Shown in pieces: positions 1-64,000 of a stretch of DNA of 64,000 bases. A program made the position numbers and the translations under genes. Source of the DNA: Halioglobus japonicus (lineage in GTDB: Bacteria > Pseudomonadota > Gammaproteobacteria > Pseudomonadales > Halieaceae); assembly GCA_902705825.1 (NCBI GenBank), contig CACSIL010000050.1, positions 136,038 to 200,037 of the forward strand, given 5' to 3'. Each line of letters begins with the position of its first letter. The first letter of the stretch is position 1. The notes under the pieces were generated by a model. The model was given only the letters and a program-made list of their open reading frames with translations, made no database searches and had not been told where the DNA came from.

Positions 1-860
1 TGGAGGGGGTGAATGAACAGGGCTTAACATTCAGTCTGTTAGCATATCCGGCTACAGGTGGCCTGCACAAAGCGGCCAAAGCAACACAAGCGATACTGTC
101 TGCCAGTGATCTTGGGTCCTGGCTGCTCAGTCAGTTTTGTCGTGTGGCGCAGGTGAAGGAAGCCCTGGCAAAGCAAACAGTATCCGTGGTCAAGCTCGCT
201 ATGCTCGGTGGTGTGGAGTCACCGTTCCACTATGTTGTACACGATAGTGGGGGCGCATCCATTGTGATTGAGTTTTCTCGCGGAGAGGCAAAAGTGTATG
301 ACAATCCGGTCGGCGTAATGACGAACGGGCCGGAGTTTCCCTGGCACCTGACCAACCTCGACAATTACACATTCCTGAACAACCTCGATCAATCGCGGGC
401 GACGTTCGGCTCATACCAGGCGCATCAACCCGATGCGGGGATCGCCACCGCGAGTCTACCCAGCTCAAACACCTCGGTCGGTCGTTTTGTGCGCGCTGTC
501 TACTACGCGCAATTTGCCGAGCAGGCCAGTGATCCCGATGCAGCTGTGCAGACACTTGCGCACATAATGAACAATTTTGATCGACCACGGGGTATTACGG
601 TCGCCATCCCTGACAAGGAGGCCGGGCTAAATCTTGAGGCAATGAGTGCCGGCGAGCAGGAGAGCTCCACCGAGTACACCTCCTGGACCAGCATGTCAGA
701 TTTACAGCGCAAGCAATTCTATATTCGCGCTTATAACAGCTTAGGTTATGTTCAGTTTGATCTTCAGGTGCTGAGCGATATCCAGGAGCCTGTCATCCTG
801 CCTATGAGCCGGCTGACGGGGTTGGTGGGGAATCAAACGCAGCTGTTGCTGACTCAGTAA
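1..860 (+). CDS. Choloylglycine hydrolase / penicillin V acylase family protein (5' partial)
   Basis: This is the C-terminal part of a linear amide C-N hydrolase of the Ntn-hydrolase superfamily (bile salt hydrolase/penicillin V acylase family, PF02275). The reading frame is open to the left edge, and the first codons read E-G-V-N-E-Q-G-L, matching the family's internal D-G-x-N-E-x-G-L segment. The gene therefore starts outside the window, and the GTG at 9 is not a real start. Family motifs visible are NPVGVMTNGPEFPWHLTNL, the S/T-x-x-R-F-V-R-A arginine segment (NTSVGRFVRA) and a late YTSWTSMSDLQ strand. The N-terminal catalytic cysteine lies off the window and cannot be checked. Substrate is unknown; relatives in marine bacteria often cleave N-acyl amides such as acyl-homoserine lactones, but that is only family knowledge. 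Confidence 0.85.
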   Translation, partial: EGVNEQGLTFSLLAYPATGGLHKAAKATQAILSASDLGSWLLSQFCRVAQVKEALAKQTVSVVKLAMLGGVESPFHYVVHDSGGASIVIEFSRGEAKVYDNPVGVMTNGPEFPWHLTNLDNYTFLNNLDQSRATFGSYQAHQPDAGIATASLPSSNTSVGRFVRAVYYAQFAEQASDPDAAVQTLAHIMNNFDRPRGITVAIPDKEAGLNLEAMSAGEQESSTEYTSWTSMSDLQRKQFYIRAYNSLGYVQFDLQVLSDIQEPVILPMSRLTGLVGNQTQLLLTQ

Positions 861-895
861 CTCCTGCCCGCTTACAGTAAATGTCCTGCCGCCCG

Positions 896-2749
896 CTAAG
901 CCTCCAGTGCTGGATAGAATGGCAACAGCCATGATACGAGCAGCACGCTGGTAACCATCACGATAAGCGTTAACGGCAGCCCAATTCGCAGGAAATCGAT
1001 GAAGCGGTAGTTCCCGGCCGTCGCTACCAATTGATTGATGGGCGAAATGGGTGTCATAAATGTGCTCGATGCGGCCAGCGCAATAATCATCGCGAACGGG
1101 TAGGGTGAGGCCTCCAGTGCCTCGGCAACGGCCAGTGCGACAGGAATCATCAGCACCGCATTCGCAGTGCTGACAACAAACAGGCCCAGCAGTACCGTGG
1201 CAGCATACAAGGTCGCCAGTATGATGCGCGGGTCTGCACTTCCCACCAGGTTCACCAACTCCCGGGCGGCGATATCCACGCCACCGGTTCGATCCAGGGC
1301 CAGTGCGAAGGGCATCATGCCAACAATCATTATCAGGGTTTTCAGCTGAATGGACTGGTAGGCCTGCTCCAGGTTAATACAGCGAAAGAGCCCCATCATC
1401 AGGCAACCAATCAGAGCTGCGTGCACATTGGCTACGATGTCTGCCGCCATCAATACGATGACGACGAATAGTGTCAGTAACGCATACGGAGCGCGGTTCG
1501 CCTCCGGGAGAAACTCATCATATTCGCGCGGTAGATTGAGTACGATGAGGTCCTGAGTTTCGTTGCGCAGATTCCGAATTGTGTCCCATGATCCGGCGAG
1601 CAGTAGAGTATCTCCGGCTTTTAACTCCTCGCCTCGCACCCCGTGTGGTGGGTGGGCAGTAGCACCGCGTCGCATGCCGGCAACACTCAGTTTCTCATCG
1701 GTAAGCTGTTCCAGTTCTGCGGCCGAGCATCCGGCGAACCGGGAGTCGCTGGTGACGATAGCCTCAACCAGGCCCTCATTCTGGAAGCGATTGGCGAACC
1801 ACCGTCCCGTTTCTTCCAAAAGTTCTACGCCATATTGTAGGCACAGTGCTGCTATGTCCGTGTTGGCAGCATCCTGATCGAAATTGATCAGCAGTTTATC
1901 GCCGGCTTGAAGCTCCATCGACGATTTACGCGTCATCACTTTGCGAGCGCGCCCCTGGGCGCGGTCTACGAGAATAATTCTTGCGCCCACCTGGCTTGGT
2001 AGATCCAGCGTTTCCAGTGTTTTTCCCAGTAGCGGCGAATTGTGCTTTACGCGCAGTCCAAACTCGCGGTCGGCGAGTCCATAGTGGGCAATCCATTGTC
2101 CTAAATCGGGTCGTTTAGGGCCGGACTCCTCGGTCTTGTCGACCGGGTCCAGCCAGCGCTGTGCAATCATCATATAGAGCGTGCCAATGATCAGGATTGG
2201 CACCCCAAACGGTGTGAAAGAGAAGAAATCGAAACCCTCGTTGCCAAGGCGCACGACTTCGTAGTTAACGACCAGGTTGGGGGAGGTTGCGACTAGCGTC
2301 ATCATGCCGCTGATGAGTGCGGCGTAGGCCATGGGCATCATCAAACGACTGGCCGGTATACCGCGCCGATTGGATATTCGCAGTATCACAGGAATAAAAA
2401 TTGCGGCCACTCCGGTCGAACTCATCACGGAACCGAGCAGGGTCACGGCCAGCATGATTGTTACAAGCAATCGAGTGGTGGATACGCCACCATTGTTAAT
2501 TAGCCAATCACCTATGCCGCTGGCGACCCCGGTGCGTGCCAGAGCGTCGCCGATCACAAACATGGCGGCAATCAGTACAATATTCGGGTTGCCAAAGCCG
2601 GCCAGTGCTTCCTGTATCGTGATAACCCCGGTCATGGGGAGTGCAACCAGCATGAGCAATGCCACCGCGTCGACGCGGGGGCGATTGATTGCAAACATGA
2701 CTATCGCCGCCAAGAGCAGCAAAAGCACGCTCTGTAACTCGTTTACCAC
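896..2749 (-). CDS. SLC13/DASS-family permease with two RCK_C (TrkA-C) domains
   Basis: A 617-residue inner-membrane permease of the divalent anion:Na+ symporter (SLC13/CitT/ArsB-like) group. Hydrophobic helices occupy about residues 1-195 and 415-617. Between them is a cytosolic insert (about 210-400) with two TrkA-C-like repeats, each with an L-x-A-G-D-x-L-L core (ELQAGDKLLI and ELKAGDTLLL). The start is a GTG that overlaps the stop of the upstream outer-membrane-factor gene by 7 nt, so the two are probably translationally coupled. It is the last gene of a four-gene minus-strand operon with DUF3302, HlyD and NodT proteins. Its substrate is not evident; sulfate, dicarboxylates or another anion are possible. 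Its place in an efflux-type operon is unusual. Confidence 0.88.
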   Translation of the reverse strand: MVNELQSVLLLLLAAIVMFAINRPRVDAVALLMLVALPMTGVITIQEALAGFGNPNIVLIAAMFVIGDALARTGVASGIGDWLINNGGVSTTRLLVTIMLAVTLLGSVMSSTGVAAIFIPVILRISNRRGIPASRLMMPMAYAALISGMMTLVATSPNLVVNYEVVRLGNEGFDFFSFTPFGVPILIIGTLYMMIAQRWLDPVDKTEESGPKRPDLGQWIAHYGLADREFGLRVKHNSPLLGKTLETLDLPSQVGARIILVDRAQGRARKVMTRKSSMELQAGDKLLINFDQDAANTDIAALCLQYGVELLEETGRWFANRFQNEGLVEAIVTSDSRFAGCSAAELEQLTDEKLSVAGMRRGATAHPPHGVRGEELKAGDTLLLAGSWDTIRNLRNETQDLIVLNLPREYDEFLPEANRAPYALLTLFVVIVLMAADIVANVHAALIGCLMMGLFRCINLEQAYQSIQLKTLIMIVGMMPFALALDRTGGVDIAARELVNLVGSADPRIILATLYAATVLLGLFVVSTANAVLMIPVALAVAEALEASPYPFAMIIALAASSTFMTPISPINQLVATAGNYRFIDFLRIGLPLTLIVMVTSVLLVSWLLPFYPALEA

Positions 2750-4185
2750 CCACCACCTGCGGCTTTGTAGAGGGCGATCAACTCAAAATCAAGTTGTGCT
2801 TCGCTGGCGGCTAACTGTTCCTGCAGTTGGAACAGGTCGCGCTGCATGGTCATCACATTGTTGTAATCTGTCAGCCCGGTGTCGTACTGGACCATCGCCA
2901 GTCGCACACCTTCCTGGGTCGCCGTGGTGGCGCGTCGCAGTGCTGCCAGTCTTTCGTGTTCATTGTTATAGGCCACCAGAGCACTCTTTACCTCTGCCAG
3001 TGCATTCAACACCGATTTGCGGTACTCCAGCAGTCGTTGCTCGGTGAGTTCCTTCTGCAGTTCAATATTGCTGAGGACCCTGCCGCCGGCATAGAGGTTC
3101 CAGTTAACCGGCAGAGATACACCCCAAAAATCGCTGTTGCCACTGAACAGGTCATTGGTAGAGCGCGACTGCAAGCCAATAAAACCACTGAGCGTGAACT
3201 CCGGGTACAAGGCCGCTGTCGCCACGCCAATTTGTGCAGTCTGAGCTGCCAGGCGTCGTTCGGCGGCGCGCACATCCGGGCGTTGGCGTACGACGTCCAC
3301 CGGCAGGCCGAGCGTGATGCGCCCCGTTGGCCTGGGTATGGGTGTGGCAACAGCAAACTCTGTATCCAGCTTTCCGGCTTCCTCGCCAAGTAGTACTGCC
3401 AGGCGGTAAAGAGACTGGGTTCTAGCCGTTTCCAGATCCGGTAGTGCTGCCTGCGTCATGCTGAGGGTGGCCTCGGCTTGCACGACATCCAGTTGTGAGC
3501 TCAGTCCGGTGGCGTTGCGCTCTCTGGCTAACTCCAGTGCCTGCTTCTGGACGGCAATATTCTCGGTGGCATAGCGTATGCGCGCCTGAAACTCGCGCAC
3601 TTCTATATACGTTAGCGCGACCTCAGCAAACAGGGTAACCATGACATCACGCTCGGTTTCCAGTGTGCTTTCATATTCTGCCTGCGCTGATTCAATCGAG
3701 CGACGGATGCGCCCGAAGAGGTCAATCTCCCAGCTTGCGTCAAACCCCAGTTCATACAGGTTTTGCGCCTCGAAGCCGTTGTTCGGAGCGACCTGTGCCA
3801 GCCAGCCGTCATCACTCTGGCGGGTGCGCGATGTTTGGCCTGCGCCGTCCAGCACGGGCATGCGCTCGCCACGGGTGATGGCCAGACCCGCACGTGCGGC
3901 CCTTACCCGTGCTGCTGAGGTCTGTAGGCTCAGGTTGCCACTGCGTGCGCGTTCAATGAGTTGGTTTAATGCCGGATCGTTGAAAACTGTCCACCAGCTC
4001 TGCAGGGACGCCTCCGGCCCGTCGTTTACCTGCTCGACGATACGCATGTGCCAGGCGTCAGGTACTGTCAGTTCAGGCTCAACGTAGTCGGGTCCAACCG
4101 CTGCGCAGCCGGCCATTGCGAGCGCCGCGCAAGCCGTCAGGCAGCGGCGCCGAAAAGTCGAAAAAGATGTGAGCGTTGACGGCAT
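2743..4185 (-). CDS. NodT-family outer membrane factor lipoprotein (efflux OMF)
   Basis: A 480-residue TolC-like outer membrane channel of the NodT/RND-OMF lipoprotein class. The N-terminus has a signal peptide ending in a lipobox (ALAMAGC, Cys about residue 26), followed by the diagnostic A-V-G-P-D-Y-x-x-P motif. Two OEP repeats follow, with the typical S-W-W-x-x-F-N-D-P-x-L-N segment and a second-repeat LPVDVVRQRPDVRAAERRLA. It should form the outer membrane exit duct with the HlyD-like adaptor directly upstream; the spacing is 3 nt after that gene's stop. Its own stop overlaps the start of the SLC13 permease. No RND, MFS or ABC pump gene is present in this operon. Confidence 0.92.
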   Translation of the reverse strand: MPSTLTSFSTFRRRCLTACAALAMAGCAAVGPDYVEPELTVPDAWHMRIVEQVNDGPEASLQSWWTVFNDPALNQLIERARSGNLSLQTSAARVRAARAGLAITRGERMPVLDGAGQTSRTRQSDDGWLAQVAPNNGFEAQNLYELGFDASWEIDLFGRIRRSIESAQAEYESTLETERDVMVTLFAEVALTYIEVREFQARIRYATENIAVQKQALELARERNATGLSSQLDVVQAEATLSMTQAALPDLETARTQSLYRLAVLLGEEAGKLDTEFAVATPIPRPTGRITLGLPVDVVRQRPDVRAAERRLAAQTAQIGVATAALYPEFTLSGFIGLQSRSTNDLFSGNSDFWGVSLPVNWNLYAGGRVLSNIELQKELTEQRLLEYRKSVLNALAEVKSALVAYNNEHERLAALRRATTATQEGVRLAMVQYDTGLTDYNNVMTMQRDLFQLQEQLAASEAQLDFELIALYKAAGGGW

Positions 4186-4188
4186 TAC

Positions 4189-5319
4189 CTAGAACGGATT
4201 GAACAGGTAGTTCAGGAAGCTTTCTGATTGAATCTCTATCTGGCGCAGCAACTTGAGGAAGTCTGCACAGTCTTCACTGTACATAGCCACGATCGCCCGC
4301 GCGCCAAAACGCAGCGGATATTTGGGGTCGTTCTCTGTCATTCGCAGGCGTACAAAGAACTCCATGCCCGGGTGAACTTGTTGTTCCGGTGGCAGTACGC
4401 CGCTGGGTATACCCTGGGCATTGCCATTGGCCCACACCACACTGACGACCTCCGCGTCGAAAACCTTGCCGGGATACATGGCAAACGCCACTTCTGCCTT
4501 ATCTCCAGGTGCGAGCCGCTGCACGCCATTCTGCAGCGTTTTGGCGACAATCCAATGTTCTTCGGTGCTGATGAAGCTCATGATTGGCGTCTTCAGCCTG
4601 ATGTAGCTACCGGGGTGTATCTGCAAATTGGAGACGTAGCCATCCGTGGGCGCCACTACCGTGGTGTTGGCCAACTCATAGCGGGCCTGATTGAGCTCAG
4701 CCAGTACAGAGGCGACGGCAGTGGGCATATTATCGACATTGGAATCCAGCGCGAGCTGTGCCGCTTGCTGCGAGGCCCGCGCCGCTACCGCCTCGGCTTC
4801 GAGGCTGGCGACCTTCTGGCCGACACTCTCAAGGCGGTACCGGGACGCGGCACCTTGCCCGGCCGCGGCCGCAATCTGTTCATACATGACTTTTTCTATT
4901 TCCAGATCGGCCTCGACCTTGCGCAACTCGGCATCAGCCCGAGCCAGGCGTTGGGCCAACTCGGCTACTTCGGTGTCTGCTGCTGCCAACGCAGCCACGT
5001 ATTGATCCACTTTGTACTGTTTATCGGTAGGGTCCATCTGGAACAATGGATCGCCCTTGCGAATGGGTACATTGGGCTTGGCATAGACGTTCTCGACACG
5101 TCCACCCCATTCCGGCGCCATCTGCACCACGTACGTCTGTACAAAGGCACTCTTGCTGTAGGGGGCAAACTGGCCGAGTGCCAGTACTTCCGTCAACAGC
5201 GCTCCAATCCAGATTCCGAAAACCACGAATTTCCAGAACAGGTTGAAACGCAGCAGTTTGTAGTCGAAAAAAACCAGCCTTACGAGGAAAAAATAGGCAA
5301 TTGATATCAGTAATTCCAT
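4189..5319 (-). CDS. HlyD-family membrane fusion protein (YiaV/YibH-like)
   Basis: A 376-residue periplasmic adaptor. It begins with two N-terminal hydrophobic segments (about 1-20 and 28-48), then a lipoyl half-motif (APEWGGRVENVYAKPN), a long alpha-helical hairpin rich in Ala/Glu (about 85-190), the second lipoyl half (VVAPTDGYVSNLQIHPGSYI) and a beta-barrel region. The two-helix N-terminus and the partner DUF3302 gene immediately upstream match the E. coli yiaV-yiaW arrangement. It should bridge an inner membrane component to the NodT outer membrane factor encoded 3 nt downstream. Which inner membrane transporter it serves is unknown; the SLC13 permease is the only candidate in the operon. 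Confidence 0.9.
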   Translation of the reverse strand: MELLISIAYFFLVRLVFFDYKLLRFNLFWKFVVFGIWIGALLTEVLALGQFAPYSKSAFVQTYVVQMAPEWGGRVENVYAKPNVPIRKGDPLFQMDPTDKQYKVDQYVAALAAADTEVAELAQRLARADAELRKVEADLEIEKVMYEQIAAAAGQGAASRYRLESVGQKVASLEAEAVAARASQQAAQLALDSNVDNMPTAVASVLAELNQARYELANTTVVAPTDGYVSNLQIHPGSYIRLKTPIMSFISTEEHWIVAKTLQNGVQRLAPGDKAEVAFAMYPGKVFDAEVVSVVWANGNAQGIPSGVLPPEQQVHPGMEFFVRLRMTENDPKYPLRFGARAIVAMYSEDCADFLKLLRQIEIQSESFLNYLFNPF

Positions 5320-5322
5320 GAC

Positions 5323-5625
5323 TTAACGCTCGCCCTCATCCGGCGCCGCAGAAGGTTCTTCATCATCTGTCGGAGGTTTCTTATCGGAGGGTGTCTCGTA
5401 AAGGTTGCCAATAATCGCACCGGAGTATGACCAGACCAACGCCAGCATCCACAGCGGGAATATTAGTAAGCCCATCAGAGAGGTAACTTCTATCGCTTCT
5501 TTCTGTGGATGGCCGCGTTGCTCTGCGACTTTTCCGGGGTAGGTGTGAATCTTGATAATCCCCAGGATGATAGTGATCACTGAAAAGAAAATCAGGAAAA
5601 TCGAAATGACGGCGATCTTATCCAT
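5323..5625 (-). CDS. DUF3302 small inner membrane protein (YiaW-like)
   Basis: A 100-residue protein with two predicted transmembrane helices (about 5-25 and 45-70). A polar, acidic, proline-rich tail ends in D-E-E-P-S-A-A-P-D-E-G-E-R. The T-Y-P-G-K-V-A-x-x-R-x-H-P-Q-x-x-A-I segment is characteristic of DUF3302/YiaW. It is the first gene of the minus-strand operon and ends 3 nt before the HlyD-family adaptor. In E. coli the same pair (yiaW-yiaV) occurs together, so the two probably act in one membrane complex. Function is not established. Confidence 0.85.
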   Translation of the reverse strand: MDKIAVISIFLIFFSVITIILGIIKIHTYPGKVAEQRGHPQKEAIEVTSLMGLLIFPLWMLALVWSYSGAIIGNLYETPSDKKPPTDDEEPSAAPDEGER

Positions 5626-5739
5626 TGTGGGGAAGGTCGAATATGGGCGGTCGATAAAGATACCACGGGCATGAATAGGGGGACAACCAAATATAGGCAG
5701 GTTTACCGTATAGCCACTGACTTCGGCTTGATCTCAAGG

Positions 5740-5769
5740 CCTCCAGCCCGACATTGATCAGGCTGGAGG
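5740..5769. terminator. Inverted repeat, possible terminator after poxB
   Basis: A perfect 9-bp inverted repeat (CCTCCAGCC / GGCTGGAGG) with a 12-nt loop, about 35 bp beyond the poxB stop on the minus strand. No clear T tract follows on either strand, so intrinsic termination is plausible but unproven. The surrounding 5626-5802 gap holds nothing else recognisable. Confidence 0.4.
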
Positions 5770-5802
5770 ATTCGCTGTAGGCCTGGTGTGGATGGGGATT
5801 GT

Positions 5803-7530
5803 TTAACCCTTGCGCAGGTTGGTTTTGGCAAGCTCCAATACTTCATCTCCGCGCCCGCTCATGATCGCCTTGAGCATAAAGAGGCTGAACCCCTTGGCCT
5901 GCTCCAATTGAATCCTCGGCGGCATCGACAGTTCCTGTGTGGCGGTGGTGACATCGAGGATGACCGGCCCGTCATGGGCGAGCATGTCCTTTACTGCGTC
6001 TTCCAACTTATCGGGGTCTTCAACACGGATGCCGCGAATGCCAATCGCTTCGGCCATCATCGCAAAATTGGGGTTTTCGAGATTGGTATTCTCGTCGATA
6101 TAACCGGCCGCCTTCATTTCCATCGCGACAAAGCCGAGTACACCGTTGTTGAACACCACGAGTTTTACTGGCAGCTCGAGTTGTTTGAGTGACAGCACAT
6201 CGCCCATCAACATGGTAAAGCCGCCATCGCCTGACATTGAAATTACCTGTCTGTCTGGAAACGATGCCTGCGCACCCAACGCCTGCGGCATGGCATTGGC
6301 CATGGAGCCGTGATTAAACGAGCCGAGTAGACGGCGCTTGCCGTTCATTTTGAGGTAGCGTGCCGCCCAGACGGTGGGCGTGCCAACATCGGCGGTGAAG
6401 ATTGCATCCTCCGCTGCATGCTCGCTGAGCAACCTCGTCAGATGTTGGGGGTGGATGCGGGGCTCGCCCGGTTTCGGGTGGGAGAGCGCATCCAGACCTT
6501 TGCGTGCACCGTTGTAGTGATTTTTTGCGTTTTCCAGAAACGTGCGGTCCTGCTTGCGCTGTAATAGCGGCTGAACGGCTGCAATGGCGGAACGCAAATC
6601 ACCTACCAGACCGAGATCGACATGCCTGCGGCGGCCGATTGCCTCAGGGTTGATGTCGATTTGAATGACTTTGGCTTTTTCCGGGTAGAAAGGACGGTAG
6701 GGAAAATCGGTGCCCAGCATCACGAGCGTGTCGCAGTTTTCCATCGCATGATACCCCGACGAAAAGCCGATCAGCCCGGTCATTCCGACGTCGAAGGGAT
6801 TGTCCCACTCGATATGCTCCTTGCCGCGCAGTGCATGCACAATAGGTGCCGCCAACGTGTCTGCCAGTGCAACGACCTCGTCATGCGCGCCGGCAGTGCC
6901 ACTGCCGCAAAGCAGTGTGACAGCCTCGGAGTTGTTCAATATGTCGGCAAGTTGTTTGATATCTGCTGCGGCGAAGGTATTGCCAGCGGGCGCTGCTAAA
7001 CGGATAGGGGCGGGGACTTCGGGTACGGTTTGTAACGATACATCACCAGGCAGAACGATGACCGCCACGCCGCGCCGGCTGATTGCAGTGCGAATGGCTG
7101 TTTCCAGTACGCGGGGAAACTGCGCCGGGTTGGTGACCAGTTCCACGTAGTGGCTGCATTCACGGAACAACTCCTGCGGGTGAGTCTCCTGAAAATAGTG
7201 CAGCCCGATCTCGGAGGAGGGGATATGTGAGGCAATTGCCAATACCGGCACATGATTGCGCTGGCAATCATACAGTCCGTTAATCAGGTGCAGATTCCCC
7301 GGCCCGCAACTGCCCGCACAGACAGCAAGGCTGCCTGTTATCGCGGCCTCACCGCCGGCAGCAAAAGCACCCACTTCCTCGTGGCGAACATGCATCCACT
7401 GGATTTTTTTCGACCGATGGAGGCTGTCATTGATGCCGTTCAGGCTGTCGCCCGTAACCCCCCAAATCCGCTTTACGCCGATCTGTGAGAGTGTTTCTGT
7501 GAGGTAGTCAGCACAACTGATTTTAGACAT
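5803..7530 (-). CDS. poxB: Pyruvate dehydrogenase (quinone), PoxB-type ThDP enzyme
   Basis: A 575-residue thiamine-diphosphate/FAD enzyme that oxidises pyruvate to acetate and CO2 and passes electrons to the quinone pool at the inner membrane. The N-terminal PYR domain carries the catalytic Glu in [16 protein letters not shown], followed by a central FAD-binding domain. The C-terminal ThDP motif starts at [11 protein letters not shown] and ends in N-N-G-V-L-G-F. The C-terminus ([19 protein letters not shown]) is nearly that of E. coli PoxB, including the membrane-activated tail region. The start is placed at the ATG preceded by AAGGAAA; an upstream in-frame start would run into the DUF2721 gene. 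It may be co-transcribed with the DUF2721 gene 17 nt upstream. Confidence 0.93.
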
Positions 7531-7547
7531 TGCGGTTTCCTTGATGG

Positions 7548-7994
7548 TTACTCTACGTCCAGCATTTCGCCCCACTCACGCAGTGATCGGGTTGCCAGTA
7601 AGGTCTCTTTGATGAATAGCACCAGCGCAAATATCAGAGACGCCATAGAGACCACGAACAAGGTTACCACGCCGCCTCCGATATCCGCTTCCCAGTAGCT
7701 GCCGACGAATAAAGTCATGATCGTCAGGCACACCAGCAGTCCGGAAAACGTGCAAAAGCCTATGGACCAGCTATTCAGCCGGATGCGTTCGCGCAGTGCT
7801 AGCAGTTCCTGATCGATGCGCTCCAGTAGCGCTGGGTCCTTGAGTATCAGGCGGCGGCGTTCCACGACCCTTGAGCGATCGATAATGCGCCCCAGACGGC
7901 CAGACATAACATTCAGGAATGCCGCCACACCCATGAGCAAAAAAACAGGTGCAACCGCCAGCTGAATTATGTGTGATAAGTCAGAGAGGCTCAT
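7548..7994 (-). CDS. DUF2721 membrane protein
   Basis: A 148-residue integral membrane protein of the DUF2721 family. It has an N-terminal helix (about 8-28), a charged cytosolic stretch with the family's G-R-L-x-R-I-I-D-R-x-R sequence, and two further helices (about 76-97 and 105-128). Function is unknown. It lies between the cytochrome oxidase operon (69 nt downstream of subunit III) and poxB, on the same strand as both. A role in the respiratory membrane is possible from context only. Confidence 0.85.
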
Positions 7995-8063
7995 AGCGCA
8001 TCCTGCAGCGTATATCGATCGATGGGGCGGCGTTGAGGCCTCCCATAAGTCCTATGCGAAGGA

Positions 8064-8945
8064 TCAGAGCCAATAGACGAACACAAACAACAATACCCAG
8101 ACGACGTCGACAAAGTGCCAGTACCAAGCGACTCCCTCGAGTGCAAAATGGTCGCCCGGGCGGCTGAAGTGCCCCTTGAGTGCGCGGCCCAGCATGGTGG
8201 TGATCATAATGACACCCACCAATACGTGGAAGCCGTGAAAGCCCGTCAACAGATAGAACACGCTGCCGTAAATGCCGGCGTTGAGCGTGACATTGTTGCG
8301 TTCGTAGTCGTCGATGTACTCGTGTGCCTGCAGGCCGAGAAAGGATGCGCCCAGCAGGATGGTAATGATCAGGCCCACCTTGACGGATGCGCTGTGTCCC
8401 TGGGCCATCGCCCGGTGCGCAAAGGTCAGGGTAAAACTACTGGTCAACAGCAGCAATGTGTTGACCAGCGGTATGCCCCAGGGGCTGCCGAGATTCGTTG
8501 CGCCCAGGAATCTGCCGTTGTCCGGGTTGGTGAGCAGGGGCCATTGTGCGGTGAAATCCGGCCATAGCATTACGCTGGTGATCGGGTGAACCTCGCCACC
8601 CAGCATGGGTATGCCCCACAATCGGATGAAAAAATATCCGCCGAAAAAGCCGGCGAAAAATACGATCTCGGAGAGGATTAGCAGCTTCATCCCGGAGCGG
8701 AAGGAGCGCCCCACCTGCTCATTGTAAACACCGGACAAGTTCTCGCTGATAACCGTACCGAACCAGCCGAACAACACCACAATCAGCAGTGCCACACCAC
8801 ACAGCCAGACCCAGGGGCCACTGGGTAGTTCGTGCAGCCAGCGGCCGATACCTGCAAAAAAAGTAAACAGCGCTATGCAGCAGAGTATTGGCCAGTGCGA
8901 TGGGGCGGGTATGTAGTATTTGTCAGTGCGCGTGGGCTCGCTCAC
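8064..8945 (-). CDS. ctaE: Cytochrome c oxidase subunit III
   Basis: A 293-residue seven-helix subunit III of the aa3/caa3 heme-copper oxidase. Recognisable elements are Y-Y-x-P-x-x-S-x-W-P near the N-terminus, the F-F-A-G-F-F-G-G-Y-F helix and the late TGFHGFHVLVGVIM motif. The protein ends in a W-Y-W-H-F-V-D-V-V-W helix pair. The start is a GTG overlapping the Cox11 stop (GTGA), which shows tight translational coupling in the oxidase operon. It stabilises the catalytic subunit I. Confidence 0.97.
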   Translation of the reverse strand: MSEPTRTDKYYIPAPSHWPILCCIALFTFFAGIGRWLHELPSGPWVWLCGVALLIVVLFGWFGTVISENLSGVYNEQVGRSFRSGMKLLILSEIVFFAGFFGGYFFIRLWGIPMLGGEVHPITSVMLWPDFTAQWPLLTNPDNGRFLGATNLGSPWGIPLVNTLLLLTSSFTLTFAHRAMAQGHSASVKVGLIITILLGASFLGLQAHEYIDDYERNNVTLNAGIYGSVFYLLTGFHGFHVLVGVIMITTMLGRALKGHFSRPGDHFALEGVAWYWHFVDVVWVLLFVFVYWL

Positions 8946-9529
8946 GTGCGGCCTCCTCGAGTGCTTTTATCTGCCTCTGTGCGTGGTTGCACTGAAGCTG
9001 TTTCCTGTTTCAGTTCGAACAGGGAATAGGACAGAGTAAGAGTGGCATATTTTTCTGGAAGTGCCGAGTCAATCAGGAATACAACGGGCATTTTGATGGA
9101 CTCGCCGGGCTCCAGAGTCTGCTGCTCAAAACAAAAGCACTGTGTTTTGATCAGGTAATCGGTTCCCTGCACCGGAGTGATGCTGGGTATTGCCTGTACA
9201 GTCATAGTCTTTTGAGTATTGTTTCTGGCGTAGAAATTCACCATATACGTCTCACTGGTGGTAACTTCCAAACTCTTGACGAGTGGGTAGAAGCTCCAGT
9301 CCAGTTGCTCTGTATTGGTGGTGATAAATTCAATCGCCAATTTATGCGGTGTGATGGTTGTGCTGGTCTGCGAAGACTTTGCCTCACGGATCTTTCCGAT
9401 ACCTAGGGCATCGCACATCAGGTCGTATAGCGGTACCAGAGCAAAAGAAAACCCGAACATCAACACGGTGCCTGCTACCAGCTTGATCAGCAAGGGCCGC
9501 CTGGCGGGTCTGTCTGACGCAGTGTTCAT
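8942..9529 (-). CDS. ctaG: Cytochrome c oxidase assembly protein Cox11/CtaG
   Basis: A 195-residue copper chaperone anchored by one N-terminal helix (about 15-35). It delivers copper to the CuB site of subunit I. The signature copper-binding Q-C-F-C-F-E-Q-Q motif is present, after the conserved ALVPLYDLMCDALG and PFYPL-like segments. It starts 3 nt after the subunit I stop and overlaps the subunit III start by 4 nt, the usual position between coxA and coxC in gammaproteobacteria. Confidence 0.96.
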   Translation of the reverse strand: MNTASDRPARRPLLIKLVAGTVLMFGFSFALVPLYDLMCDALGIGKIREAKSSQTSTTITPHKLAIEFITTNTEQLDWSFYPLVKSLEVTTSETYMVNFYARNNTQKTMTVQAIPSITPVQGTDYLIKTQCFCFEQQTLEPGESIKMPVVFLIDSALPEKYATLTLSYSLFELKQETASVQPRTEADKSTRGGRT

Positions 9530-9532
9530 CGG

Positions 9533-11122
9533 CTAATCAACCTTCGGTGGCGTCTGGAAGCTATGGTGCGGTGGCGGTGAACTCAGCGTCCACTCAAGCC
9601 CTTCGGCTCCCTCCCAGACTCTATCGCTGGCCGGCTCACCCCGACGTCGCGAGGTAATCATGTTGTAGACGAATATCAGTTGGCTGAAACCGAATACGAA
9701 GGCCCCGCAGGAGGATATAAAGTTGAAGTCGACAAACTGCAGCGCGTAATCGGGTATGCGCCGCGGCATGCCAGCCAGACCCAGAAAGTGCTGAGGGAAG
9801 AACAGTACATTGACTGATATCGTTGATAACCAGAAATGCCATTTGCCCAGGCGCTCGTTGTACATGCGGCCCCAAAACTTGGGGTACCAGTAGTAGGCGC
9901 CAGCTATAAAGGCAAACGTTAAGCCATTGACCAGCACATAGTGGAAATGCGCCACGACAAAGTAGGAATCGTGATACTGGAAGTCAGCCGGTGCCACCGC
10001 AAGCATAACCCCTGTGCACCCGGCGAATGTGAACATGAAAACGAAGGCAATAGAGAACAACATCGGCGTCTCAAAGCTGATCGAGCCGCGGAACATGGTG
10101 GTAATCCAGTTGAAGACCTTCATGCCGGTAGGTACTGCTATCAGCATGGTCGCCAGCATAAAGTACAGCTGCGCACCATAGGGCATGCCGCTGGTAAACA
10201 TATGGTGTGCCCAGACGATGTAGGACAGTATGCCGATGAGTATCGTTGCCGCGACCATTGTGCGATAGCCAAACAACGGTTTGCGGCTGAATGTTGGAAT
10301 GACCTGAGAGATGATGCCAAATGCCGGTAGCGCGAGGACATAAACCTCGGGGTGACCGAAAAACCAGAAGATATGCTGAAACAGCAGCGGGTCGCCACCA
10401 CCGGCTGCATCGAAAAAGGAGGTGCCGAAATTGCGATCAAATAACATCATGGTCACCGCTCCCGCCAGTACCGGCATGATGCCGATCAGCAAAAAGGCAG
10501 TAACCAGCCAGGTCCAGACGAATACGGGCAGTTTCATCCAGGTCATGCCCGGCGCACGCATGGTGAAAATGGTGGTGATAATGTTGATGGAGCCCATGAT
10601 CGAGGATAAGCCGAGCATATGCACGGCAAAGATCATGTAGTCAGTACTGGGCGGGCCGTAGGTGGTGGACAGCGGTGCGTACATGGTCCAGCCGAAATTA
10701 GGTGCCCCACCATCCATAAACAGGGTGCTGATCAACATGATTGTTGCGCTGGGAAGCAGCCAGAAGCTCATGTTGTTCAGGCGTGGCAGGGCCATGTCTG
10801 GCGCGCCTATCATCATCGGTATCAGCCAGTTCGCGAACCCGACTGCGACCGGCATGATAAAACCAAACAGCATGATCAGGCCGTGCATGGTGGTTAATGT
10901 ATTGAAAAAATTGGGCTCTACAAACTGTAACCCCGGAACAAACAACTCCGCGCGTATGCATAGCGCCAGGGTGCCGCCGACAAAGAGATTCAGCAGTGCT
11001 GTGCACAGATACAGCGTGCCGATGTCCTTGTGGTTTGTGGCGGTGGTCCAGCGCGTGATAAAGGATATCACGCGTCTGGGGACGCTCTGTTGACCCGCTG
11101 CAGCGGGCACTCCGTTAGCCAT
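9533..11122 (-). CDS. ctaD: Cytochrome c oxidase subunit I
   Basis: The 529-residue catalytic subunit of an A-family heme-copper oxidase with twelve transmembrane helices. Visible signatures are MHGLIMLFGFIMP (heme a region), GAPDMALPRLNN (D-channel aspartate), HIFWFFGHPEVYVLALP (CuB His and its cross-linked Tyr), the W-A-H-H-M-F CuB histidine pair, and HFHYVLVNG with the late heme ligands. A GGAG lies about 8 nt before the ATG. It follows subunit II by 36 nt and leads Cox11 by 3 nt. It reduces O2 to water while pumping protons. Confidence 0.98.
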   Translation of the reverse strand: MANGVPAAAGQQSVPRRVISFITRWTTATNHKDIGTLYLCTALLNLFVGGTLALCIRAELFVPGLQFVEPNFFNTLTTMHGLIMLFGFIMPVAVGFANWLIPMMIGAPDMALPRLNNMSFWLLPSATIMLISTLFMDGGAPNFGWTMYAPLSTTYGPPSTDYMIFAVHMLGLSSIMGSINIITTIFTMRAPGMTWMKLPVFVWTWLVTAFLLIGIMPVLAGAVTMMLFDRNFGTSFFDAAGGGDPLLFQHIFWFFGHPEVYVLALPAFGIISQVIPTFSRKPLFGYRTMVAATILIGILSYIVWAHHMFTSGMPYGAQLYFMLATMLIAVPTGMKVFNWITTMFRGSISFETPMLFSIAFVFMFTFAGCTGVMLAVAPADFQYHDSYFVVAHFHYVLVNGLTFAFIAGAYYWYPKFWGRMYNERLGKWHFWLSTISVNVLFFPQHFLGLAGMPRRIPDYALQFVDFNFISSCGAFVFGFSQLIFVYNMITSRRRGEPASDRVWEGAEGLEWTLSSPPPHHSFQTPPKVD

Positions 11123-11158
11123 GACTCCGGTTCCTCGATGCGTCGGGTTGCGCTGTCA

Positions 11159-12265
11159 TCATTGTCGGCGCGCCTGTATTTGTGAAGGCTGTACCAGGTC
11201 ACCGGTGTCGTGTTCCCAGGCGTTGCGTTCGTAGGTGATAATTGCCGCCAGTTCCTCGTCATCCAGTTGCGGAGCGAAGGCCTGCATGGCGGTATTCGGG
11301 ACGCCATTCATCACCACATCGATATGCCGGTTGATATCGGACCCGGTGGTGATAGAGCTGTCTCGCAGCGACGGGAAAGTGGGCGGCATGCCGCTGCCGT
11401 CGTATTTATGGCAAGCGCCGCAATGTTGATCATACAGCGCTGCACCGCGTTTCATCGCCTCAGGCAGAGTGAGATCGCTGCGTGAGCCCTGTGCCGTTTT
11501 GGCAGCACTGGCGCGTTCTGCGATCCATTTATCGTATTCGGCAGGTGGTACAGCTTTCACCACAATGGGCATGAAGCCGTGGTTAACACCGCACAGTTCT
11601 GCGCATTGTCCGCGATAGATTCCCGGCTCCTGAATGCGAGCCCATGCCTCGTAGACATAACCGGGTACGGCATCGCGCTTGATACCGAGTTCAGGTACCC
11701 ACCAGGAGTGGATTACGTCGTTGGAAGTTACAACAAAGCGTACTTTGCGATCGGTCGGTAATACCAGTGGCTCGTCGACCTCCAACAGGTAAAACTCATT
11801 CTTCTCCTCAACGCCTATCACTTCTTCTATAGGTGTCGACAGCGTGCTGAAAAAGCCGACACCTTGATCGAGGTACTCGTACTGCCATTTCCACTGGTGC
11901 CCGGTGATTTTTACGGTCAGGTCGGCGGCGTCGTAGTCATCCATCTCAATCAGTACGCGGATGGAGGGAATGGCGATGGCGGTGATGATTATCAGCGGTA
12001 CTATCGTCCACATCAGTTCGAGCAGGTTGTTCTTCGAAAAAGTGGCGGCGACGGCGCCTTTTGATTTTCGGTGCCTGATCAGGGAAAAAATGATCACGCC
12101 GTAGACCACTGCCATGATCCCGACAACGATCCAGATCACATACATGTGCAAGCCGTAAATATCCTGGCTGACGGGCGTTACCCCCCGTGGCATGTTGATC
12201 TGGGCGTTGACCAGGGCAGGGCTGAGTAACAGGCATGCCCCCAACAAGCGAAACAGGCCTACCAT
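11159..12265 (-). CDS. ctaC: Cytochrome c oxidase subunit II with C-terminal cytochrome c domain (caa3 type)
   Basis: A 368-residue subunit II. It has a signal peptide (cleavage near VNA-QIN), two transmembrane helices, and a periplasmic cupredoxin domain with the CuA ligands in HSWWVPELG and C-A-E-L-C-G-V-N-H-G-F-M. A C-terminal class I cytochrome c domain follows, with the heme motif C-G-A-C-H and a Met in the G-S-G-M-P-P-T-F-P region. The fused heme c classifies the enzyme as caa3-like. The chosen ATG overlaps the 3' end of the upstream cytochrome gene by 7 nt. The longer open frame upstream (to 12433) only reads through that gene in another frame, so it is not used. Confidence 0.95.
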   Translation of the reverse strand: MVGLFRLLGACLLLSPALVNAQINMPRGVTPVSQDIYGLHMYVIWIVVGIMAVVYGVIIFSLIRHRKSKGAVAATFSKNNLLELMWTIVPLIIITAIAIPSIRVLIEMDDYDAADLTVKITGHQWKWQYEYLDQGVGFFSTLSTPIEEVIGVEEKNEFYLLEVDEPLVLPTDRKVRFVVTSNDVIHSWWVPELGIKRDAVPGYVYEAWARIQEPGIYRGQCAELCGVNHGFMPIVVKAVPPAEYDKWIAERASAAKTAQGSRSDLTLPEAMKRGAALYDQHCGACHKYDGSGMPPTFPSLRDSSITTGSDINRHIDVVMNGVPNTAMQAFAPQLDDEELAAIITYERNAWEHDTGDLVQPSQIQARRQ

Positions 12266-13806
12266 AGTGAATAATCCTTGTTGGGCTGGGCCTGCTTGGC
12301 CATGTATTTCACCGCTGAGATCACTTCTTCTCCGGTGCAGGAGGTGCAACCCCCTTTCGCGGGCATGGCATTGATACCTTGAAGTGTATTGTGCAACAGT
12401 ACATCGAAGTTCTTGTCGAGGAGCACGGCCCATTGTTGTTTGTCGCCCAGCACCGGTGCGCCGAGCTTGCCCTGGTTGTGGCAGGTGGCACAGGACTCTT
12501 TATAGACCTGCTTGCCGATTTCCGCACTTGTGGCCTGCGCACGCGGCAACTTCACTTTATCGGTGTAAATTCGCCACTGTGAGGACGTAAGTGCTTTCTT
12601 GATGATGTAATCCACGGCCGCTTCAACGTCATCGTTGTCGCAGGTCACGCAGGCACCGCGCGCCGGCATATTGTTGTACCCGTTAACGGCGTGTCGGTAG
12701 AGTGCCGATATCGGTCTGGCCTGCAGTCGCCGCCACCAATTGTCGCTATCCTTGATGCGCGGTGCGCCGGCCTCGCCGTTGACGTGACATACGTTACAGG
12801 CATTCCAGAATACTTGCTCTCCGCGTTTCAGGCGTGGCTGGTTCGCCTTGATATCGGCAGCATTGTAATGTTGTTTACTCTGTATGGACTTCAGGTACTC
12901 GGCGACCGCCATTGCATCGGCATCTGTCATATGCCCCATGCTGTTGTGGTTTACGTCGGCCATTGGGCCGCGCACGCTGCCAGCTTTGTTGATCAATTCG
13001 CCGTCAGCAAACACATCTGCTACCTGATACTGTTTCGCCGTTTCCAGGCCGAGTCGGGTAATATCCGGTGCCCAGTATCCCTCGATCAATTGACCTGTCA
13101 GGTAGTATTTGTCCTTGGATGCGCCCAGCAGGTTCATCGGTGTGTGGCACATACTGCAGTGCCCTAGACCTTCTACTATATACGCGCCTCGATTCCAGGC
13201 ATCTGATTTGGATTTGTCGGGCACGAAATCGCCGCGATCGGGATAAAAGAACAGCATCTTCCAGCCGTACTGCGCCAGTCGAACATTCGCGGGGAATGGC
13301 AGGGTGTTACCCTTGTTCTCAAGGTTGACCGGGGGGATGGCCTGCAAGTAGGCCCACAAGTCTTTGAGATCCGACTCCGTCACTCTGTTGAAGTAAACAT
13401 AGGGGAAGGCGGGGAAGGAATTCGATCCATCGGGCCTGATGCCTTCCTTCATTACCTGGATGAAATCTGCCTCACTCCATTTTCCCAGTCCTGTTTCTGT
13501 ATCCGGCGTAATGTTGGGTGTATAGAAGGTTCCAAACGGCGTCGGGATCGGCAGGCCGCCGGCAAATGCCTCGCCGCCGTCAGTCGTTGTGTGGCAGGCG
13601 ATGCAATCACCCATTTGCGCGAGGTACTCGCCGCGGCGTACGGCCTCAGCCTGAGCGCCCGTGCCGTACCTGACCTTCGGATAATCGGGGTAGGTGGTGA
13701 TGAACTCAAGTTTCTTTGAAATAGGGTGGAAAGCATGGCTGTCTGGTGCTGCCAGCAGCGTACAAAAAATAAGCAGTCCGAGTAGTGGAAGGCATTCCCG
13801 TTTCAA
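12259..13806 (-). CDS. Tetraheme c-type cytochrome, first gene of the oxidase operon
   Basis: A 515-residue exported cytochrome (signal peptide about 1-25) with a TTG start. Four heme-binding CxxCH motifs are present: C-I-A-C-H (68-72), C-S-M-C-H (217-221), C-N-V-C-H (337-341) and C-A-T-C-H (439-443). The N-terminal half resembles the diheme cytochrome subunits of membrane alcohol/sugar dehydrogenases. The C-terminal half is two cytochrome c5-like domains, each ending in a CxxC (386-389, 487-490) not followed by His, which matches the conserved c5 disulfide rather than a heme site. It overlaps the subunit II gene by 7 nt and probably feeds electrons to the caa3 oxidase. No dehydrogenase catalytic subunit lies beside it. 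Confidence 0.88.
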   Translation of the reverse strand: MKRECLPLLGLLIFCTLLAAPDSHAFHPISKKLEFITTYPDYPKVRYGTGAQAEAVRRGEYLAQMGDCIACHTTTDGGEAFAGGLPIPTPFGTFYTPNITPDTETGLGKWSEADFIQVMKEGIRPDGSNSFPAFPYVYFNRVTESDLKDLWAYLQAIPPVNLENKGNTLPFPANVRLAQYGWKMLFFYPDRGDFVPDKSKSDAWNRGAYIVEGLGHCSMCHTPMNLLGASKDKYYLTGQLIEGYWAPDITRLGLETAKQYQVADVFADGELINKAGSVRGPMADVNHNSMGHMTDADAMAVAEYLKSIQSKQHYNAADIKANQPRLKRGEQVFWNACNVCHVNGEAGAPRIKDSDNWWRRLQARPISALYRHAVNGYNNMPARGACVTCDNDDVEAAVDYIIKKALTSSQWRIYTDKVKLPRAQATSAEIGKQVYKESCATCHNQGKLGAPVLGDKQQWAVLLDKNFDVLLHNTLQGINAMPAKGGCTSCTGEEVISAVKYMAKQAQPNKDYSLW

Positions 13807-14039
13807 GGCTCGTGCCCCATGGCAAAAAGTAAGACCTGAACACTACAAGAATTGCCGCAGTCATTGCAAGCGGCCTTCATGGTCTTTGGTAATTCGAAAG
13901 ACAATTTCCCTGTGGGGGTGTCAATCTGGGCCGTTAGGGTGGCGCTATTGCCGAGGTGTATCAGGTGATGTGGAGCGTGAAAGTGCTTGCTGTTGCTGTG
14001 GCAGCTTGAATCTATTTGCGCGGTAAGGTTAAGGCCTGG

Positions 14040-16250
14040 CTATGGCTCATCAATCCGGTTGAGTAAGACGAGAGTATTATTGTCAGCGCTATTGCCGACA
14101 TACACCTCGTAGTGCAGCGGTTCGAAGACAAACTCGCCGCTATCGCAGCAGTAGTATTGCAGTTCTTCAAACATCACATCCAGTGTGACGGATTCCTTTT
14201 CCCCTGCGCTTATAGAGACTTTTTCAAAGCCCTTCAGCAGCTTGCGGGGTCGCTCTACTGCAGACCCGGGAAATCCGACATACACCTGAACCACTTCCTT
14301 TCCATCGCGGTGCCCGGTGTTGGTAACATCAACGCTTACCCGAATGCGATCCTCCATCAGTGCTGCGGTATGATTGGATTGTATGAATGTGGTATAGCTC
14401 AAGCCGTGACCAAAGGGATACATCGGTTTAATATTGTTTTTATCGAGTAGGGTGTAACCGTGGTAGTAATCGTATCTGAACTCATTCTCTGTGTTACTGA
14501 AAACGGGAAGGTCACTCTCGCGGTACGGTGTACTGAAAGGTAGCTTGCCGCTGGGATTCACCTCACCAAACAGGATTCTCGCGAGCGCATTCCCTCCCTC
14601 CATACCGGCGTACCAGTTATACAGTATGGCGGGCACCTGTTCGTCCCATTCTGCGGTCATAATCATGCTGCCGGCGATAAGGTTTACCACGGTATTGGGG
14701 TTGATGCGCCCTATCGCCTTGATCATTCGGGCCTGCGAGTCACGTACTCCCAGTTTGATGCGATCACCTCCGACACCTTTGCCTTCCTCGTCTGACGCCA
14801 CCATGTTGTGCTGACCGAAGCGCAGCAGTTTACCGGCAATCCAGGCTTTCACATGGTGGCCGGCATTTTTGTAAATTCGGGTTAGAAGGCTGTAGTCAGC
14901 TGCTTCATCCGGCACCAGAAACTCGCCTTCATCGGATGCATTGCAGCCTGCAAATATGAGAACAGCATCTACTTCGCTGGCCAGCGCGCGCGCTTTCTCC
15001 AGTTCGCTGTCGCTGCAGTGAATCAGTTCTACTGAGTCGCCGAGGTAGTCCCGCAATCCGCGCATTGGTGAAACGGTGTATCTGGGGCGTATTGAGCTGC
15101 TGCCGTGGTCGCCAAGATTGGACGAGCGTGCAAAATCTCCAACGAGCAGCAGTCGTTTGACAGATTTCTCCAAAGGTAAAACGTCGCCTTCATTCTTGAT
15201 GAGGGCCATTGATTCTTCCGCGACTTTGCGAGTGAGAGCTGTGTGCCGAGTGCAGGAAACGAGTTTCTCATTGTAAATCTCCTGATCCGGATTGTCGGTA
15301 AAAGCCAGGGTGGTCTCCAGCACACGCCGGACCGAGGAATCCACCACCGCAAGATCGATGTCGCCGCGCTCAACCATGGCCACGATATTCCGGTCGTAGT
15401 GAATCGGGGCCGGCATCTCTACATCCATACCGGCATTGAGTGCCTTTGCCGGATCTCTAATGCCAAAGAAAAAGTCCGAGATGTGAAAGCCTTCAAAGCC
15501 CCATTTTTCGCGGGCAATCTCTGTTAGCAGTTTTCGGCTTTCGCAGATGTGCTCTCCCTCAAAAAGGTTGTACGCGCCCATCAGGGAGGCGGCTCCCCCC
15601 TTAACGACACATTTTTTGAAATGGGGTAGATACACCTCGTGCAGTGTGCGTTCATCGGCGTGGACATTGACTCTGTAGCGGGAGTTCTCGATGTTGTTCA
15701 TGGCATAGTGCTTCACACAGCCCATAACATTGTGCGACTGCACAGATTCGGTTAAAGCCAGCCCGAACTCACCTACATGGTAGGGGTCTTCGCCATAGGT
15801 TTCCTGGGCGCGGCCCCAGGCTGGGTGGCGCAATAGATTAATGCAGATGCCGGCGAAAAAATTGCCGCCCTTAAACGCGCGTACTTCCCGGCCGATGACA
15901 TCGCCAACCTCGCGCTCGAGGTTGCGATCAAAGCTTGCGCCGCGGGCGATGGAGACAGGGAAGCAGCTTGCAAAGCCCATGGTGACACCCCGGGGGCCAT
16001 CGGAAAATCCAATGCCAGGTACTCCCAGCCGTTTGCAACCAAATGTGGGTATTGGCCGTGCGTTGTAAATGCTCCCCAGCTTCTTCACATAACTCAGCCA
16101 GATAAAGCGAAACAAGTCCCAGTTGCCGGTCAGCAGGCGGGCTTTTTCCAGCAAACTCATCTGAGCGTGAATGTCAGCTGCCTTTTTCTTTATGACGGCG
16201 CGTTCCGCACCAATTTTTTCATAAAACATCTGTATCGTTACCCGGGGCAT
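14040..16250 (-). CDS. Glycoside hydrolase family 3 protein (beta-glucosidase-like)
   Basis: A 736-residue GH3 enzyme with the usual three parts. The N-terminal barrel has F-S-D-G-P-R-G-V, the K-H-Y-A-M-N-N substrate loop and the nucleophile segment GFHISDFFFG. The alpha/beta sandwich region runs from about 330. The C-terminal fibronectin-III-like domain has VDVTNTGHRDGKEVVQVY. The nucleophile loop reads S-D-F where most family members have S-D-W. No signal peptide is visible, so the enzyme is probably cytoplasmic, acting on imported beta-glycosides. The ATG at 16250 has no strong ribosome binding site; a second ATG at 16229 is an alternative. The gene is divergent from the lipase-like gene at 16444, separated by 193 bp. 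Confidence 0.9.
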   Translation of the reverse strand: MPRVTIQMFYEKIGAERAVIKKKAADIHAQMSLLEKARLLTGNWDLFRFIWLSYVKKLGSIYNARPIPTFGCKRLGVPGIGFSDGPRGVTMGFASCFPVSIARGASFDRNLEREVGDVIGREVRAFKGGNFFAGICINLLRHPAWGRAQETYGEDPYHVGEFGLALTESVQSHNVMGCVKHYAMNNIENSRYRVNVHADERTLHEVYLPHFKKCVVKGGAASLMGAYNLFEGEHICESRKLLTEIAREKWGFEGFHISDFFFGIRDPAKALNAGMDVEMPAPIHYDRNIVAMVERGDIDLAVVDSSVRRVLETTLAFTDNPDQEIYNEKLVSCTRHTALTRKVAEESMALIKNEGDVLPLEKSVKRLLLVGDFARSSNLGDHGSSSIRPRYTVSPMRGLRDYLGDSVELIHCSDSELEKARALASEVDAVLIFAGCNASDEGEFLVPDEAADYSLLTRIYKNAGHHVKAWIAGKLLRFGQHNMVASDEEGKGVGGDRIKLGVRDSQARMIKAIGRINPNTVVNLIAGSMIMTAEWDEQVPAILYNWYAGMEGGNALARILFGEVNPSGKLPFSTPYRESDLPVFSNTENEFRYDYYHGYTLLDKNNIKPMYPFGHGLSYTTFIQSNHTAALMEDRIRVSVDVTNTGHRDGKEVVQVYVGFPGSAVERPRKLLKGFEKVSISAGEKESVTLDVMFEELQYYCCDSGEFVFEPLHYEVYVGNSADNNTLVLLNRIDEP

Positions 16251-16443
16251 TCGGCCGTTATGTTGGCAGGGGTATCATCCTTCATAATGGCCTGTATTCC
16301 CACCCTATGCGGCCGTCCTATTTATCAACGCAGGATTTGGGCCGTGGTGGAAGGTTTTGTAAAAAAGTGCATTTACTGGCGGTTATGCCAAGCACAGCGG
16401 CTACTATGTAATGAAGCGTCAGGTTTAGGCAAAGGAGAGGTAG

Positions 16444-17883
16444 ATGAAACCCATTCTGTTAGTGCACGGCTACTCGTCAGAAGGAGAGGATAACAGCGTT
16501 AGCGAAATCTACGGGACACTACCTGATGACCTTCGTCGAGAGTTCGGCGCCAATACTATTCGCAAGCTGAACTTGAGCCGCTGGCTCAGCCTGAACGATG
16601 GTGTACGTCTGGATGATGTCAGTTATGCGATGGATAGAGCCCTTCGCTCGCCGGAGTACAACGATCTGCTCGAGGGCGGTTTCCATGTGGTAATACACTC
16701 CACCGGTGCCCTTGTAGTTAGAAACTGGATACGAATGTTCAGCCCGAAGCCCTCACCGGTTGAGAACTTTGTGCACTTGGCAGGGGCCAATTTTGGCAGT
16801 GGATTGGCGCATGTTGGCAAGGCTCAGATTATTCGCTGGGCGCGCTACCTGGGAACCGGCTCGCAGGGTGGCAGACACATTCTGGATGAGCTTGAGTTCG
16901 GCAGCTGGAAGACCCTGGATTTGCACCTGCACTTCCTCGAGAAAGGTAACAATATGCGCGAGGACTATCAGGTGCAAGAGTTCTGTATTGCCGGCTCACA
17001 AACGACCAAGGTTTTGCGTGCTGCGCCGATTCGCTACGTGAAGGAGGATTCATCCGATAACACCGTCAGGACCAGTGCAGCCAACCTCAATTACACACGC
17101 GTACATATTGCGCCGACCAGCGATGCGCGTCAGCTATCGGTAGACGAGTTGAAGCGTCTTGTTAAGGAAAGGAAGAAGGATCAGAGTGTTCGCGATAGCA
17201 ACTATGCAGTAGAGGTGTATCGAAGCCATCCCGAAGTGCCGTTCTCGGTTGCCTATGAGACGGCACATTACGGTGAAAAAATCGGCATAGTTTCCGGCTC
17301 CAGAAATCGCAAAGAAGTCATACCAAAGCTCAAGCGCGCTCTGCAGACGCCGTTGGACGATACGGGCTATGCCAGTACACGGGAGTACTTTGAGGATCAG
17401 CATCAGCGCACATTTGACCGGGTGGGCGGATTAAAGACATCACCGCTGGGGTGGAGCAAGCAAGCGCAGTATGAAGCGCATGCCCAGATTATTTTCAGGT
17501 TGAAAGATCAGTACGGAGAGGGCGTAAAGCAGTTCGATATCACCTTCAGAACAAGTGACAGGTCAGCGAAAAAAGTGTCGCTGGAGTCCCTCATCGAAGA
17601 TGACCATAAGAATAAGGAAGACGATGGAACCATCACATTCTATCTCCGGACACAGGAATTCAAGAAATCCCTCTGGCTGGACAGGATGAGCATCATCGCA
17701 CCAACGCGTCTGGAGATATTTGCCACAGAGTCGGACGGACAGGAGATAGAGTATCTACCGGTGAACTTGCAACTGAGTTCCGATTTTCTTCGCGATATTG
17801 TAAAGAGCTTCCAAACAACTATTATTGATGTTGAGATGTTGCGGCTGCCAACAGGGAAAGTGTTTGAGATTCACGAGGTTTAG
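16444..17883 (+). CDS. Alpha/beta-hydrolase (lipase/esterase-like) with unknown C-terminal domain
   Basis: A 479-residue protein. It opens with the alpha/beta-hydrolase oxyanion-hole segment K-P-I-L-L-V-H-G-Y and has a nucleophile elbow in VIHSTGALVVRNW (x-H-S-x-G, Ser about residue 84), followed by a VHLAGANFGSG strand. This layout is like PGAP1/triacylglycerol-lipase-type hydrolases. The region after about residue 260 is not recognised; it is mainly beta and charged. No signal peptide is present, so a cytoplasmic site is likely. AAAGGAGAGGTAG just before the ATG gives a strong ribosome binding site. Substrate is unknown. Confidence 0.75.
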   Translation: MKPILLVHGYSSEGEDNSVSEIYGTLPDDLRREFGANTIRKLNLSRWLSLNDGVRLDDVSYAMDRALRSPEYNDLLEGGFHVVIHSTGALVVRNWIRMFSPKPSPVENFVHLAGANFGSGLAHVGKAQIIRWARYLGTGSQGGRHILDELEFGSWKTLDLHLHFLEKGNNMREDYQVQEFCIAGSQTTKVLRAAPIRYVKEDSSDNTVRTSAANLNYTRVHIAPTSDARQLSVDELKRLVKERKKDQSVRDSNYAVEVYRSHPEVPFSVAYETAHYGEKIGIVSGSRNRKEVIPKLKRALQTPLDDTGYASTREYFEDQHQRTFDRVGGLKTSPLGWSKQAQYEAHAQIIFRLKDQYGEGVKQFDITFRTSDRSAKKVSLESLIEDDHKNKEDDGTITFYLRTQEFKKSLWLDRMSIIAPTRLEIFATESDGQEIEYLPVNLQLSSDFLRDIVKSFQTTIIDVEMLRLPTGKVFEIHEV

Positions 17884-18232
17884 TTCAATCGGTAAAATTC
17901 TTTGGTCGTGCACCTGGCCCGGTGCGTTGCTGCGCCTGAGCGGTGTCCCATGCGTTTGGAGAACTGTACGGTTGGTAAGAAAACCTTTGCACTACGTTGC
18001 TTCTGCGTCTTAAATATAGCCTTTCTCAAATCACGCTGTTGGCATTCTATGCGACGGTGCTTGATGTCGGTGGGTCATCCTGAGGTGTCCTGGACAATGG
18101 GATCTTGGCGTAATTTGAACGGGTGCTGTGTGCGAAAGTCAGGCGGCAGAGGGTGTGGTAGCTGTATTTTTGCACGTCAGGTTTGTACACAGATAACCAG
18201 CTAACTGAAATACAGGTAACGAGGAGTAAGCG
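17884..18232. other. Gene-free stretch before the cupin gene
   Basis: About 350 bp without a convincing gene. A frame of about 100 codons (17902-18204) is open but has a Cys/Arg-rich, non-protein-like composition and no ribosome binding site. The last 15 bp hold the strong GAGGAG ribosome binding site of the cupin gene. No terminator-like hairpin stood out. Confidence 0.6.
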
Positions 18233-18619
18233 ATGATTCGATGCGTGCGGATATGGACAGGTGATGATCAGGAATCCTACTTTGAGGAGGGCTGTATCGA
18301 TCTCAATCCCGGCGTCCATGGTGACATGCTCAGCGACAAACTTTCGGTCACTAGCACGTCCTTTCAGGAAACGGCATCCGGTGGCACGCTGGCCTGGCAC
18401 ACAGCTCCGGTGCGCCAGCTAGTCGTCACTCTAAGTGGTACGCTGGATTTCGCAACGCGCGGGGGGCAGCACTTTCAGCTCGCACCCGGCGACATTCTAT
18501 TGGCGGAAGATACTGTCGGTGGCGGCCATACCTGGAAACTTGTCGACGAGCAGCCGTGGCGACGCGTTTATATTGTTCTGGCACCGGATGCGCCCGTACC
18601 GTTCAAGGCATTGAAGTGA
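18233..18619 (+). CDS. Small cupin-domain protein
   Basis: A 128-residue single cupin. The conserved beta-barrel is visible in W-H-T-A-P-V-R-Q-L-V-V-T-L-S-G (first cupin motif, with a His and Gln as possible metal ligands) and F-Q-L-A-P-G-D-I-L-L-A-E-D with GGGHTWK (second motif). Enzymatic role is unknown; such cupins may be isomerases, dioxygenases or regulators. ACGAGGAGTAAGCG before the ATG fixes the start. It lies 50 bp upstream of mqo on the same strand and may be co-transcribed with it. Confidence 0.8.
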   Translation: MIRCVRIWTGDDQESYFEEGCIDLNPGVHGDMLSDKLSVTSTSFQETASGGTLAWHTAPVRQLVVTLSGTLDFATRGGQHFQLAPGDILLAEDTVGGGHTWKLVDEQPWRRVYIVLAPDAPVPFKALK

Positions 18620-18669
18620 TACGGAATACTATCGCGGTGGCTTACGTAGGGTTGGCGGGGGAATAGCAT

Positions 18670-20166
18670 ATGGGTGACATCAGAACGGGTGAGGAAGTGG
18701 ATGTCGCACTGGTCGGTGCAGGCATCATGAGTGCGACCCTTGGCGTTTTTCTGAAGGAGCTACAGCCGCACTTGAAGCTGGAGATTCTTGAGTGCTTGCC
18801 GGGTGAGGCCCAGGAAAGTTCCGGTGCATGGAATAACGCCGGTACTGGCCATGCCGCCAATTGCGAGATGAATTATACCCCGATGGGGGAGGACGGCCAC
18901 GTCGATATCGCCAGAGCGTTGGACGTCAATGTCGAGTTCGATATGTCCAGGCAGTTCTGGTCGTATTTGGTCAAAAAAGGCGCGATTGCAGCCCCTGAGG
19001 CTTTTATTCATCCGGTTCCACATATGAGTTTCGTGATTGGAAGCGAACACCAGGATTTTCTCCGCAAGCGTCACGCGGCGATGAGCAGCCATCATTGTTA
19101 CCGCGGCATGGAATACACCGAGGATCATGCGAAGATTACGGAGTGGGCGCCGCTGCTTATGGCAGGTCGCGACCCGGCGCAACCCGTGGCGGCAACCCAC
19201 ATCGTCAACGGTACAGACGTCAACTATGGCGCGCTCACATCCAGTCTGTTGAGCTATCTGCAAAAGCAGGAAGACTTTGTCGTTCGCTTTTCCCAGAAAG
19301 TGCGCAACCTGGAGCGCAGGCCAGAGGGCGGTTGGTGGCTGGAGGTGCGCGACGAGGTAACCGGTGTGAAGCGCACGGTGAATGCAAAATATGTGTTTCT
19401 CGGCGCCGGTGGCGCTACCCTGCCGTTGTTGCAGAAGTCCGGCATTCCCGAGTCAAAGGGTTACGGCGGCTTCCCTGTCAGTGGCGTTTGGCTGCGCTGT
19501 GGCAAGCCCGAAGTGGCGGAACGCCACGCTGCCAAGGTCTATGGCCTGGCTGCAACGGGTTCCCCGCCCATGTCTGTACCGCATCTGGACACGCGGATTA
19601 TTGATGACAAACGGTGGTTGTTGTTCGGGCCCTATGCGGGCTTCACGACCCGCTTTCTGAAACAAGGGTCGCTGCTGGATCTGCCAAAATCCGTGCGCTT
19701 TAACAACATCCTGCCGCTGCTCGCGGTGGCGCGCGATAATTTTCCGCTTGAGGAATATCTGGTAGGACAGGTGTTGCAAAGCTCCTCTCACCGTTTCGAC
19801 TCGCTGCGAGAATTTTATCCGCAAATGGATACAGCAGACTGGGAGTTGTCCGTTGCGGGCCAGCGTGTGCAGATCATTCGAAAAGATAAGGCGCACACGG
19901 GAAAACTGGAATTCGGCACGGAGATAGTGCACTCCGCGGATTCATCGATAGTTGCTCTGCTGGGGGCATCACCCGGCGCCTCTACCGCTGTGGCTATCAT
20001 GGTTCACATGCTGGAGAACTGTTTTCATGAGCAACTCGTCGGTCATTGGGAGCCGAAGTTGAAGGAGATGATCCCTTCCTACGGACACGATTTGAAAACA
20101 GATGCAGCATTGTCAGCACGGGTGCGCGCAGAAACTGCCGAAGTGCTCAAGCTGCATAATGTGTAG
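18670..20166 (+). CDS. mqo: Malate:quinone oxidoreductase
   Basis: A 498-residue FAD enzyme that oxidises L-malate to oxaloacetate and reduces the quinone pool, replacing or supplementing NAD malate dehydrogenase in the TCA cycle. The Rossmann motif is VALVGAGIMSATLG near the N-terminus, followed by the family's S-S-G-A-W-N-N-A-G-T-G-H-A-A segment and a C-terminal LLGASPGASTAVAIM. It is a peripheral inner membrane protein. Length agrees with the Mqo family (about 490-550). It follows the cupin gene; the next gene on the strand is the TonB receptor after 346 bp. Confidence 0.96.
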   Translation: MGDIRTGEEVDVALVGAGIMSATLGVFLKELQPHLKLEILECLPGEAQESSGAWNNAGTGHAANCEMNYTPMGEDGHVDIARALDVNVEFDMSRQFWSYLVKKGAIAAPEAFIHPVPHMSFVIGSEHQDFLRKRHAAMSSHHCYRGMEYTEDHAKITEWAPLLMAGRDPAQPVAATHIVNGTDVNYGALTSSLLSYLQKQEDFVVRFSQKVRNLERRPEGGWWLEVRDEVTGVKRTVNAKYVFLGAGGATLPLLQKSGIPESKGYGGFPVSGVWLRCGKPEVAERHAAKVYGLAATGSPPMSVPHLDTRIIDDKRWLLFGPYAGFTTRFLKQGSLLDLPKSVRFNNILPLLAVARDNFPLEEYLVGQVLQSSSHRFDSLREFYPQMDTADWELSVAGQRVQIIRKDKAHTGKLEFGTEIVHSADSSIVALLGASPGASTAVAIMVHMLENCFHEQLVGHWEPKLKEMIPSYGHDLKTDAALSARVRAETAEVLKLHNV

Positions 20167-20512
20167 AGATAGTAATAAAGGGCCAGTCTATCGCAGTACT
20201 CAGAGTACTGATTCAGGCAGGTAAAGCACTGTAACCCGGCCTCAGGTGCCAACCTGGCGCCTGTGGTCGCGGCAATATCAGCAGTTGCTCAAAAGTGGGT
20301 GCCCCGCCGAAGTGTTTCATCCTGCGCTTACCCGCGCGGCGTCACACCGTCGCATTCAACTGCCATAATCGAAGGCAGGCAATTTTATATAGTCTGCGCT
20401 ATGATAATCCGCGCCGGGCAACACCGGCCACGCAGGGCGTCAGTGTTGGCTGGACAGCAGTCATTTCGCCTTCATCTAAATAAAAATAACAGTACCTTTA
20501 GAGGTAGCTATT
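20167..20512. other. Gene-free stretch upstream of the TonB receptor
   Basis: About 346 bp with no convincing gene. It contains the 17-bp inverted repeat listed separately at 20194-20210 and presumably the receptor promoter. The final bases TTTAGAGGTAGCTATT provide the ribosome binding site for the GTG start of the TonB receptor. Short frames here have no protein-like character. Confidence 0.55.
20194..20210. repeat. 17-bp inverted repeat after mqo
   Basis: CAGTACTC and its reverse complement GAGTACTG are separated by a single A. The near-palindrome lies 28 bp after the mqo stop. With so short a loop it is more like an operator-type dyad than a terminator, and no T tract follows. Confidence 0.5.
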
Positions 20513-22759
20513 GTGTTTGACGCAAGAGAAAACATCATTCTTTACACCGCTATGGCAGCGCTGTTAACAGCGGCGCCTGGGTATGCCGAAACCGGCCGTA
20601 TGCTTGAGGAAGTGATTGTCACCGCCGAGAAAAGAAGCGAGAACGTGCAGATTGTACCGATCTCGATAGCGGTGGTCAGCGCTGAAGAACTCAGTGCGCT
20701 TAACCTTTTTGATTTTGTGGAAACGGCACAGCTGACACCGGGCATTTCACTCAACAGGGGGCTGCAGGCCGCTGCCATTCGACTGCGCGGTGTAGGTCCG
20801 GCGTATTTTGCGCTGGGCCAGCCCCAGAGTGTCACTGTATTTGTAGACCAGGTGGCACAATCTCAGGTCGGCGCTGTCTTTACCACCATGGTGGACATTG
20901 AGCGCCTGGAACTGTTGCGCGGCCCGCAGGGAACACTGTATGGCCAGAATGCCCCGGGCGGTGCGTATAACATCACCACCCGCGCGCCAAATTTTGATGG
21001 CTATCACGGCTATATCGAGGGCAGCTACTCCCAGTGGGACAATACTGGTGAGGGCAGAGTGGACACTCGTGGTGCTGTCAACATCCCTTTGATCGAGGAT
21101 ACATTGGCACTGCGTTTGGCTGGTGTTTACAGCGATTCAGATGGCGATATCAAAATGGAAAACCCGGCGGCTTCACACAGTGCCACAGGTGGCCAGGATG
21201 TGCAGGCGTGGCGCTCGCGTATGCTGTGGCAGGTCGATGAACGTATGGATATCAACTGGACCATGAACTACCAGGATATCACCCAGTATCAGGAGCCTTT
21301 CAATTTTGATGGGCAGGTACCGGGCACTGGTGGTGATAACGCCACGCCTGCGATCTACAACACATTCAATGACCGCAAAAACTACGGCGACTTCCGCAGC
21401 CAGGTGACGGGTGATATCAAGGATACCAGTGTGCACCTGCGTTGGGGCGATGAGGACGCCCAGATAGACGGCATCGCCAATTACCAAAGCTACGATAGTC
21501 AGTCAGATGATAATCGTGAGCCCTATCCCGGTGGACTCGGCCTGTTCAAAATTGGCCTGGACACGGACCTCACCACATTCGAGTTACGCTATTCGGGTGA
21601 GAGCGAGAGAGTTAGCTACCTGACGGGTTTGTACTACCTGTATTCAAAAGCGGTCAGTGATACGACAGTTACCCTTACGGGGATTGAAGTGACGCAGGAT
21701 GCAAAGGGCACGACGGAAAGCTATGCCGCTTATGTCAATGGCACGATCCACCTCGCGCCGCAATGGGATTTGTCTCTGGGCGCTCGCTACGACTATAACG
21801 AGTCTACGTTGGATTCTAATGTCGGATTTCTCGAATATGCAGGCGCAATCGATGACTCGTTGGATTTTGACCATGTTTCCTGGAGCATTAAATTACAGTA
21901 TTTCATACAGGATAATCTCAATGCCTACCTGGCTATAGACAACGCGTACAAGCAGGGTGGCTTTAATACCTTGACCTCTGCGGTACTGCCGTTTGGAAGT
22001 ACCTTTCCGGTGCAGGTCGCTGCAGCTGAAGATGTGGTTCCTATTGAGGAAGAAACGTCCACGGCATATGAAATCGGCTTAAAGGGCACGATCCTCGATG
22101 ACACGCTGCGCTTCGCGGTGGATATCTTCTATCAGGAGTTTCACGATCACCAGCTTACGCAGCCCAACAATGTGGCGGCCCTCGCGCCATTGGAGGGCTT
22201 GTTTGAAGGGTCAATAGTAAATGCCGATGAGGTGGCAACCAAAGGTATAGAATTCGAGCTTACCTACCTGCTGGGCGAGTATTGGGATATCGATTTCAGT
22301 GGCGCCTATTTTGACGCCACCATTGAGGATTGGTCCAATCGTTTTTGTGAGGGTGGCGAGGAGCAAAGCATCACTCAGTTGTACTGCCCCAAAGGCGGTG
22401 GCGACCCACTGAACTCACTGCCCCAGTGGAATACCAATCTGCAGGTGGGTTATCAGCGGCCACTGTCCGGTGCCTGGGAGTTCTACTCACGGCTCAACTG
22501 GACATGGAATTCGGAGGCAAACTATACCGTCAACACGGATGAATTCAGTACCGACAAGAACCTGTTTGGTCTCAATGTTGGTTTTCGAGAGAGTGATCTC
22601 GGTCTTGATATCCGGCTTTGGGGCAAGAACCTGACCAATGAAGATTTCAATATCGACCCTGCGGTGAAGGCCAATGGCGCTGTCGGGCAACCTGCCGCCT
22701 GGGAGGGGCTTTATTGGCCGGGGCGTGAGTACGGCGTAACGGTAAGTTATAACTTTTAA
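20513..22759 (+). CDS. TonB-dependent outer membrane receptor
   Basis: A 748-residue TonB-dependent receptor. It has a signal peptide (ending about GYA-ETG), a TonB box-like EEVIVTAEKR, and a plug domain with IRLRGVG, VTVFVDQV and LRGPQGTLYGQNAPGGAYNI. A 22-strand barrel follows, finishing in the typical terminal aromatic (Y-G-V-T-V-S-Y-N-F). It uses proton-motive force via TonB/ExbBD to import a large or scarce ligand. The ligand cannot be told from sequence; this subgroup includes siderophore, vitamin and polyphenol/glycan receptors. The start is a GTG supported by GAGGT. Confidence 0.93.
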   Translation: MFDARENIILYTAMAALLTAAPGYAETGRMLEEVIVTAEKRSENVQIVPISIAVVSAEELSALNLFDFVETAQLTPGISLNRGLQAAAIRLRGVGPAYFALGQPQSVTVFVDQVAQSQVGAVFTTMVDIERLELLRGPQGTLYGQNAPGGAYNITTRAPNFDGYHGYIEGSYSQWDNTGEGRVDTRGAVNIPLIEDTLALRLAGVYSDSDGDIKMENPAASHSATGGQDVQAWRSRMLWQVDERMDINWTMNYQDITQYQEPFNFDGQVPGTGGDNATPAIYNTFNDRKNYGDFRSQVTGDIKDTSVHLRWGDEDAQIDGIANYQSYDSQSDDNREPYPGGLGLFKIGLDTDLTTFELRYSGESERVSYLTGLYYLYSKAVSDTTVTLTGIEVTQDAKGTTESYAAYVNGTIHLAPQWDLSLGARYDYNESTLDSNVGFLEYAGAIDDSLDFDHVSWSIKLQYFIQDNLNAYLAIDNAYKQGGFNTLTSAVLPFGSTFPVQVAAAEDVVPIEEETSTAYEIGLKGTILDDTLRFAVDIFYQEFHDHQLTQPNNVAALAPLEGLFEGSIVNADEVATKGIEFELTYLLGEYWDIDFSGAYFDATIEDWSNRFCEGGEEQSITQLYCPKGGGDPLNSLPQWNTNLQVGYQRPLSGAWEFYSRLNWTWNSEANYTVNTDEFSTDKNLFGLNVGFRESDLGLDIRLWGKNLTNEDFNIDPAVKANGAVGQPAAWEGLYWPGREYGVTVSYNF

Positions 22760-22781
22760 TCGCCGGAGTGCGTTCGCTCAA

Positions 22782-24953
22782 CTAACCATGGCGGTTGAGA
22801 TCCAGAGCCGTCACTTCAACGATGACACCGTTCATGTGTGCCATCCCTGATGCGGGTTCAATGGAATCGGGGCCATCGGGCATGATGATATTGACGTTGA
22901 CCCCAGTCGTTTTGCTCGCAACCGAGAGGCCGGCTGCGTTTTGGTGGCCCCAACCATGTGGCACTGACACTGTGCCGGGCATCATGTCGCCGTCAATTTT
23001 GACAGGGACATCTATGTGGTTACCGTTCGCACTGACTCTTGCGCTGACGCCGTCGGTAAGTCCACGCGCGCTTGCGTCATCTGCATGAATATAGAGATAG
23101 TTGCTTGCACGCTCTCCCTTTACGAAAGCCTCCACATTATGTGCCCAGGAGTTGTGAGTAAAGCGTTCGCGTTTTTGGATGAGCTTTAGCGCTTTTTTTG
23201 CTGCGAGCTCCTGCCGGAAGGTTTCGTCCAGCGATTTCGCCCGTTCGATAAGGTCCGGGGGCGCCAGCTCAACCTTCCCTGATGTTGTTTGTACTCGTTG
23301 TCCAAGGTAGTCACCGGGGCGATTGGGCGTTAACAGGCGGCCGTCAGGGTACTTGCGCATTTTTCTCACGCCCCCCAGTTTGGCCGAGCGCATAAGCATG
23401 CCGAGAAATAGCTTGTCGAGTCTTGTCAGCTGGCCCACATACGGCACTTTAGCCAATAGCTCGGCAGCGTTTGACACTGACTGCAGCAATTTCGATCCGG
23501 CCAGCGATACACCTGCTGCGCGACACAGTTGTCGAAATATCAGGCCTTCGTCCCGGGATTCTCCCGCCGCAGCGACCACGGCATCTGTGTAGGAAAAGCT
23601 GCGGACCGGCATCAGTCCCATCATGGTGAAAAAATAGAAGGGAACGTCTGGTCGTTCCAGGCTGTGCAGAGTTGGGAGTATATAGTCGGCGTACTCAGCA
23701 GTTTCATTGCGCACGATATCGAGGCACACAAACAATTCCAGCTGGTCGAATGCTTGTGCCAGCCGATGACTTCCTGGGCAGCTCAGCAGTGGATTGCCCG
23801 ACATATTGAACATGGCGCGCACTTGCCCGGCACCGGGGGTGAGTATTTCGTCGGCCATGATGCCAGCCGGAATAGTGCTGCTTACATACGGAGTGTCGCC
23901 AATTCTTGAAGTCAGCTGCTCTTCAGCAGCGGGGCTGCGAGGAAAGACTGCTTTACCTGCGAGTACGCCGCCGCGCTTGTCGAGGTTGCCTGTGATCGCG
24001 TTGATCGCCTCCTGCAGCCAATAGACCATCAAGCCGAAGCGACTCTGGTTAACGCCGGTAGAAGAGAATATTGCCGCGCCGTCGGCTTCCAGGTAAGCCG
24101 TTACCATCTGGCTCATTGTATCGGCTGGAATCAGTGTCGCCGCAGCGACGCGCTGCAGCGTCCAGGGTGCGGCGGTCTGGGCGAGCTCGTCATACCCATT
24201 CATATAGTTTGCGACTCGCTCGTGGTCTACCGCATCGCGCTTTATGATTTCATTGAGAAAGCCCAGCATGAAAAATACATCGGTATCCGGGCGAATAGCG
24301 ATATGTTCTCCAGCGCGTTTGGCTGATTCAGTACGTCTGGGGTTTATCCAGTACACCTTCCCGCCACGTTCTTCTATAGCGGCTATGCGATCCATCGGAT
24401 GCGGTGCGCAGATGAAGCTCATTTTCGAGATGACCGGATTGGTGCCCACGGCAATCAGCAGTTGGGTGTGATCGATGTCGGGAAATACCTGCTCATTGGC
24501 GCCACCGAACAAGCGCTCGCCACCGGCAAATTTATTGGCGCAATCCTGTGTGCCCGGGGTAAAAAGCTTATCTGCGCCAAAAGCCTTGAGAAAGAACGTC
24601 ATGGCCATGGTAGGCCAGAGGCTAAAGCCGATCGGGTTGCCCATGTAGGCCGCTATGGATTCGCCGCCGTGTTGCTTGTGAATGGTTTGCAGCTTGCTGC
24701 CAATTTCCCGCAGTGCCTGTTCCCAACTGATCGGCTCAAACTCCCCGTTCACTTTCTTCAGCGGCGTTTTCAGTCGGTCGGGGCTGTGGACAAAATCGCC
24801 CATCTTCAGCCCCTTTATACAGGCGTAGCCACTGCTGGCTACATGGTGCTTGTTGGGCTCGATCTTAATGACCTGCTCATCACTGGTGGTGACGATAAGG
24901 CCACATTGGGCTTCACAAATTCGACAAAAAGTTTTGTGCTGCTTCACATTCAA
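22782..24953 (-). CDS. Mo-bisMGD oxidoreductase with N-terminal [4Fe-4S] site
   Basis: A 723-residue molybdopterin oxidoreductase of the DMSO reductase superfamily. The N-terminal cluster ligands are C10-x2-C13-x3-C17 and C45 (Y-A-C-I-K-G). The molybdopterin domains contain GTNPVISKMS and W-I-N-P-R-R-T-E, and a C-terminal dinucleotide-binding barrel (about 600-723) has VPHGWGHQNAAG. The region that usually donates a Cys/Sec/Ser ligand to Mo reads TPGTQDCANKFAGGERLFG; aligned by eye with formate dehydrogenases, Phe or Ala falls at the ligand position. No Tat signal is seen, so it is cytoplasmic. No electron-transfer partner is adjacent, and the substrate is unknown. Confidence 0.88.
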   Translation of the reverse strand: MNVKQHKTFCRICEAQCGLIVTTSDEQVIKIEPNKHHVASSGYACIKGLKMGDFVHSPDRLKTPLKKVNGEFEPISWEQALREIGSKLQTIHKQHGGESIAAYMGNPIGFSLWPTMAMTFFLKAFGADKLFTPGTQDCANKFAGGERLFGGANEQVFPDIDHTQLLIAVGTNPVISKMSFICAPHPMDRIAAIEERGGKVYWINPRRTESAKRAGEHIAIRPDTDVFFMLGFLNEIIKRDAVDHERVANYMNGYDELAQTAAPWTLQRVAAATLIPADTMSQMVTAYLEADGAAIFSSTGVNQSRFGLMVYWLQEAINAITGNLDKRGGVLAGKAVFPRSPAAEEQLTSRIGDTPYVSSTIPAGIMADEILTPGAGQVRAMFNMSGNPLLSCPGSHRLAQAFDQLELFVCLDIVRNETAEYADYILPTLHSLERPDVPFYFFTMMGLMPVRSFSYTDAVVAAAGESRDEGLIFRQLCRAAGVSLAGSKLLQSVSNAAELLAKVPYVGQLTRLDKLFLGMLMRSAKLGGVRKMRKYPDGRLLTPNRPGDYLGQRVQTTSGKVELAPPDLIERAKSLDETFRQELAAKKALKLIQKRERFTHNSWAHNVEAFVKGERASNYLYIHADDASARGLTDGVSARVSANGNHIDVPVKIDGDMMPGTVSVPHGWGHQNAAGLSVASKTTGVNVNIIMPDGPDSIEPASGMAHMNGVIVEVTALDLNRHG

Positions 24954-24996
24954 TATCTCGTGTTCGCTCGGGCAGGAAACCGCATCGGTGAGCTGC

Positions 24997-25650
24997 TTAT
25001 TGCTGTGAGTTCAGACCCAATATTTCATCCAGATCGGTGATGGTTTTCTCACCGTCGCCATCGACCAGAATCGATCGGATATTGAGTGCATTTGCCGCGA
25101 TGACATTACCTTCGAAGTCATCCAGGAATATGACCTGCTCCGCGGTCAGTCCCCCGATCTCCAGTGCCTTCTCAAAAATAGCGGGATTTGGCTTGCGCAT
25201 ACCCACTTCGCTGCTGTCGACGACGAAATCAAATAGCTCGTCCACTGGCAGCATGTTGCGCCAATGGTCCCTGAACTCGACGACATTGTTCGTGATAATA
25301 CCCGTGCCCAGCCCCGCTGCGCGTATCTTGCGCACATACTCAACCAGCTCGCTGCGCAGGCCGCCCCCGTTCTCAGCCATGGCCATAAAGACGTCCCAGA
25401 TATCAACATGAAGGCCCTGTGCTTTGCCCAGTGTCAGGATATCTTCGCGCGCGTTTTCCAGGGAAATCTCACCGCGCTCCACCTGATGCCAGGGGTGGTC
25501 GCCATCGATGCCGTAGCCGCCGAAAACAATGTCGGTAACCTGTTCATCAGATGCGCCGATTTTTCCGGCGTAGGCGCTAAAAGCATGGAAAGGCGAGTCT
25601 GTGAATACGCCGCCAAAGTCAAATAGCACGGCTTTCAGTTCTGTTGTCAT
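24997..25650 (-). CDS. HAD-superfamily hydrolase (epoxide-hydrolase N-terminal/YihX-like)
   Basis: A 217-residue HAD hydrolase. Motif I is FDFGGVFTDS, motif II the I-I-T-N-N strand, motif III the Lys in MRKPNPAIF, and motif IV F-L-D-D-F-E-G-N. The DFGGV version of motif I, with Gly in place of the second Asp, is typical of the Acad10/soluble epoxide hydrolase N-domain and dehalogenase-like subgroup. A phosphatase is likely, but the substrate is unknown. The start is taken at the ATG preceded by GAAGAGGTACCG. An in-frame upstream ATG at 25692 lacks such a site. The gene follows 43 bp before the molybdopterin gene on the same strand. Confidence 0.85.
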   Translation of the reverse strand: MTTELKAVLFDFGGVFTDSPFHAFSAYAGKIGASDEQVTDIVFGGYGIDGDHPWHQVERGEISLENAREDILTLGKAQGLHVDIWDVFMAMAENGGGLRSELVEYVRKIRAAGLGTGIITNNVVEFRDHWRNMLPVDELFDFVVDSSEVGMRKPNPAIFEKALEIGGLTAEQVIFLDDFEGNVIAANALNIRSILVDGDGEKTITDLDEILGLNSQQ

Positions 25651-25872
25651 CGGTACCTCTTCAAGTACTGCATGTGGGGTCAGTGGCATCAAATCAGCCT
25701 TTGCCGGAGTATGGAATGCTGCTCACTCTTGTGGATAGCATCGCACACACACTGTGTCCCGTCAGTTTGGCGTTTTGAACCGTTGAGAGTCAGGTTAACA
25801 GACTTTCTATGGTTTCACCCCGTGCACGGGAACTGGTACTCTCACCCCCAACCTGGTAATCGGCCCTGAGTA

Positions 25873-26871
25873 ATGATGAAAGTAAAAATCTTTAAGCGGA
25901 TAGTACAATCGCTATTGGTTATCTGTTGCCTTGCCGCACTGTGGATACTGACGCGGCCGGATATGAGCGAGGTGGGTATCCCCTATGCACAACCTGCGGC
26001 GAGTGACGCACCGCTAACCGTGACCTGGCTGGGAATTGCGACCCTGATTATTGACGATGGCGAGACGCAGATTATGACCGATGGCTTTGTGTCTCGGCCA
26101 TCAGCGTTGGACTTGCTCTTGAGGCGGCCCATTGTCACAGATACAAATGACGTTGAACGGGTTATAGAGACGTATAAGATCGATCGCCTTGCGGCAATTA
26201 TGCCAGTGCATTCGCATTATGATCACGCGATGGACACCGCCGATTTCGCACGCCTTACTGAAGCGGATGTTCTGGGTTCTGTTTCAACCGCTAATATTGT
26301 CCGCAGTTCGTCACTGGATGAGTCCCGTATTGTCACGATAGAGCCGGGTGAAACGTATTCCTACGGGTTGTTTGATATTACGTTCTATGAATCCCGACAT
26401 GCGCCGCTGGCCAGCAATTCCGCGATTGAAGGCGTTGTTGACGCCCCCTTCGAATTGCCTGCGCCGTATATATCCTTCAAGGAAGGGGGGAGTTACGCGA
26501 TACACATCGACCACCCACAAGGTTCGATTCTGGTCGTCGGCAGTGCCGGATTTGTGCCAGGAGCCCTGAAGGGCGTGGAAGCCGATGTCGTTTTTCTCGG
26601 TACTGGCGGATTGATAACCCTCGACTCGGAGTATCTGTCTGAGTACGTTGACGAAACGGTTGTAGCGGTGCAGCCAGAGGAGGTCGTGATTATTCATCAC
26701 GATGATCTTTTGGGTGAGTTCGGGAACGTCGAACAGAGCAGGATAATACCGTCTTTCGACAAAACCCGTGCACTGGAGTTGCAGCAGCTGGTGCTGCCCG
26801 CCAGACTCACGCAGCCCTCGTTTGGCATCCCCATGGCTATTGGTGGTGAACGGCCACCTGTTGCCCCCTAG
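25873..26871 (+). CDS. MBL-fold metallo-hydrolase with N-terminal membrane anchor
   Basis: A 332-residue protein with one N-terminal hydrophobic segment (about 10-28; signal anchor or signal peptide). A metallo-beta-lactamase fold follows, bearing the metal motif H-S-H-Y-D-H (about 113-118). Further ligands are probable in the E-S-R-H-A-P-L region, a late aspartate, and the terminal HHDD. It resembles the UlaG/NAPE-PLD-like group. It probably acts in the periplasm on an unknown phosphoester or lactone. Its stop shares the tetranucleotide CTAG with the stop of the convergent dienelactone hydrolase gene. Confidence 0.8.
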   Translation: MMKVKIFKRIVQSLLVICCLAALWILTRPDMSEVGIPYAQPAASDAPLTVTWLGIATLIIDDGETQIMTDGFVSRPSALDLLLRRPIVTDTNDVERVIETYKIDRLAAIMPVHSHYDHAMDTADFARLTEADVLGSVSTANIVRSSSLDESRIVTIEPGETYSYGLFDITFYESRHAPLASNSAIEGVVDAPFELPAPYISFKEGGSYAIHIDHPQGSILVVGSAGFVPGALKGVEADVVFLGTGGLITLDSEYLSEYVDETVVAVQPEEVVIIHHDDLLGEFGNVEQSRIIPSFDKTRALELQQLVLPARLTQPSFGIPMAIGGERPPVAP

Positions 26872-27599
26872 CGCTCGTTGGCAGAAAGCACCTCGTTGAA
26901 GAAGTTGAGCATGGACTGCCAGGAGCGGCGATCTGCTGCGGCATTGTAGACAGTACCGAAGTCCGGGTTATTGGCACCCGGACGGGTAAATGCGTGTACT
27001 GTGTGGCTGTAGGCATGTAGTTGCCAGTCCACCTGCTTTGCGTTCATCTCTTTTTTAAAATCAACTACACTTTGTGGCGGCACCAGTGGGTCGTCGTCAC
27101 CGTGCAGTACCAGTACCTTTGTGTCCAGGGTTTGCGGGCTGTCCAGAGTGTGACCGTCCAGTGAGCCGTGGAATGTCACCACACCTCTGAGGTCGGCGCC
27201 ACTGCGGGCCAGGTCGAGTACTGCCATGCCGCCAAAACAGTAACCCATCGCGGCAATCCGCGATGTATCCGCTCCCGGAATTGTTGCAGCGGCTTTATAG
27301 GCTCCCTGCATGCGCTCAACCAGCAGTGCGCGGTTCTCCAGATAGGGGGTGAGGGTGGGCATCAATAGTGCGAAGTCAGTGATGACTTTGCCGCCTCCGT
27401 GCACATCAATGGCAAAGGCGATATAACCGGCGTCGGCGAGTTTTCGGGATTTGTCCCGCACTTCATCGTTCAGTCCGTCCCAGGCGTGGCACACTATGAC
27501 AACTGGCGTTGGGCCACTCGCCTCGGCAGGTGTGTAGTACTCGCCTATGCACCGGGTATCCCCGGCGAGATATTCCAGTTGGGTTACTGTGCTTGTCAT
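26868..27599 (-). CDS. Dienelactone hydrolase family protein
   Basis: A 243-residue alpha/beta hydrolase of the dienelactone hydrolase family. The nucleophile elbow is G-Y-C-F-G-G (Cys nucleophile in place of Ser, as in classical DLH). The acid is probably in HGDDDPLVPP and the base in AYSHTVHAF. No signal peptide, so cytoplasmic. AGGAA lies about 8 nt before the ATG. The gene converges on the MBL-fold gene with a 4-nt overlap of stops. The substrate may be a lactone or ester from aromatic or other degradation, but no catabolic cluster is adjacent. Confidence 0.9.
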   Translation of the reverse strand: MTSTVTQLEYLAGDTRCIGEYYTPAEASGPTPVVIVCHAWDGLNDEVRDKSRKLADAGYIAFAIDVHGGGKVITDFALLMPTLTPYLENRALLVERMQGAYKAAATIPGADTSRIAAMGYCFGGMAVLDLARSGADLRGVVTFHGSLDGHTLDSPQTLDTKVLVLHGDDDPLVPPQSVVDFKKEMNAKQVDWQLHAYSHTVHAFTRPGANNPDFGTVYNAAADRRSWQSMLNFFNEVLSANER

Positions 27600-27943
27600 G
27601 ATCGTGTTCCTGTCGTTGAAAAATTACGTAAAAATCGCCCTGAAACATCGGGTATCCAGCTCGCTTGATAGTTTATCCCGATTGCCGTGCGGGGTGTGCT
27701 TTTCTGATCATCATTGCGTGGTCGCCCGAGGAAGTGTAGTTGAGGTGTCCACCGCCGCGCGACGGGAGGTGCATTGTGGGCCGCGCAGTGAGATTTAGTG
27801 CAGCAACGGCACGATTTTTGCGTTAGATTTTGCGATAGCTTTTATGATGGCTTTTACGATATACCCGCAGCAGCCCATCATCACACGCTCTGATGCATTA
27901 TGATGGGGCCAGCTGGTATCTAATGAAAAATATGGGAGACCCA
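27600..27943. other. Divergent intergenic region upstream of the IDH-like gene
   Basis: A 344-bp gap between the divergent dienelactone hydrolase and IDH-like genes, so it should hold both promoters. It includes an AT-rich tract of T4-5-containing repeats (27811-27860). No match to a regulator site could be assigned. The final bases TATGGGAGACCCA supply the ribosome binding site for the IDH-like gene. Confidence 0.5.
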
Positions 27944-29692
27944 ATGAGCGCTAAAATCCAGGTGACTGAACCTCTGGTAATTCTACATGGAGACGAAATG
28001 GCGCAGGTTGCGTTTGAGCGTATCCTCGAGCAGTTCGTTAGAAAACGGCTTGAAATAGAGCTGGTTGAAGTCGATCTGTCTGCCGAAAACCGGCTTATCA
28101 GCAACGGCCAGGTTGTTCTCGATGCCATAGCCGCGCTGAAAAAATACGGTGTCGGCATCAAGAATGCCGGAATGACGGTAAATCGCCAGCAATTGGATGA
28201 GTTACTGGCCAAGCATCCCACCATAAAAGAGGCGGAGCTGGATAAACTGGCGACAAAATCCCCCAATGGATCAATCCGCAAGGGTATCGGTGGCAATATT
28301 ACGCGAGAGGATATTGAGTTTCGAAACCTGGAGGTTGTGCAGCCCGAGTGGATAGGCCGCGATATCGAGGTTATGACGATGGAGGGAGGTGGCATTAAAC
28401 ACAGCCACAGTGAGCTATCCAAAGTCACGGGTGTGATCAAGCTGATTTTTGTCGGCAGCAGCGGCGATCCGGTGGAATTGCACCGACGCCGTGTCAACAA
28501 GGGTGATCCGTGGCTACTGGCCACTAATAGTATTGCGGATGTGGAGGCCTGGGCTCATGCGTTCTTTCAACGGGCTCTCGATGAAAACAGGGATGCCTAC
28601 CTCGGGTTGAAGGACACCGTGATTCCCGGTTACGACGGGGTGATGCGTTCTGCAATCGAGGCGGTGTATGAACAGAGCTATAAAGAGCGTCTCCAGCAAG
28701 CCGGCCTCAAATATCACTATGAATTGATCGACGCACAGGCCGCGCGCATTGTGTCCAATCCGCCCGAGCGCGCTCTATGGGGGGTGCCGGACAACACCAC
28801 GGGAAGAAAGCTGTTCAAACTGGTGGGCAAGTTAAAGATCTACGGCATCCCCAGCCGCAAGCATCACGTGTCTCTGTCGCGCATGAGCGCAGGAGGGGGT
28901 GACCAGTACGGTAGTTTTAATATGCCAGCAGCGGAAGATGGCATTTTGAAGGTGGTGCTTGACGGTGAGGAAAAATATGCTCGCGACATCAGCAGGAATG
29001 ACCCCATCCTGCTGATGTCCAATGACAATCAGGCGATAACTGACTGGGTGAGTCAGGTTTTTCGGGACGCGTCCAAAAAAGACAAGGAGGTGTATTTTGG
29101 TCTCAAGCGCGAGTACATGGAATACGATGAAGTATTCAGCACGGCAATCACCAATGTGCGGCATACGCTGGCGCAGTCGGGAACGCGCCCACCGTCATTT
29201 ATGATCATGCGGCCCTCCAGTCAGCTGAAGAAAATGATTACCGACCCACCCAGAAATGCGTTATACCCCGCGCAGAACCTGGACGGCGATATCTTTTCTG
29301 ACATCTCGGCAGCGCTGGGTGGCAGCCTGGCGACTGCCAGCTCAATCATTGAAAGTAAAGACGGCACCATGCTGTATGAGGCGCCGCACGGCACCGCCCA
29401 CGATCTGTATCTGAAATATCTGGAGAGTGAGGGTGAAGTGGCCATTTTCAATTCTTCGGCGCTGATTTATGCGCTGGCCAATGCACTGGAGACACTGGCA
29501 TTGCGCGAGAGCAACGACGCGCTGGTCGCGTATTCAAGCGCCCTGAAGGAAGCACTGATTGAGACCGTCGCCCAGGGGAAAATAACGGGTGATCTGAAGG
29601 GTAAAACTACTGATCCCGACTCGGAAACGGTGCTCGACATGTACGGCTTTCTGGATGCAATAGAGGGTAATATCGTCGCGATGGCAGGATGA
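27944..29692 (+). CDS. Isocitrate dehydrogenase-like protein with internal duplication
   Basis: A 582-residue isocitrate/isopropylmalate dehydrogenase-family protein resembling eukaryotic-type NADP-IDH. That family is normally about 410 residues. The N-terminus has H-G-D-E-M and the substrate segment KSPNGSIRKGIGG (about 105-117, with Ser, Asn and Arg positions of the family). A middle segment appears twice: about 136-283 and about 300-449. Both copies share DPxLL..N...W...F...A...Y.GLK....YD.V...AI..V and a final N/D-P-P-x-x-A-L. Only copy 2 keeps G-G-G-D-Q-Y and N-L-D-G-D-I-F-S-D. The C-terminus has Y-E-A-P-H-G-T-A. The start is set at the ATG preceded by GGGAGACCCA. It lies directly upstream of glutamine synthetase III, fitting a 2-oxoglutarate/ammonia link. 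Catalytic activity is not certain. Confidence 0.82.
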   Translation: MSAKIQVTEPLVILHGDEMAQVAFERILEQFVRKRLEIELVEVDLSAENRLISNGQVVLDAIAALKKYGVGIKNAGMTVNRQQLDELLAKHPTIKEAELDKLATKSPNGSIRKGIGGNITREDIEFRNLEVVQPEWIGRDIEVMTMEGGGIKHSHSELSKVTGVIKLIFVGSSGDPVELHRRRVNKGDPWLLATNSIADVEAWAHAFFQRALDENRDAYLGLKDTVIPGYDGVMRSAIEAVYEQSYKERLQQAGLKYHYELIDAQAARIVSNPPERALWGVPDNTTGRKLFKLVGKLKIYGIPSRKHHVSLSRMSAGGGDQYGSFNMPAAEDGILKVVLDGEEKYARDISRNDPILLMSNDNQAITDWVSQVFRDASKKDKEVYFGLKREYMEYDEVFSTAITNVRHTLAQSGTRPPSFMIMRPSSQLKKMITDPPRNALYPAQNLDGDIFSDISAALGGSLATASSIIESKDGTMLYEAPHGTAHDLYLKYLESEGEVAIFNSSALIYALANALETLALRESNDALVAYSSALKEALIETVAQGKITGDLKGKTTDPDSETVLDMYGFLDAIEGNIVAMAG

Positions 29693-29751
29693 CCGCCGGT
29701 GCCAGTATTCACTCGGTCGCCAGTTTCGAACCGTAGGAGGCCAGTACTGCC

Positions 29752-29788
29752 CGCCCTATTATGGTGCCTTTCGCCCCATAATAGGGCG
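29752..29788. repeat. 13-bp perfect inverted repeat between IDH-like gene and glnN
   Basis: CGCCCTATTATGG and its exact reverse complement CCATAATAGGGCG are separated by 11 nt. It begins 60 bp after the IDH-like stop. No T tract follows, so it could be a factor-dependent terminator structure or an operator. It lies about 90-120 bp upstream of the candidate sigma-54 promoter, the usual distance for an enhancer site. Confidence 0.6.
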
Positions 29789-29873
29789 AATATGCACCAA
29801 CTTAGGGTGTGAATGTACCCTGCTACCTCGGTCCACCACCTCAAATTCTGGCATTTCTCTGTTTCTTGCATTT

Positions 29874-29890
29874 TTGGTCTGACTCTTGCT
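29874..29890 (+). promoter_or_regulatory. Candidate sigma-54 promoter of glnN
   Basis: TTGGTCTGACTCTTGCT matches the sigma-54 consensus YTGGCACGRNNNTTGCW at all positions except three in the C-A-C stretch. The invariant GG and GC are separated by exactly 10 nt. It lies 98 bp before the glnN start codon. Sigma-54 control with NtrC is established for nitrogen assimilation genes. TGGTGC at 29763 and TGCACC at 29792 are possible NtrC half-sites, but their spacing does not fit the standard site. Confidence 0.5.
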
Positions 29891-29988
29891 AGCTGGAGTA
29901 TGTCGGCGATGTTGCACTGCCGAGTAATCGCACGCCGGGGAGCGTCCCAGTATGCGATGCACCCTATTTACATGACCGAGGAAAACAC

Positions 29989-32163
29989 ATGAGTGCCAAT
30001 ACATCACGCCAGCAGGCGATCCAGCAGATTACCAACCGCAAGCCGGTACCGATAAAGAAGACAGATTTTCTGGGAGAGATCTGGGCTGAAGATGTATTTA
30101 ATTTGGCCAGGATGGAGTGGGCGCTGTCTAAAACGGCTTTCAAGGCGATCAAGAAAACGGTACATACCGGCGAGCCACTGGACGCGGCCACTGCTGATGT
30201 TGTTGCTGCGGCCATGAAGGAATGGGCGATCGCCAAAGGCGCCAAATTTTTCTCCCATATTTTCTACCCGATGACGAATATCACCGCGGAAAAACACGAC
30301 GGTTTCATTATCACTAATGCCGATGGTGCCGCTATCACGGAATTTTCGGGCAGCCTGTTGATCAAAGGGGAGCCCGACGGGTCATCCTTCCCCAATGGCA
30401 GCCTGCGTATGACCAATGCTGCCCGTGGTTATACCGCCTGGGACCCAACAAGCCCGGCGTACATCATGCAGACCGACAACGGTGCAACGCTGATGATTCC
30501 CAGTGTGTTCATGTCCTGGACGGGCGAAGCGCTGGACAAAAAGATACCGCTGTTGCGCTCCAACCGGGCGATGGACAAGGCTGCGCAGGACGTTCTCAAA
30601 CTGATGGGCGAAACTGATATTGCCCCCCTCAACTCCAGTTGTGGTGCTGAGCAGGAATATTTCCTGGTGGATACCCATTTCGCCAATAGCCGGCCCGATC
30701 TGTTGCTCGCTGGTCGCACTTTGTTTGGTGCCCCACCGGCCAAGGGGCAGGAGTTTGACGACCACTACTTCGGAGCGATACCAGCGCGCGTGCAGGTGTT
30801 TATGCAGGACTTTGAAGACCAGCTGTATAAACTGGGAATCCCTGCCAAAACCCATCACAACGAAGTCGCGCCGGGCCAGTTTGAGATCGCGCCCTATTTT
30901 GAAGCGGCCAATGTCGCCGCCGATCATCAGCAGCTGATGATGACACTGATGAAAGCCACGGCCAAAAAGCACGGATTCATGTGTCTGCTGCATGAAAAGC
31001 CGTTCGCTGGTATCAATGGCTCCGGTAAGCACGTCAACTGGTCGGTGGGAAATTCCACTCAGGGCAACCTGCTGGATCCTGGCAGTACCCCGAACGAGAA
31101 CCTGTTGTTCCTGCTGTTTTGCGGTGCGGTGATTCGCGGTGTGCATCTGTACGGCCCACTGCTGCGGGCTGTCATCGCTTCTGCTTCCAACGACCACCGT
31201 CTGGGCGCCAATGAGGCGCCGCCGGCTATCCTGTCGGTCTATCTGGGTGATCAGTTGGAAAAAGTCTTTATGGACATCAAGGAAGGCAAGCTCAGCGAAA
31301 CCGCGCAGGGCGGTGAAATGGACCTGGGACTGTCGCAAATTCTCAATTTTGAACGCGACCCGGGTGACCGCAACCGCACATCACCATTTGCGTTTACGGG
31401 CAACCGCTTTGAATTTCGCGCGGTAGGCTCCTCGCAGTCGGTGTCGGGGCCATTGGTCGCGATGAATACCATGCTGGCTGATTCCCTCAGCTGGATTGCC
31501 GGAAAACTTGAAGGAGAGTTTGGCAAAGGCGCCAGCAAGTCCGAGGCGGTTATTACTGTGCTGCAGGAACTGATGGAAGATCACAGCAATGTCATTTTTG
31601 GCGGCGATGGTTATTCCGCAGAATGGCATGAAGCTGCAGTGAAGGAGCGCGGCCTTAAAAATATACCCACCACTGCTGATGCATTACCCGCTCTACGCGA
31701 AGAGTCTGTGGTAAAACTCTTTGAGAGAACCGGCGTACTCAGCCCGATCGAACTGGAAAGTCGCTTCGAAGTCTATGCCGAGCAGTACGTGCTTTCGATT
31801 GAGGTCGAGGCAAAACTCGTGATCGATATGGCCAAAACACTGATCTATCCGGCGGCTTTGGACTACCTGTCGACGCTGGCCAGCACCGGTGCGGGCTTGT
31901 CGGCCATGGGTGTTGATCTCGACAATAGTGCGGCCAAAGTTGTGGCTGACCATGCCAATGCGATGATGGCTGCCGTGAGCAAGCTGAGCGCGGCGCTGTC
32001 ACAGGATGAATTTGCTTCAACAGAGGAGCATTTGCAGTTTTGTGCCAGTTCCATTCGCAGCCTTATGGATGAGGTGCGCGGTCATGCGGATGTGCTGGAA
32101 GCCGAGGTGTCCGATGCACTGTGGCCGCTGCCCAAGTATCAGGAAATGCTGTATATCAAGTAG
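29989..32163 (+). CDS. glnN: Glutamine synthetase type III
   Basis: A 724-residue GSIII, which makes glutamine from glutamate, ammonia and ATP. The length and N-terminal region are characteristic of the type III family rather than the about 470-residue GSI. Active-site segments visible are LNSSCGAEQEYFLVD, THHNEVAPGQFEIAP, FAGINGSGKHVNWS and the late GNRFEFRAVGSSQSVSGP. GAGGAAAACAC precedes the ATG. It follows the IDH-like gene by 296 bp and has its own candidate sigma-54 promoter, so nitrogen regulation is likely. GSIII is typical of Bacteroidetes and cyanobacteria and patchy in gammaproteobacteria. It is followed by a hairpin at 32201. Confidence 0.96.
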   Translation: MSANTSRQQAIQQITNRKPVPIKKTDFLGEIWAEDVFNLARMEWALSKTAFKAIKKTVHTGEPLDAATADVVAAAMKEWAIAKGAKFFSHIFYPMTNITAEKHDGFIITNADGAAITEFSGSLLIKGEPDGSSFPNGSLRMTNAARGYTAWDPTSPAYIMQTDNGATLMIPSVFMSWTGEALDKKIPLLRSNRAMDKAAQDVLKLMGETDIAPLNSSCGAEQEYFLVDTHFANSRPDLLLAGRTLFGAPPAKGQEFDDHYFGAIPARVQVFMQDFEDQLYKLGIPAKTHHNEVAPGQFEIAPYFEAANVAADHQQLMMTLMKATAKKHGFMCLLHEKPFAGINGSGKHVNWSVGNSTQGNLLDPGSTPNENLLFLLFCGAVIRGVHLYGPLLRAVIASASNDHRLGANEAPPAILSVYLGDQLEKVFMDIKEGKLSETAQGGEMDLGLSQILNFERDPGDRNRTSPFAFTGNRFEFRAVGSSQSVSGPLVAMNTMLADSLSWIAGKLEGEFGKGASKSEAVITVLQELMEDHSNVIFGGDGYSAEWHEAAVKERGLKNIPTTADALPALREESVVKLFERTGVLSPIELESRFEVYAEQYVLSIEVEAKLVIDMAKTLIYPAALDYLSTLASTGAGLSAMGVDLDNSAAKVVADHANAMMAAVSKLSAALSQDEFASTEEHLQFCASSIRSLMDEVRGHADVLEAEVSDALWPLPKYQEMLYIK

Positions 32164-32200
32164 TCTGACCCCTTGAACTCCTTGAACTGACCCCTTGAAC

Positions 32201-32223
32201 AGTGCCGGAGTTTATCCGGCACT
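32201..32223 (+). terminator. Hairpin terminator candidate after glnN
   Basis: A perfect 9-bp stem (AGTGCCGGA / TCCGGCACT) with a 5-nt loop lies 38 bp past the glnN stop and is followed by GTGCTTTATC, a weak T-rich stretch. Just before it, the 14-bp direct repeat CTGACCCCTTGAAC occurs twice (32165-32178 and 32187-32200). Confidence 0.55.
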
Positions 32224-32263
32224 GTGCTTTATCGGTAATTTTGAAGTGCACGCCTGTGCCGCT

Positions 32264-32458
32264 GTGAGCGATCGCTTCTATCGAGTGCCGGGTACCGTTT
32301 CCGTGGGTGCGGGGCTGGGCCTATCAATTGTTGAGCGGATTGCAGACCGCCACGGTGCAACGTTCAATGTCGGGCCTTGGCAGGCAGACAAGGGGTTTTG
32401 CGCCAACCTGCAATTGCCCCTGTACCAGCAACGGCAACCGCAGGAGGAACGGCGCTAG
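32264..32458 (+). pseudogene. Remnant of a histidine kinase C-terminal ATPase domain
   Basis: The translated frame contains DRFYRVPGT followed by GAGLGLSIVERIADRHGA and a final strand, which matches the F-box and G2-box end of the HATPase_c domain in QseC/TctE-type sensor kinases. The N-box, G1 box, dimerisation and sensor domains are missing. The frame upstream of about 32264 runs into the glnN terminator region and does not look like protein. It is therefore a decayed 3' end of a sensor kinase gene. Its stop shares CTAG with the convergent PilZ gene. No partner response regulator is nearby. Confidence 0.7.
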
Positions 32459-33432
32459 CCAAAATTAGCGCTCTTCCCGGCCGCCATCTTGCGCAGCAGC
32501 TCATCGATGCGCTCCTGTAAATCCTCAGCGTTGTGCTCAAACTTCAGGCCGGCCCGATACACTTCCACTGTACCCAGTTGTATGGCGTCCTGACGCACGA
32601 CACGTGCTCGCAGTTTTAGGCTGGTGCTGCCATCCAGGGCGCTTATTACTGTCTGCAATGACTGCCCGATCTGCAGAGGCTCTGGAACTGTTATGCCCAT
32701 CCCTCCTGCGGATATGTCATCGAGTGTGGCCTGAAGTTCCTGTACGCCGTCGAATTCGATGTCCAGTCGCTGGGTCAACCTTGCATGGTTGCGTTGGCCG
32801 TCAGCATCGGCTGATTCAGCCAGCAACTTGAGTAGCTTTTCGAGCTCCAGTTCATCGCGGGTGCTAAGGCTGCTGAACCGGGTAGCCAGGCCGTAACCTT
32901 TGCCGTCCGGAAGATCCCAGGTGCGGAGTATTTTGGCCTCAATGGAAATGGCGCTGCCCTGACTGACAGGCACCATGATTTGCAGGGTGTCCCCATTGTC
33001 CGTTTTCAGCTGTTCTACGTGGATTGCGGCACCGCCCCAGGAAATATTTTCCAGCTTGGCCGCAACGGGTTCTGAGTCTTCTGGCCACAGCACCTTGATT
33101 GCAGCACTGACGTGGATGCGCAGCTGTCGCCGCTTCTCCATTGGTAGACCGCTGGTTTCTGATGTCCCCTGTGATGCCGATTGTGCCAGTCGCTCTGCGG
33201 TCAGAACTCTGATCACTTCAAGCGCTTCCTCAGCCACGCGCCAGCCCTGATCTGTTACTTCCTTGTCGGCATCTTCGAGCGCGCCGGGGTGAACGTATTT
33301 TGCCGAGTCGCCCAGTGGTACGAAGCCATTTTTGCGACGGTGTTGGGCCACGCTGATGGCAATCAGTCCAATGCAGTCGATCAGTTCGTCCTGTGTCGCT
33401 CCTTCCAGGAGCTTGGTCAAAGTCTCATCCAT
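32455..33432 (-). CDS. Tandem PilZ-domain protein
   Basis: A 325-residue cytoplasmic protein. After an N-terminal helical region (about 1-95) it carries two PilZ domains. The first has K-R-R-Q-L-R plus LENISWGGAAI. The second has H-A-R-L-T-Q-R-L plus LDDISAGGMGI. The R-x-x-x-R and D/N-x-S-x-x-G elements bind cyclic di-GMP in known PilZ proteins; the first copy has Asn for Asp and the second has a less regular Arg motif. It probably senses c-di-GMP and may influence motility or surface behaviour. It lies near the type IV pilus operon but is not joined to it. Confidence 0.85.
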   Translation of the reverse strand: MDETLTKLLEGATQDELIDCIGLIAISVAQHRRKNGFVPLGDSAKYVHPGALEDADKEVTDQGWRVAEEALEVIRVLTAERLAQSASQGTSETSGLPMEKRRQLRIHVSAAIKVLWPEDSEPVAAKLENISWGGAAIHVEQLKTDNGDTLQIMVPVSQGSAISIEAKILRTWDLPDGKGYGLATRFSSLSTRDELELEKLLKLLAESADADGQRNHARLTQRLDIEFDGVQELQATLDDISAGGMGITVPEPLQIGQSLQTVISALDGSTSLKLRARVVRQDAIQLGTVEVYRAGLKFEHNAEDLQERIDELLRKMAAGKSANFG

Positions 33433-33496
33433 AGTCTCTGCAGCCGGTGGCCTGCTGTAATTTCAAGCACCTGCTTGTGCAACAGTGCGGCGCGTC

Positions 33497-34177
33497 TTAA
33501 CTTTTGCCCGCCTTATGTGGACTTAGGCTGGCCAGTGCCAGGTTCTCGGTTTTGCAGGTGGATAGGCTGGCGGTGCCGGGCCCATAGGCGTAGATAAACT
33601 GTCCGTATTTCAGCGTGTCAATCATCGGCTGTGCGACTTCGGTGCGCACTGCCGGGCAGCCCCAGGAACGACCCAGGCGGCCCATCTTCGCGGCGGCGGT
33701 CGGGTTCACGTAGGGCGCTCCGTGCATGACGATCAGTCGCTCCATGGCAGATTCGTTAAAGCCCATGCTCAGGCCCTGCAACCGCAATGAGTAGCCATTG
33801 CCGCCCTCATAGGTCTCATCGGTCAGAAACAGCCCCAGGCTGGTTTGATGGCTGCCATTGCGGTTGGAAAACATGTTGGGGATATCTTCACCCGACCCTT
33901 GCCCGTGCGCGACGTACTCTTCGAACAATAATTCTCTGTTCTCCAAATCCAGCACCCACAGGCGATGATTGCGGGAGGGAATAGTGTAATCGATGATCGC
34001 CAGGCGGCTGGCCTGCTCACCAACACCATTCTTCTGCGCACATTTCATCGCGGAAACGGCTTCAGAGACGGCAGTGGGGTTGATCGCGGGCGCCAGTTCT
34101 CGTATCAGGGCGGCCTCATCGGCGGCAACCTGAGTAGTCGCGAGCAGGCTGAATACCAACGCTGATAATAATCGCAT
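33497..34177 (-). CDS. Murein L,D-transpeptidase catalytic domain family protein (YkuD_2-like)
   Basis: A 226-residue exported protein with a signal peptide (about 1-19, ending QVAA-DE). The catalytic region resembles the PF13645 L,D-transpeptidase-like family: VMHGAPYVNP, then GRSWGCPAV with the candidate catalytic Cys and preceding Ser-Trp-Gly, and an upstream A-H-G-Q-G-S-G strand. It probably acts on peptidoglycan stem peptides in the periplasm. The gene is divergent from the DUF3604 lipoprotein gene; its upstream region holds a 10-bp inverted repeat. Confidence 0.85.
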   Translation of the reverse strand: MRLLSALVFSLLATTQVAADEAALIRELAPAINPTAVSEAVSAMKCAQKNGVGEQASRLAIIDYTIPSRNHRLWVLDLENRELLFEEYVAHGQGSGEDIPNMFSNRNGSHQTSLGLFLTDETYEGGNGYSLRLQGLSMGFNESAMERLIVMHGAPYVNPTAAAKMGRLGRSWGCPAVRTEVAQPMIDTLKYGQFIYAYGPGTASLSTCKTENLALASLSPHKAGKS

Positions 34178-34216
34178 GAGAAAAACCTAATGGGATGGAT
34201 AGGTCGTTATTGTTTC

Positions 34217-34243
34217 GCCACAATACACAACAAGTATTGTGGC
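34217..34243. repeat. 10-bp inverted repeat in a divergent promoter region
   Basis: GCCACAATAC and its exact reverse complement GTATTGTGGC are separated by 7 nt, 40 bp upstream of the L,D-transpeptidase-like gene. No gene ends here, so a terminator role is unlikely. A regulator binding site or a 5'-UTR hairpin on the minus-strand transcript is more likely. The remaining 34178-34464 interval shows only the AAGGAGA ribosome binding site of the DUF3604 gene. Confidence 0.5.
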
Positions 34244-34464
34244 TGTAAAGTTAATATTTTATAAAAATGAGTAAATTCAACAAGATACTGCGTAATCCTT
34301 AAGTTCGTATGATGGTGAATCCCGGCTGATAGCGGGGCGTCCCGGCATTTGCCGCACGCCGCCGGTGTCGAGACCACTGCAGAATAAGTGCGCCGGCGGT
34401 TGTGATGAATCATACTACCTTTGCGTCGCTCAGAAGATACAATTGTCCGTCACAAGGAGAGCTT

Positions 34465-36396
34465 ATGGACACCACGAATGGAATCAGTTGGCGCCGCGCC
34501 AGCGGGCGCGCCCTGTGTTTTGCTGTTGTTGCCAGCGGTATTTTGGCAGCCTGCGATGCCAAACCGCAAGGCACTGCGGCGTTAGAGGACGCCGCGGTGC
34601 AGAACGATGATGCAGCGCTCGAAGCCGCTGCCAGTGCGGCACTCAAAACGCTCGCAGACATCGAAGATGCAGTTCCCGAGTCACCGCTCAAAGAAGCCTA
34701 CTTTGGCGAGATCCATGTCCACACCTCGCTCTCTCTCGATGCCTATATAGCCGGTACGCGCCTGACTCCAGATAGGGCTTATCGGTTTGCCAGGGGTGAA
34801 ACGATGATTGTAAATGGCCAAAAACACAGCATCGACCGGCCGCTGGACTTTGTTGCAGTGACCGACCACGCGGAGTACATGGGTGAGATGTATTCCGCGC
34901 AAATAGAGGGTGCCAAAGGCTATGACAACCCGCAGTTGAAGGCATTGCGCGCTCTGGTGGGTATTGAGAACCAGGAAGCCTGGTTCCGCAAATATGTGAT
35001 GCTACCGGCGCGCTCGGGGAAGGTTGGCCATCCGGCATTCTATGCAGGAGAAGAGACATCGAAGAGTGCCTGGCAGCTCACGATCGACGCGGCTGTCGAG
35101 AACTACGAACCGGGTGTGTTCTCCACCCTTGCCGGTTTCGAGTGGAGCGCAGCTCCCAACGGCGGGAATATGCATCGAAACGTGCTGTTTCGAGACCTGG
35201 ACGTTCCTGAAGTACCGTTTACCTCCATTGACAGCAGTGATGAGGAAAAGCTGTGGGACTGGATGGAGAAACAGGAGGCCGCAGGCCGCAGGCTAACCGC
35301 CATTCCTCACAACTCTAACGCCAGCAAGGGCGCGATGTTTGAACTCGTCGATAACAGCGGCAACCCGATCAACGCCGTTTATGCGGAGCGGCGCAGCCAC
35401 TTTGAACGGGTTATCGAGATTATGCAGGTCAAGGGCAGCTCAGAGGTGCATCCCAAGTTCTGGCCAGCGGATGAATTTGCCGATTTTGAAAATGCCGACA
35501 GTATCCAGGATAACAGCGACCGCACCTTCCAAAAACGTGATTTTGTGCGCGCTGCGCTGGTCGAGGGGGTGAACTATGATCGGCTGATCAATCAAAACCC
35601 GTTTAAGCTGGGCTTTGTCGGCGGCAGTGACAGCCATAATGGTACCCCTGCAGATGTGGCGGAAGACAACTATATCGGCAGCCACGGTGCAGCGGATGGC
35701 ACGGTGGAGCGCCGGCGCAACGCAGACATTGCAGGCTGGCTGATGGCCAGGGATTCCAACCCCGGAGCCCTGACCGGCGTGTGGGCGAATAAAAACACCC
35801 GCGGCAACATCTGGGATGCTCTACGGGAGCGCGAGACCTTCGCGACCTCAGGTCCGCGCATCAGGCCGCGGTTTTTCGGGGGCGTGGACCTTGTCGCAGA
35901 AAACGCAGAGGATCTGGTCAGGCAGGGTTATGCTGAGGGAGTGCCCATGGGGGGTGAACTTTCAGGGCTGAGCCAGTCACCGACCTTCACAGTACACGCG
36001 TTGAAAGATCCGGACGGCGCCAATCTCGATCGCATACAGATCATCAAGAGCTGGATCGATGTTGCCAGCAACCCGCAGGAAAAAATTGTCGACGTGGTCT
36101 GGTCTGACAATCGCGAGCCGGATATTTTTGGGGTGTTGCCGCCAGTGGGCAACACAGTTGATACAGCTGCCGCCAGCTATACCAATACCATAGGCAGTGC
36201 CGAGCTGATGGGCAGCTGGATCGATTACGATTTTGATCCCAGGTTGCCCGCGGTGTACTACCTCAGAGTATTGGAAATACCCACTCCGCGCTGGAGCACC
36301 TATGATGCGGTGAACAATAACCTGCCTCTGCTGGGCAGTGTACCAGCCACTATTCAGGAACGCGCCTGGACTTCACCTATCTGGTATACACCCTGA
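34465..36396 (+). CDS. DUF3604 lipoprotein (PHP-like metal hydrolase fold)
   Basis: A 643-residue lipoprotein. The signal peptide ends in a lipobox (G-I-L-A-A-C, Cys about 29) and is followed by an Ala/Asp-rich linker. The DUF3604 domain starts with Y-F-G-E-I-H-V-H-T-S-L-S, whose H-x-H-T is the PHP-type metal motif. D-F-V-A-V-T-D-H-A-E-Y and GFVGGSDSHNGTPADV add metal-ligand histidines and aspartates. The C-terminus has RQGYAEGVPMGGEL. The family is widespread in marine bacteria and its reaction is not established. The start is chosen at the ATG with AAGGAGAGCTT; in-frame ATGs 57-63 bp upstream lack such a site and would spoil the signal peptide. Confidence 0.9.
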   Translation: MDTTNGISWRRASGRALCFAVVASGILAACDAKPQGTAALEDAAVQNDDAALEAAASAALKTLADIEDAVPESPLKEAYFGEIHVHTSLSLDAYIAGTRLTPDRAYRFARGETMIVNGQKHSIDRPLDFVAVTDHAEYMGEMYSAQIEGAKGYDNPQLKALRALVGIENQEAWFRKYVMLPARSGKVGHPAFYAGEETSKSAWQLTIDAAVENYEPGVFSTLAGFEWSAAPNGGNMHRNVLFRDLDVPEVPFTSIDSSDEEKLWDWMEKQEAAGRRLTAIPHNSNASKGAMFELVDNSGNPINAVYAERRSHFERVIEIMQVKGSSEVHPKFWPADEFADFENADSIQDNSDRTFQKRDFVRAALVEGVNYDRLINQNPFKLGFVGGSDSHNGTPADVAEDNYIGSHGAADGTVERRRNADIAGWLMARDSNPGALTGVWANKNTRGNIWDALRERETFATSGPRIRPRFFGGVDLVAENAEDLVRQGYAEGVPMGGELSGLSQSPTFTVHALKDPDGANLDRIQIIKSWIDVASNPQEKIVDVVWSDNREPDIFGVLPPVGNTVDTAAASYTNTIGSAELMGSWIDYDFDPRLPAVYYLRVLEIPTPRWSTYDAVNNNLPLLGSVPATIQERAWTSPIWYTP

Positions 36397-36434
36397 TTGT
36401 GGGGCCTCGCGCGAGACTCACGCGCAGGAGTGCA

Positions 36435-36941
36435 TTACCAGCAGTGCACCTCTTGACCGGGTGAGCCGGTATGGCCGCGTATACCTCTGCTGTCTACCGT
36501 CAAGGTTCCACAGGGGTCTGTGCCCTGTGTGCCGATAGGTGCGGCTCTAAGCTGATAGCAGGTATCGAAATCATCTGCGTCTTTACCCTCGCATGCCACT
36601 ACGCTGAGGTTGTAGTGCCCCTCTGAACTGGTGGTTGGATCGTCGGTAGCGCTTTCGTGGCGAAAATTCAGTCCGGCAGCGGTATTGATATCATCGGTAT
36701 AGCGACTGTTCTGCGCGTAAAAACGCTCCTGCCGCGAGACCAGTTCCATCAGATCCCGCATGCCGTCGGCGCGACGGGTTTTCTTCATACTGTCCTGGTA
36801 ACCCGGTAGAGCGACTAACAGCAGCACGCCGATAATGACCAGAACGATCATCACCTCGATCAGCGAAAAGCCGGAAGCGGCCGTCTTTTGTCCGACCACT
36901 GGCGCGCACCTCATCTTTTGTCGCGGGCTATTTGACAACAT
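36435..36941 (-). CDS. pilE: Type IV pilin PilE
   Basis: A 168-residue type IV (minor) pilin. A short leader ends in the prepilin peptidase site G-F-S-L-I-E-V-M, with the +5 Glu, followed by a hydrophobic helix and a C-terminal region with Cys residues that may form the D-loop disulfide. It is the last gene of the minor pilin operon and overlaps the pilY1 stop by 14 nt at the ATG at 36941. An alternative ATG at 36914 would shorten the leader to about 14 residues. It is processed at the inner membrane and takes part in pilus initiation or as a pilus subunit. Confidence 0.88.
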   Translation of the reverse strand: MLSNSPRQKMRCAPVVGQKTAASGFSLIEVMIVLVIIGVLLLVALPGYQDSMKKTRRADGMRDLMELVSRQERFYAQNSRYTDDINTAAGLNFRHESATDDPTTSSEGHYNLSVVACEGKDADDFDTCYQLRAAPIGTQGTDPCGTLTVDSRGIRGHTGSPGQEVHCW

Positions 36942-39900
36942 CTGTCCAACTCATGCGGCCCGGTTCGTAGGGGATGCCCTCGGTGATAGCGCCATCGCCT
37001 CCGTCGCCACGCAACCCGGCGCCTGTGGCGCCGCCTGGAACGAATACGGGTGCCCCCCCGATAGGAGGCGTGGGTGGCCCAATAACGGAAGCGATCTGCT
37101 TACGGGTGTAGTCCGCACTGATATCGAGTATGGACTTGAGCAGGGTCCACTCGCCATTGCATGCAGACGCTGAGTCATTGCAACCGTCAAGGCGGAGAGC
37201 TTCGACGGCGGCAGCAAGTGTATCGGAGCTGAGATCCTTGCCCAGCGCCTCCAGGGTGGCCGAGATAGGGTCGTTGCTCAGCTCAAATGCAACAGCGGCC
37301 GCCCAATCGGAATCCCCGTAACACGGTCGACCTAATCCGACGATGTCGGTGAGATCGCCGAAATGCCAGAACAGGGTAGATTCCCAGATATGTTCGGCAT
37401 CATGTTGCGCGAGCAGTCCACCAACGGTTTCGTACTGGTTATCCTGGTAGTCGATACGGGTAGGCACGGTGTCGCCATCTTGCGTAATCACGAATGGCGC
37501 AAGGTCTGCCGGCTGTTGCACATCCACCATCGCGATGGCGGGCGCTACCGGGTTATCTGTGAAGTAACTTAGTTTTACCAACTGCGTGGTAAGAGCGCCG
37601 TTGCGCCAGCGCCCGGTGTTCGCCCTGTCACCGATATTGCGGCCACTCTGGACGGGGTCGTAAACCACGCATTCAGGTTGTGTGGGGTGCAGGCCCCCAT
37701 CCAGGATGGCGCGGTCATTAAAGTTATGGCTGATGGTGCCCCCGGCATTTTTGATCCCGCGCCAGGTGAATACCAGAGGTTCTCCGTCTGCGTCTAACGG
37801 GACAGTTAAGGGGTCAGTGGGGTCCCATTTTTTCAACGCGTCGTGAAGCTGTCTTTGGTACTCGGCCACATTCCACCGTTTGTTGCCAATTCGCAGTGTG
37901 CTCGCGGGCGACAGGTCTGCATTGGCGAGTAACACGATGAATTTTTCGTTCTCATCTATGTCACTGGCGGTCGCTGTGGGGTGTCCGGGCTGGCCGCTGC
38001 GATTGGAGTCGGCGAAATCGATATCCACCTGATCAAGCACGCTCTTTGACGGATCAATCGTCGTGGAGTTGGGTAAGTTAGCGCGAAAATAGAGTTCGAA
38101 GAAATCTACGTAAACACGCCGGGTCAAACTGTCGTACTGGTGCGAATCCGCGGTGCGGTCACCATCGAGCGGAACGTTGCCACGGTATGTTTGCACATCA
38201 ATGTGCCCACCAAGGAAGCCGTTTTCGCATAATCCCGGTCCTGTGCAGGGGATGTCGAGGGTAATTGGCTGTTGCAGGTAGTTGATGAACAGCGTGTCGA
38301 AGCCACTGCGCAGAAACGCAATGGTGACCTGTGACATCAGGCCACTGGCCTGCTGCCACATCATTGGTACATGCCACTCTCCGGCTTCTTCCTCCGGGTT
38401 GTTGTCGTACAGGTCGGCGGTATTCAACACGGCGTCCACATTCAGGTCGTAGATGGGGGCCGTGGGTGGATTGGGGCCACCATCAGAGAGCACGGCCTCG
38501 ACCAGCCAGTTTTCACCCTGCTGGCCAGAGGCGGCATTGGGTTTGTACACTGTGGCCTTGACCCGATTCGCGCGAATCTGTGTGGGCTGCAGCACACGAT
38601 AACCCGCCGGAAAATCGACTTTCCAGCCGTCGTGAGTTTCCCAGTTGAGATCACCGGCATCTTCGTTGTAGATTGCGATGGTCTGGGTCGCGGCACTGCC
38701 ACCGCTGTTCACGTAGTTGTAGGTTTTCGGGCCGTCCCATATTTGCGTGAGCAGGGATTGTTGATCTGCGGTGGGCGGTGTCGTGCCCGAATCCCATATC
38801 CCATACAGGGACTGTACAGAGGTGTCATACAGGTCTGCATTCCAGAACAGTCGGCCGGTAGCGAAGTACAGCATGTAGCCGTTCTGTGGGTGGCGTGTGA
38901 TCTGTGGTGCGTGCACAATCGATTGACCTCCTGCCGAGGGATGCAGGGGGCGGCCATACGCCTCCAGCCATTCATCGGGGTCGGAGTTCGACAGGTCAAA
39001 TTTCCACAGATTGCCATCGATATCCCCGGCAAACGCATAGTCGGCGGTGCCATCGCGGTTCGTATCCAGCAGGCTCGGGGATGACAAGCCATTGGGATTG
39101 GCTGCTGTTCCAGAGCCGGTGGAAATTCTAGTGATAGCCAGAGTGTCGAGGTTAAGCAGGTACAGCATGGCCTCGCCGTTCACGCTGTTGTAACCATTGC
39201 CGACAACCACATACCAGTCGCCGTCGTTCAACTTGGCGATTATCGGCCGACTGAAGGAGTCGCCGAGATCCGCATCTGCGCTAGCGTCCCACTCAAACAA
39301 TACTTTTTCATTGCTGCCGGTATTCGCCGCTTCACTGGACAGGTCAGGATCGGTGATATCGAGGACAAAAAAGCCTTTCCCACCAGCACCCAGTGAGCCG
39401 GCCAGTACTGTGTGCCATTCGTCATCGAAAAAAGCGTCGCGCACGCTCAGTTCGCCGTCGACAAAATATCTGTGCGTATAGGGCCGTGCAGCGAGTGTTG
39501 CCAGTTTTCCCGTTAGCATTGACGGCACGTAGGCATATACCTCGTTGCCATTTTCGGCGTCGAAGACGTGCAGCATGCCATCGTTAGCGCCGACATACAC
39601 CCGGGCCTCGCGATCAACCCGCCCCTGGGCCCATTCGGCGTAGTCTTCTTCCGTGATATTGGCATTAGGTGCACCCACGTACACCGGCTTGGAGTGAATT
39701 ATGTCGCCGAGTATCGAAGTGCGTTTGCGCATCGTGCCACTGGGATACTCGTTGCTGCGGTCACCGCGAACAAAATTCAAAATATCGGAGGCATTCTCCT
39801 CGGCGCCGGGGTCCAGCAGCGCCATATTGTCGCTACCGATGCCCTCATCCTCAGAGAAGCGAAATGGCTTTTGCGAGCCGTTGTGGTAGGTGATGATTTT

Positions 39901-40257
39901 GCGCTCGGCGTCCCAGTAAGTGCTGGCATTTTTAGCTGCAAATTGCACCAGCGCTGACCAGTTCGAACCGCTGTTGGTGGGAGACGTGCCGTTAAAGCTG
40001 ACGCTGGTACTCAGCGCGCCGTCGGAGGTGACGGTATACTCCACGAGATCTCCCTGCCAACTGCCGTTCTCAAACCATGGTCGGTAACCTTTCGTCGTGT
40101 TACCGCTTAAATCGGTATCGGACAATACGATGGGCGCTATTGAGCCCAGTGGTTGCTCAATCGGTTGAAAAAAACGTTGTGCGCTCCAGCTCTGTAATGA
40201 GACGGTCATCGCGACAGCCGCCACGCATCCCAGTCTAGCTGTTGTTGAGAAAATCAT
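36928..40257 (-). CDS. pilY1: Type IV pilus assembly/adhesin protein PilY1 (PilC beta-propeller)
   Basis: A 1109-residue PilY1. It has a signal peptide (about 1-25), an N-terminal region without an obvious complete von Willebrand A domain, then the PilC-like beta-propeller from about residue 180 (I-H-S-K-P-V-Y-V-G-A, VYVGANDGMLHVFDAENG, VLAGSLGAGGKGFFVLDI). The calcium loop L-D-T-N-R-D-G-T-A-D-Y-A-F is the conserved regulator of pilus extension/retraction. A C-terminal region of about 550 residues after the propeller is not recognised. AGGAGG precedes the ATG. Its position between pilX and pilE matches the Pseudomonas operon. It probably sits at the pilus tip as adhesin and mechanosensor. Confidence 0.93.
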   Translation of the reverse strand: MIFSTTARLGCVAAVAMTVSLQSWSAQRFFQPIEQPLGSIAPIVLSDTDLSGNTTKGYRPWFENGSWQGDLVEYTVTSDGALSTSVSFNGTSPTNSGSNWSALVQFAAKNASTYWDAERKIITYHNGSQKPFRFSEDEGIGSDNMALLDPGAEENASDILNFVRGDRSNEYPSGTMRKRTSILGDIIHSKPVYVGAPNANITEEDYAEWAQGRVDREARVYVGANDGMLHVFDAENGNEVYAYVPSMLTGKLATLAARPYTHRYFVDGELSVRDAFFDDEWHTVLAGSLGAGGKGFFVLDITDPDLSSEAANTGSNEKVLFEWDASADADLGDSFSRPIIAKLNDGDWYVVVGNGYNSVNGEAMLYLLNLDTLAITRISTGSGTAANPNGLSSPSLLDTNRDGTADYAFAGDIDGNLWKFDLSNSDPDEWLEAYGRPLHPSAGGQSIVHAPQITRHPQNGYMLYFATGRLFWNADLYDTSVQSLYGIWDSGTTPPTADQQSLLTQIWDGPKTYNYVNSGGSAATQTIAIYNEDAGDLNWETHDGWKVDFPAGYRVLQPTQIRANRVKATVYKPNAASGQQGENWLVEAVLSDGGPNPPTAPIYDLNVDAVLNTADLYDNNPEEEAGEWHVPMMWQQASGLMSQVTIAFLRSGFDTLFINYLQQPITLDIPCTGPGLCENGFLGGHIDVQTYRGNVPLDGDRTADSHQYDSLTRRVYVDFFELYFRANLPNSTTIDPSKSVLDQVDIDFADSNRSGQPGHPTATASDIDENEKFIVLLANADLSPASTLRIGNKRWNVAEYQRQLHDALKKWDPTDPLTVPLDADGEPLVFTWRGIKNAGGTISHNFNDRAILDGGLHPTQPECVVYDPVQSGRNIGDRANTGRWRNGALTTQLVKLSYFTDNPVAPAIAMVDVQQPADLAPFVITQDGDTVPTRIDYQDNQYETVGGLLAQHDAEHIWESTLFWHFGDLTDIVGLGRPCYGDSDWAAAVAFELSNDPISATLEALGKDLSSDTLAAAVEALRLDGCNDSASACNGEWTLLKSILDISADYTRKQIASVIGPPTPPIGGAPVFVPGGATGAGLRGDGGDGAITEGIPYEPGRMSWTDVVK

Positions 40258-40300
40258 CGTTGCATCCTCCTGGCGTCAGTTGCGACCCCATTGGGTGTTA

Positions 40301-40840
40301 TTACTTAGTATAAGTCGATTCAACAATTCGAACCGCTTTTCCTTCGGTTTCGCTGCGGGTAGTGATGCGATAGGCATCGAACCTGTCGCCATGTATTTCA
40401 TCCCCGACCATAAGTTCACCAAGGTGACCGCCAGCGGTAAATTCTCCGAGGTCTTCCACCACCAGTTCGTCTTTTTCGCCAAGCCCACTCAGTTGAGGGA
40501 TGCCTGTTTTGTTTACACTTACGATCTCCGTCCAATCGGTAACGGAGGTATCTAAATCGTTCTCTGCTGGATAGTGGCCGTCGATCGAATCATCCAGTGG
40601 TACAGGTTTGTTTTCGATATACCGTTCTGCCGCAGTAAGTGTCCGCTCTGCGGCGCGCAATGCGAGTTCTTCGCGCTGCATCATGCCGGCCATACTCACT
40701 TCCAGGCGCGCTCCATTCATTGCCGAGATACCAATGATTGTCATGATCAGCAACAGAATGAGACTCACGACAAGTGCTGCACCTTGTTCAAGGCGCCTGG
40801 AATAACTTATCTGGCTCATATTCGTACGCATGTTGTTCAA
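40301..40840 (-). CDS. pilX: Type IV pilus minor pilin PilX
   Basis: A 179-residue PilX-type minor pilin. The N-terminal segment E-Q-G-A-A-L-V-V-S-L-I-L-L-L-I-M-T is the PilX N domain, followed by I-S-A-M-N-G-A-R-L-E and a polar C-terminal domain. The first codon of the open frame is TTG overlapping the pilW stop. ATGs at 40831 and 40819 are alternatives, and none has a strong ribosome binding site. It is part of the tip priming complex with PilV, PilW, FimU and PilE. Confidence 0.88.
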   Translation of the reverse strand: MNNMRTNMSQISYSRRLEQGAALVVSLILLLIMTIIGISAMNGARLEVSMAGMMQREELALRAAERTLTAAERYIENKPVPLDDSIDGHYPAENDLDTSVTDWTEIVSVNKTGIPQLSGLGEKDELVVEDLGEFTAGGHLGELMVGDEIHGDRFDAYRITTRSETEGKAVRIVESTYTK

Positions 40841-41838
40841 TTTCTCAATTTTATCGTCGTAGTAAAGATCTGCCGCCTGAAATTCACATCCCCCGGTGTA
40901 TAGTCGACATCTGCCAGTGCAAAAGTTCTATTGATGTCAAAACCCGCTTCCGGGCACTCGGCTCTTACCAGCACGGTGACTTCCACTGCATCAACGGGCT
41001 GCCACTCGCCGGTTGCCAATAGTGGTACGTCATCGGCATCGTAATAGCGGTTGTCTACGAGGTAGCGCAATTGCAGGTTTTCGACTCCCGCAAGGAGTTC
41101 CTGTGTGACCGGTAGGCCGCCGTCTCCGATCGCCTGGCGAAACAACGCCGGAATTTCCATGCCCTGGCAAGTGCGATTGGTGAGGCCTACAAAATACGAG
41201 TGAGCGGCGAGGGCGAAATTGCGTACGCTGGCATCCTCTATTGCGTTCTCCCCATTCTCTACAGCGCTGGCGTTTTCTTCATTGAACAGAAGCAGTCTGC
41301 GTTGATTTGCTGTCGTGCGTAGATAGAGTCTGTCGTGAATCATCTCGCCAACCTCTACGGGCGGTGTTGGTGTGTAGCGCACGGTGAGAACATCCCCGCG
41401 CAGCCATTGTTCACCGTCCTCATCCGTTATGCAGGCATATGGAATGGGGCTGTTATCAGCAGGTGCGTTAATACCCACGAGAGCTTGGTTCACCATGCGC
41501 GCCCAATCGGTGGTGTCGGCTGCGCAGGTAATGGCATAGCTGGAGGCGCCGAGGTTGCCGTCTTTTTCGGGCGTTTGATCCAGGCTTTCAATGTATCCGC
41601 CCATGTAGTTGGCGCGGCGAATATCGGCAGAGAGTAGTTGGATCGCGGCGCGCCCGGTGTCTGCCATTCTTGCTAATGTACCGGTGGCAGTGGCGTTCTG
41701 GGAATTGGTGACCACCAGCTGCGATAAACCGGCCATTAGCAGGCTGAGTATCACTACGGTGACCAACAACTCCATCATGGTCAGGCCGCGTTCGCGGCTG
41801 GCTGTGGGGGCGGCTATTCTGCGACTGGCAACGATCAT
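40837..41838 (-). CDS. pilW: Type IV pilus minor pilin PilW
   Basis: A 333-residue PilW-family minor pilin. The prepilin motif is R-G-L-T-M-M-E-L-L-V-T-V, with +5 Glu, after an about 21-residue leader, then a hydrophobic helix and a large globular domain with several Cys. The start at 41838 is chosen because its ATG overlaps the pilV stop as ATGA; the longer frame to 41898 lies entirely inside pilV. It ends by overlapping the pilX start. Confidence 0.9.
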   Translation of the reverse strand: MIVASRRIAAPTASRERGLTMMELLVTVVILSLLMAGLSQLVVTNSQNATATGTLARMADTGRAAIQLLSADIRRANYMGGYIESLDQTPEKDGNLGASSYAITCAADTTDWARMVNQALVGINAPADNSPIPYACITDEDGEQWLRGDVLTVRYTPTPPVEVGEMIHDRLYLRTTANQRRLLLFNEENASAVENGENAIEDASVRNFALAAHSYFVGLTNRTCQGMEIPALFRQAIGDGGLPVTQELLAGVENLQLRYLVDNRYYDADDVPLLATGEWQPVDAVEVTVLVRAECPEAGFDINRTFALADVDYTPGDVNFRRQIFTTTIKLRN

Positions 41839-42449
41839 GGACACGGTGCTGCTCCCTCTGCGTCCAGACAGCCGAGATTCAGCGCGTAGGCATAGCAATC
41901 CAGGCCATCTTCCGGGTCCTGCACATCACCCGGGTCGAGGGCATCGCAGGCCTGGCCTGTCACGCTATCCATGCTGTCGTTCCAGCGCACTATGACAATA
42001 TATTCACCTCCCTCGAGGTACACCTCACCACTGGCTTCAGGTAGCGAGCCGGGTACTTTTGAGCCATCGTCGGGATCTATGCCAAGCAATTCGGTCTGCC
42101 AGTACCAGTTATCGTAGGCGGCTAACTGGACAGCGTTACAGGCCGCTTCACCACAGTTGGGAGCCGGTTCCTCCAGATTGTCACTGCTCTTGTGCAGGTA
42201 GGCATCTGCCGGTACCTGCCTCTGGTTGACCAGCATGCGATCTGCCATATCGCTGGCCAGCATCGCAGCTTTGGAGAAATTCTGTGACGTTTGCAATTGC
42301 TTGTAGGTAGAGGCCTGCAGCCCAATAATGCCCATCACGCCTATCGCCAGCACCACCAGTGAGATCATCACCTCCAACAGCGTGAAACCGCGTGGCGCAG
42401 GCGGCTTGCGGAAATGGGTTGCGCGAGAATTGCTCACTCGTTGTCGCAT
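41835..42449 (-). CDS. pilV: Type IV pilus minor pilin PilV
   Basis: A 204-residue PilV. The leader is followed by R-G-F-T-L-L-E-V-M-I-S-L-V-V-L-A-I-G-V-M-G, the standard PilV signature, then a Cys-containing C-terminal domain. It overlaps fimU upstream by 16 nt and pilW downstream by 4 nt, so the operon is translationally coupled. Confidence 0.93.
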   Translation of the reverse strand: MRQRVSNSRATHFRKPPAPRGFTLLEVMISLVVLAIGVMGIIGLQASTYKQLQTSQNFSKAAMLASDMADRMLVNQRQVPADAYLHKSSDNLEEPAPNCGEAACNAVQLAAYDNWYWQTELLGIDPDDGSKVPGSLPEASGEVYLEGGEYIVIVRWNDSMDSVTGQACDALDPGDVQDPEDGLDCYAYALNLGCLDAEGAAPCP

Positions 42450-43021
42450 CCATCCTCCTCGACATCTTCTTCTTTAAGAATGCTCGCCTTGCCCAGCATG
42501 GATACGATCAGCACTCGGGCAGATACACCGTATCTTGCCGCGTTGCAGATAAAAATCTCGCGCGTTGCCGTCAGGTTAGTGAGTCCGTTGGACCGATAGG
42601 TGACGCTATTCTCCAGTGTGCCATCGCCGGTTTGGCTGCTGCGTGCCGTCAAATGTTTTGCCAGCGGGGGGTGGATCTTTAAAAGATCTTCTTCAGCGGC
42701 ATCAAAAGCGCCATCGTTGTCTATATCGACGAAGGTAAACCAGCCGTCTTCCCACTGACCGTTTTCAACACAGACGAGATTATCGGGGTCAGGCGCGTTA
42801 TTGCTGATGCAAACTGTCACTGGATAATTGAGGCCAATGGCTTGCGATTTTGCCGACATGAAGGTGCTCAACAAATCAGTTGCAGCGGCCGACATGTGGC
42901 TGTTCTGTACCTGTGTGCGAAACATCGGGATAGCGACAATCAGTAGGGTACTGGCAATTGCGAGCACAGCCATCAGTTCAATCAGGGTATAGCCTGTTGC
43001 ATGCTTTTTGTGCATTGCCAT
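42434..43021 (-). CDS. fimU: GspH/FimT-family minor pilin (FimU-like)
   Basis: A 195-residue pseudopilin of the GspH/FimT family. The prepilin site is T-G-Y-T-L-I-E-L-M after a short basic leader. The domain carries V-C-I-S-N-N, W-E-D-G-W-F-T-F-V-D-I-D-N-D-G and a C-terminal I-F-I-C-N-A-A-R-Y-G, typical of FimT/FimU. It is the first gene of the minor pilin operon, in the fimU-pilV-pilW-pilX-pilY1-pilE order known from Pseudomonas. Its acidic tail (E-E-D-V-E-E-D-G) is a small peculiarity. Confidence 0.88.
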   Translation of the reverse strand: MAMHKKHATGYTLIELMAVLAIASTLLIVAIPMFRTQVQNSHMSAAATDLLSTFMSAKSQAIGLNYPVTVCISNNAPDPDNLVCVENGQWEDGWFTFVDIDNDGAFDAAEEDLLKIHPPLAKHLTARSSQTGDGTLENSVTYRSNGLTNLTATREIFICNAARYGVSARVLIVSMLGKASILKEEDVEEDGCDNE

Positions 43022-43252
43022 TCATTGTGCCCCAGCCCACATATCGAACTCTTACGGTTCCGGCGCGCCCTAAAATTCCATAAATTGGGATAACCTGCGC
43101 TGCTTGAAGCCGCGCAGTCTTCGGGTGCGTATCCATTTTGCAGTATAGTATAGGGCCTTTGGGAGGCATAGTAGCAGGCGGTGTGTGTGATGTGGGTCTC
43201 ATTTCTTCCACAATCTTGCGCGCAACGGACTGTTTTCTCGACTTATCGCAGC

Positions 43253-43275
43253 GCGAATAGTTGACAACTATTCGC
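43253..43275. repeat. 10-bp inverted repeat downstream of the cytochrome/DUF1080 gene
   Basis: GCGAATAGTT and its exact reverse complement AACTATTCGC are separated by GAC. It lies 40 bp beyond the stop of the minus-strand cytochrome/DUF1080 gene and 230 bp upstream of fimU. It could serve as a terminator structure (no T run is seen) or as an operator for the pilin operon. The rest of 43022-43315 holds no recognisable gene. Confidence 0.5.
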
Positions 43276-43315
43276 TATCACAGGTATTGCCTCCCCCCCG
43301 TTGCAGGGAGCGCGA

Positions 43316-46300
43316 TTACAACTCGCGCACGCGGATATTACGGAACCACACCGGGTCACCGTGGTCCTGCAATGCGATATAGCCCGATTCAGCTTTTCCG
43401 TAACCCGGCATGTCGGCGAACTTACTGTTCGCCACCAGTGCATCCCACTCTTTGGTGCCACGCTCGATGCTGACGACTTTTATACCGTTCAGCCAGTGCT
43501 CTATGTGGTTGTCTTTTACCCGGATTAATACGTCGTTCCATTCACCCGGCGGTTTTACTGTTTCGGGATCAGACGCGATGAGGTCGTAGAGGTCGCCGGA
43601 GCGGTGGGTATGGATTTTCCCGTCTTTGTGGACGTCATTGTCCAGCACCTGCATTTCTAGCCCGGTGCGCCAGGAGCTGCTTTCTGTTTCATCCTGAATA
43701 AAATAGAAGATACCACTGTTGCCGCCAGGAGATATTTTCCATTGCAGGCTGAGTTCGAAATCGCGGAAATTTTCGCGGTAGTAGATGAGGTCACCACTGG
43801 CGCCGCCGAATACTGCGCTTTTGATCATCTCCCACGCGGGGAAGATGCCGTCCTGTACCAGGGCCAGGGTGCCGTCCTGTACTGTCCATTTCTGCACGTC
43901 GTTTTCGTCCCCACCGACATTGCGCCAGCCGCTCAGGGTTTCGCCGTCGAACAGGTCGCGCCAGCCTTCATCGGGAGCAGCTTGCGGCGTTGCCACAGGT
44001 GGTGCAGCCGGTGCACCGGCAGGAATTTTGTTCAGCGTGTACCAGGCCTCGGCGGTCCACAGTTCCTCACCATTTTCGGATCGCAGGCGGTCTGCCAGGC
44101 GCAGGTAAACCACATACCCCGCCTTCAGGCCGGGGATTCTCAGGCGAATACTGCGGCGATCCGGCGCGACTTCAAGCTGTGTGACGTCAAGCGCGGTTTC
44201 GTCGTACTTGGGGCCTCCATACTGTTCGTTGGGGTAGTAGAACCACTGCTTGGCGATCACGTCGGCGGGCGATAGAGTCAGCCCCTCTGCCAGTGGCTGG
44301 GTCAACTCGATAACGAAACCGTCACTCTGCGCTTTGACACTGAGCATCTCAAAGGCGTAGTTGCCCTCCCAGGTCATGCGCTCCAGACCGTACCAGGATT
44401 TCCCATATTCACCCCAGTTGGGCGGGTTGCCCACTTCACCCAGATAAATCGCGCCATCCGGGCCTCGCTCCAGCCGATTGACTCCACCCTGGAACCCCGC
44501 GCTGAAATGAAACGCTGCACCTTGCTGCTGTCCTTCAACATCGTCCAGATACACGCGCTTGATGCCGCCGTTGTAGATGTCACCGTGAATCATTTGTCCT
44601 GCATATGGCCCCTCTGTCAGCAACAGTGGCTGGGTAGGGGAGTTACCTACCTCATCCTGTGGCAGCCAAACAACCGGCGGTTCTTCCTCGCGGTTCATGA
44701 TGCCTTCACCGGGAACGGCGCGTGAGCCGTAGAAACCCTCTTCGCGAATGCGGATGAGTTTGCTGGAGGGCAGCCAGTCGCCCTCATTGTCATTGACATA
44801 GATAGCGCCATCCGGGCCGCTGGTGATGCCGTTGGGTGTGCGAAAGCCGGAAGCATAGATGTCGACGTTGCCATCGCGGTCAGCGCGCAGCAGTTTGCCC
44901 TGGGTCGGTAACTGCTCCGGGCAGCTGGCGCCGCCAGGGAGTACGCAAATTGACAGCAGGAAGTAGAAATCGTCGTCCTTTGGCAGCAGGCCGAAAGCAA
45001 AGGAATGGAAATTACTGCCGCTGGGCCAGTCGTAGGAGACAGCGCGGTACTCGTCGATGATGTCGTCGCCATCTGTGTCGATGAGTTCGGTCAGCTCCTG
45101 CTTCTGCAGTACAAAAATACGGTTGTCTACAATGCTCAGGCCCAGTGGCTCGTGCAGTCCTTCGGCTATGCGTTTGACCCGCTTTTCGGGCGGTGCCGCG
45201 AGGTCGAGCAGGAATACCGCACCGTCACTGTCCCAGCTGGCTACCAACAGTTTGCCGTCATCACGAAAGGCCAGACCGCCCACTTTGGGCTCGAAACCGG
45301 CTGGGGCGAGGTTTTCCAGTGCAAAGGAGGGATGCAGTGATTTGAGCCGCGGCAGCACATCGTAGCCGCGAGTGGCGGTATAGGGTTGGCCGCTGCTGTC
45401 GTGTGGCACGTTCAGATTCGCTTCCTGCTCATCGACGCTCAGAATATACGTTACAGCGGCAGTCGCCTGTGCCTCGGAAAGATCCGGGTGGGCGGGCATG
45501 GGTACCGGGCCCCAGGTGCCTACACTGCCTTTGCGCACTTTTTCAGTGAGCGCCGCGACGACTTCGGGCTGTGTCTTGCCACGAAATTTCCCGGCGATCT
45601 GCGACCAGGCCGGCCCGGCAATCTTGTGATTTGGAGCGTGACAGCCCAGGCAGTCGCTATTGGCGATAATCGATTCACCTTCGAGGTGCTCACCAGTGCT
45701 GTCAGCGGTGGCGGTGGCTGAGGGTTTGGCCGGGATCGAAGTACTCAGGCCAAGCGGGATGGAAACGGTTCCCTCCGCAATGTGACGGTGGCCGTCGCCT
45801 GTGCGAAAACCGGCCTTAATCTCCGTGGTGTTTTCCAGCAGCGGCAGCAGTTCATCGGATAACTCGCCGAACAGCTTTGCGCGATTGTCATCAGGTGCCG
45901 GCGTATTTGCCATGCGCTTGAAATGCCGATCCAGCCTGCGAGAGTTCGCGGTTTGCACGAACTCAGGCCGTTCCGTCATCTCTGCACGGTGGGGGCCTGC
46001 TGTAAGCGCGAAGCGCATCGATGCGGTTTTGCGCTCGTCACCGTATTCATACCCGAGGTATTCCACGCTGGCTGGAAGTTCTTTGCCATCCACTTCGAGA
46101 AACCACTGCGCGCCCTTGGTATCGCGCACGTACCACGCGCCCTGGCTGATCGGCTGCGGGCCGTGTTTGTAGTTATAGACCGAGCCTTCAAACAGGATGT
46201 CGCCTTCCCAGAGCTGGTAGAGCGATTGTCGCTCTATGTCATACGCCGCCCAGATACCTGGCGCAAGCGCAAACTCCAGCACACGCGGTCTGCCGTCGAG

Positions 46301-46573
46301 GTTGCCGCGCATCACCCAGGGTGCATGTCCGCGGCCTTCGATCAACTCGCGGCCGTAGGAGGGGTCAGACACTGCTGAAGAGTCGACGCCGTACAGCTCG
46401 GTTTTAATAGTTGAAATTACCGCGGGCAGTCCGTCGCGCTTGCCCAGATCTATCAGGAATTCGATATCTGCTCTGGAAGCGAGGTCCTGCTGCATGGCGA
46501 TGCCGATTGCGATAACTGTGACCAGTGCCAGAACGAGGGGCAGTGCGAGTAGTGCAACAACGATTTTTTTCAT
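43316..46573 (-). CDS. Cytochrome c / sugar-dehydrogenase propeller / DUF1080 fusion protein
   Basis: A 1085-residue envelope protein anchored or exported by an N-terminal helix (about 4-26). Residues about 30-280 are not recognised. A class I cytochrome c follows, with C-L-G-C-H (308-312) and a candidate Met ligand in W-G-P-V-P-M-P (about 359). A PQQ-glucose-dehydrogenase-like six-bladed propeller spans about 410-770, with repeated G-P-D-G-A-I-Y-V/L motifs, then an Ig-like strand region to about 880. A C-terminal DUF1080 (3-keto-disaccharide hydrolase/GH16-like) domain starts at W-R-D-L-F-D-G-E-T-L-S-G-W. This suggests oxidative sugar processing with electrons passed to a heme. PQQ binding residues were not verified. 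A single gene, not in an evident operon. Confidence 0.85.
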   Translation of the reverse strand: MKKIVVALLALPLVLALVTVIAIGIAMQQDLASRADIEFLIDLGKRDGLPAVISTIKTELYGVDSSAVSDPSYGRELIEGRGHAPWVMRGNLDGRPRVLEFALAPGIWAAYDIERQSLYQLWEGDILFEGSVYNYKHGPQPISQGAWYVRDTKGAQWFLEVDGKELPASVEYLGYEYGDERKTASMRFALTAGPHRAEMTERPEFVQTANSRRLDRHFKRMANTPAPDDNRAKLFGELSDELLPLLENTTEIKAGFRTGDGHRHIAEGTVSIPLGLSTSIPAKPSATATADSTGEHLEGESIIANSDCLGCHAPNHKIAGPAWSQIAGKFRGKTQPEVVAALTEKVRKGSVGTWGPVPMPAHPDLSEAQATAAVTYILSVDEQEANLNVPHDSSGQPYTATRGYDVLPRLKSLHPSFALENLAPAGFEPKVGGLAFRDDGKLLVASWDSDGAVFLLDLAAPPEKRVKRIAEGLHEPLGLSIVDNRIFVLQKQELTELIDTDGDDIIDEYRAVSYDWPSGSNFHSFAFGLLPKDDDFYFLLSICVLPGGASCPEQLPTQGKLLRADRDGNVDIYASGFRTPNGITSGPDGAIYVNDNEGDWLPSSKLIRIREEGFYGSRAVPGEGIMNREEEPPVVWLPQDEVGNSPTQPLLLTEGPYAGQMIHGDIYNGGIKRVYLDDVEGQQQGAAFHFSAGFQGGVNRLERGPDGAIYLGEVGNPPNWGEYGKSWYGLERMTWEGNYAFEMLSVKAQSDGFVIELTQPLAEGLTLSPADVIAKQWFYYPNEQYGGPKYDETALDVTQLEVAPDRRSIRLRIPGLKAGYVVYLRLADRLRSENGEELWTAEAWYTLNKIPAGAPAAPPVATPQAAPDEGWRDLFDGETLSGWRNVGGDENDVQKWTVQDGTLALVQDGIFPAWEMIKSAVFGGASGDLIYYRENFRDFELSLQWKISPGGNSGIFYFIQDETESSSWRTGLEMQVLDNDVHKDGKIHTHRSGDLYDLIASDPETVKPPGEWNDVLIRVKDNHIEHWLNGIKVVSIERGTKEWDALVANSKFADMPGYGKAESGYIALQDHGDPVWFRNIRVREL

Positions 46574-46944
46574 TTATTTTCCAGTTTGTTGGCGAGGGTA
46601 TAGATTTCAGGCACTTGTGGGCCGCATATGATATACACGACAGCGCTGTGTGCAAGCGGTAGACTGCGGCCTGATCCGGGCGGCTTCCGGCAGTGTATTC
46701 GCATCTGCAACGTATGCGCTGCCTTGCGCACGGTGATTTTGCCTATCAAGCGGATGACTCGGCGAGCTCTGTCAGTTGTCCCCCGCTCAAATAGGCGGGA
46801 AACCCCGCTGGAGTGAAACCGAAGTCTGCCTATCTGGTATACACATGAAAAATCGTGCCAGCTGCGTGCCTTGCGCGCGCGTATCTGGTATATACCAGCG
46901 TCAATATCACTCTCTTAATTCCCTCCATTTCCGGGACCGTAATC
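46574..46944. other. Divergent intergenic region with operator-like palindrome
   Basis: A 371-bp gap between the divergent cytochrome/DUF1080 and DUF385 genes. Apart from the palindrome and direct repeats listed at 46885, no gene or RNA is recognised. The frame open upstream of 46945 is not supported by a ribosome binding site and reads a different composition. Confidence 0.5.
46885..46898. promoter_or_regulatory. Perfect 14-bp palindrome, candidate operator
   Basis: CTGGTATATACCAG is its own reverse complement and lies 47 bp before the start codon of the DUF385 gene. The 11-mer TATCTGGTATA occurs both here (46882-46892) and at 46831-46841, giving two copies 51 bp apart, about five helical turns. 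This is a common layout for a dimeric repressor or activator. The halves resemble FadR-type sites but the spacing differs by one base, so no regulator is assigned. Confidence 0.5.
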
Positions 46945-47412
46945 ATGACGCAAGATATTCAACGTTATACACCGAAGCAGGAAAAATTTGGCAGCTGGGT
47001 TATCAGCAAGGTCGGACGCTGGCAAACCACTGTCTATGAATTGACCGGTGGCCGTCTGTGGAACACATTTCTGGGAGGGCCGGTAGCCATCCTGACGACC
47101 GTCGGGCGCAAATCCGGTCTTGTGCGCAAGGTACCTCTGCTGTTTTTGAAGCACGGTGATGAGGTGGTAATGACGGCCTCCAAGGGCGGCATGTCAAAAC
47201 TCCCTGTCTGGTATCACAACGTAGTGGCAGCGGACACGTCAGATATACAGATCGGCAATGTGAAAAAGACCTATCGTATGCGTGAGGCCAATGCCGAGGA
47301 AGAAGCTCTGTTGTGGCCTAAACTGGAAGAGATGTATCCCGATTACAAAGAGTATCGCGCGCGTACCGAAGGCGTGCGCAGTATTCCTGTGCTGATTTTT
47401 TCCCCGGTATGA
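46945..47412 (+). CDS. DUF385/DDN-like deazaflavin-type oxidoreductase
   Basis: A 155-residue split-barrel protein of the nitroreductase/deazaflavin-dependent (DUF385, Ddn-like) family. The core reads LTTVGRKSGLVRKVPLLFLKHGDEVVMTASKGG followed by P-V-W-Y-H-N, the cofactor-binding signature of F420-dependent relatives in mycobacteria. Whether it uses F420 or a flavin here is unknown. The start is set at the ATG at 46945; the longer frame to 46855 lies in the promoter region with the palindrome. Its stop overlaps the DUF1653 start (ATGA). Confidence 0.85.
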   Translation: MTQDIQRYTPKQEKFGSWVISKVGRWQTTVYELTGGRLWNTFLGGPVAILTTVGRKSGLVRKVPLLFLKHGDEVVMTASKGGMSKLPVWYHNVVAADTSDIQIGNVKKTYRMREANAEEEALLWPKLEEMYPDYKEYRARTEGVRSIPVLIFSPV

Positions 47413-47624
47413 GCGCGACACTGACGCCTGGGCGCTATCGGCATTTCAAGGGTGGTGAGTACACCGTGCACGGTGTCGCCACGCATTCCGAGACGCGCGA
47501 GCCAATGGTTGTGTATACTCCACTTTACGGGGATGGTGGATTGTGGGTCCGGCCGCTACCAATGTTTTTGGAAACGGTGGAACACAACGGAGTTACTCAG
47601 CCCCGCTTTACCTTTATTGACTAA
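47409..47624 (+). CDS. DUF1653 small protein
   Basis: A 71-residue protein matching DUF1653: P-G-R-Y-R-H-F-K-G-G-E-Y-T-V near the N-terminus, then A-T-H-S-E-T-R-E-P-M-V-V-Y and L-W-V-R-P-L-P-M-F. Function is unknown. It overlaps the DUF385 gene by 4 nt and is therefore translationally coupled to it. Confidence 0.88.
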   Translation: MSATLTPGRYRHFKGGEYTVHGVATHSETREPMVVYTPLYGDGGLWVRPLPMFLETVEHNGVTQPRFTFID

Positions 47625-47677
47625 ATCTTAATTGACCAGGTGCGTACTGATTTCCAGCCTGTACAAGGAGTCGCGCA

Positions 47678-48484
47678 ATGACATCATTCCAATGGACGCA
47701 ACGCTACGGCTCCATTGCTCTTGTGACCGGGGCCTCGTCCGGTATAGGTGAGCAGTTTGCTTATCAATTGGCAGAGAAAGGGTTCGATCTCCTATTAACT
47801 GCCCGCCGTGAAGTTTTACTACAGCCTTTGAAAGACAAGCTGGAACGTACCTACGGTGTGAGTGTCACCTGTATTGTGTGCGACCTGAGCGATCCGGCGA
47901 AAGTGGATTCCCTGATAGAACAGCTGCTACCCATGGATATTGGGCTAGTGATCAGCAATGCGGGGTACGGAGTATTGAAAGGTGCCTATTTATCCACCGA
48001 GCTTGCGGCACTGGAGGCTATGTATCGCGTCAACAGCCTGGCTCCGGCGCGTATTGCACATGCCTTGCTCCCCGCTATGGTTGTAAAAGGCCGCGGCGGC
48101 TTCATCTTCACCGGCTCTATTGAGGGTGACGCGGTGTTTCCCTGGTCAGCCGGTTATGCCGCCTCCAAAGCATTTCTGCACAGTCTGGTGCAGGCGCTGT
48201 GGTATGAGGTAAAAGGTAGTGGGGTTGATATTCTGCTGCTGGCGCCCGGCGCCACCGATACCGAGGCGCCCCTCAAGCAGGGTATCAGTCGAGATAAGCT
48301 GGTGGGTCTGATGAGTCCAGCCACTGTGGCACAGCAGGCACTCGCTCAGCTGGGTGCGCGGCCACACTTCACGCCCGCCTTGCGCAACAGGTTGCTTGTC
48401 GGCCTCCTGCGCTGGTTGCCGCGAAAGCTGGCGATTTCTATGGCGGGATATGGCATGCAGCAGACAATGGATAAATCCAGCTAA
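47678..48484 (+). CDS. Short-chain dehydrogenase/reductase
   Basis: A 268-residue classical SDR. The cofactor motif is TGASSGIG (about 17-24), then I-S-N-A-G-Y-G, the catalytic Ser in T-G-S-I-E-G and Tyr-Lys in G-Y-A-A-S-K. Soluble and cytoplasmic; the substrate is unknown, with the closest style being the YqjQ/DltE-like group. AAGGAGTCGCGCA precedes the ATG. It follows DUF1653 by 53 bp and may belong to the same transcript. Confidence 0.93.
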   Translation: MTSFQWTQRYGSIALVTGASSGIGEQFAYQLAEKGFDLLLTARREVLLQPLKDKLERTYGVSVTCIVCDLSDPAKVDSLIEQLLPMDIGLVISNAGYGVLKGAYLSTELAALEAMYRVNSLAPARIAHALLPAMVVKGRGGFIFTGSIEGDAVFPWSAGYAASKAFLHSLVQALWYEVKGSGVDILLLAPGATDTEAPLKQGISRDKLVGLMSPATVAQQALAQLGARPHFTPALRNRLLVGLLRWLPRKLAISMAGYGMQQTMDKSS

Positions 48485-48751
48485 TTCCAGGTAAGCCCAG
48501 TGCAGCGATGCGCTGGCTCTGAGTAAATCGATTGTGCAAGTCTGTTGTATCCCCGCATTACTGCGCAGGTTCTAGGCGTTTTGCCGGTGCTGAACTGATC
48601 CGTCTGGCGCATGCGTGCGTACTGTAAGCAGTGAATTATTGATACCCTTTTTGCCTTCCTCCCGGCCCAGGCTACTTAGCGTCAGCGCTTCAAGGCTAAG
48701 CCCGCGCGGTCTGGAGTCGTCGGCCACACCTTTTTAATCTGGAGAGTCAGC

Positions 48752-49225
48752 ATGCAAGAATCAGCCAACACCTGCGCAAGCGCGGGGCGCGCAAGCAAAG
48801 CCTTTAGCAGGCTTGAGCAATCTGTTTTTCGTGCCCTCAATGCGGTGGTGGAGCCATCGGTGCGCCTGGGCATCGGCTCGCCAACGTTGACGCCAGCCAG
48901 TCTGATCGTGCTGGAGACAGTAGGGTTCAAAAGTGGTGCGCGGCGCCGGACCCCTCTGTGGAGCATACGGCTTGGGCGCTACCGTCTAATCAGTACCGCG
49001 CGTGGCAATCGTTCATTCTGGGTTAAGAACTTACTGAAAAAGCCTGACACGAGCTATTACCTCGGAGGTCGCCGCCGCAAGTCACACGCCATTGTTATCG
49101 CAGAGGGAGCATCTAGTGCGCCTTTGGTTGAGCTGTCGCCAGGGCTGCGTCGACTGACAAAACTTATCACCCGATACGCGCCAAGTGGCTGGACTTTCGC
49201 CATTCTGGCACCGACTACTCATTGA
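48752..49225 (+). CDS. Second DUF385-like (nitroreductase/deazaflavin) protein
   Basis: A 157-residue protein of the same split-barrel family as the one at 46945. The core is VLETVGFKSGARRRTPLWSI followed by R-Y-R-L-I-S-T-A-R-G-N-R-S-F-W-V-K-N-L, and a short C-terminal helix. It lacks the PVWYHN tail of the first copy but keeps the W-V-K-N-L counterpart. GGAGAG lies before the ATG. Cofactor and substrate are unknown. Confidence 0.75.
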   Translation: MQESANTCASAGRASKAFSRLEQSVFRALNAVVEPSVRLGIGSPTLTPASLIVLETVGFKSGARRRTPLWSIRLGRYRLISTARGNRSFWVKNLLKKPDTSYYLGGRRRKSHAIVIAEGASSAPLVELSPGLRRLTKLITRYAPSGWTFAILAPTTH

Positions 49226-49320
49226 AGCAGAAGGGCTGCTCCAGCAAATAAAGTGATCCAGAGCGGATTTGTCATCGTATACAGTTTCAATACAGTCGAA
49301 TGGACTATGGGAGAAAAGTG

Positions 49321-49554
49321 ATGATAGAACGTAATCTGGGTAATATTGAGCGAGTGGTAAGGTTTGTTATCGGCGTGGTTTTCGCGGTCTGGGCTTTTTC
49401 GCAGCCTGCGATGAACGTGATTGAATGGTTTGTTACATTCGTGTCGCTCGCTCTCATTCTAAATGGCATCTTCTCGCGTTGTTACATCTGGTTCCTGCTG
49501 GACATAGACACCAGCGAAGCGCGTAAAGCTACACCCTCCACCACGATCTGCTAG
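49321..49554 (+). CDS. DUF2892 small membrane protein
   Basis: A 77-residue protein with N-L-G-N-I-E-R-V-V-R-F-V-I-G near the start and two hydrophobic helices (about 12-30 and 37-55), then a Cys-containing Y-I-W segment. This fits the DUF2892 (YgaP-like membrane) family. The start is set at the ATG preceded by GGGAGAAAAGTG; a further in-frame ATG 21 bp upstream sits before that site. Function is unknown. Confidence 0.8.
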   Translation: MIERNLGNIERVVRFVIGVVFAVWAFSQPAMNVIEWFVTFVSLALILNGIFSRCYIWFLLDIDTSEARKATPSTTIC

Positions 49555-49627
49555 GATCACTGGACGGTGTGACAAAAGAGGGCGCGCTGCAAGCGAGGCT
49601 GAGGCAGGTGCCCAGGTGGGAGACAAT

Positions 49628-50227
49628 GTGTTGAATTCAAATGCAGTAAAACCCACAACCGAATATCAGAAAAACCCTAACCCGCAGGGTAAGGGCGTCG
49701 TGCCAGTCCTAAGGGACTGGGCGACAATGCAACTCGGCACGTCGATTGTCAAAGCGCCCGACACACTGCTGCGCGACTATTGCATATCCTCTCTCGTGCT
49801 GGCGGCCAATTTCGGCTTTAAACCTGTTGTCGGAAAAACCTATTTTCTTTACGCAAGAGAAAGCGACTGGATGATGTCGCTGATAGCGCCGCATGAGTGG
49901 GGTGCGCGCGAGCCGGGCGCATTTTTGAGCTGTTGTCGTCTGCGCACCGATATGACCTGGGAAATCGACACAGACCGAGAGCGCAAGGCAGATGAGCTGG
50001 CGCTGGAAAGAGCGCAGGCGTTTGTCCGAGGGTTTGTCGATGCGCTGGCGGAGCAGGGCGCGATTGACCAGCACCTGCCGTTTTACGTGAAGGAACTTCC
50101 CTACTATCAGAGGTTGCTGGCCACTGCGCTGGCTGCCTCCTTGCAGCGATCTATGCCAGCCAGCGGGGTGGATGTGCGCGCGCTGCTGGGGAGGGCAGGG
50201 CAATGGCTACTGTCTGTTGAGGAATAG
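49628..50227 (+). CDS. DUF2452 protein
   Basis: A 199-residue soluble protein matching DUF2452: N-P-N-P-Q-G-K-G-V-V-P-V-L near the N-terminus, a Y-F-L-Y-A-R-E-S-D-W-M-M-S-L-I-A-P-H-E-W segment, then a helical C-terminus. The GTG at 49628, preceded by GGTGGGAGACAAT, is taken as start; an in-frame GTG at 49616 lies inside that ribosome binding site. Function is unknown. Confidence 0.82.
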   Translation: MLNSNAVKPTTEYQKNPNPQGKGVVPVLRDWATMQLGTSIVKAPDTLLRDYCISSLVLAANFGFKPVVGKTYFLYARESDWMMSLIAPHEWGAREPGAFLSCCRLRTDMTWEIDTDRERKADELALERAQAFVRGFVDALAEQGAIDQHLPFYVKELPYYQRLLATALAASLQRSMPASGVDVRALLGRAGQWLLSVEE

Positions 50228-50354
50228 ATCGCAGGCTGGGTAGCCAGTTGTTGCACAAGGAAAAGGCTTGCAGCAGCGGCGCTGCTGTGTAAGTGCGGCG
50301 AGAGGGGGCTTGCGGTGACGAGGACCGGCCAGTGCGAAAACCGGTCCCCGGTGA

Positions 50355-50891
50355 TTACTCTTCTGAAGGCTGTTTGACGATGACCAACACCAGATTACCA
50401 ACACGCCAGCCAAACTTACTCATGCTCGACTCGTTGATCAGGACATCAGGCGAAACCAGATACATTCTGTCATCAACGCGCACGTCGACTTTGCCACCGC
50501 GATAGTCCAGGCGCAGGATATAGTCCAGAAACAGGCTGTTGCCCGCCTGCTGTAACCTTCCCTCCCCAACGACATCACCCGCTGTGCCAGTGTAGCGCCC
50601 CGGGCCATCAGCTTTCAGTGTCCATATCCGTTGCTGTTTTTCGCCATCATCAAACACAAAGTCTTCTACCAACGTACCTACGCCATCATCCCAGTGTGCG
50701 GCGATATCTGCGTTAAAAGTACGAATCACCTTGCCGCTGCGATCCTTGACGACGCCGTGGGCAGTGAGTTCTCCGTCAAAGAATTGTTCGATATCCAGCA
50801 ATGGCCGGGCATCGGCGTAATCGGTGACGTCGACCTGGGTGCAGGCCGTCAGAATGGTCAGCAGTACTGCTGCAAGTAATGTGCGAATCAT
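50355..50891 (-). CDS. DUF3833 lipoprotein
   Basis: A 178-residue lipoprotein with a signal peptide ending in the lipobox L-T-I-L-T-A-C. The DUF3833 beta-rich domain follows: E-Q-F-F-D-G-E-L-T-A-H-G-V-V-K-D-R, G-R-Y-T-G-T-A-G-D-V-V-G-E-G and a W-R-V-G-N-L end. The ATG at 50891 is preferred because GGAGA lies 8 nt upstream; the first in-frame ATG at 50897 is too close. DUF3833 genes often accompany SDR and chalcone-isomerase-like genes, and an SDR lies 2 kb upstream. Function is unknown. Confidence 0.85.
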   Translation of the reverse strand: MIRTLLAAVLLTILTACTQVDVTDYADARPLLDIEQFFDGELTAHGVVKDRSGKVIRTFNADIAAHWDDGVGTLVEDFVFDDGEKQQRIWTLKADGPGRYTGTAGDVVGEGRLQQAGNSLFLDYILRLDYRGGKVDVRVDDRMYLVSPDVLINESSMSKFGWRVGNLVLVIVKQPSEE

Positions 50892-51093
50892 TGTCATTCT
50901 CCAAGTTGTGTCAGGTGAATACGTGCTCGGGGAATATTCCGATCATTTTGAGCTGATATTAGTGGCGGGAACAATCCAAATTGGATTCGTCGGCGTATTT
51001 ATTGGCATGTACTCTTATCAGTCAGGCACGTTCTCTCGACCCCGACGGTTTTTTTCAGGCGGTAACCGCCGGGCCGCGGTGTTCCGTTGGTCG

Positions 51094-51834
51094 ATGTACT
51101 ACCTCCGGATGGCATTGGCGCTGTGTACTCTATTCGTACTGATGCACAAGGCCCACGCAGGTGCTCTCTTTGCCCAAACGATAGGCCAGGCCTATGATCA
51201 GGAAAGTAATGAACTCCTGTACAGTGAAGTCCATTGTGTCAGCCAGGATGCGCTGGCGCGTGAGGTCGTTTACCGCGATTCACAGGAGCAACTTGTCGCT
51301 TATAAAGTGCTGAACTATACAACGGGTTCACTGACGCCTTCGTTTGTGCAAGACAATGTGGCTTCGAATGATGTCGTTGCAGTTCAGCTGGAGCAGGGCG
51401 GGATCATTCTGACAACCACAGCGGGTGAAAGTGCGCCGGAGATGGTAGCCTTGAAGCCCGGTGGTGACTACCCCGTTGTCGTCGATGCCGGTTTCGATGC
51501 CTTCGTGAGGCAAAACTGGGATAGCCTGATTGCCGGAGAGAGCATGCGTTTTCAGTTTCCCGTGGCTGCCCGCGAAGCATTGGTGACATTGAGTATAGAA
51601 AGTACGCCTTGCAGTTATGCTACTGGCACAGATCAGTGTTTTCGGCTGGAGCCTGATAACTGGCTATTCCGAATGCTGGCGGATCACATTGAGCTGGGCT
51701 ACGACGCCGATTTACAGCGTCTGGCGCGGTTTCGTGGCGTGTCCAATATCAGCGATGGCTCAGACTCAGGCTTGGCGGTGGACATTCATTACAGATACTA
51801 TGATCTGGCTGACCTGCAATGCGATAGACCATAA
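51094..51834 (+). CDS. Hypothetical exported protein
   Basis: A 246-residue protein not recognised. The chosen start gives a signal peptide (MYYLRMALALCTLFVLM, cleavage near AHA-GAL). The frame stays open upstream to 50824, but those residues overlap the divergent DUF3833 gene and its promoter. The mature part is acidic, with three Cys, a central E-N-x-L-x-Y-S-E-V-H-C start and a D-A-G-F-D-A-F-V-R-Q-N-W-D segment. Probably periplasmic. It precedes the PPOX-like gene by 32 bp on the same strand. Confidence 0.6.
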   Translation: MYYLRMALALCTLFVLMHKAHAGALFAQTIGQAYDQESNELLYSEVHCVSQDALAREVVYRDSQEQLVAYKVLNYTTGSLTPSFVQDNVASNDVVAVQLEQGGIILTTTAGESAPEMVALKPGGDYPVVVDAGFDAFVRQNWDSLIAGESMRFQFPVAAREALVTLSIESTPCSYATGTDQCFRLEPDNWLFRMLADHIELGYDADLQRLARFRGVSNISDGSDSGLAVDIHYRYYDLADLQCDRP

Positions 51835-51866
51835 AGTGCCGCGTTTTCCTCAGGAGATAAGAAGTT

Positions 51867-52316
51867 ATGGCCACCACCCTTAAAGGCCCCTGGAAAAGAG
51901 ATCAGGTCGACCATTTTCTCACCAACAGCCAATTCCCTCTGCGACTGGCCTGTGTCGCCGAGGACGGCTTTCCGCGTGTAGTTTCAGTTTGGTATGGCTA
52001 TGACGGCAGTCGCTTGCGCTGTGTATCACACCGGTCCTCCAAGTTGGTTAACTTGCTGCAACGCTGTGACAGGGTCGGCTTTGAGCTGGCGCCTAACGAA
52101 CCGCCTTACCACGGTGTGCGCGGGCAGGGTATTGCCCGGCTCGATGCGGATGCAGACGGCGAGGTGTTAGGGCAGATGCTGAAACGGTATCTGGGCGGTA
52201 CAGAATCAAAGCTGGGGGAGTGGTTGTTATCGCGTTCTGATGACGAGGTGCTCATCACGATTGAACCCTTGCGGTTCTTCAGCTGGGACTACCGGGAGCG
52301 GATGGCCGACGCATAG
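51867..52316 (+). CDS. Pyridoxamine 5'-phosphate oxidase family (FMN/F420 split-barrel) protein
   Basis: A 149-residue split-barrel flavoprotein-like protein. Typical strands are F-P-L-R-L-A-C-V-A-E-D-G-F-P-R-V-V-S-V-W-Y and C-V-S-H-R-S-S-K-L-V-N-L, then R-V-G-F-E-L-A-P-N-E-P-P-Y-H-G-V-R-G-Q-G. True PNPOx activity is unlikely; relatives bind FMN, F420 or heme. AGGAGATAAGAAGTT precedes the ATG. Its last 38 bp overlap the convergent sirtuin gene. Confidence 0.85.
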   Translation: MATTLKGPWKRDQVDHFLTNSQFPLRLACVAEDGFPRVVSVWYGYDGSRLRCVSHRSSKLVNLLQRCDRVGFELAPNEPPYHGVRGQGIARLDADADGEVLGQMLKRYLGGTESKLGEWLLSRSDDEVLITIEPLRFFSWDYRERMADA

Positions 52317-53196
52317 TATCCTTGTGCAGGTAGTTGAGAGTGCCGGTGAGTAGCGGGCCTGCCAGTGAAGACAGTTTGAAACAGGCCAGTGCATCGGCTC
52401 GAGTCACACCGGGGTTGATAAGGGCGACCGGCTTGCCGAGTTCAGCTGCCAGGCGGCAAAAGCGGAAACCGGAAAAAACCATCAACGAACTGCCGATTGC
52501 CAGTAAAGCATCCGCTCGCGCCAGTGCCTCGTGACAGCTGGCCACATTTTCCCGGGGTACGGAGCCGCCAAAAAACACCACGTCCGGTTTCAGGTCACCA
52601 CCGCACAGCGGGCAAAGCGGCAGCACCAAGTGATCCAGTAGCGCATCCGGTGTCTCCATGTCGCCATCGGGCCGCGGTTGATGGCCTGCGGGTGTGGGCC
52701 ATACATTGTCACCAGCCAGTTGCTCCTGGATGCTCTCCCTGCAGTGTATTGCACCGCAGGTAAGGCAGCGAACGCGACCGACTGCGCCGTGAAGGTCGAG
52801 TACGTTGCGGCTCCCCGCTCGCTGGTGAAGGCTGTCCACATTCTGGGTGATTAACAGTTCAATACGGCCCTGCGCTTCCAGTGAAGCCAGCGCGTGGTGC
52901 GCCGGATTGGGCAGTGCATCGCGAATAAGCGGCCAGCCATACCAGGAGCGAGCCCAGTAGCGCCGCCGCGTCTGTTCGTCTATCAGGAAAGCCTGCTCCT
53001 GAATCGGGCTGCGGTGCTGCCATGCACCGTGTCGATCCCGGTAAGTGGGTATGCCCGATGGCGCACTGATACCTGCGCCGGTCAGTACTACCAGGCGGGG
53101 GTGGTCGACAAAAAAGTTCGCCAGCTTCTCGATGTCTTGCTGCAGAGTGTTCACAGAATAAGTATACGGGGCTGTGCTGCGAATGGATGTAGCCAC
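52279..53196 (-). CDS. NAD-dependent protein deacylase, Sir2 family
   Basis: A 305-residue sirtuin. It has the NAD motif L-T-G-A-G-I-S-A-P-S-G-I-P-T-Y-R-D, T-Q-N-V-D-S-L-H, the catalytic H-G-A-V, two zinc CxxC pairs (C-L-T-C-G and C-P-L-C-G) and F-F-G-G-S-V-P. The size and Y-R-D/R-W variants resemble SIRT4-like class II sirtuins. The ATG at 53196 has no strong ribosome binding site; a GTG at 53154 just before the core is an alternative start. Targets may include acylated or ADP-ribosylated proteins. Its 3' end overlaps the PPOX-like gene. Confidence 0.9.
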   Translation of the reverse strand: MATSIRSTAPYTYSVNTLQQDIEKLANFFVDHPRLVVLTGAGISAPSGIPTYRDRHGAWQHRSPIQEQAFLIDEQTRRRYWARSWYGWPLIRDALPNPAHHALASLEAQGRIELLITQNVDSLHQRAGSRNVLDLHGAVGRVRCLTCGAIHCRESIQEQLAGDNVWPTPAGHQPRPDGDMETPDALLDHLVLPLCPLCGGDLKPDVVFFGGSVPRENVASCHEALARADALLAIGSSLMVFSGFRFCRLAAELGKPVALINPGVTRADALACFKLSSLAGPLLTGTLNYLHKDTMRRPSAPGSPS

Positions 53197-53252
53197 GACA
53201 AGTGATCTAATACTATTTCCGTGCGTATATTACTACGCAACTCAAAGGAAAA

Positions 53253-54182
53253 ATGGTTATGCAGATTTTGCTTACCGGCGCTACAGGGTTTATTGGTGCG
53301 GCGCTCTCGCAGGCGCTTCTGGCCGATGGCAACAACCTTATTATTCTCAGTCGGCGCGCGTACACCGATCGTCCGCGTTGTCGATATATTCAATCACTGG
53401 ACGAAATAGCCGGGCGCACCAGGCTCGATGCGATCATCAACCTGGCGGGTGCCTCTCTCGCCGCCAAGCGCTGGAGCGCGGCATACAAGCGCGAGATCGT
53501 CGCAAGTCGACTCGATCTTACCCGGCATTTACTCGCCCTGTGCCGCCGTCTTGAACACTGTCCGCCGGTACTGCTCAGTGCCAGTGCTATCGGGTATTAC
53601 GGTCATCATGGCGACGACGTCCTGACAGAGACCTCGCCGGTCGAGCCCGGTTTTGCCCAAACCCTGTGCAGTGATTGGGAGTCTCTGGCCTTGCAGGCAG
53701 AATCGCTGGGCATGCGTGTTTGTCTGCTTCGTCTGGGTGTCGTGCTCGACAGCGACGGGGGCGCGCTGTCGCAAATGTCGAAATCGTTTAGCGTCGGTGT
53801 CGCCAGTTGGCTGGGTTCTGGACTTCAGTGGCTGAGTTGGGTGCATCGCAAGGATGTTGTTCGCGCTCTGCTGTTCCTGCTCGACCGGGAGGATTTGCAC
53901 GGCCCATTCAATATAACCAGTCCCGCGCCGATAACCAGTCGCGAATTTGCCGCGGCGCTGGCGTGCCACTACCGCACCTTCATTCGGGCCGCAGTGCCCG
54001 CTCCTGTTATTCGTTTACTGGTTGGTGACATGGCGCAGGAGTTGTTACTCAACGGGCAGCGCGTAGTGCCACAGCGCCTGCAGGCAGCTGGCTTTGAGTT
54101 TTTCTATCCCGCTATAGAGTCTGCGCTGGACGAGATCTATGCCGATCAAACTACATTGCGTACCCGCAATTCTTCGGGATAG
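53253..54182 (+). CDS. TIGR01777 family NAD(P)-dependent epimerase (YfcH-like)
   Basis: A 309-residue extended SDR. It has the N-terminal L-L-T-G-A-T-G-F-I-G motif, I-I-N-L-A-G-A-S-L-A-A-K-R-W, S-A-S-A-I-G-Y-Y-G and the C-terminal DUF1731-type segment (L-L-V-G-D-M-A-Q-E-L-L-L-N-G-Q-R-V-V-P). The family includes E. coli YfcH and the plant/bacterial cell-division inhibitor SulA annotation, but no reaction is established. AAAGGAAAA precedes the ATG. Its 3' end overlaps the convergent DUF523 gene by 37 bp. Confidence 0.93.
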   Translation: MVMQILLTGATGFIGAALSQALLADGNNLIILSRRAYTDRPRCRYIQSLDEIAGRTRLDAIINLAGASLAAKRWSAAYKREIVASRLDLTRHLLALCRRLEHCPPVLLSASAIGYYGHHGDDVLTETSPVEPGFAQTLCSDWESLALQAESLGMRVCLLRLGVVLDSDGGALSQMSKSFSVGVASWLGSGLQWLSWVHRKDVVRALLFLLDREDLHGPFNITSPAPITSREFAAALACHYRTFIRAAVPAPVIRLLVGDMAQELLLNGQRVVPQRLQAAGFEFFYPAIESALDEIYADQTTLRTRNSSG

Positions 54183-55117
54183 GGGTCGAGAAACACCTGC
54201 CCATCGATATAGGCGTTGGGATTGTCAGAGAAGTGGTGCTTGAGCAGGGTGACCGGCACAACGAGCGGCACCTGACCTGTGCGGTAGTCTTCTATCAGTG
54301 CCGCCAGGCGCTGTCGCTGTGCGGTGGTAATGGTGCGTTTCAGGTAGCCGGCAAGGTGAAACAGCACATTGCTGTGGCTGCGTCGAGTGGCGCGGTGGGT
54401 GAGGGCTGCCATCAGTTCATGAATGAACTGAGTCGCCAGCTCTTGCAGTGACAGTTGGCTGGCATTGGCCACCAGCGGCCCCAGTGATTTATAGCTCGGC
54501 ACATGATGCGCCATCACCAGATACTTATAGCGTGTGTAGAACGCGATCAGGCGATGAGCGGTCAAACCCTCGCCCATGAGCAGTTTCCAGTCGTGATAGG
54601 CGCAGGCTCGGGTCACGAAACTCTCTCTAAGCCCCGGATCATTGAGGCGTCCATCGTCTTCCAGTGGCAGTAGTGGGTCGGCCAATGCGAGGGCGTCGGC
54701 AAAAACCCCGTTCTGGTCTGAAGCGAGGTGCTGGCCGTCCTGTGAGTAGCGCTTGACTCGGCCATAGCCACAGCTTGGGCTGCCTTTGACCAGTATGTAT
54801 CCACACAACGAAGGAGCCTGCTGTAGCACCTGTTGAGCATAGTCTGCGATGGCATCGGTGTAATCGTGCGTCTGTGTCTTAACATCGACAATGCGTACGG
54901 CGTCTTCGTCGCCTACCAATCGGATAGGTGGTCGTGGTACGCCCAGCCCGATAGCCATTTCCGGGCAAAACGCCCGCGTGTCGAAATGCTCGCTGATGCC
55001 GCGCACAAACTCGTTGGGTTTCTTGGTTTCGCCGTTGTAGCGTACCGGGTTTCCGGCGAGGCAGGAACCAATCCCCAGCAGGGGCTTCTGTGTCGTCTTA
55101 CTGTCGCTGTCTGTCAT
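54146..55117 (-). CDS. DUF523-DUF1722 two-domain protein (YbgA-like)
   Basis: A 323-residue protein. The N-terminal DUF523 region has G-S-C-L-A-G-N-P-V-R-Y-N-G, F-C-P-E-M-A-I-G-L and LVKGSPSCGYGRVK (Cys residues at roughly 18, 51, 103 and 113). The C-terminal DUF1722/YbgA domain has T-A-H-R-L-I-A-F-Y-T-R-Y-K-Y-L-V-M-A-H. The ATG at 55117 is used; an in-frame TTG at 55123 with AGGAG at 10 nt is an alternative. The family is often found next to photolyase or MerR genes, but neither is here. The conserved cysteines could bind an Fe-S cluster; function is unknown. Confidence 0.88.
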   Translation of the reverse strand: MTDSDSKTTQKPLLGIGSCLAGNPVRYNGETKKPNEFVRGISEHFDTRAFCPEMAIGLGVPRPPIRLVGDEDAVRIVDVKTQTHDYTDAIADYAQQVLQQAPSLCGYILVKGSPSCGYGRVKRYSQDGQHLASDQNGVFADALALADPLLPLEDDGRLNDPGLRESFVTRACAYHDWKLLMGEGLTAHRLIAFYTRYKYLVMAHHVPSYKSLGPLVANASQLSLQELATQFIHELMAALTHRATRRSHSNVLFHLAGYLKRTITTAQRQRLAALIEDYRTGQVPLVVPVTLLKHHFSDNPNAYIDGQVFLDPYPEELRVRNVV

Positions 55118-55123
55118 GCTCAA

Positions 55124-55501
55124 CCCCTGTTATCTCCTCTACGGTAACGCTGAAGCGTGCGCACGGCAACTGTTTGAGAGAACTGGCCCCGGTGCTTTTT
55201 AGCGGCAAACCTGTGGGCATCACTGCGCGGGTGCGATAGCGGCTACCGGTAATATGTACGTTAGTCCACTGATGTGCCAGCTCTGAGTTTGGCATAGTAT
55301 TAACGTGTGACAAGGATGTTGGATTGGGAGTTGGAACAGCTCTGGTGCCGAACAGTTGGTTGCCTCACCATCGCGGGAACTGGCCGCGGCGCAAGGAGCA
55401 AATAGAATAGAGGGCTGGTGCGGTGATGTCGGGATGCACGAAGTCACACCCGGTATGGCTGGCAGGTAATACAGACCCTCATCGGTGAAAGAGGCAAGCG
55501 T
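55124..55501. other. Intergenic region before the small membrane protein
   Basis: About 378 bp. A minus-strand frame at 55098-55313 (ATG at 55295) is open and overlaps the DUF523 gene, but has no recognisable domain or good ribosome binding site and is not accepted. The promoter of the small membrane protein gene presumably lies in the last 100 bp. Confidence 0.45.
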
Positions 55502-55660
55502 ATGTTCTCTGTGATGATAGAGTTTGCAGTGTTCTTTCTTTTGTTGTTTTTTCTACTGCCCTCACTACTCATTTTTTTAATGATAGTGCGTGAGGTAATC
55601 CTGCAGGCCCGTAAACAGGCAGGATGGCAGAAGAACGCGAGCGCGGATCTGCTCAGCTAG
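55502..55660 (+). CDS. Small single-pass membrane protein (52 residues)
   Basis: A 52-residue protein not recognised. Residues about 7-29 form a very hydrophobic helix (E-F-A-V-F-F-L-L-L-F-F-L-L-P-S-L-L-I-F), followed by a basic tail with Q-A-R-K-Q-A-G-W-Q-K. GAAAGAGGCAAGCGT before the ATG gives a ribosome binding site. A hairpin with a T tract follows at 55691. The coherent ORF, RBS and terminator support a real gene, but there is no family evidence. Confidence 0.55.
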   Translation: MFSVMIEFAVFFLLLFFLLPSLLIFLMIVREVILQARKQAGWQKNASADLLS

Positions 55661-55690
55661 CGCACCGCTGAACAACGCAGCGATGTTTTA

Positions 55691-55721
55691 GCGAGAGTCG
55701 ATACTCGCCAGGGCGTTTTTT
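55691..55721 (+). terminator. Weak terminator candidate after the small membrane protein
   Basis: A short stem GCGAG / CTCGC with an 8-nt loop (55691-55708), followed after 7 nt by a run of six T (55716-55721). The stem is short, so the call is tentative. Confidence 0.35.
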
Positions 55722-55842
55722 ACACGCGGCGTCCGGTTGTTGCCGCGCGGTAAGTCAGCCGGGGTTTAACACGCCCAGGGATATTTCGCTTCGCCTTTGT
55801 GTGGCGCAATGGCCGCATGGTTCCTTCTTTGGGGAGATCGCC

Positions 55843-58800
55843 TCAGGCGACGATATCGCCCATTTTCCGAAAGTAGCTCACTGCCTCCGGCGGCAGCACA
55901 GGCGGTTCCTTGCCCACGGCGTAACAGCCCAGTATGACCTCGGCTGAACGCTCTATGATTTCTACCATATCGGCAGCGCGGCGCAGGTTGCGACCGGCAA
56001 CAATAATGCCGTGATTTATCATCAGCACAGCCCATTCATCCTCCATAGCTTCGGCTACCGCATCGGCCAGTTCCGGTGTGCCGGGCATAAGGAAGGGAAC
56101 GCGTGGGATATTCCCGAAGAATGCAGCTTCTGTCGATATCGGCAGGAAGGGCAGGTGGCAATTGGCCAGGATGGTTGCATTGGGTGCATGCGCGTGGATT
56201 ACCGCATTGGCCTGTGGTTTTTTCTCCAGAATACGCGTGTGCATGCACCATTCGCTGGAGGGAGAGCGCGCACCGGTAACGAGGTTCTCCCCGCGGAGGT
56301 TGATGCGGACCATCAACTCCGGGCGCAGGTCGCCTTTGAACAGCCGACTGGGGGTAATCCATATTTCACGCTCAGCGCCAGGTACACGTACACTGATATT
56401 TCCGCCGGTAGCGGTGATTACCTGGGATGCGTAAAGCTCCTCCATGATCGCAACCAGTTCCCTGCGGATATCGTCTGCGCCATCCTTCTGGGCTGAGGCA
56501 GTGATATCAACGGGAGGCGGCACGCCACTCAGGTCGCCGGGGTCACCTACTGCATTTCTAGCGGCCCTGTAGATGCGTTCCATATCCGCTTGAATGTGCT
56601 GAATTGTCATGGCCTTGGCCGCATCGCCTATAAAGGAGAGCTCGCCGTTCATCGCGCATTCCATCGCGTCCACGGTGCCATTGAACATGCCATCAAGAAT
56701 TTCGCCGCGCATTTGCAGTTGCACTTCGGCGTTGCGCGGCGCCGGTCCCAGCGCACTGATGACGCGCCCCTGTAGCAGGGCGAGGTGAAATTCCAGCCCC
56801 AGATCGTGGGCGGTAAACTGCAGCGTGACATCCTGGTCAGCACTGAAAGAGTTGAGAGCGGGGTCTGCCGCCATAGCGGCGCAGAATTTTTCCAGTATGG
56901 ACGACATTCTGTCTATCACTGCCGCCGGGATCGTCGCCGGAGCCTCCGCCGCCACTTTCGACACACCCTGTTCGGGCGCCGCAGGTGTCGCCGCCTGCGC
57001 ATCGCGCTGTAGATCGCTGACCGCCGGGCCAGTTCTACTGGTAAGCCTGGCCAGCTCTGCCTCGTCAGGTTGGGGTTTGTCCCCGTGCCAGTCAAACGTG
57101 GCGAGCACCTGTGGATTGAGCACATTACAAGGGACCTCGCCGCGCAATAATTGCAGCAGTGCAGCCGTTATACTTTCGCCCTGATGGTCAGCGACCTCCG
57201 CTGTATTGCCGGCACAGTGGGGAGTGGTAATCACTGCCGGGTGTTGCACCAGCGGGTGGTCGAAACCGGGAGGTTCCACCGCAAAAGTGTCCAGTGCGGC
57301 GCCGCCGAGGTGGCCGCTCTGGAGGGCGTCGACCAACGCCTGCTCATCGATCAGCGCGGCGCGCGCGGTATTAATGAAAAACGCACCGGGTTTCATTCTG
57401 TCAAACTGCGCTGACCCGATCATACCGGCCGTGTCAGGCGTTACCGCCGCGTGCAAACTGACAACGTCGCTTTGTTGCAACAGCGTGTCGAGATCGGTGA
57501 GACGACAACCGGCCAGCGCTGCCTGTTCCGGGGTGGCGAAAGGGTCTGCCACAAGTATTTCCACCTCGAAACCGGCGAGGCGTCGGGCGACCGCGCGTCC
57601 GACCGAACCCAGGCCTACCAGGCCGATAGTCTTGCGCCAGAGTTCCCGCCCCTGCAATTGGTTGAAAGCCTGCCCCATTTTTCCCATATTGCCAGCGGTG
57701 CACTGGGCCTGTTGCAGAAATTCTGCGGCGGCGGGTAATTTACGTGCGAGGCTGATGATGAATGCGACGGTGAGGTCGGCGACGGCTTTTGCATTGCGCC
57801 CAGGCGCAAACAGTACGGGGATCCCAAAGGCGGTGCAGGCTTGAACATCGACGTTTACTGCATCGCCGCGACAGGCTGCTACCACACGTAAATCGGGCAG
57901 CTGTCGCAGTGCATTGACATCAACCACATCGACCTCAGTAACGAAAATTTGCACGCCCTGCAGGGCTTTCACCAGATCTGGCCCGGTGAGCAGGCGTTTG
58001 ATGTCGCGAAAACTCGCGTAGTCCACTGCCATATGCTCGCGCAGACTGGCCAGTGAATCAGCGTCAAATGCAGCGGATACCAGTGCCCGTAACCCGGTAC
58101 CAGAAGCGATGCTGATGGCACTTGTCTGCTCCGGCTCTTTTATCACTCGCGGCAAAAGGTGATCAACAGCTGTGGGCACGGTGGCGGTTTCGGCGCGGTC
58201 GCGAAACTGCGACCAACTGCTGTACAGCTGGTCGTTGACAGCCGCGTGTTCGTTTTGTATTTCAAAGCGGTTGCGAGTGTTGCACAGGGCTTTGCAGGCG
58301 CTGCCAAAGTCGGCAAAGGCGCCACTTGCCACTGCGGCGCAGATGGCTGCGCCCAGCGCCGAAGTCTGGTGGGATTGTGCAACCAACACCGGGCGAGCAC
58401 TGATATTTGCCAGTAGTTGGCTGAACACGTTGCTGCGTGAAATCCCGCCGCAGAGCGTAATAGGGCCGGTTTTGTCGTCGCTTGAATCAGGGGCGAGCAC
58501 TGTATTCAATTGTTCGATATTGGCGCGGACACCGCAGGCGCAGCCCTCGACAAATGCGCGCGCCAGATGACGACGTGGTGCATCACCTGCACCAGCCATA
58601 TAGCTCAACGTAAGGTGCCCCATAGGCATTGTCGGGGCGCGCATGTTCATCACCTCAGCGCCCATCGTCGATAGCATGCCCGCAGCGCCGGGCTCTGATT
58701 CCGCGGCTTCGGCGAATAATCGCAATTCCGGTTCAGGCGCATCGGGGTACAGCATTGCAGCCATCAAGCTGAGTGAGTAGCCCATACCGCCGGCATTGCT

Positions 58801-59694
58801 TTCCAGCACCCAGCGGTCAGGTACGATGTGATAGCTGCACAGCGATTTGCCCGTAGCATCCAGGGCCGGTTGTGCCAGTACAGCCTGTACCGGTGCCGTG
58901 GTTCCCGCGACGACGGCCACCTCGCCCGGTGTTGTGACACCGCCGCCAAGCAAGCTGCACTGGGTGTCGGCGCCGCCCATTGCGACCGTGGTGTCAACGC
59001 TTAATCCCAGATGTGCGGCGGCCTCATCAGTGAGGGTGCCCATGGTGCAGCCGGCATCGATCACTGGCGGGAAATAGGCGCGCGACAGTCCTAGCTTGTC
59101 AACGAGGGGCCAACACCATTCCTTGCCGTCGAGCTTGAACAGACCGCTGGCGCTGGCCTGTGTTGCATCGATGGCGCGTACACCGCAGAGGCGGAAGTTC
59201 AGCCACTCGCCCAGCCCAAACACCGTATCGACGTGTTTGAAAATTTCGGGCTGTTGCGCCTGCAGCCACAGCAGGCGTGCCGATGTGTGCAGGGGCAGGG
59301 GCCATGAGCCTGTTTCCTGCAGTACTTCCTCACCCATTTTTGCAACAATGTCGAAATAGTCTGCGACTGCGCGGGCATCCCGATTGTCGACTGCGAGCAG
59401 GCTCTCGCCGGCAGCGTCGAGCACAACCGTGCTGAAACGCATTGCAGAGACGGCAATGGCGGCCACGTCAGATGGGTTAAGTTGTGCTTGATGTAATGCG
59501 TCGCGGCAGATCTGGCCGACAATATCCCAAACGCTGACCAGATCTATATCGTAACCGGTGCCCATCGTGCCGGGCGCTGTGGGGAACTCCCAGCTGCCCT
59601 GGGCGCTGATCAGGGCGCCCGATAAGCGGTTGACCAGCACGCAGCGCGCGCCGCTGCCGCCGAGATCTATCCCCAATAACCACGCTTTATCCAT
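55843..59694 (-). CDS. Multidomain sugar kinase / 2-hydroxyacid dehydrogenase / SCP2 / class II aldolase fusion
   Basis: A 1283-residue cytoplasmic protein joining four domains. Domain 1 (about 1-490) is an FGGY carbohydrate kinase, with G-I-D-L-G-G-S-G near the start and the catalytic base D243 in G-G-A-D-T-Q. Domain 2 (about 525-865) is a D-2-hydroxyacid dehydrogenase, with G-L-G-S-V-G (694-699) and the Arg-Glu-His triad R778, E807, H826. After a Pro/Ala-rich linker, domain 3 (about 925-1045) resembles SCP2. Domain 4 (about 1075-1283) is a class II aldolase, with E1148, H1167 and H1169 (H-A-H) and H1228 (N-H-G). All catalytic residues are present. The ATG at 59694 is used; an in-frame TTG precedes it. 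Phosphorylation, oxidation and aldol cleavage of one sugar or sugar acid is the likely task; the substrate is unknown. Confidence 0.92.
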   Translation of the reverse strand: MDKAWLLGIDLGGSGARCVLVNRLSGALISAQGSWEFPTAPGTMGTGYDIDLVSVWDIVGQICRDALHQAQLNPSDVAAIAVSAMRFSTVVLDAAGESLLAVDNRDARAVADYFDIVAKMGEEVLQETGSWPLPLHTSARLLWLQAQQPEIFKHVDTVFGLGEWLNFRLCGVRAIDATQASASGLFKLDGKEWCWPLVDKLGLSRAYFPPVIDAGCTMGTLTDEAAAHLGLSVDTTVAMGGADTQCSLLGGGVTTPGEVAVVAGTTAPVQAVLAQPALDATGKSLCSYHIVPDRWVLESNAGGMGYSLSLMAAMLYPDAPEPELRLFAEAAESEPGAAGMLSTMGAEVMNMRAPTMPMGHLTLSYMAGAGDAPRRHLARAFVEGCACGVRANIEQLNTVLAPDSSDDKTGPITLCGGISRSNVFSQLLANISARPVLVAQSHQTSALGAAICAAVASGAFADFGSACKALCNTRNRFEIQNEHAAVNDQLYSSWSQFRDRAETATVPTAVDHLLPRVIKEPEQTSAISIASGTGLRALVSAAFDADSLASLREHMAVDYASFRDIKRLLTGPDLVKALQGVQIFVTEVDVVDVNALRQLPDLRVVAACRGDAVNVDVQACTAFGIPVLFAPGRNAKAVADLTVAFIISLARKLPAAAEFLQQAQCTAGNMGKMGQAFNQLQGRELWRKTIGLVGLGSVGRAVARRLAGFEVEILVADPFATPEQAALAGCRLTDLDTLLQQSDVVSLHAAVTPDTAGMIGSAQFDRMKPGAFFINTARAALIDEQALVDALQSGHLGGAALDTFAVEPPGFDHPLVQHPAVITTPHCAGNTAEVADHQGESITAALLQLLRGEVPCNVLNPQVLATFDWHGDKPQPDEAELARLTSRTGPAVSDLQRDAQAATPAAPEQGVSKVAAEAPATIPAAVIDRMSSILEKFCAAMAADPALNSFSADQDVTLQFTAHDLGLEFHLALLQGRVISALGPAPRNAEVQLQMRGEILDGMFNGTVDAMECAMNGELSFIGDAAKAMTIQHIQADMERIYRAARNAVGDPGDLSGVPPPVDITASAQKDGADDIRRELVAIMEELYASQVITATGGNISVRVPGAEREIWITPSRLFKGDLRPELMVRINLRGENLVTGARSPSSEWCMHTRILEKKPQANAVIHAHAPNATILANCHLPFLPISTEAAFFGNIPRVPFLMPGTPELADAVAEAMEDEWAVLMINHGIIVAGRNLRRAADMVEIIERSAEVILGCYAVGKEPPVLPPEAVSYFRKMGDIVA

Positions 59695-59853
59695 CAATCG
59701 AGTCCCGATGAGTACTTGCCAGAGGCGGCAATACTATCACCCGCCCCCGGTCTGCAGCAGACTTCTCTGAGGGCGGTATGAAGAGCGTGCAGTATCTGGG
59801 CGGGGACGTCGTTGTGCTGCGCACTGCGGATGTGCTGAACGGAGTGTTCGGCC

Positions 59854-60111
59854 CTACTTCGGAGCGGTGATGGCGGCCTTGACCTTGTCCATATCAACCG
59901 CGTCAGCAGCCTTGGTTTTGTCGACCGAATCCAGGGCCTTCTTATAGTCAATGTCTCCTCCGCTGACGGCTTCTGTCATTTTCTGCGTATCAACCGCGTC
60001 AGCAGCTTTCTTGGTGTCAACAGCATCTGCCAGTTTGCCGAAGTCCTGTGCGATAGCAGGAAGCCCCAAGGTCAGTGCGGCAACTACAGTGCCAAGTTTG
60101 ATGATGTTCAT
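59854..60111 (-). CDS. Small exported repeat protein (85 residues)
   Basis: An 85-residue protein not matched to a family. The signal peptide is about MNIIKLGTVVAALTLGLPAIA, so it is exported. The mature part is a set of short degenerate repeats built on A-D-A-V-D-x-x-K (K-L-A-D-A-V-D-T, K-A-A-D-A-V-D-T, K-A-L-D-S-V-D-K, K-A-A-D-A-V-D-M), predicted to be helical and highly charged. A 19-bp direct repeat underlies two copies. GGGAG before the ATG is a good ribosome binding site. Function is unknown. Confidence 0.75.
   Translation of the reverse strand: MNIIKLGTVVAALTLGLPAIAQDFGKLADAVDTKKAADAVDTQKMTEAVSGGDIDYKKALDSVDKTKAADAVDMDKVKAAITAPK
59892..60006. repeat. 19-bp direct repeats inside the small repeat protein gene
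   Basis: TATCAACCGCGTCAGCAGC occurs at 59892-59910 and again at 59988-60006, exactly 96 bp (32 codons) apart. Both encode the A-A-D-A-V-D part of the repeat protein. The in-frame spacing points to gene-internal duplication. Confidence 0.85.
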
Positions 60112-60483
60112 ATACTTACTCCCTTTTCGGTTTGTCGTTAGCGACAGGCCACAGCACCCGCTTGGCGGCGTTGCAAAGGTGCCGCGCGCCCTGCGTGGCG
60201 AGTTTGGATTGCGACTGGCACTGTAGCACTAGCCCGTCGAGCAAGGCCAGTCTGGATGTCATCTACCCGCTGGTCACCAGGAATCCGGAAGCACGGGAAG
60301 TTTGCACTCGCGCCCCGCCGTGGCCGCCATTTGTGGACTGAGTCGTAAGTTACCGAAAAATAGAGCTAAAATCGGCTGTACTGTTGTTTCAACTTGATTA
60401 TTCCAGAGCGTATGATATGAGAGGGTCTGCCAACCGGTTGGTTAGGGCCGGATTGAACACATTAGAGATTTGAGTAGCCTAGA
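60112..60483. other. Divergent intergenic region before the radical SAM gene
   Basis: A 372-bp gap with no convincing gene. Frames in the first half are Cys/Pro/Arg-rich and unlike protein. No short peptide with a ribosome binding site was recognised as a possible substrate peptide for the radical SAM enzyme. The last 75 bp hold the candidate promoter and palindrome listed at 60411. Confidence 0.5.
60411..60441 (+). promoter_or_regulatory. Candidate -10 element and 12-bp palindrome upstream of the radical SAM gene
   Basis: TATGAT (60411-60416) fits a -10 box; the -35 region 17-18 bp upstream (TTTCAA) is poor. CCAACCGGTTGG (60430-60441) is a perfect 12-bp palindrome just downstream, positioned where a repressor would block early transcription. 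It lies 42 bp before the start codon. No regulator is assigned. Confidence 0.35.
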
Positions 60484-63111
60484 ATGGATAAAAATACAGA
60501 GCTTCCGTTAACGCCGACGACCAAGTGTATTGTAAAGCTGGGAGAGCAGGGGGTACACCTGCACAGCCCCTACGGTGCGTCAGTCTACAAGCTGCAATTC
60601 CACGAGTTGGTGGCGCTGTTTGAATTGCAGTATGGGGGCTACACCGATATGGCTGAGGTGGCGGCTATCGTCGCCACGAAAACAGGTACTCCGAAAGCGA
60701 GCACAGTAGAGTTTATCAAATCTCTCATTCGCCGTGGCCGAGTTCGCCGTCGGGAGCACCGTGTCCCGTTAGCGAGATTACGGCCACCTAAAACACCCGC
60801 CGGTTCCAGTCTCCCGGATTTTGATAAGGGATTGGTCGCATTGAAAATCCCACAAACCCTGAGAATTGGTGAAGGCAAGTTCCAGTTAGTGGATCACGAT
60901 GGTCATTTAATAGTGGGTCTCACTGCCGCAGAATTAATAGCGGTGGGAGAGTTTGTCAGGCCGACCGCGCTCTCAGAAGGCCTGGAACGCCAGCGTAGCT
61001 TGCTCAAGGGCCATGCACTGGAGAAGGACAGACTGCTCGAAGTACTGTCGAAACTGTACGCGGCTGGTTTATTGTCGATAGCTGAGCCAACTGTCGTCAG
61101 CGCAAAAGAGACACTGGGCTATCGACAGACCTTGAAAGCGAATATCGCGCGCCAGGCCGCAGAACTGGATAAGAAGGAATCCTTACGCCAGCAGCAAACA
61201 GGTGTGTATAGAACCAAGGTGATACCGGTAGCCTTTGGTGATTCCGTTCCCGCGGCACTGGGCCTGATTATGGCCTACAGTAAGGCCTATAACGGGGGCT
61301 GCCTGGAAGAATTTTATGATTTTCGCCTCGACTGGATATGGGATGAGGAACGCACTGCGGGTTTTACCGCCAAGCCGGCCATTTACCTGTTTTCAAACTA
61401 TCTCTGGACACATGGGAATAGCATCGCTGTATCCGAGACGGTCAAGCGACTGAGCCCGGATAGCATAACCATACACGGTGGGCCGGACACGCCCAAGTAT
61501 GCACAGGACGCAGAAGACTATTTCGCCAAGTTTCCCCATGTCGATATCATTATCCGCGGTGAAGGTGAGGCCACTTGTGCGGATACGCTGGACAAGCTGC
61601 GCAGTGTTGTCGGCCAGCACAATCCCGATCTATCCGTACTAGAGGGCGTTGCTGGAATCACCTACCGGTATCGTGGCGAAATCATCCGCAATCCTGATCG
61701 CGAGCGTATCGCGGATCTTGATACGATACCCTCGCCTTATTTGACAGGTCTGTTCGAAGCCTTTCGAGGAGTGCCCCAGATACATGTGACACTGGAGACA
61801 AACCGGGGCTGTCCTTACGGCTGTACTTTCTGTGATTGGGGCAGTGCCACCACCAGTAAAATTCGAAAGTTTGATCTGGATCGGGTGTTCGGTGAGCTGG
61901 AATGGTGTTCTGATATGAAAGTCGTGTCAGTGTCCCAGTGCGACGCCAATTTTGGTATTTTTGAGCGCGACGTGGAGATCGCAGAACGGGTTGCCGAGCT
62001 CAAGGGTACGACAGGCTTTCCGCAGACCTTCGGCGGCAGTTACGCAAAAAACTCCACCAAATACCTGCAAAAAATTATCAAGGTGCTGGCCGATGCCGGC
62101 ATTCTGGCGCAGGGCGTGCTATCGCTGCAGACAATGGACGACAGTACGCTCAGCGTCATCAATCGCTCCAATATTAAGGTCGCCAAATACGACGCACTTG
62201 CGAACGAAATGCGCAATTCGAATTTGCAATTGTCTGTCGAACTGATGATGGGGCTTCCCGGTGCTACCCTGGAGAGCTTTATCGAAGATCTGCAGCAATG
62301 CATAGACCGGGAGATACCGGCGCGTGTCAATCACACCACCATGCTGGTCAACAGCCCGATGAACAGCCCTGATTATCGGGAGGAGCATCAGATCAAAACC
62401 GGCACAGAACTCGGGCCGGGTAAGATGCCGGTGCTGGTATCAACGAGAACGTATACCAGGGATGATCTGGCGACGATGATAGCGCTGAAGAATATTTATC
62501 TGGTGCTCGATACCTTTGGAGTAATGAGGTTGTGTTCCCGTTTTGTTCGCCAACAAGTGGGCATGACAGAGATGGAATTCTATCGGTTACTGCTGACGAA
62601 GACGGGGTCTGGTGGGAGGGAGCGCGTGTGGCCGATGCTCAACACACTGGTGAACTATGGCCATGATCTTATGGCGCCGGCGTATAGCTGGGCGCTGGTT
62701 TTTAAGGAACTGCGCAATTTCCTAATCAAGAAGTGCGAAGTGCAGGATGATACTGCACTGCAGTCTATTCTTGCCGCCCAGCATGCATTACTGCCCGCGC
62801 ATGGCCGGGTCTTTCCCCATGTGGTAGAACTGCCACACGACGTGGTCGCCTGGCACGCCCAGATGCTGTCTGTGAAAGGTGAAGGACACTGGAAGGACTG
62901 GCAGTCCATTGTGCCTCCGCTCTCCAGTTTTGGGCCGGGCCGTCTTGAGGTCAACGATGTGAACGGTTCTGTAACGAAACTGCTGGGGTGTGACATAGAG
63001 ATCAGTTCCGGAGGCGGGAACTGGGATATGGTCTCTGGCATTGCGCGGGCCAGGGTGGATATGCAGCATGTGGCCTCGGGCTTGTCAGGGGATATTATTC
63101 ACGTCGCATAA
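60484..63111 (+). CDS. B12-binding radical SAM protein with tandem N-terminal PqqD-like segments
   Basis: An 875-residue enzyme. Residues about 10-90 and 125-200 look like two winged-helix/PqqD-type segments; the second has L-R-I-G-E-G-K-F-Q-L-V-D-H-D-G-H. A cobalamin-binding Rossmann domain spans about 245-405 (H-G-G-P-D-T-P-K-Y, I-I-R-G-E-G-E). The radical SAM barrel has the [4Fe-4S] motif C443-x3-C447-x2-C450 in N-R-G-C-P-Y-G-C-T-F-C-D-W. A classic D-x-H-x-x-G cobalamin His is not evident, which suggests base-off binding without a protein His. The C-terminal about 200 residues are not recognised. Methylation or rearrangement of an unknown substrate is the family expectation. It precedes an FAD oxidoreductase by 42 bp. 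Confidence 0.85.
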   Translation: MDKNTELPLTPTTKCIVKLGEQGVHLHSPYGASVYKLQFHELVALFELQYGGYTDMAEVAAIVATKTGTPKASTVEFIKSLIRRGRVRRREHRVPLARLRPPKTPAGSSLPDFDKGLVALKIPQTLRIGEGKFQLVDHDGHLIVGLTAAELIAVGEFVRPTALSEGLERQRSLLKGHALEKDRLLEVLSKLYAAGLLSIAEPTVVSAKETLGYRQTLKANIARQAAELDKKESLRQQQTGVYRTKVIPVAFGDSVPAALGLIMAYSKAYNGGCLEEFYDFRLDWIWDEERTAGFTAKPAIYLFSNYLWTHGNSIAVSETVKRLSPDSITIHGGPDTPKYAQDAEDYFAKFPHVDIIIRGEGEATCADTLDKLRSVVGQHNPDLSVLEGVAGITYRYRGEIIRNPDRERIADLDTIPSPYLTGLFEAFRGVPQIHVTLETNRGCPYGCTFCDWGSATTSKIRKFDLDRVFGELEWCSDMKVVSVSQCDANFGIFERDVEIAERVAELKGTTGFPQTFGGSYAKNSTKYLQKIIKVLADAGILAQGVLSLQTMDDSTLSVINRSNIKVAKYDALANEMRNSNLQLSVELMMGLPGATLESFIEDLQQCIDREIPARVNHTTMLVNSPMNSPDYREEHQIKTGTELGPGKMPVLVSTRTYTRDDLATMIALKNIYLVLDTFGVMRLCSRFVRQQVGMTEMEFYRLLLTKTGSGGRERVWPMLNTLVNYGHDLMAPAYSWALVFKELRNFLIKKCEVQDDTALQSILAAQHALLPAHGRVFPHVVELPHDVVAWHAQMLSVKGEGHWKDWQSIVPPLSSFGPGRLEVNDVNGSVTKLLGCDIEISSGGGNWDMVSGIARARVDMQHVASGLSGDIIHVA

Positions 63112-63153
63112 GGCGGTCTGTTTACGCTTTTGCGCCTTTACGCCGATAAGCCT

Positions 63154-64000
63154 ATGCACTTCTCCAAACCGCACACAGCATCCTATTACGCTGCAACTCG
63201 CAACGAGATTGCAGCGTTTCCAGTACTCGGCGATGAGGTGCGCTGCGACGTGTGTGTCGTTGGCGCAGGTTTTACCGGCATCGCCACAGCTCTCACTCTG
63301 GCCGAGCGCGGCTACAATGTCACGGTTCTGGAGCAAAACAAAGTGGGCTGGGGAGCGTCCGGCCGCAACGGTGGGCAGATGCTCGGAGGTATCCCCGGTG
63401 AGGCAAGGCTGGATAAAGTCTGGGGGAATACCCATGCCGACTTCCTGTTTGAGCTGGGGTATTGCGGTCACGACATTATTGCGCGGCGCGTGCACCAATA
63501 CGGTATCGATTGTGACCTGCGCTACGGTGCGATCGATGTGGCGTTGCGGTCGCGTCAGGTGGAACAGCAAAAGCGCATGCATGAAGCACTCTGCGCACGG
63601 GGTATGGAAAATCAGTCGCGTCTGGTATCGGCTGACGATTTGCGTGAATTGCTGGGAACAGACAAATACCTCGGTGGCCTGATAAACATGCGTAACGGGC
63701 ATCTGCATCCACTCAATCTGTGCCTGGGTGAAGCGCGGGCTGCTGCTGGTCTCGGTGTTTCCATTTATGAAGGCAGCGAGGTAACGGGCATTGAACACGG
63801 AGACAGCGTACGGGTTCGAACTCGCCACGGTGCGGTGCGCGCAGACAATGTCGTGCTGGCAGGAAACGCGTACCAGCACCTTGAACCGTCAGTACTGACT
63901 GGGCTGGTTTTTCCCGCTGGCAGTTATATTGTCGCCACCGAGCCGCTGAGCCCTGAGGAAGTCGCGCAAATCAATCCACAGTCTCTCGCGGTATGTGACA
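63154..64000 (+). CDS. FAD-dependent oxidoreductase, DadA/PuuB-like (3' partial)
   Basis: The frame from the ATG at 63154 is open to the right edge (282 codons shown). The N-terminus has the S-Y-Y-A-A-T segment typical of gamma-glutamylputrescine oxidoreductase-like enzymes. The FAD Rossmann motif is V-V-G-A-G-F-T-G-I-A-T-A, followed by G-W-G-A-S-G-R-N-G-G-Q and a later LAGNAYQ strand. Amine or amino-acid oxidation is likely; PuuB-like putrescine use is possible but unproven. It follows the radical SAM gene by 42 bp on the same strand. A 264-codon frame on the other strand (63085-63879) is its shadow. Confidence 0.9.
   Translation, partial: MHFSKPHTASYYAATRNEIAAFPVLGDEVRCDVCVVGAGFTGIATALTLAERGYNVTVLEQNKVGWGASGRNGGQMLGGIPGEARLDKVWGNTHADFLFELGYCGHDIIARRVHQYGIDCDLRYGAIDVALRSRQVEQQKRMHEALCARGMENQSRLVSADDLRELLGTDKYLGGLINMRNGHLHPLNLCLGEARAAAGLGVSIYEGSEVTGIEHGDSVRVRTRHGAVRADNVVLAGNAYQHLEPSVLTGLVFPAGSYIVATEPLSPEEVAQINPQSLAVCD

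Follow-up and report, generated by a model that had tools for sequence, protein, structure and literature searches.

Why three catalytic domains and a lipid carrier should stand in one polypeptide, and what such a chain might do, is the question raised by a gene of Halioglobus japonicus that lies in the window analysed here (a stretch of 64,000 nucleotides). Elsewhere, an FGGY carbohydrate kinase, a 2-hydroxyacid dehydrogenase and a class II aldolase are encoded by a row of separate genes; here they form one chain with a sterol carrier (SCP2) domain built in, which makes the locus a natural experiment in how pathways are put together. Should the SCP2 domain hold the substrate, the protein would link sugar-phosphate chemistry to steroid or isoprenoid breakdown, and would provide a compact multi-step catalyst for study or use.

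The reading frame and its domains

The fusion gene is an uninterrupted open frame with no internal stops (Table 1), and an alternative TTG start at 59697 would give a protein of 1284 instead of 1283 residues. The first-pass annotation had placed four domains in this single polypeptide, and a profile search of the protein agrees, with all four exceeding their Pfam cut-offs. Specifically, the protein is a member of (i) the FGGY carbohydrate kinase family (FGGY_N, residues 6-250, E 7.4e-37, 127.7 bits against a cut-off of 28.8; FGGY_C, residues 359-456, E 6.1e-16, 59.2 bits against 27), with the catalytic Asp present, (ii) the D-2-hydroxyacid dehydrogenase family (2-Hacid_dh, residues 544-860, E 1.2e-10, 41.6 bits against 24.6; 2-Hacid_dh_C, residues 644-828, E 2.1e-55, 187.3 bits against 25.1), with its Arg/Glu/His triad, and (iii) the class II aldolase/adducin family (Aldolase_II, residues 1078-1254, E 9.4e-46, 156.4 bits against 22.2), with the Glu and three metal His. 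An SCP2 sterol carrier domain is indicated by a match above the cut-off (SCP2, residues 956-1034, E 1.3e-5, 25.9 bits against 21.3) together with a predicted SCP2 fold. In the dehydrogenase domain VADP comes directly after a GLGSVG motif, and its acidic residue suggests NAD as the cofactor; the aldolase domain carries the motifs GGNIS, ITPS and SPSSE. For the packing of the whole protein, a 749-residue model reached a pTM of 0.38, and because of this value no domain arrangement is claimed.

Table 1. Coordinates of the fusion gene and its parts in the window
Feature	Position	Strand	Residues	Details
Whole fusion gene	55843..59694	-	1283 aa	ATG at 59694; stop 55843-55845
FGGY carbohydrate kinase domain	58195..59694	-	1-500	catalytic D243
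D-2-hydroxyacid dehydrogenase domain	57097..58074	-	541-866	R778, E807, H826
Variable linker	56944..57096	-	867-917	PAVSDL/PAVTDL-type motif
SCP2 (sterol carrier) domain and flanking helices	56509..56943	-	918-1062	predicted SCP2 fold
Class II aldolase domain	55846..56484	-	1071-1283	E1148, H1167, H1169, H1228

Several named enzymes were rejected on their NCBIfam cut-offs: autoinducer-2 kinase (LsrK), which is the nearest model to the kinase domain (223.2 bits against 528, NF008187), 3-phosphoglycerate dehydrogenase (218.8 against 454, TIGR01327), L-fuculose-phosphate aldolase (108 against 264, NF005302) and 3-oxo-tetronate 4-phosphate decarboxylase (OtnC; 89 against 250, NF043034). Among solved structures, 6btd matches the aldolase domain best and aligns with its TGGNIS, PS and PSSE stretches, while 4c25 and 1fua also match. 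The architecture had been thought undescribed, and a literature search by titles and abstract beginnings indeed found no publication on such an enzyme.

Carriers, conservation and origin

The fusion protein is real and conserved. Homologues with the same domain order, which the first-pass annotation had suggested seeking, were found in 15 of the 18 genomes of the window's genus and in two lineages outside its family. Essentially full-length copies in one open frame are present in 11 of the 18, the window's own included (the ten others are 53-79% identical to the window copy), and four further genomes hold pieces cut by contig ends. The fusion was found in none of the other 122 genomes of the family; the scan of genome contigs took its patterns from one sequence and has a reach of close relatives only. 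In an alignment of 17 sequences (four of them incomplete), the eight catalytic residues of Table 1 are identical in every sequence covering the site, so that the catalytic sets are intact, as had been claimed. Over six pairs, dN/dS lies between 0.061 and 0.329 for the four domains, which amounts to purifying selection in each.

Each catalytic domain of the fusions forms one group in its own tree, and a single fusion event is therefore likely. A search for SCP2-aldolase fusions outside this group, with residues 888-1283 as the query, matched 31 of 397 further genomes in the phylum at E <= 1e-20; among the matches listed, the alignments begin at least as far as query residue 152, past most of the SCP2 domain.

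The SCP2 domain, its gene neighbours and the competing readings

The SCP2 domain is not idle, judging by its predicted fold, purifying selection and one tandem copy. The predicted model (pLDDT 90, pTM 0.85) gave 42 PDB matches at E <= 0.001 in a fold search, starting at E 6.6e-7, and every one of them is either an SCP2 protein or an alkylsulfatase/YjcS in which one part is SCP2-like. UbiJ structures are among the fold matches, as is the SCP2-like domain of human multifunctional enzyme type 2 (MFE-2; 1ikt, rmsd 2.0, TM 0.72 by target length). A profile search against PDB sequences matched SCP2 chains weakly (E 0.014-0.05), level with two beta-hexosaminidase matches. In the six pairs, dN/dS of the domain is 0.064-0.217 against 0.165-0.497 for two linkers; this constraint is similar to that on the dehydrogenase and the aldolase, and stronger than on either linker in five of the six, and one relative (L037) carries the domain duplicated in tandem. 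No second copy of the SCP2 subfamily was found in the window's genome at E <= 1, and across the phylum weak matches (E <= 0.001, open reading frames of 98-157 aa) turned up in 14 of 338 further genomes.

Genes for a KshA-like Rieske protein and a CasG-like ligase accompany the fusion in nine of the 15 carriers in the genus. Across the 140 genomes of the family, the ligase orthologue (E <= 1e-130) occurs in nine, all of them fusion carriers, and the Rieske orthologue (71-100% identity) occurs in the same nine. The Rieske gene shares a contig with a fusion piece in every case and the ligase in eight, the exception being G004, where the fusion-bearing contig stops within the gene. The CasG model (steroid-24-oyl-CoA synthetase) gives the ligases from five loci 607-629 bits, with the next model at 342-364 and the NCBIfam cut-off of the named steroid enzyme at 750; the Rieske proteins score 69-85 against a cut-off of 600, and for the one of L036 no solved structure is closer than KshA. 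Less similar KshA-like Rieske proteins are widespread (at E <= 1e-60, in 75 of the 140 genomes of the family), and a second ligase near the L031 fusion is a paralogue that is not CasG-like (278 bits).

Other genes of hydrophobic-substrate catabolism types stand near some copies, namely those for acyl-CoA dehydrogenases (L038, L040), a thiolase/lipid-transfer protein (L028), a lignostilbene/carotenoid dioxygenase (L031) and a P450 (L038). At the cut-offs used, the ligase and Rieske orthologues are both absent from the window's genome and from G003, G006, G007, G010 and G011, the fusion in G003 and G010 being known only as a piece on a short contig. The steroid marker IpdE2 exceeds its cut-off in none of the 18 genus genomes, and below the cut-off it has matches in all 18 and in nine of 14 controls, so that it does not discriminate. 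A literature search found no publication on Halioglobus and steroid degradation. The divergent neighbour of the window copy is a radical SAM gene (60484-63111), whose family is present in only four of the 13 distinct loci with compared neighbours.

The first-pass annotation had left the SCP2 domain unexplained, as either a hydrophobic binder or a structural element; its predicted fold, its constraint and the linkage of the gene to steroid-type genes in nine of the 15 carriers suggest the former, that is, a domain holding a hydrophobic substrate. Our best explanation, held tentatively and with a little less than even confidence, is an assembly line of kinase, dehydrogenase and aldolase, equipped with a module that holds the lipid, in a steroid- or isoprenoid-type catabolic route, where the protein may split a lipid carrying a sugar-like part. 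Taking the order of steps and any channelling from domain order only, (i) the kinase would phosphorylate a hydroxyl on the polyhydroxylated (sugar-like) part of the substrate, (ii) the NAD-dependent dehydrogenase would oxidise (or reduce) a neighbouring carbon and (iii) the metal-dependent aldolase would cleave the phosphorylated product into a small, DHAP-like sugar phosphate and the rest. The SCP2 domain, between dehydrogenase and aldolase, would hold the hydrophobic substrate or product, much as proposed for UbiJ with quinone intermediates.

A more specific version, quite unlikely as it stands, would make the protein a lipid-tail lyase: SCP2 would grip an isoprenoid or steroid skeleton while the three enzymes act on its polyhydroxylated side chain by phosphorylation, oxidation and retro-aldol cleavage (hypothetically, this chain would be a tail like that of bacteriohopanetetrol or a steroid glycoside's sugar). 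A triose phosphate would enter central metabolism, and the remnant, a shortened lipid aldehyde or acid, would be activated by the CasG-like ligase. To our knowledge this would be the first enzyme with sugar-phosphate aldolase chemistry on a membrane-type lipid. C32 acids occur in sediments, and such an enzyme would offer a biochemical route to them from hopanoid polyols.

Somewhat unlikely, in our judgement, is a conventional pathway for soluble sugar acids (or polyols) fused into one chain, with SCP2 as a spacer or an assembly or dimer element that binds no substrate. Genes of the same three families adjoin in rhizobia, Paracoccus and roseobacters (triad loci of Sinorhizobium pSymB, Shinella, Paracoccus, Pseudosulfitobacter and Sagittula), and K. 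pneumoniae has a triad with an MtnB-like member, so that the earlier statement that kinases beside class II aldolases are of other families was incomplete. Sugar ABC transporter genes stand beside the triads of Sinorhizobium and Shinella, suggesting a water-soluble substrate. Moreover, no steroid-type gene was found among the ten ORFs near the window copy that were tested, or among the tested neighbours of two divergent relatives (L033, L037), which are unrelated and include exopolysaccharide and housekeeping types. Against a soluble pathway stand the constraint on SCP2, its predicted fold and its one duplication, as well as the linkage of the CasG-like and KshA-like genes to the fusion.

The triad label in the trees covers 13 loci, incomplete ones included: no class II aldolase/adducin gene adjoins the pair in L048, L080, L092 and L093, and in L095 the kinase lies some kilobases off on the other strand. 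In 12 of the 13 the dehydrogenase outscores the best of the other rows in the tree set, a result that is partly one of choice, the plasmid loci having been picked as best matches. L091 is the row nearest the fusion in both the kinase and the dehydrogenase tree, and branches are long for several triad rows, L091 among them. In the aldolase tree the fused aldolase is not placed with the operon aldolases, and therefore common descent of all three domains from one operon is not claimed. A literature search found no publication assigning the triads' substrate.

It is also improbable that the stations work otherwise than one after another on a single metabolite, with the enzymes drawing on a shared pool of products or with one of them (the faster-changing kinase being the likeliest) having drifted to another role. 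The kinase has 18% invariant positions in the alignment, against 43% in the dehydrogenase and 40% in the aldolase, and its dN/dS is above both in all six pairs; yet its Asp is kept in 16 of 16 aligned rows covering the site, its glycine-rich motifs are kept with small changes, and the three families travel together as separate genes too. A DrdA-type role, on 5-deoxyribose or 5-deoxyribulose phosphate, is very unlikely: 6btd is given as DrdA in PMC6079011 and a radical SAM gene adjoins the window copy, but the route as outlined in that source consists of a kinase, an isomerase and an aldolase rather than an FGGY kinase and a 2-hydroxyacid dehydrogenase, SCP2 has no place in it, and the radical SAM family is infrequent among the compared loci. 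Finally, that missed stop codons (a check raised by the first-pass annotation) or gene decay produced the frame is next to inconceivable, and is rejected at the sequence level on the open frames of relatives, the conserved catalytic residues and the dN/dS values.

Comparison with known systems

The fusion has partial counterparts in several known systems. In the triads its three enzyme families adjoin one another, and three of these loci keep the fusion's order, but the genes are separate, with transporters alongside and with no SCP2 seen; the fusion also offers a foothold on such gene rows in soil, plant-associated and marine bacteria. The OtnK/OtnC acid-sugar pathways likewise combine a kinase with a class II aldolase-family enzyme, with phosphorylated acids as substrates, whereas the OtnK kinase is of the DUF1537 family and not FGGY, and the fused aldolase scores below the OtnC cut-off. 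In MFE-2 and SCPx, catalytic domains of one pathway are fused to SCP2 for hydrophobic substrates; human MFE-2 consists of an SDR dehydrogenase and a hydratase, and SCPx of a thiolase, so that both lack the kinase and the aldolase present here. DrdA and FucA share the class II aldolase family with the fused domain, but are stand-alone enzymes, and the fused aldolase falls below the fuculose-phosphate aldolase cut-off. In the Ubi metabolon, as presented in PMC9499169, the proposal is that UbiJ, through its SCP2 domain, binds intermediates by their hydrophobic tail on behalf of its partner enzymes, a likeness to the role suggested here, although there the work of ubiquinone biosynthesis is divided among separate proteins.

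Domain architecture and active sites

The fusion gene is read as one uninterrupted frame, and a domain search of its product recovered all four domains that the first-pass annotation had placed in a single polypeptide (FGGY kinase, D-2-hydroxyacid dehydrogenase, SCP2 and class II aldolase), each above its Pfam cut-off. The eight catalytic residues that had been named are likewise identical wherever covered among 17 aligned sequences.

The kinase carries GIDLGGSGARC close to the N-terminus and GGADTQ, which holds D243, while the dehydrogenase carries GLGSVG and VADP. The acidic residue of VADP is invariant (14 rows), and since an acidic residue at this position points to NAD over NADP, use of NAD is suggested. 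The aldolase contains GGNIS, ITPS and SPSSE (with E1148), plus three histidines. Motifs of the GGNIS, ITPS and SPSSE types line the phosphate site of class II sugar-phosphate aldolases, so that a phosphorylated substrate, and hence a tie to the kinase, appears likely. The top NCBIfam models for the catalytic parts (autoinducer-2 kinase, phosphoglycerate dehydrogenase and fuculose-phosphate aldolase, respectively) all fall far under their cut-offs, and therefore no substrate name can be assigned to any of them.

Features of the fusion protein, of the window and of compared loci (L) and genomes (G)
Feature	Position	Strand	Remarks
Fusion gene	55843-59694	minus	1283 aa; no internal stops
FGGY_N/FGGY_C	residues 6-456		Pfam, above cut-off
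2-hydroxyacid dehydrogenase	residues 544-860		Pfam, above cut-off
SCP2	residues 956-1034		Pfam, above cut-off
Aldolase_II	residues 1078-1254		Pfam, above cut-off
Secreted-looking protein, just upstream of fusion	59854-60111	minus	85 aa; repeated KAADAVD-type units
Radical SAM protein	60484-63111	plus	875 aa; two neighbouring copies at loci L027 and L036
F420H2-dependent quinone reductase family protein	46855-47412	plus	here in a gammaproteobacterium
Tandem SCP2 duplication	L037:12728-13615		within 1430-aa fusion protein (Pseudomonadales assembly)
Ligase and Rieske matches by fusion	G002:C3:113375-115036 and 119225-120172		one stop each; perhaps decay or assembly error
Lignostilbene/carotenoid dioxygenase-family gene near fusion	e.g. 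L028:656-2059, L031:4011-5420		four distinct relatives' loci; family assignment tested on L031 copy

Distribution and unfused relatives

A search for homologues of the same architecture, as the first-pass annotation had proposed, found carriers in 15 of the 18 genomes of the genus, essentially full-length in 11 (the window's own counted) and as pieces cut by contig ends in four (G003, G004, G010 and G015), with no match in G009, G016 and G017. These 15 are the sole carriers among 140 genomes of the family (E <= 1e-60); sampling 390 genomes from the order added one (G156), and 369 from the class added none, the single further match being a lone dehydrogenase. In named genomes the fusion lies at 14 loci, titled Halioglobus (seven), Halieaceae (one), Haliea (one), Gammaproteobacteria (three), Pseudomonadales (L037) and Spongiibacteraceae UBA5047 (L040).

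Across 13 near-full rows (a count omitting two nearly full rows, L030 and L034, and two short ones, L022 and L039), the share of invariant positions is 18% for the two kinase halves, 43% for the dehydrogenase, 27% for SCP2, 40% for the aldolase and 8-13% for the three linkers. In the tree of each catalytic domain a single branch sets the fused copies apart (kinase 90/91, dehydrogenase 97/98, aldolase 78/89; recovered in 86%, 95% and 82% of bootstrap trees, respectively), a grouping that fits a single fusion event.

When the fusion was compared with plasmids by tblastn, 3358 records gave some match, but in none did a single place span 80% of the query. Twelve places were opened, four of which are incomplete or unclear for the kinase/dehydrogenase/aldolase set. 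The three families are adjacent in S. meliloti pSymB, Shinella, Paracoccus seriniphilus, Pseudosulfitobacter, P. versutus and Sagittula, as well as in K. pneumoniae, where one member is annotated as methylthioribulose-1-phosphate dehydratase; in Enterococcus raffinosus, which has no annotation, the three matches lie together. Sugar ABC transporters accompany the triad in both rhizobial cases. In the Pseudosulfitobacter/P. versutus/Sagittula type it is accompanied by CoA-transferase genes and an acetolactate-synthase-like gene, and two of the three stretches also hold an acyl-CoA synthetase. This cluster is conserved at loci L047, L094 and L096 (Pseudosulfitobacter/Paracoccus/Sagittula), where the triad stands with three CoA-transferase genes and with acetolactate-synthase-like and molybdopterin enzyme genes.

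Dehydrogenases from 12 of 13 triad-labelled loci score above the best other row (L079, 166 bits, itself grouping with the operon type), and housekeeping-type rows of the genus reach at most 141 bits, a preference partly due to how the loci were chosen, the plasmid ones having been picked as best matches. The fusion aldolase has no comparable preference for triad-locus members, so it is not proven that all three parts descend from one operon.

Steroid-type neighbours in part of the relatives

Orthologues of a CasG-like ligase (E <= 1e-130) and of a KshA-like Rieske oxygenase (71-100% identity, remaining matches at most 48%) occur in the same nine of 140 family genomes, all of them fusion carriers (G001, G002, G004, G005, G008, G012, G013, G014 and G015). 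In all nine the Rieske gene adjoins the fusion's 5′ end, and in eight the ligase adjoins its 3′ end; in G004 the fusion contig stops within the gene, and in G015 the pieces are spread over three contigs. As all nine belong to one genus, they represent a single linked island, not nine independent events. Ligases of five loci (L028, L035, L036, L038 and L087) score 607-629 bits to the steroid-24-oyl-CoA synthetase CasG (cut-off 750), the runner-up model reaching at most 364. The L036 Rieske protein has a KshA_C domain and KshA as its closest solved structure, and four Rieske proteins reach 69-85 bits to their one NCBIfam match, 4beta-methylsterol monooxygenase (cut-off 600). In bile-acid degraders, CasG favours C5 side chains and ring B is opened via 9alpha-hydroxylation by KshA (PMC8399759). 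A small gene of one cluster sits between fusion and ligase in three loci, its L038 copy belonging to the glyoxalase family. No IpdE2 match exceeded its cut-off in the genus.

At the cut-offs used, both orthologues are absent from six fusion carriers (the window's genome, G003, G006, G007, G010 and G011), the window's genome having one Rieske relative (41% identity) away from the fusion. No steroid-type gene is present among ten ORFs tested in the vicinity of the window copy, whose products include a radical SAM protein, a 2-thiouracil-desulfurase/DUF1722 protein, an epimerase, a sirtuin and an SDR dehydrogenase. The tested genes adjoining the fusion in two divergent relatives (L033 and L037) are unrelated. 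The steroid link is therefore observed in only some of the relatives.

The SCP2 domain and the proposed enzyme

A model from an alignment of 16 SCP2 copies (mean pLDDT 90, pTM 0.85) gave 42 PDB matches at E <= 0.001, the best at E 6.6e-7, with TM values of about 0.45-0.59 by query length. All are either SCP2 proteins, including UbiJ and human MFE-2, or alkylsulfatases that contain an SCP2-like part. Sequence-profile matches to PDB chains are weak (E 0.014-0.05), on a par with two beta-hexosaminidase matches. Over six pairs, dN/dS of SCP2 (0.064-0.217) is close to that of the dehydrogenase (0.061-0.141) and aldolase (0.066-0.148), these ratios being rough because synonymous rates approach saturation in many comparisons; it is lower than that of the kinase in all six and than that of both linkers in five, the exception being L038/L031 (linker 2 0.165, SCP2 0.217).

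The favoured reading is an assembly-line enzyme that would phosphorylate, oxidise and cleave a polyhydroxylated group, while SCP2 may grip a hydrophobic part of the substrate or of the product. The larger structure model gives no domain packing. In principle, such working can be likened to that of UbiJ and of MFE-2, itself an SCP2-fused enzyme, although the fusion lies outside both types. Its component parts are of known kinds, and the combination of domains with a built-in carrier is, as far as searched, new.
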